A DNA stretch of 11,388 nt. Origin: Gemmatimonadota bacterium. GTDB taxonomy: Bacteria > GCA-2686955. How positions within the stretch are numbered: the stretch's first letter is position 1; each line of letters opens with the position of its first letter. Both the position numbers and the translations under genes were made by a program. Of the stretch, positions 1 to 11,388 are shown piece by piece. Where the stretch lies: positions 1 through 11,388 of the forward strand of contig NYZA01000033.1 in assembly GCA_002686955.1 (NCBI GenBank). The letters run 5' to 3'. Under the pieces are notes generated by a model, which searched no databases, had not been told where the DNA came from, and saw nothing but the letters and a program-made list of their open reading frames with translations.

Positions 1-279
1 CTCGGCCGTCGCCGCCGCCCCCGCTGGCGTGAGCGAGAGATCGACATCGACCTGCTTTTGTTGGAAGATCGCATCGTGCGAACGCCGATCCTTCAAGTTC
101 CTCATCCCCGCATGTGCCGGAGACGATTCGTGCTCGAGCCTCTCGCCGAGGTGGCTCCCGACGTCCGGCACCCCCTCTGGGGCCTGTCGGTGGCGGAGTT
201 GCTCCGCGATTGCCCACGGATCCACGCGGTCCGCCGGATCGGATCGTTGGAGGCGAGCGGAGCGCTGCTCTCGTGTTGA
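1..279 (+). CDS. folK: 2-amino-4-hydroxy-6-hydroxymethyldihydropteridine pyrophosphokinase (HPPK), 3' part only
   Basis: This is the C-terminal 92 codons of HPPK, the cytoplasmic folate-pathway enzyme that transfers pyrophosphate from ATP to 6-hydroxymethyl-7,8-dihydropterin. The gene begins before the window, so the start is not seen. Reading frame 1 shows the family signature REIDIDLLLLE, whose two aspartates correspond to the Mg2+-binding pair of HPPK. It is followed by VPHPRM and RRFVLEPLAEVAPDVRHP, the standard C-terminal block of the family. The stop at 277-279 lies inside the start of the next gene, which suggests translational coupling. Loss of the N-terminal half is due only to the window edge. 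The identification rests on these motifs and is firm for the family. Confidence 0.9.
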   Translation, partial: LGRRRRPRWREREIDIDLLLLEDRIVRTPILQVPHPRMCRRRFVLEPLAEVAPDVRHPLWGLSVAELLRDCPRIHAVRRIGSLEASGALLSC

Positions 280-986
280 AGACACCCGCCTACATCGTGG
301 TCGAAGGGGTGATCGGCGCTGGAAAGACCACCCTGGCGACCATGCTCGCGGATTACTTGGAAGGGAAGCCTATCAAGGAGGAGGTCGAAGAGAATCCCTT
401 TCTGGCCCGATTCTATCGAGACCAGGAAGCATTCCGCTTCCAGACGCAGATCTACTTTCTGCTCTCCCGATTCCGGCAGCAGGGCAGCCTCACGGAACCA
501 GACCTCTTTTCGCAGTACGTCGTCTCGGACTATCTCTTCGCGAAGGATCGGATCTTCGCCTGCCTGAACCTCGACGACGACGAGCTGGCGCTCTACGACA
601 GGGTCCATACCGCACTCGAAGAGCAGATTCCCGGTCCCGATCTGGTGATCTACTTGCAGGCGAGCACCGATCGGCTGATGGGGCGGATCGCCAAGCGGGA
701 TCGTGAATTCGAACGATCGATCGACAGGGACTACATCCAGAAGCTCAACGAGGCCTACAACTACTTCTTCTTTCACTACGACGCCGCGCCCCTTCTTGTT
801 GTCAACACCGACGATATCGATTTCGTCGCCAACGAATTGCACTTCAAGGATCTCGTAAAAGAAATCCGTAAAGGTGCTAGTGGCACACGGTATTACGTGC
901 CGAGCGCGGAAGGGATGCGACGGGGCGGGGGCCGGGCGAAACCGGATGGGAGCGGCGATAACCCGAAAGGGGAGGCCACGCCATGA
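273..986 (+). CDS. Deoxynucleoside kinase (dNK family, deoxyadenosine/deoxyguanosine kinase-like)
   Basis: A 237-residue cytoplasmic kinase expected to phosphorylate deoxynucleosides at the 5' position for dNTP salvage. The P-loop GVIGAGKTT is at residues 12-20, the conserved acidic KEEVEENPF at 35-43, the DRS-like region VVSDYLFAKDRIFA at 83-96, and the arginine-rich lid KRDREFERS at 141-149, followed by DYIQKLNEAYNYFF. Length and motif order fit the dNK family. The frame is open further upstream, but I chose GTG at 273 because the protein then begins four residues before the first beta strand and overlaps the folK stop by 7 bases. TTG at 276 is an alternative. The last ~27 residues are glycine- and charge-rich and probably disordered. 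The stop overlaps the panB ATG. Substrate preference (dA, dG, dC or dT) cannot be read from the motifs. Confidence 0.88.
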   Translation: MLKTPAYIVVEGVIGAGKTTLATMLADYLEGKPIKEEVEENPFLARFYRDQEAFRFQTQIYFLLSRFRQQGSLTEPDLFSQYVVSDYLFAKDRIFACLNLDDDELALYDRVHTALEEQIPGPDLVIYLQASTDRLMGRIAKRDREFERSIDRDYIQKLNEAYNYFFFHYDAAPLLVVNTDDIDFVANELHFKDLVKEIRKGASGTRYYVPSAEGMRRGGGRAKPDGSGDNPKGEATP

Positions 987-1867
987 AAGCGATGAACGTG
1001 CAGGCGCTGGGCAAGATGAAGCGCGCCGGCCAGAAGATCGCGATGGTCACCGCCTACGATCAGCTCTTCGCCGGCCTGGCCGATGAGGCCGGGATCGACG
1101 TGATCCTGGTCGGGGACTCGCTCGGCATGGTGGTCCAGGGGCGCCCGACGACCCTCGGCGTGACCCTCGACGAGATGATCTACCACACCCGCTGCGTGAT
1201 GGCGCGCCCGCGCCGCTGTCTGGTCGTGGGCGATCTGCCCTTCGGCTCGTACCAGGCATCGGTCGAGCAGGCCGTCGACTCCGCCTGCCGAATGATGGCC
1301 GAAGCCGGTTGTGGCGCGGTGAAGCTGGAAGGGGGCGAGGAGTTCGCCGATCGGGTCGCGGGGATCGCCGCCGCCGGAGCGCCGGTGATGGGCCATGTCG
1401 GCCTCACGCCTCAGTCGATTCACAAGTTCGGCGGCTACAAGCTGCAAGGGCGGAACGCCGCCAGTGCCCGCGAGATCGCGCGGGGTGCGCGGGCTCTGCA
1501 AGATGCCGGCGCCTTCTCGGTGGTGCTGGAAAAGGTGCACGCGCAGGTGGCGGCGCGGATCAGCGGTGCCCTGGAGATCCCGAGCATCGGCATCGGATCG
1601 GGCCCTCTTTGCGACGGCCAGGTGCTCGTGCTGCACGATCTGCTCGGTCTCTTCGAGGAGTTCCAGCCCCGTTTCGTCAAGCGCTACGCGCGACTTGCGG
1701 GCGAGATCCGCGAGGCACTGAGCACCTACGCCACCGAGATCCGAGGCGGCATCTTCCCCGGCCCCGAGCATAGCTACGGTTTCGGCGGTGGAGCCGCCGC
1801 CGACGCGGGCGCAGACACCGAGCCGCCCGCGGGTGAGATCGAGAACGAAGGAAGCCCCGCGGGATGA
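983..1867 (+). CDS. panB: 3-methyl-2-oxobutanoate hydroxymethyltransferase (ketopantoate hydroxymethyltransferase)
   Basis: First committed enzyme of pantothenate (CoA) synthesis: it transfers a hydroxymethyl group from methylene-tetrahydrofolate to 2-oxoisovalerate. The 294-residue protein shows MVTAYD (21-26), the metal-binding VGDSLGMVVQG (43-53), VVGDLPFGSY (81-90), VKLEGG (113-118), GHVGLTPQ (137-144), the catalytic-glutamate block VLEKVH (181-186) and FPGPEHSYGF (258-267). In E. coli the matching block is VLECVP, so two normally conserved positions differ here, although the glutamate (E183) is kept. About 27 residues after the family's usual end (268-294) are Ala/Gly/Glu-rich and look like a disordered tail. 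The start is ATG 983, preceded by GGAG; it overlaps the upstream stop as ATGA. The gene sits directly before panC, as in many pan operons. Use of a folate cofactor fits the upstream folK. Confidence 0.97.
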   Translation: MKAMNVQALGKMKRAGQKIAMVTAYDQLFAGLADEAGIDVILVGDSLGMVVQGRPTTLGVTLDEMIYHTRCVMARPRRCLVVGDLPFGSYQASVEQAVDSACRMMAEAGCGAVKLEGGEEFADRVAGIAAAGAPVMGHVGLTPQSIHKFGGYKLQGRNAASAREIARGARALQDAGAFSVVLEKVHAQVAARISGALEIPSIGIGSGPLCDGQVLVLHDLLGLFEEFQPRFVKRYARLAGEIREALSTYATEIRGGIFPGPEHSYGFGGGAAADAGADTEPPAGEIENEGSPAG

Positions 1868-2730
1868 TCGTTGCCAGAGGGGTGGCCGAGCTTCGTCGGG
1901 CACGCGCGGAGATCGAGGGGGAGTCGGTCGCTTTCGTGCCCACGATGGGTTTCTTGCACGCCGGCCACCTTTCTCTCGTTCGTGCCGCCGTCGATCGCGC
2001 GGATCACGTGATCGTCTCGATTTTCGTCAATCCTCTCCAGTTCGGTTCCGGTGAGGATCTCGCTCGCTACCCGCGCGATGAGGAGAGCGACATCGAGAAG
2101 CTCCGCGCCGAAGGGGTGCATACCGCCTTTCTGCCCACCGTGCCCGCGCTCTATCCCCCCGGCTTCGCGACTCGGGTCCAAGTCCGCGGCCCGCTCGCCG
2201 AGCGTCTCTGCGGCGCCGCGCGCCCCGGCCATTTCGACGGCGTCGCGACTGTCGTCACCCGGCTTCTCGGGCTGGTTCGGCCTCGGATCGCCGTTTTCGG
2301 CGAGAAGGACTATCAGCAGCTCCTGATCGTGCGCCGCCTCAGCGAAGACCTGTCGCTCGGCGTGGAGATCGTGGGCGCGCCGATCGTGCGCGAACCGGAT
2401 GGGTTGGCGATGAGCAGCCGCAACAGATACCTGAGCGAGAGCGAGCGGGCCGACGCGTTGGCGCTCCAGCGCGCACTGCGCTCCGGCCGCGAAGCGATCG
2501 AGCGGGGGGGGAGATCGGCGGCCACGGCCGTCGAAAACATGTCGCGCGTTCTCTCCGAGCCAGCCACCGTGAAATCGGACTACGTCGAGCTCCTGCACGA
2601 ACCCGATCTGACCCCCTTCGACGACGATCCGATTCGGGGGCGAGTCCTCCTCGCCGTCGCCGCCCATGTCGGCGAGACACGGCTCATCGACAACTGTGTC
2701 GTCAACATTCCCCCGGACGGAGGCCAATGA
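1864..2730 (+). CDS. panC: Pantothenate synthetase (pantoate-beta-alanine ligase)
   Basis: ATP-dependent condensation of pantoate with beta-alanine to pantothenate, through a pantoyl-adenylate. The 288-residue protein has the nucleotidyltransferase PTMGFLHAGH block (26-35, containing HxGH), FVNPLQFG (54-61), PGHFDGVATVV (121-131), FGEKDYQQL (145-153) and the KMSKS-like GLAMSSRNRYLS (180-191), all in the usual order and at the usual length. The start is ATG 1864 after AAGGAAG, overlapping the panB stop by 4 bases (ATGA). The stop at 2728-2730 overlaps the next start in the same way. Together with panB it supplies two of the three steps unique to pantothenate synthesis; panE and panD are not in the window. 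Confidence 0.97.
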   Translation: MIVARGVAELRRARAEIEGESVAFVPTMGFLHAGHLSLVRAAVDRADHVIVSIFVNPLQFGSGEDLARYPRDEESDIEKLRAEGVHTAFLPTVPALYPPGFATRVQVRGPLAERLCGAARPGHFDGVATVVTRLLGLVRPRIAVFGEKDYQQLLIVRRLSEDLSLGVEIVGAPIVREPDGLAMSSRNRYLSESERADALALQRALRSGREAIERGGRSAATAVENMSRVLSEPATVKSDYVELLHEPDLTPFDDDPIRGRVLLAVAAHVGETRLIDNCVVNIPPDGGQ

Positions 2731-3698
2731 GCACCCCTGTCATATCCCTCATACTCGCCGCCGGCCTCGGAACCCGCATGCGCTCCGAGCGGGCGAAGGT
2801 GCTCCATCGCGTCGGCGGGCGCACCCTCGTCGAGTGGGTGATCTCGGCACTCTCGGATGCGGGCGTTGAGCGCCATATCGTCGTGGTCGGGCACCAGGCC
2901 GACGAGGTCCGAGCCCTCTGCGCCGCCCCAGGTGTGGGTTTCGCCCTGCAATCGGAGCAGAAGGGAACCGGCCACGCGGCCCAGTGCGCGCGCGACGAGC
3001 TCCCCTCGGGCGACGAACTGGTCCTCGTCACCGTCGGCGACGCCCCCCTCGTGCTTCCCGAGACCTACCGCGCCATGCTCGACCACCACCGAGCGCACGA
3101 CGCCGACGCCACCATTCTCACCGCTTTTCCCCCGGACCCCACCGGCTACGGCCGCGTGATTCGCGACGAAAGCGGCCGCGTTCAACGAATCGTGGAGCAG
3201 CGCGACGCCACCGAGGCCGAACGCGCCGTCGGCGAGGTCAACAGCGGCATCTACGCCTTACGAGCGTCGAAGCTGCAAGGCTCCCTCGACCGCCTGCGCG
3301 CCGACAACGACCAGGGCGAGCTCTACCTGACCGACACCGTGGCGGCGATCGCGGACGACGACGGAACCGTGCGGGCGATCGCGGCCGACGATCCCGACGA
3401 GCTCATGGGGATCAACACCCGCGCGCAGATGGCCGAGGCCGGCCGCGTCCTGATCGGTCGAAAGCTCGAGGCCCTCATGACCGCCGGCGTGACGATCGAG
3501 CTCCCATCCGCCACCTGGATCGAGCCCACCGTGCAGATCGGGCGCGACACGATCATCGCGCCCTTCGCGCATCTCTCGGGTGGAACCGAGATCGGAAGCG
3601 GTTGTCGCATCGGCACGGGAGCGATCCTCCATGATGCGAAGATCGAGAACGGCCTTTCCGTCCCCCCGGGGGAGAGGATCTTGGGGAGCGCTAGATGA
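2727..3698 (+). CDS. GlmU-type UDP-GlcNAc pyrophosphorylase lacking the acetyltransferase domain
   Basis: A 323-residue nucleotidyltransferase matching the N-terminal, uridylyltransferase half of GlmU, which makes UDP-GlcNAc from GlcNAc-1-phosphate and UTP for peptidoglycan and LPS. Visible motifs are LAAGLGTRM (10-18) with AKVLH (23-27), QKGTGHA (78-84), VGDAPL (103-108, metal-binding Asp at 105), GYGRVI (140-145), IVEQRDA (155-161), EVNSGIY (170-176) and MGIN (227-230). Residues ~246-310 form a few left-handed beta-helix hexapeptide turns (such as IGRDTIIAPF and IGSGCRIGTGAI). The chain then stops, whereas bifunctional GlmU is about 450 residues. The region that would carry the acetyl-CoA site and the catalytic histidine is absent, so glucosamine-1-phosphate acetylation is not expected here. 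Start ATG 2727 follows GGAGG and overlaps panC by ATGA. Another sugar-phosphate or NTP substrate remains possible. Confidence 0.85.
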   Translation: MSTPVISLILAAGLGTRMRSERAKVLHRVGGRTLVEWVISALSDAGVERHIVVVGHQADEVRALCAAPGVGFALQSEQKGTGHAAQCARDELPSGDELVLVTVGDAPLVLPETYRAMLDHHRAHDADATILTAFPPDPTGYGRVIRDESGRVQRIVEQRDATEAERAVGEVNSGIYALRASKLQGSLDRLRADNDQGELYLTDTVAAIADDDGTVRAIAADDPDELMGINTRAQMAEAGRVLIGRKLEALMTAGVTIELPSATWIEPTVQIGRDTIIAPFAHLSGGTEIGSGCRIGTGAILHDAKIENGLSVPPGERILGSAR

Positions 3699-4165
3699 GC
3701 TCGAAAACCCGCCGCAGGCCACGCAGGTGGACGGCCCGCGCCCAACCCGCCGGCATCCCATCGATCGTGGTTCTCATCGCCTTGGGTGCCGTCGCGCTGG
3801 TCGGTCTTTACTCGGCGGTCGGAGAAAGACTGCGGCCGCGTACGGTTCTCCGGGGCGCCGATGTCGAGATCGAAGGGCGGCCGCGCCTCGAGATCCGCAA
3901 CGGCTGTGGGGAGAAGGGGCTGGCCCAGGAGGCCAAGAGGCGGCTGATCGACATCGGATTCGATGTCGTCCACACCGGCAACGCCGACGATTTCCGCTAC
4001 ATTCGTTCGATCTTCATCGATCTCAAGGGCGATCTTCCGAAGGCCCGGGAGCTGGCGACCGCAATCGGCTGTCCAGAGGTTATCCAGCAGCTGGAGCCCG
4101 GACCGCTCGCCGATTTCGCGATCGTTCTGGGTGCGGACCACGAGGACTTGAAATGGCAGAACTGA
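3695..4165 (+). CDS. Membrane-anchored LytR C-terminal domain (LytR_C) protein
   Basis: A 156-residue protein with a basic N-terminus (residues 1-18), one hydrophobic segment at about 21-41 and an extracytoplasmic domain at about 63-152. This predicts a single-pass N-in, C-out protein. The domain begins RLEIRNGCGEKGLA, followed by RRLIDIGFDVVHTGNADDF and ends ADFAIVLGADHEDLK. This matches the LytR_C pattern (an N-G-x-G-x-x-G-L-A start, then G-F-D-V, then a D-x-x-I-V-L-G-x-D end), a domain found alone or attached to LytR-CpsA-Psr cell-wall ligases. The ligase domain itself is absent. Start ATG 3695 lies behind GGGGAG and overlaps the preceding stop as ATGA; the end overlaps rsfS by 13 bases. 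The function of stand-alone LytR_C proteins is not established. A cell-envelope role fits the neighbouring UDP-GlcNAc gene but is inference. Confidence 0.8.
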   Translation: MSSKTRRRPRRWTARAQPAGIPSIVVLIALGAVALVGLYSAVGERLRPRTVLRGADVEIEGRPRLEIRNGCGEKGLAQEAKRRLIDIGFDVVHTGNADDFRYIRSIFIDLKGDLPKARELATAIGCPEVIQQLEPGPLADFAIVLGADHEDLKWQN

Positions 4166-4596
4166 ACCGATCCGCCCGGAGCACGGCGCTCCGGGCGGCC
4201 ACCTTGGCGCTCGAGAAGAAGGCCGAAGACGTTCTCGTGATCGAGATCGGCCGGGCGTCGAATGTCGCGGACTACCTCGTCATCTGCAGCGGCATGTCGG
4301 ACGTGCACGTGCGAGCCGTGGCGGAGTTCGTTCGCCGCCGGCTCAGCAAAGAGGGGGTTCGCTCTCACCACACCGAGGGTGCGGAACATGGGCACTGGGC
4401 GCTCACCGATTTCATCGATGTCGTCGTGCATGTGATGCAGCCGAAGGTGCGCGAGTACTACAACCTCGAAGGGCTCTGGGCCGACTGTCCGCAAAAGCGC
4501 TACGACGAATTGTCCGATCCGATGGTAGATATCGAAGACTCCTGGGGGGGAGCGAACGAGGGCGCGCAGACCGAATCGAGAGAGGAGATCGCGTGA
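4153..4596 (+). CDS. rsfS: Ribosome silencing factor RsfS
   Basis: A 147-residue member of the RsfS/Iojap family, which binds ribosomal protein uL14 on the 50S subunit and blocks subunit joining when nutrients are scarce. Characteristic segments are KKAEDVLVIEIGRASNVADYL (22-42), VICSGMSDVHVRAVAE (43-58), GHWALTDFIDVVVHVM (80-95) and REYYNLEGLWAD (100-111). The family core ends near residue 117; the acidic tail (about 118-147) is variable. The ATG at 4153 was chosen because it gives the normal N-terminus. The frame is open further upstream, but that part lies within the LytR_C gene. A GAGG lies just upstream. In many bacteria rsfS follows nadD; here it follows a LytR_C gene, and nadD is not in the window. 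Confidence 0.93.
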   Translation: MAELNRSARSTALRAATLALEKKAEDVLVIEIGRASNVADYLVICSGMSDVHVRAVAEFVRRRLSKEGVRSHHTEGAEHGHWALTDFIDVVVHVMQPKVREYYNLEGLWADCPQKRYDELSDPMVDIEDSWGGANEGAQTESREEIA

Positions 4597-5498
4597 ACCT
4601 ACTGGTCGTGGGCTCTGTGGCCTTGGATTCCGTCCGCACTCCCCGCGCGGAGGTGATCGACGAGCTAGGGGGATCGGCGACCTACGCCTCACTGGCGGCG
4701 AGCTCCTTGGCCGACACGGGGATCGTTGCCGTGGTGGGGAGCGATTTTCCAGGCTCTTCACGGGACCTGCTCTACAACGCCGCGGTCGATCTCGAGGGGC
4801 TCGAATCGGTGGAAGGCGAGACCTTCCGCTGGTCGGGCGTCTACGGAGAGGATCCGAACGATCGATCCACCCTCGACACTCAGCTCAACGTCTTCGCTGA
4901 TTTCGAGCCCAAGCTGCCCGCGCGTTGTCGCGATGCTCCCTACCTCTTCCTCGGGAACATCCACCCCGCTCTCCAGACAAGAGTGCTCGATCAGGTGAAC
5001 GCGCCGAAGCTGGTGGCCTGCGACACGATGAACTTCTGGATCGAGGGGGAGCGGGAAGCGCTCGACCGGGTCCTCCCCCGAATCGATCTCTTGCTGGTCA
5101 ACGATGAAGAGGTCAAACTTCTCTCAGGCGAGACCAACCTTCTGATCGGCGCGCGGGCGATTCTCGAAGTCGGTCCGAAAGCGGTCGTCGTCAAGAAAGG
5201 AGAGCATGGGGCGATGCTCGTGACCTCGGAGGGCCTCTTCGTGGCGCCGGCCCTGCCCCTGGCGAGCGTGATCGACCCCACGGGCGCCGGCGACTCCTTC
5301 GCCGGGGGGTTCATGGGACGGTTGACCCGGGAGAAGGGCTTCGATGAAGAGGCGCTGCGCAGAGCGATCGTCTGGGGGACGGTCACCGCTTCGTTCTGCG
5401 TGGAGCACTTTGGAGTGAGAGGGGTCGTCGAGATGAGCGACGAAGACCACGCGGCTCGAATGGCGGCGTATCGAGAAACGACCCGCGTCGCGTACTAG
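4593..5498 (+). CDS. PfkB/ribokinase-family carbohydrate or nucleoside kinase
   Basis: A 301-residue cytoplasmic kinase. The N-terminal strand VVGSVALDSV (5-14) and ELGGSATYASLAAS (24-37) fit the PfkB fold and its first glycine pair. LLLVNDEEVKLLSG (156-169) is the usual N-x-x-E region, VVVKKGEHGA (188-197) precedes the nucleotide site, and DPTGAGDSFAGGF (228-240) is PfkB signature 2 with the catalytic base D234 and the anion-hole GAGD. All catalytic elements are intact. The sugar or nucleoside substrate cannot be told from sequence alone. Translation starts at GTG 4593, behind GAGGAG, and overlaps the rsfS stop by 4 bases (GTGA). The gene closes the overlapping part of the operon; the next start is 11 bases downstream. 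Confidence 0.9.
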   Translation: MNLLVVGSVALDSVRTPRAEVIDELGGSATYASLAASSLADTGIVAVVGSDFPGSSRDLLYNAAVDLEGLESVEGETFRWSGVYGEDPNDRSTLDTQLNVFADFEPKLPARCRDAPYLFLGNIHPALQTRVLDQVNAPKLVACDTMNFWIEGEREALDRVLPRIDLLLVNDEEVKLLSGETNLLIGARAILEVGPKAVVVKKGEHGAMLVTSEGLFVAPALPLASVIDPTGAGDSFAGGFMGRLTREKGFDEEALRRAIVWGTVTASFCVEHFGVRGVVEMSDEDHAARMAAYRETTRVAY

Positions 5499-5509
5499 GC
5501 GGAAAGCGA

Positions 5510-6172
5510 ATGGAGAAAGCACCCATCGATCGATCGGTCGACAACCGGATCCAGGACTGGATCGGGTCGATACTTGCCGGTACGCCGGGTGTGCACGATG
5601 TGCGCGTGCTGGTGGGGGCCGACGACGATGTCGACGGAGTGCTGGTTCGGGTAGAAACATCCGAAGTCGCCGAAGCGGTTCGGCTGAAGCTGGCGACCGG
5701 ATCGGAAGGGCCCGATGCGCACCGCCTCGATCCTGAGCATGTGTATATCGCCCTGCCGCCCGGCGCCTCGACCCGAGCCGGTGTCTCGGCCCGCGTGGCT
5801 CTCGAAGGTGTCGATGTGATGCTCACGAACGAGCGGGCGCGCGTTCGCGTTCGCCTGGCCCGTGGCGGCCAACGCGGAATCGGTATCGAGTCGGGCGCTG
5901 GGGGGCAGATGGCGATTCTTCGCCTGGTCTGCGATGCGACCGTGGCCGCCCTTCGAGAGCTCGAGATCGAGGTCGGCAGCGCCTCGCTGGAATCGCTCAC
6001 TCTCACCGAGGTCGGCGGCGCCGAGGGCAAACGCCGGCTCGTATTGGCCCTGTACCACGTGACCCTCTCCGGCTGGGACGGCGAGCTGACCGGCACCGCC
6101 GTGATCCGCCGAACCGATGCCGAGGCGGCCGCGCGGGCCGTTCTCGATGCGCTGAATCGGCACGCGGGCTGA
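5510..6172 (+). CDS. Conserved hypothetical two-domain protein
   Basis: A 220-residue soluble protein with no signal peptide, membrane segment or catalytic motif that I recognise. Residues 1-85 look like a small alpha/beta domain: IQDWIGSILAGTPGVHDVRVLV, then an acidic turn DDDVDGVLVRVET, ending HVYIALPPG. Residues 90-220 are a second alpha/beta unit: a strand-rich start (VSARVALEGVDVMLTNERA), a helix AILRLVCDATVAALREL, more strands, and a C-terminal TDAEAAARAVLDALNRHAG. From memory, uncharacterised proteins of high-GC Gram-positive and other bacteria share this layout, including an ending of the type 'A-x-R-A-x-L-D-A-L-N-R', but I cannot confirm homology. The start ATG 5510 lies 11 bases after the kinase stop, with GGAAAG upstream. 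Codon use matches its neighbours, which supports a real gene. Co-transcription with the upstream kinase is likely. Confidence 0.75.
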   Translation: MEKAPIDRSVDNRIQDWIGSILAGTPGVHDVRVLVGADDDVDGVLVRVETSEVAEAVRLKLATGSEGPDAHRLDPEHVYIALPPGASTRAGVSARVALEGVDVMLTNERARVRVRLARGGQRGIGIESGAGGQMAILRLVCDATVAALRELEIEVGSASLESLTLTEVGGAEGKRRLVLALYHVTLSGWDGELTGTAVIRRTDAEAAARAVLDALNRHAG

Positions 6173-6211
6173 GGTCTCGGAATTCGGGGCTGGTAGCTGG
6201 AAGCGGAGAAG

Positions 6212-7234
6212 ATGGACTACAAGCAAGCCGGCGTGAGTATCGACGAAGGCATCGCCACCGTGGCCAAGATCAAGCGCGCCGCCAAACGCACGAGGCGGCC
6301 TGGAGTGCTGGGTGGACTCGGTGGGTTCGGCGGGCTCTTCCATCTCGAGAAGGCCGGTTTGAAAGACCCGGTGCTCGTCTCCAGCATCGACGGCGTGGGG
6401 ACCAAACTGATGGTGGCGGCGATGGCGGGGAGCCACCGTGGCCTCGGCGCCGATCTGGTGAACCACTGCGTCAACGACATTCTCGTCCAGGGTGCCCGTC
6501 CCCTATTCTTCCTCGACTATGTCGCGATGGGTCGCCTCGACTCGGAGACCGTCGCCTCGATCGTGGAGGGTGTCGCGGAGGCGTGCGAGGCGGTGGACTG
6601 CGCCCTTCTTGGTGGCGAAACGGCCGAGATGCCGGGCCTCTACGCCGACGACGATCTCGATCTGGTCGGCGCGATCGTCGGCGCGGTCGAGCGGCGCAAG
6701 GTCGTGACGGGAAAGGCGATTCGTGAAGGAGACGTGGCCCTTGGGCTTTTCTCAGCCGGACTCCATACCAACGGTTACACCCTGGCCCGACGCATCCTCT
6801 TCGATCTGAAGGGCTTCGCGGTCGATTCCCCGCTCCATGAAGGGGGACCTAGCGTTGGCGATGTGTTGCTCGCCGTGCATCGTTGCTACGAGCCCGCACT
6901 CCGCCCGGCGCTCGATCGGGGCATCGTCCATGGTCTGGTGCACGTCACCGGGGGTGGGCTGCTGGAAAATGTGCCGCGTGTGTTGCCCAAGGGATTGGGC
7001 TGCCGCGTCAATCGAGATGCTTGGGAGCTGCCGGTGCTCTTTCGGCTCCTGGCCGAGTGGGGTGAGGTCGCTGAGCTCGAGATGTTTCGCGCCTTCAATA
7101 TGGGGATCGGCATGGTCGTGTTCTGCGCGCCGAAAAACGTGGAGCGCATTCTCGAGGGCGCGCGAGCGGCCGGCGATGAAGGGGCCGTGATCGGCCGTGT
7201 CGTGGCCGCGGAGAAGCCGATCCAGCTCGCCTGA
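6212..7234 (+). CDS. purM: Phosphoribosylformylglycinamidine cyclo-ligase (AIR synthetase)
   Basis: Fifth step of purine synthesis: ATP-dependent ring closure of FGAM to 5-aminoimidazole ribonucleotide in the cytoplasm. The 340-residue protein is of normal length. It shows YKQAGVSIDEG (3-13), SSIDGVGTKL (57-66), NHCVNDILVQGARPLFFLDY (84-103), LLGGETAEMPGLY (122-134), SAGLHTNGYTLAR (181-193), HVTGGGLLENVPR (224-236) and FNMGIGM (275-281), which are the PurM signatures in order. The Gly-rich GVLGGLGGFGGLF (31-43) is the usual flexible N-terminal loop. Start ATG 6212 has GGAG only about 3 bases upstream, a short spacing, but the start is fixed by the YKQAGV motif. purN and other pur genes are not adjacent. 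The 39-base gap from the preceding gene suggests read-through from the same operon. Confidence 0.97.
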   Translation: MDYKQAGVSIDEGIATVAKIKRAAKRTRRPGVLGGLGGFGGLFHLEKAGLKDPVLVSSIDGVGTKLMVAAMAGSHRGLGADLVNHCVNDILVQGARPLFFLDYVAMGRLDSETVASIVEGVAEACEAVDCALLGGETAEMPGLYADDDLDLVGAIVGAVERRKVVTGKAIREGDVALGLFSAGLHTNGYTLARRILFDLKGFAVDSPLHEGGPSVGDVLLAVHRCYEPALRPALDRGIVHGLVHVTGGGLLENVPRVLPKGLGCRVNRDAWELPVLFRLLAEWGEVAELEMFRAFNMGIGMVVFCAPKNVERILEGARAAGDEGAVIGRVVAAEKPIQLA

Positions 7235-7237
7235 TTC

Positions 7238-7254
7238 CGCGCACTGCCTGCGCG
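7238..7254 (+). terminator. Weak hairpin just after purM
   Basis: Six-base arms CGCGCA (7238-7243) and TGCGCG (7249-7254) flank a 5-base loop, starting 4 bases after the purM stop. The only following Ts are within GTTCTCC, so there is no proper U-tract. It may be a weak or factor-dependent terminator, or chance in GC-rich DNA. Its position at the end of the long operon is the main support. Confidence 0.3.
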
Positions 7255-7366
7255 TTCTCCGAGATATCGAATTGCCCTGGTGCGCACGCCCCGCGAGCAT
7301 CGTGGCGGTCGCTGATGACGACTCCGGATCCGGGGATCGAAAGCGATAGCGGACAGAAAGGTGCTT

Positions 7367-7379
7367 CGACCGTCGGTCG
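7367..7379. promoter_or_regulatory. Candidate activator-binding palindrome (upstream site)
   Basis: A perfect palindrome CGACCG-T-CGGTCG ends 8 bases before the -24 element. Two more palindromes lie further up at 7324-7333 and 7280-7287, about 55 and 100 bases before -24. Enhancer sites for sigma-54 activators are usually palindromic and lie about 80-150 bases upstream, so the farther ones fit position better and this one fits symmetry better. Binding is inferred only. Confidence 0.4.
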
Positions 7380-7386
7380 CGTGGGG

Positions 7387-7401
7387 TGGCACGTCGCTTG
7401 C
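7387..7401 (+). promoter_or_regulatory. Sigma-54 (RpoN) -24/-12 promoter
   Basis: TGGCACG, four bases, then TTGC: TGGCACGTCGCTTGC. This equals the consensus TGGCACG-N4-TTGC at every specified base, with the GG and GC dinucleotides at correct spacing. It points toward the gene at 7521, with a transcription start expected near 7413 and thus a leader of about 108 bases. The downstream gene encodes a sigma-54 activator, so self-activation is plausible, and read-through to the PrkA gene is possible. Confidence 0.87.
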
Positions 7402-7466
7402 CGATCGTCGAAGCGGATCAGAAACGACCGGACCACAGCCCGGGCGGGTGGAATCTCTCGCACCGC

Positions 7467-7485
7467 ATCCGAGATCCGCTCGGAT
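7467..7485. repeat. Inverted repeat in the leader of the activator gene
   Basis: Perfect 7-base arms ATCCGAG (7467-7473) and CTCGGAT (7479-7485) surround a 5-base spacer. The repeat lies about 55 bases after the predicted transcription start and ends 21 bases before the ribosome-binding site. It could form an RNA hairpin in the leader or be an operator for a repressing dimer. The sequence does not decide between them. Confidence 0.45.
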
Positions 7486-7520
7486 AGCCCGTTCCGCGCA
7501 ACGCATGGGAGGACGTCTCA

Positions 7521-8885
7521 GTGGAAGATATCGCCAGGGTATTGCTCGTCGATCTCGCCGGCGGGCAAGCGTTGGGAATCGCGGCCGGCCTCGAGAGCTC
7601 GGGGATACGGGTTCGATCGGAGACGAGCGTCCACCGGCTGGGGCACTCGCTCGATGCCGTTCGGCTGGTGGTCGTGGCGCATCGCAGCGATGACGGATCG
7701 GTCGACGGCGTTCGATCGGCGCTAAGAGAAGCCTGTCCAGGGCTCTCGACGATCTTCTTCCCTCTGAGCTCGAGACCCTCCACCGCCGCGTTGCTCGAAA
7801 TGGCGGGGCGGATCGAGTCGGAGCTTCGGCTTTCCGGCAACACCGATCTCGTTGCGCTCAACTTTCGGCCGACCCGCCATATGGGCGCGATGATCGGAAC
7901 GAGTAGGCCGATGCGCGAGCTGTACTCGGCGATCGGGTCGGTCGCGCCCACCTCGGTCTCGGTGCTGATTCACGGCGAGAGCGGTACCGGAAAGGAGCTA
8001 GCGGCGCAGGCGATCCACTCGAACTCCTCCCGGCGCGATGGCCCCTTCGTTCGGGTGAACTGCGCCGCGCTGCCGGCTTCTTTGCTGGAATCGGAGCTTT
8101 TCGGGCATCAGCGCGGTGCCTTCACCGGTGCTACCCATGACCGCCCCGGACGATTCGAATCGGCGAACCACGGCACTCTTTTTCTCGATGAGATCGATTC
8201 CGCGGAGGCGGCCCTTCAGGGCAAGCTGTTGCGCGTGATCGAGCAGAAGGAGTTCGAGCGCCTGGGCGACAACCGGACCCGGCGTGCCGATGTGCGCATC
8301 ATCGCGGCGACCAACGCCGATCTGCCGGCCATGGCGAGGCGGGGGAGCTTTCGCGCCGATCTCTTCTACCGGCTGGCCTCGGTCGAACTGAGCCTGCCGC
8401 CGCTCAGGGCGCGCGGCGACGATCTGGTCCTTCTCGCCGCCGAAGGGGTGCGGCGGTTGAACCGCGAAGTCGGTCGATCGGTGACCACGATTCGACGCCA
8501 GGCCCTCGATCGGCTGATGACCCATCGGTGGCCGGGAAATGTGCGCGAGCTGAACAATGTATTGTGTCGCAGCCTCTTGGCGTCCGACGGTCGGGCGATC
8601 GAGCCGGAGAACCTGCCGGTCGTCCTCGGATCGAGCTGCGCGTACGAGGCGACCGACCCCACAAGCCCGGTTCATGGCCTGCGGGAGGCGATCTCCTCAC
8701 TCGTCGCCGCCGCCCCGGACGATCTCTATCGAAGGGTGATCGACGAGACCGAGAAGGAGCTGATCGGTCTGGTGCTCCGCGAGCACGACGGCAACATCCG
8801 CCGCGCCTCTCAAGTGCTGGGGATCGCGCGAAATACACTGAAGGAGAGGATTCGGCGCTTCGACCTGCTGCGTGGAGAGGCCTGA
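7521..8885 (+). CDS. Sigma-54-dependent transcriptional activator with degenerate receiver-like N-terminus
   Basis: A 454-residue NtrC-type activator. Residues 1-115 are receiver-like in size and pattern (RVLLVDLAGG at 6-15, LVVVAH at 49-54, STIFFPL at 76-82). However, the usual phospho-acceptor Asp is replaced near H54, and the usual Lys after the fifth strand is absent. The AAA+ domain (about 120-350) is intact: IGTSRPMREL, Walker A GESGTGKE (152-159), sigma-54-contacting GAFTGA (199-204), Walker B GTLFLDEID (218-226), sensor I IAATN (261-265), arginine-finger region FRADLFYRL (277-285) and sensor II WPGNVREL (337-344). A Fis-type helix-turn-helix lies at about 425-447 (NIRRASQVLGIARNTLKERI). 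Start GTG 7521 follows GGGAGGA at a 7-base spacing. The gene has its own sigma-54 promoter at 7387-7401. No histidine kinase is adjacent. The signal sensed is unknown; control by a partner protein instead of phosphorylation is inference. Confidence 0.93.
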   Translation: MEDIARVLLVDLAGGQALGIAAGLESSGIRVRSETSVHRLGHSLDAVRLVVVAHRSDDGSVDGVRSALREACPGLSTIFFPLSSRPSTAALLEMAGRIESELRLSGNTDLVALNFRPTRHMGAMIGTSRPMRELYSAIGSVAPTSVSVLIHGESGTGKELAAQAIHSNSSRRDGPFVRVNCAALPASLLESELFGHQRGAFTGATHDRPGRFESANHGTLFLDEIDSAEAALQGKLLRVIEQKEFERLGDNRTRRADVRIIAATNADLPAMARRGSFRADLFYRLASVELSLPPLRARGDDLVLLAAEGVRRLNREVGRSVTTIRRQALDRLMTHRWPGNVRELNNVLCRSLLASDGRAIEPENLPVVLGSSCAYEATDPTSPVHGLREAISSLVAAAPDDLYRRVIDETEKELIGLVLREHDGNIRRASQVLGIARNTLKERIRRFDLLRGEA

Positions 8886-8976
8886 GGAATCCAAAGAAAC
8901 CGTCTCTGCCGCCCGCGGACCTATCCTCCCGGCCGCACGCTGAACTAGCATCTCGCCAGAAGCCGTCCGGCCGGCG

Positions 8977-8992
8977 GATCGGATTCCCGATC
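8977..8992. repeat. Small inverted repeat before the PrkA gene
   Basis: Six-base arms GATCGG (8977-8982) and CCGATC (8987-8992) with a 4-base spacer lie 4 bases upstream of AGGAG (8997-9001), the ribosome-binding site for ATG 9010. It lies in the 124-base gap after the activator gene, where I found no -24/-12 sigma-54 match and no clear sigma-70 promoter. It could be a leader hairpin affecting translation, a protein site or chance. Confidence 0.3.
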
Positions 8993-9009
8993 GTGCAGGA
9001 GACCTCCGA

Positions 9010-11244
9010 ATGAGCGAGATTATCGACGAAGTAAGCGGCAAGGTACAGGAACGGTTCAGCTCTTCCGGGCGCCTGCTAAGCTTTCAGGACTATCTCGACG
9101 CCGTCGAGGAGGCGCCCTACGCGCATCTGCGCTCAGCGGCCCAGTACTGCGCCGACATGTTCGACCACTTCGGACGGTACAACGTGCAACGGATCGGCGA
9201 GCCGCTCTATCGCTTCCGGATCTTCGACGCTCCCAACGGGGGCGAGCCGGTCTTCGGCCAAGAGAAGGTACAAGCCGAGCTCCACAGATGCCTTCAGGCC
9301 TTCGCGGAAGATGGTCGCCCCGACAAGCTCATCGTGCTGACCGGGCCGAACGGATCGTCGAAGAGCTCTCTCGTCGATCTGATCTTCCGGGGGATGGAGA
9401 CCTACTCCTATTCCCCGCAGGGAGCGCTCTATCGATTCAACTGGGTTTTCCCCAACCGCAAGATCGTCGGCGAATCGATCGGATTCGGTGCCGATGCTGG
9501 CCGGGGGAGCAGCGCGTCGTTCGCGCACTTGGGCCAGAAGGAGATCCAAGCCAAGTTGGTCTGCGAGCTCAAGGACCATCCGATTCTGCTTCTGCCGAAA
9601 CCGGCGCGTGAGGATTTGATCGAACGTTTCGAATCCGCCGGCTCGGCGACACGCAACCTGCGTTTCGTCCTCGATGATGAGCTCTGCGCGAAGTGCCGGG
9701 GAATCTACGAGGCGCTGCTCGACGACTACTCAGGCGATTGGGCCAGGGTCGTTCAGCACGTACAGGTTCAACGCTTCACGATCAGCCGTCGCTACCGCGT
9801 CGGGGCCATCACGATCGAGCCGCAGGGGAACGTAGACGCAACGGCGAAACAGGTCACCGCCGACCGCAGCCTCGGCAACCTGCCGCCCAGCTTGCAGAGC
9901 CTCAATCTAATCGAACCCTCCGGCGATTTGATCGATGCCAATGGCGGTGCGATCGAGTACTCCGATCTGCTGAAACGCTCGGTCGAGGCGAACAAGTACC
10001 TCCTTACAACGTGCGAGAAGAGAACGATTTCACTGCCGGGCTTCATGGCTTACTTGAATCTCGTCATGTTTGCGACGACCAACGAGAAGCAACTCGATCA
10101 GTTCAAGCAGGACCGCATCTTTACATCGTTCAAGGGCCGAATGGAGTTGATCCCCACTCCTTATTTGCTGGAGCTTTCGCGGGAAGAGCAGATCTACGAA
10201 CGGATGCTGAAGCGGATGGGGCAGAGGCGCCATATTGCCCCGGGCACCGGTCGCGCGGCCGCGCTATGGGCCGTCCTCACGCGGCTCAACCGACCGGTTC
10301 CGGATCGCTACGAGACTTCGCAGAAGGGAGGAATCGCGAAGCTCTCGCCGCTCGAGAAGGCCGAGCTGTACGAATCGGGTCAAGCCCCGCGCCGCCTCCC
10401 GGCCGACGCCAGACGGAAGCTGGTCGCCGCCCTGCCGGCCCTGCGCGACGAGTACGAAGGAACGGAACACTACGAGGGCCGCTACGGGATTTCGCCTCGC
10501 GAGATCCGGGCGGTTCTCGTCGAAGCGGCGGCGCGTCCCAACAGCCCCTGCATCGGCCCGGAGGCGGTTCTGGATGAGATCGAGGCGCTCGTCAAGAACA
10601 GGACCCTGTACGACTTCCTTCAGATCGAGGCCAGCGGGGGCTACCACGATGTCGAGGAATTCATTCGCTGCACGCGGCGCGATGCGTTGCGGCGGCTCGA
10701 TGAGGACCTGACCGATGCGGTCGGACTGGTCAGCGAGGAGGAATACGACCGTCGCTTCGACCGCTATTTCGACCACATCAAGGCCCAACTCCGCAGCGAG
10801 AAGGTGCCCAATCCAACCACGGGCCAGCTGGAAGATCCCGATGAGGCGCTGATGGAGGGGATGGAGGCACTCTTCGATCTTCCCGCAGAGAGCAAGGCCG
10901 ACGCGATCCGTCGCGACTACCTGCTACGCATCGGAGGGTGGGCGCATGAGCATGCAAAGCTCGATGTTTCGAAGCACTATCGTGAGATATTCGAGGACCT
11001 CTTCGGCAACATGAAGCGAAAGATCCGAGAGGCGAATCAGGAGCGGGTCGGCCGATTGAGAGCCAATATCCTCAAGCTCGGCACCGACGAAGAGAGGGCG
11101 ATCTCGGCCGCCGAGAGGGCGAAGGCGGGCGACGCGCTCCAGTTCCTGGTCGAAGAGCGTGGCTACTGCGATTCGTGCGCCAAGGCCGGGATCGTGTTTC
11201 TGCTCAAGCACGAGTCGGAGATCGCGGAGCTCGACAAGAGCTAG
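9010..11244 (+). CDS. PrkA-family AAA+ serine protein kinase-like protein
   Basis: A 744-residue cytoplasmic PrkA-family protein. The N-terminus (FQDYLDAVEEAPYAHLRSAA) and the segment VFGQEKVQAELHRCLQAFAE (81-100) lead to an unusual Walker A, GPNGSSKSS (112-120), typical of PrkA. Further PrkA features are ALYRFNWVFPN (139-149), GDWARVVQHVQVQRFTISRRYRVG (242-265) and a Walker B/sensor region containing VMFATTNE (352-359). The C-terminal part (about 390-744) is mostly helical and corresponds to the PrkA C-terminal domain. CxxC pairs occur at C226/C229 and C720/C723. PrkA proteins such as E. coli YeaG are usually about 640-690 residues, so this one is somewhat long. They are linked to starvation and stationary-phase responses; kinase activity is reported for some members but not certain here. 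ATG 9010 follows AGGAG at an 8-base spacing. The usual partners yeaH (DUF444) and spoVR are not in the window, but could lie beyond its end. Confidence 0.92.
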   Translation: MSEIIDEVSGKVQERFSSSGRLLSFQDYLDAVEEAPYAHLRSAAQYCADMFDHFGRYNVQRIGEPLYRFRIFDAPNGGEPVFGQEKVQAELHRCLQAFAEDGRPDKLIVLTGPNGSSKSSLVDLIFRGMETYSYSPQGALYRFNWVFPNRKIVGESIGFGADAGRGSSASFAHLGQKEIQAKLVCELKDHPILLLPKPAREDLIERFESAGSATRNLRFVLDDELCAKCRGIYEALLDDYSGDWARVVQHVQVQRFTISRRYRVGAITIEPQGNVDATAKQVTADRSLGNLPPSLQSLNLIEPSGDLIDANGGAIEYSDLLKRSVEANKYLLTTCEKRTISLPGFMAYLNLVMFATTNEKQLDQFKQDRIFTSFKGRMELIPTPYLLELSREEQIYERMLKRMGQRRHIAPGTGRAAALWAVLTRLNRPVPDRYETSQKGGIAKLSPLEKAELYESGQAPRRLPADARRKLVAALPALRDEYEGTEHYEGRYGISPREIRAVLVEAAARPNSPCIGPEAVLDEIEALVKNRTLYDFLQIEASGGYHDVEEFIRCTRRDALRRLDEDLTDAVGLVSEEEYDRRFDRYFDHIKAQLRSEKVPNPTTGQLEDPDEALMEGMEALFDLPAESKADAIRRDYLLRIGGWAHEHAKLDVSKHYREIFEDLFGNMKRKIREANQERVGRLRANILKLGTDEERAISAAERAKAGDALQFLVEERGYCDSCAKAGIVFLLKHESEIAELDKS

Positions 11245-11307
11245 CCCGCATTTCCCACCAACTTTCTGCTGTGGCGGCGCATCTCCGCACCCTGGCAGCA
11301 CTTCCCC

Positions 11308-11356
11308 CCGTTTCGCTTTGTGCGACGTTCAACCAGCAGGCCTCCGCGCGAAACGG
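11308..11356. repeat. Perfect 9-bp inverted repeat downstream of the PrkA gene
   Basis: CCGTTTCGC (11308-11316) and GCGAAACGG (11348-11356) are exact reverse complements with a 31-base spacer, in the 144-base stretch after the PrkA stop (11245-11388), which has no credible gene. No T-run follows the second arm, so it is not a standard intrinsic terminator. It could be an operator for the next gene or the base of a structured 3' end. Confidence 0.5.
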
Positions 11357-11388
11357 TGCGTAGCACCCCCAGGGCACGAATCTGCGCC

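Follow-up and report, generated by a model that had tools for sequence, protein, structure and literature searches.

The right end of the window (the whole stretch of DNA analysed, 11,388 nucleotides, which is the entire contig C33 of a source genome of 4.28 Mb in 270 contigs, 84.5% complete) carries purM, a sigma-54-dependent activator gene and a PrkA-family gene in that order on the + strand. We read this locus as a lineage-specific, possibly self-activating sigma-54 operon, in which an old PrkA paralogue has been placed in a local arrangement and not in a conserved module; our confidence in this reading is about evenly balanced. There is good support for a sigma-54 promoter preceding the activator gene. 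The features are as follows.

6212-7234, + strand: purM, the gene 5′ of the activator
7235-7386, no strand: purM-activator intergenic DNA 5′ of the promoter, the expected place for an upstream activator site
7387-7401, + strand: sigma-54 -24/-12 core TGGCACG-TCGC-TTGC, ~120 nt 5′ of the activator start codon
7521-8885, + strand: sigma-54-dependent activator (bacterial enhancer-binding protein), GTG start, 454 aa
7521-7850, + strand: degenerate receiver-like N-terminal domain of the activator, aa ~1-110, four beta-alpha units
7890-8390, + strand: AAA+ sigma-54 interaction domain of the activator, PF00158 at aa 124-290
~8115-8132, + strand: GAFTGA loop of the activator, motif present
8742-8861, + strand: Fis-type helix-turn-helix (HTH_8) of the activator, PF02954 at aa 408-447, 38.2 bits
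8886-9009, + strand: activator-prkA2 gap, exactly 124 bases
9010-11244, + strand: divergent PrkA-family AAA+ protein (‘PrkA2’ clade), 744 aa

The 286 bases between purM and the activator contain the promoter core (TGGCACGTCGCTTGC), which agrees with the pattern TGGCACG-N4-TTGC at 11 of 11 specified positions and bears out an earlier note on this DNA that had described a perfect -24/-12 promoter here. Its sole departure, a C at the W, is from the longer consensus TTGCW, and the spacing from the GG to the GC dinucleotide is 10 bp. Markov shuffling of the window produced 10/11 matches about 0.1 times per shuffled copy and never an 11/11 match. Genome-wide, the exact core occurs 12 times and a reversed control pattern 0 times; when one mismatch was allowed, the genome gave 88 matches and the control 92, which is control level, so that the weight is carried by the exact matches only. 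Three of the 12 are no more than 2 kb from an activator gene, where 0.34 would be expected, and this supports the exact cores as real promoters. Because the source genome also encodes rpoN and ~29 sigma-54 activators, the window promoter is credible; specifically, it has the GG-N10-GC spacing and core pattern of a sigma-54 (-24/-12) promoter in a genome that encodes rpoN.

The protein encoded behind this promoter has the make-up of a bacterial enhancer-binding protein, with a GAFTGA-bearing AAA+ domain and a C-terminal Fis-type helix-turn-helix, in keeping with the sigma-54 activator named in the earlier note. It matches the Pfam families Sigma54_activat (228 bits), AAA_lid_14 and HTH_8; G199, F201, T202 and A204 fall in invariant alignment columns of the AAA+ domain, and this domain compares with those of LuxO, FlrC, ZraR and FleQ at Z ~30. 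The first ~110 residues, on the other hand, match no Pfam family, the receiver family included. When this N-terminus was aligned to receiver-bearing activators from the source genome and a sister genome of the same family, the position of the phospho-acceptor Asp was occupied by Ala53, one residue of the acidic pair was kept and the second was Leu12, and the beta5/Lys region was absent. Judged by its Asp, acidic pair and Lys, the activator is not an NtrC-type phosphorylated response regulator. Comparison of the N-terminus with a receiver profile (hhalign) gave E 0.0015 with a probability of just 17%. VIA alignments to the receiver-containing NtrC1, NtrX, FleQ and VpsR extend as far as model residues 1-5. 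The AlphaFold model of this region has low to moderate confidence (pLDDT ~53-71) and is itself shaped by the alignment.

From the alignment and this model we infer that the N-terminus is probably a phosphorylation-incompetent receiver, as is the receiver-like N-terminus of FleQ (PMC10723142). Such a domain would in principle need no cognate kinase, which would explain why no histidine kinase gene is found in the window. The earlier note’s remark that no histidine kinase lies nearby is upheld within these limits; the contig ends 144 bases past prkA2, and the downstream side lies beyond it. Because the domain is receiver-like and has no phospho-acceptor Asp, control of this orphan-type activator is probably by a ligand, a partner protein or the amount of activator, as in FleQ, and not by a histidine kinase. 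Like FleQ of Pseudomonas aeruginosa and VpsR, the window activator has an atypical, receiver-like N-terminus on an AAA+ sigma-54 activator fold; unlike in those proteins, this N-terminus goes unrecognised by Pfam, and binding of c-di-GMP or FleN is known only there.

The claim that a PrkA-family gene follows 124 bases after the activator is likewise correct. In this gap, consensus scans found no sigma-54 site and no sigma-70-like site (the promoter scan covered sigma-70 and sigma-54 consensus types only), and a second sigma-54 promoter there was rejected on that scan; there is also no terminator-like site. The predicted RNA fold of the gap is unexceptional (z -1.65), and neither the gap nor the window matched an Rfam RNA. 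The absence of both a sigma-54 site and a terminator makes an activator-prkA2 operon plausible, although 124 bases is long for a tight operon and counts against co-transcription. The adjacency itself is weak evidence, as the locus was picked for it: with ~29 activators among ~4,000 genes, the chance of an activator as a given gene’s upstream neighbour is p ~0.007. The two genes could instead be unrelated neighbours, the promoter driving the activator alone with its targets elsewhere, and prkA2 having its own promoter of an unrecognised type in the gap. The length of the gap and the rate of chance adjacency in a genome so rich in activators agree with this; a gap free of promoter-like sites of the two types scanned, and of terminator-like sites, does not.

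Comparison with relatives also bears on this alternative. A one-genome-per-species scan and the genomes of a phylum taken to be Myxococcota yielded 122 distinct PrkA2 genes. A sigma-54 activator lies within 1 kb upstream in 0 of the 117 whose upstream DNA extends for at least 1 kb, and within 5 kb in 0 of the 73 where it extends for at least 5 kb. Conserved activator-PrkA2 pairing across the wider family can therefore be rejected, and conservation gives no sign that the two genes belong together. In two samples (63 and 70 loci), sigma-54 sites 5′ of prkA2 in relatives are as frequent as in shuffled sequence, which disposes of sigma-54 control as a general prkA2 trait. The neighbourhoods of prkA2 are otherwise variable, with no conserved downstream partner among the relatives’ loci examined. 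These observations favour unrelated neighbours, a reading that we regard as a serious contender, if somewhat on the improbable side. They also bear on the self-contained activator-PrkA module of the earlier note, which had proposed a survey of PrkA neighbourhoods and named a lack of pairing in relatives as grounds for abandoning the idea. The survey returned that lack of pairing, but the 117 relatives have at most 45% identity to the window protein and all belong to other phyla, and the module is at best lineage-specific.

Within the source phylum the sample consists of two genomes. The closest prkA2 relative (63% identity) is in the sister genome, on a contig that starts 130 bp upstream of the gene; purM was not found in that genome. 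In the sister genome, which is 83% complete, several other activators are represented by orthologues at 69-80% identity, and no orthologue of the window activator is detectable; the best match to this protein is 42% with the N-terminus excluded.

Activators do occur near prkA2 in Myxococcaceae and a few relatives, ~2-5 kb downstream. In the cases read, such an activator has an intact-looking receiver and a histidine-kinase-like neighbour, and looks non-orthologous to the window activator. At loci L198-L204 and L214, a histidine-kinase-like gene and then an NtrC-type activator lie ~2-3 kb 3′ of prkA2 on the same strand, with a deoxycytidylate-deaminase-like gene in between; this arrangement is found in one family and few others. 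At Oligoflexales/Silvanigrella-like loci (L028, L030, L040, L042, L045, L046, L052, L058 and L061), a PhoH-like gene, named by eye and with a PIN-type N-terminus, is divergent from prkA2 and directly 5′ of it.

Few bacterial stress proteins are as widespread as PrkA, and the window protein belongs to its family: it matches PF06798 at 137 bits and part of PF08298 at 91 bits, where the cut-off is 25. It is not a canonical PrkA, however, as it scores 45 bits with the NCBI canonical PrkA/YeaG model NF011999, whose cut-off is 576, and a tree places it in a clade well separated from canonical PrkA. We call this clade PrkA2; its members are ~740 aa long with a GPNGSxKS Walker A (GPNGSSKS at aa 112-119 of the window protein), where canonical PrkA has GPVGS. 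The CxxC pairs (CAKC, CDSC) were considered as a novelty of PrkA2 and set aside, since canonical PrkA shares them and numerous PrkA2 proteins no longer have them. The AlphaFold model of the window protein is good (pLDDT 88). Used as a Foldseek query, the model found generic AAA+ proteins only among the matches listed, with the canonical PrkA structure absent there; in contrast, that structure was found by sequence. Specifically, the window protein matches PDB 9xip at the sequence level, and the entries 9xip, 9xiq and 9xir (‘serine protein kinase’, PrkA, 692 aa) are full-length relatives by sequence, the PrkA2 profile giving E 2e-98. By their motifs GPVGS and LCPVCR these structures group with canonical PrkA, from which PrkA2 differs by GPNGS and by an insertion that follows the Walker A region. 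The biochemistry of PrkA, including serine kinase activity, is disputed even for the canonical protein; B. anthracis PrkA was reported to have no kinase activity and negligible protease activity (PMC13001217).

The source genome also has a canonical prkA, on a separate contig (C219), where it heads the operon prkA-yeaH-spoVR; yeaH and spoVR there were named by position, length and sequence resemblance, not by model. The sister genome likewise carries a canonical prkA on a contig other than that of prkA2, and in both genomes of the phylum the same conserved gene (~455-481 aa) precedes canonical prkA (L108:9533-10978, - strand; L109:2576-3943, - strand). The C219 operon is the equivalent of E. 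coli yeaG-yeaH-spoVR, and the window gene lies in the other PrkA clade, so the comparison with YeaG drawn by the earlier note attaches to the wrong gene. Sigma-54 control of the canonical operon in the source genome was considered and rejected, as no site with at least 7 of 11 matches lies within 400 bp upstream of it. The precedents are E. coli yeaGH, under NtrC (PMC4664914), and R. etli prkA, under RpoN1 (PMC3188799). The window shares with these loci a PrkA-family AAA+ protein that has a sigma-54 promoter upstream; in E. coli and R. etli, prkA-yeaH(-spoVR) begins with canonical PrkA and the NtrC gene lies at another locus, whereas the window gene, a divergent paralogue, follows a linked activator and the orthologous operon has no detectable sigma-54 site.

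These comparisons have implications for the feed-forward switch that had been proposed for this locus, in which a nitrogen-type signal would directly activate both the activator gene and prkA2. A feed-forward loop requires a second activator with both genes as its targets; an activator that drives its own operon is positive autoregulation, so the term was misapplied. The linkage and the promoter are present, and sigma-54 control of prkA/yeaG in E. coli and R. etli provides a precedent, but no further sigma-54 site precedes prkA2, the yeaG orthologue is the C219 gene (itself without such a site) and the pairing is not conserved. We consider a feed-forward switch dedicated to PrkA very unlikely.

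PrkA2 is carried by 154 of 193 sampled genomes (manual count) of the phylum taken to be Myxococcota, and also by some Planctomycetota, Oligoflexales and other genomes. By an HMM test for DUF444 (YeaH), 145 of the 154 PrkA2-bearing genomes have this protein versus 17 of the other 39 (Fisher p 8e-12, with genomes treated as independent and kinship ignored), and a wider survey found it in 23 of 24 genomes. This co-occurrence suggests that PrkA2 works beside the canonical PrkA-YeaH system, and no paper describing the clade was found among open-licence papers. A stronger proposal is that PrkA2 is an undescribed partner arm of PrkA-YeaH-SpoVR, present across Myxococcota and scattered elsewhere, which in this candidate lineage has come under a dedicated, kinase-independent, self-activating sigma-54 activator; taken as a whole, we think this quite improbable. 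The most useful by-product of this analysis is that PrkA2 emerges as a widespread clade co-occurring with canonical PrkA-YeaH; as a separate paralogue that tracks PrkA-YeaH-SpoVR, it offers a second handle on that system.

Under the lineage-specific operon that we favour, sigma-54 RNA polymerase would start near 7415 from the promoter at 7387-7401 and transcribe the activator gene; because the gap has no terminator or other recognisable promoter, part of this transcription probably runs on into prkA2. The activator would then bind 5′ of its own promoter and switch on its own operon, and the level of PrkA2, an AAA+ protein that by its co-occurrence may act beside the separate canonical PrkA-YeaH-SpoVR stress system, would rise. 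A repeat search found an inverted repeat, CGACCG-T-CGGTCG, at 7367-7379; this is a candidate only, as several similar short palindromes occur in the same GC-rich DNA and none can be singled out. No upstream activator site in 7235-7386 could be assigned to any activator, and self-activation is thus a guess among ~29 activators. A cascade would fit the same promoter: another of the ~28 remaining activators would drive it, the local activator would act on other genes, and prkA2 would be carried along or not. The size of the activator set and the precedent of Myxococcus Nla28, which directly regulates other activator genes (PMC9765219), speak for this, but the binding site is assigned to none of these activators either, and action near an activator’s own gene is also common (PMC4641369). 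We judge a cascade unlikely, though by no means far-fetched.

The closest parallels for self-activation are Desulfovibrio vulgaris DVU1949 and DVUA0100, in which a one-component activator lies in or next to its own sigma-54 operon, is itself under a sigma-54 promoter and has a neighbouring target gene; autoregulation has been proposed for activators of this kind, and for DVU1949 activation of its own operon (PMC4641369). Those links are conserved across genomes with predicted binding sites, and no conservation was found for the window pairing. The activator linkage would matter only if it recurred in close relatives or were shown experimentally; as it is, the locus shows how a stress gene in a single lineage can acquire a sigma-54 activator as its neighbour. 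Elsewhere in the source genome, one exact sigma-54 core lies ~140 bp 5′ of a dnaK-like gene (C257:20715-20729, - strand), and two others (C111:13655 and C1:109) lie shortly downstream of two other activator genes, pointing away.
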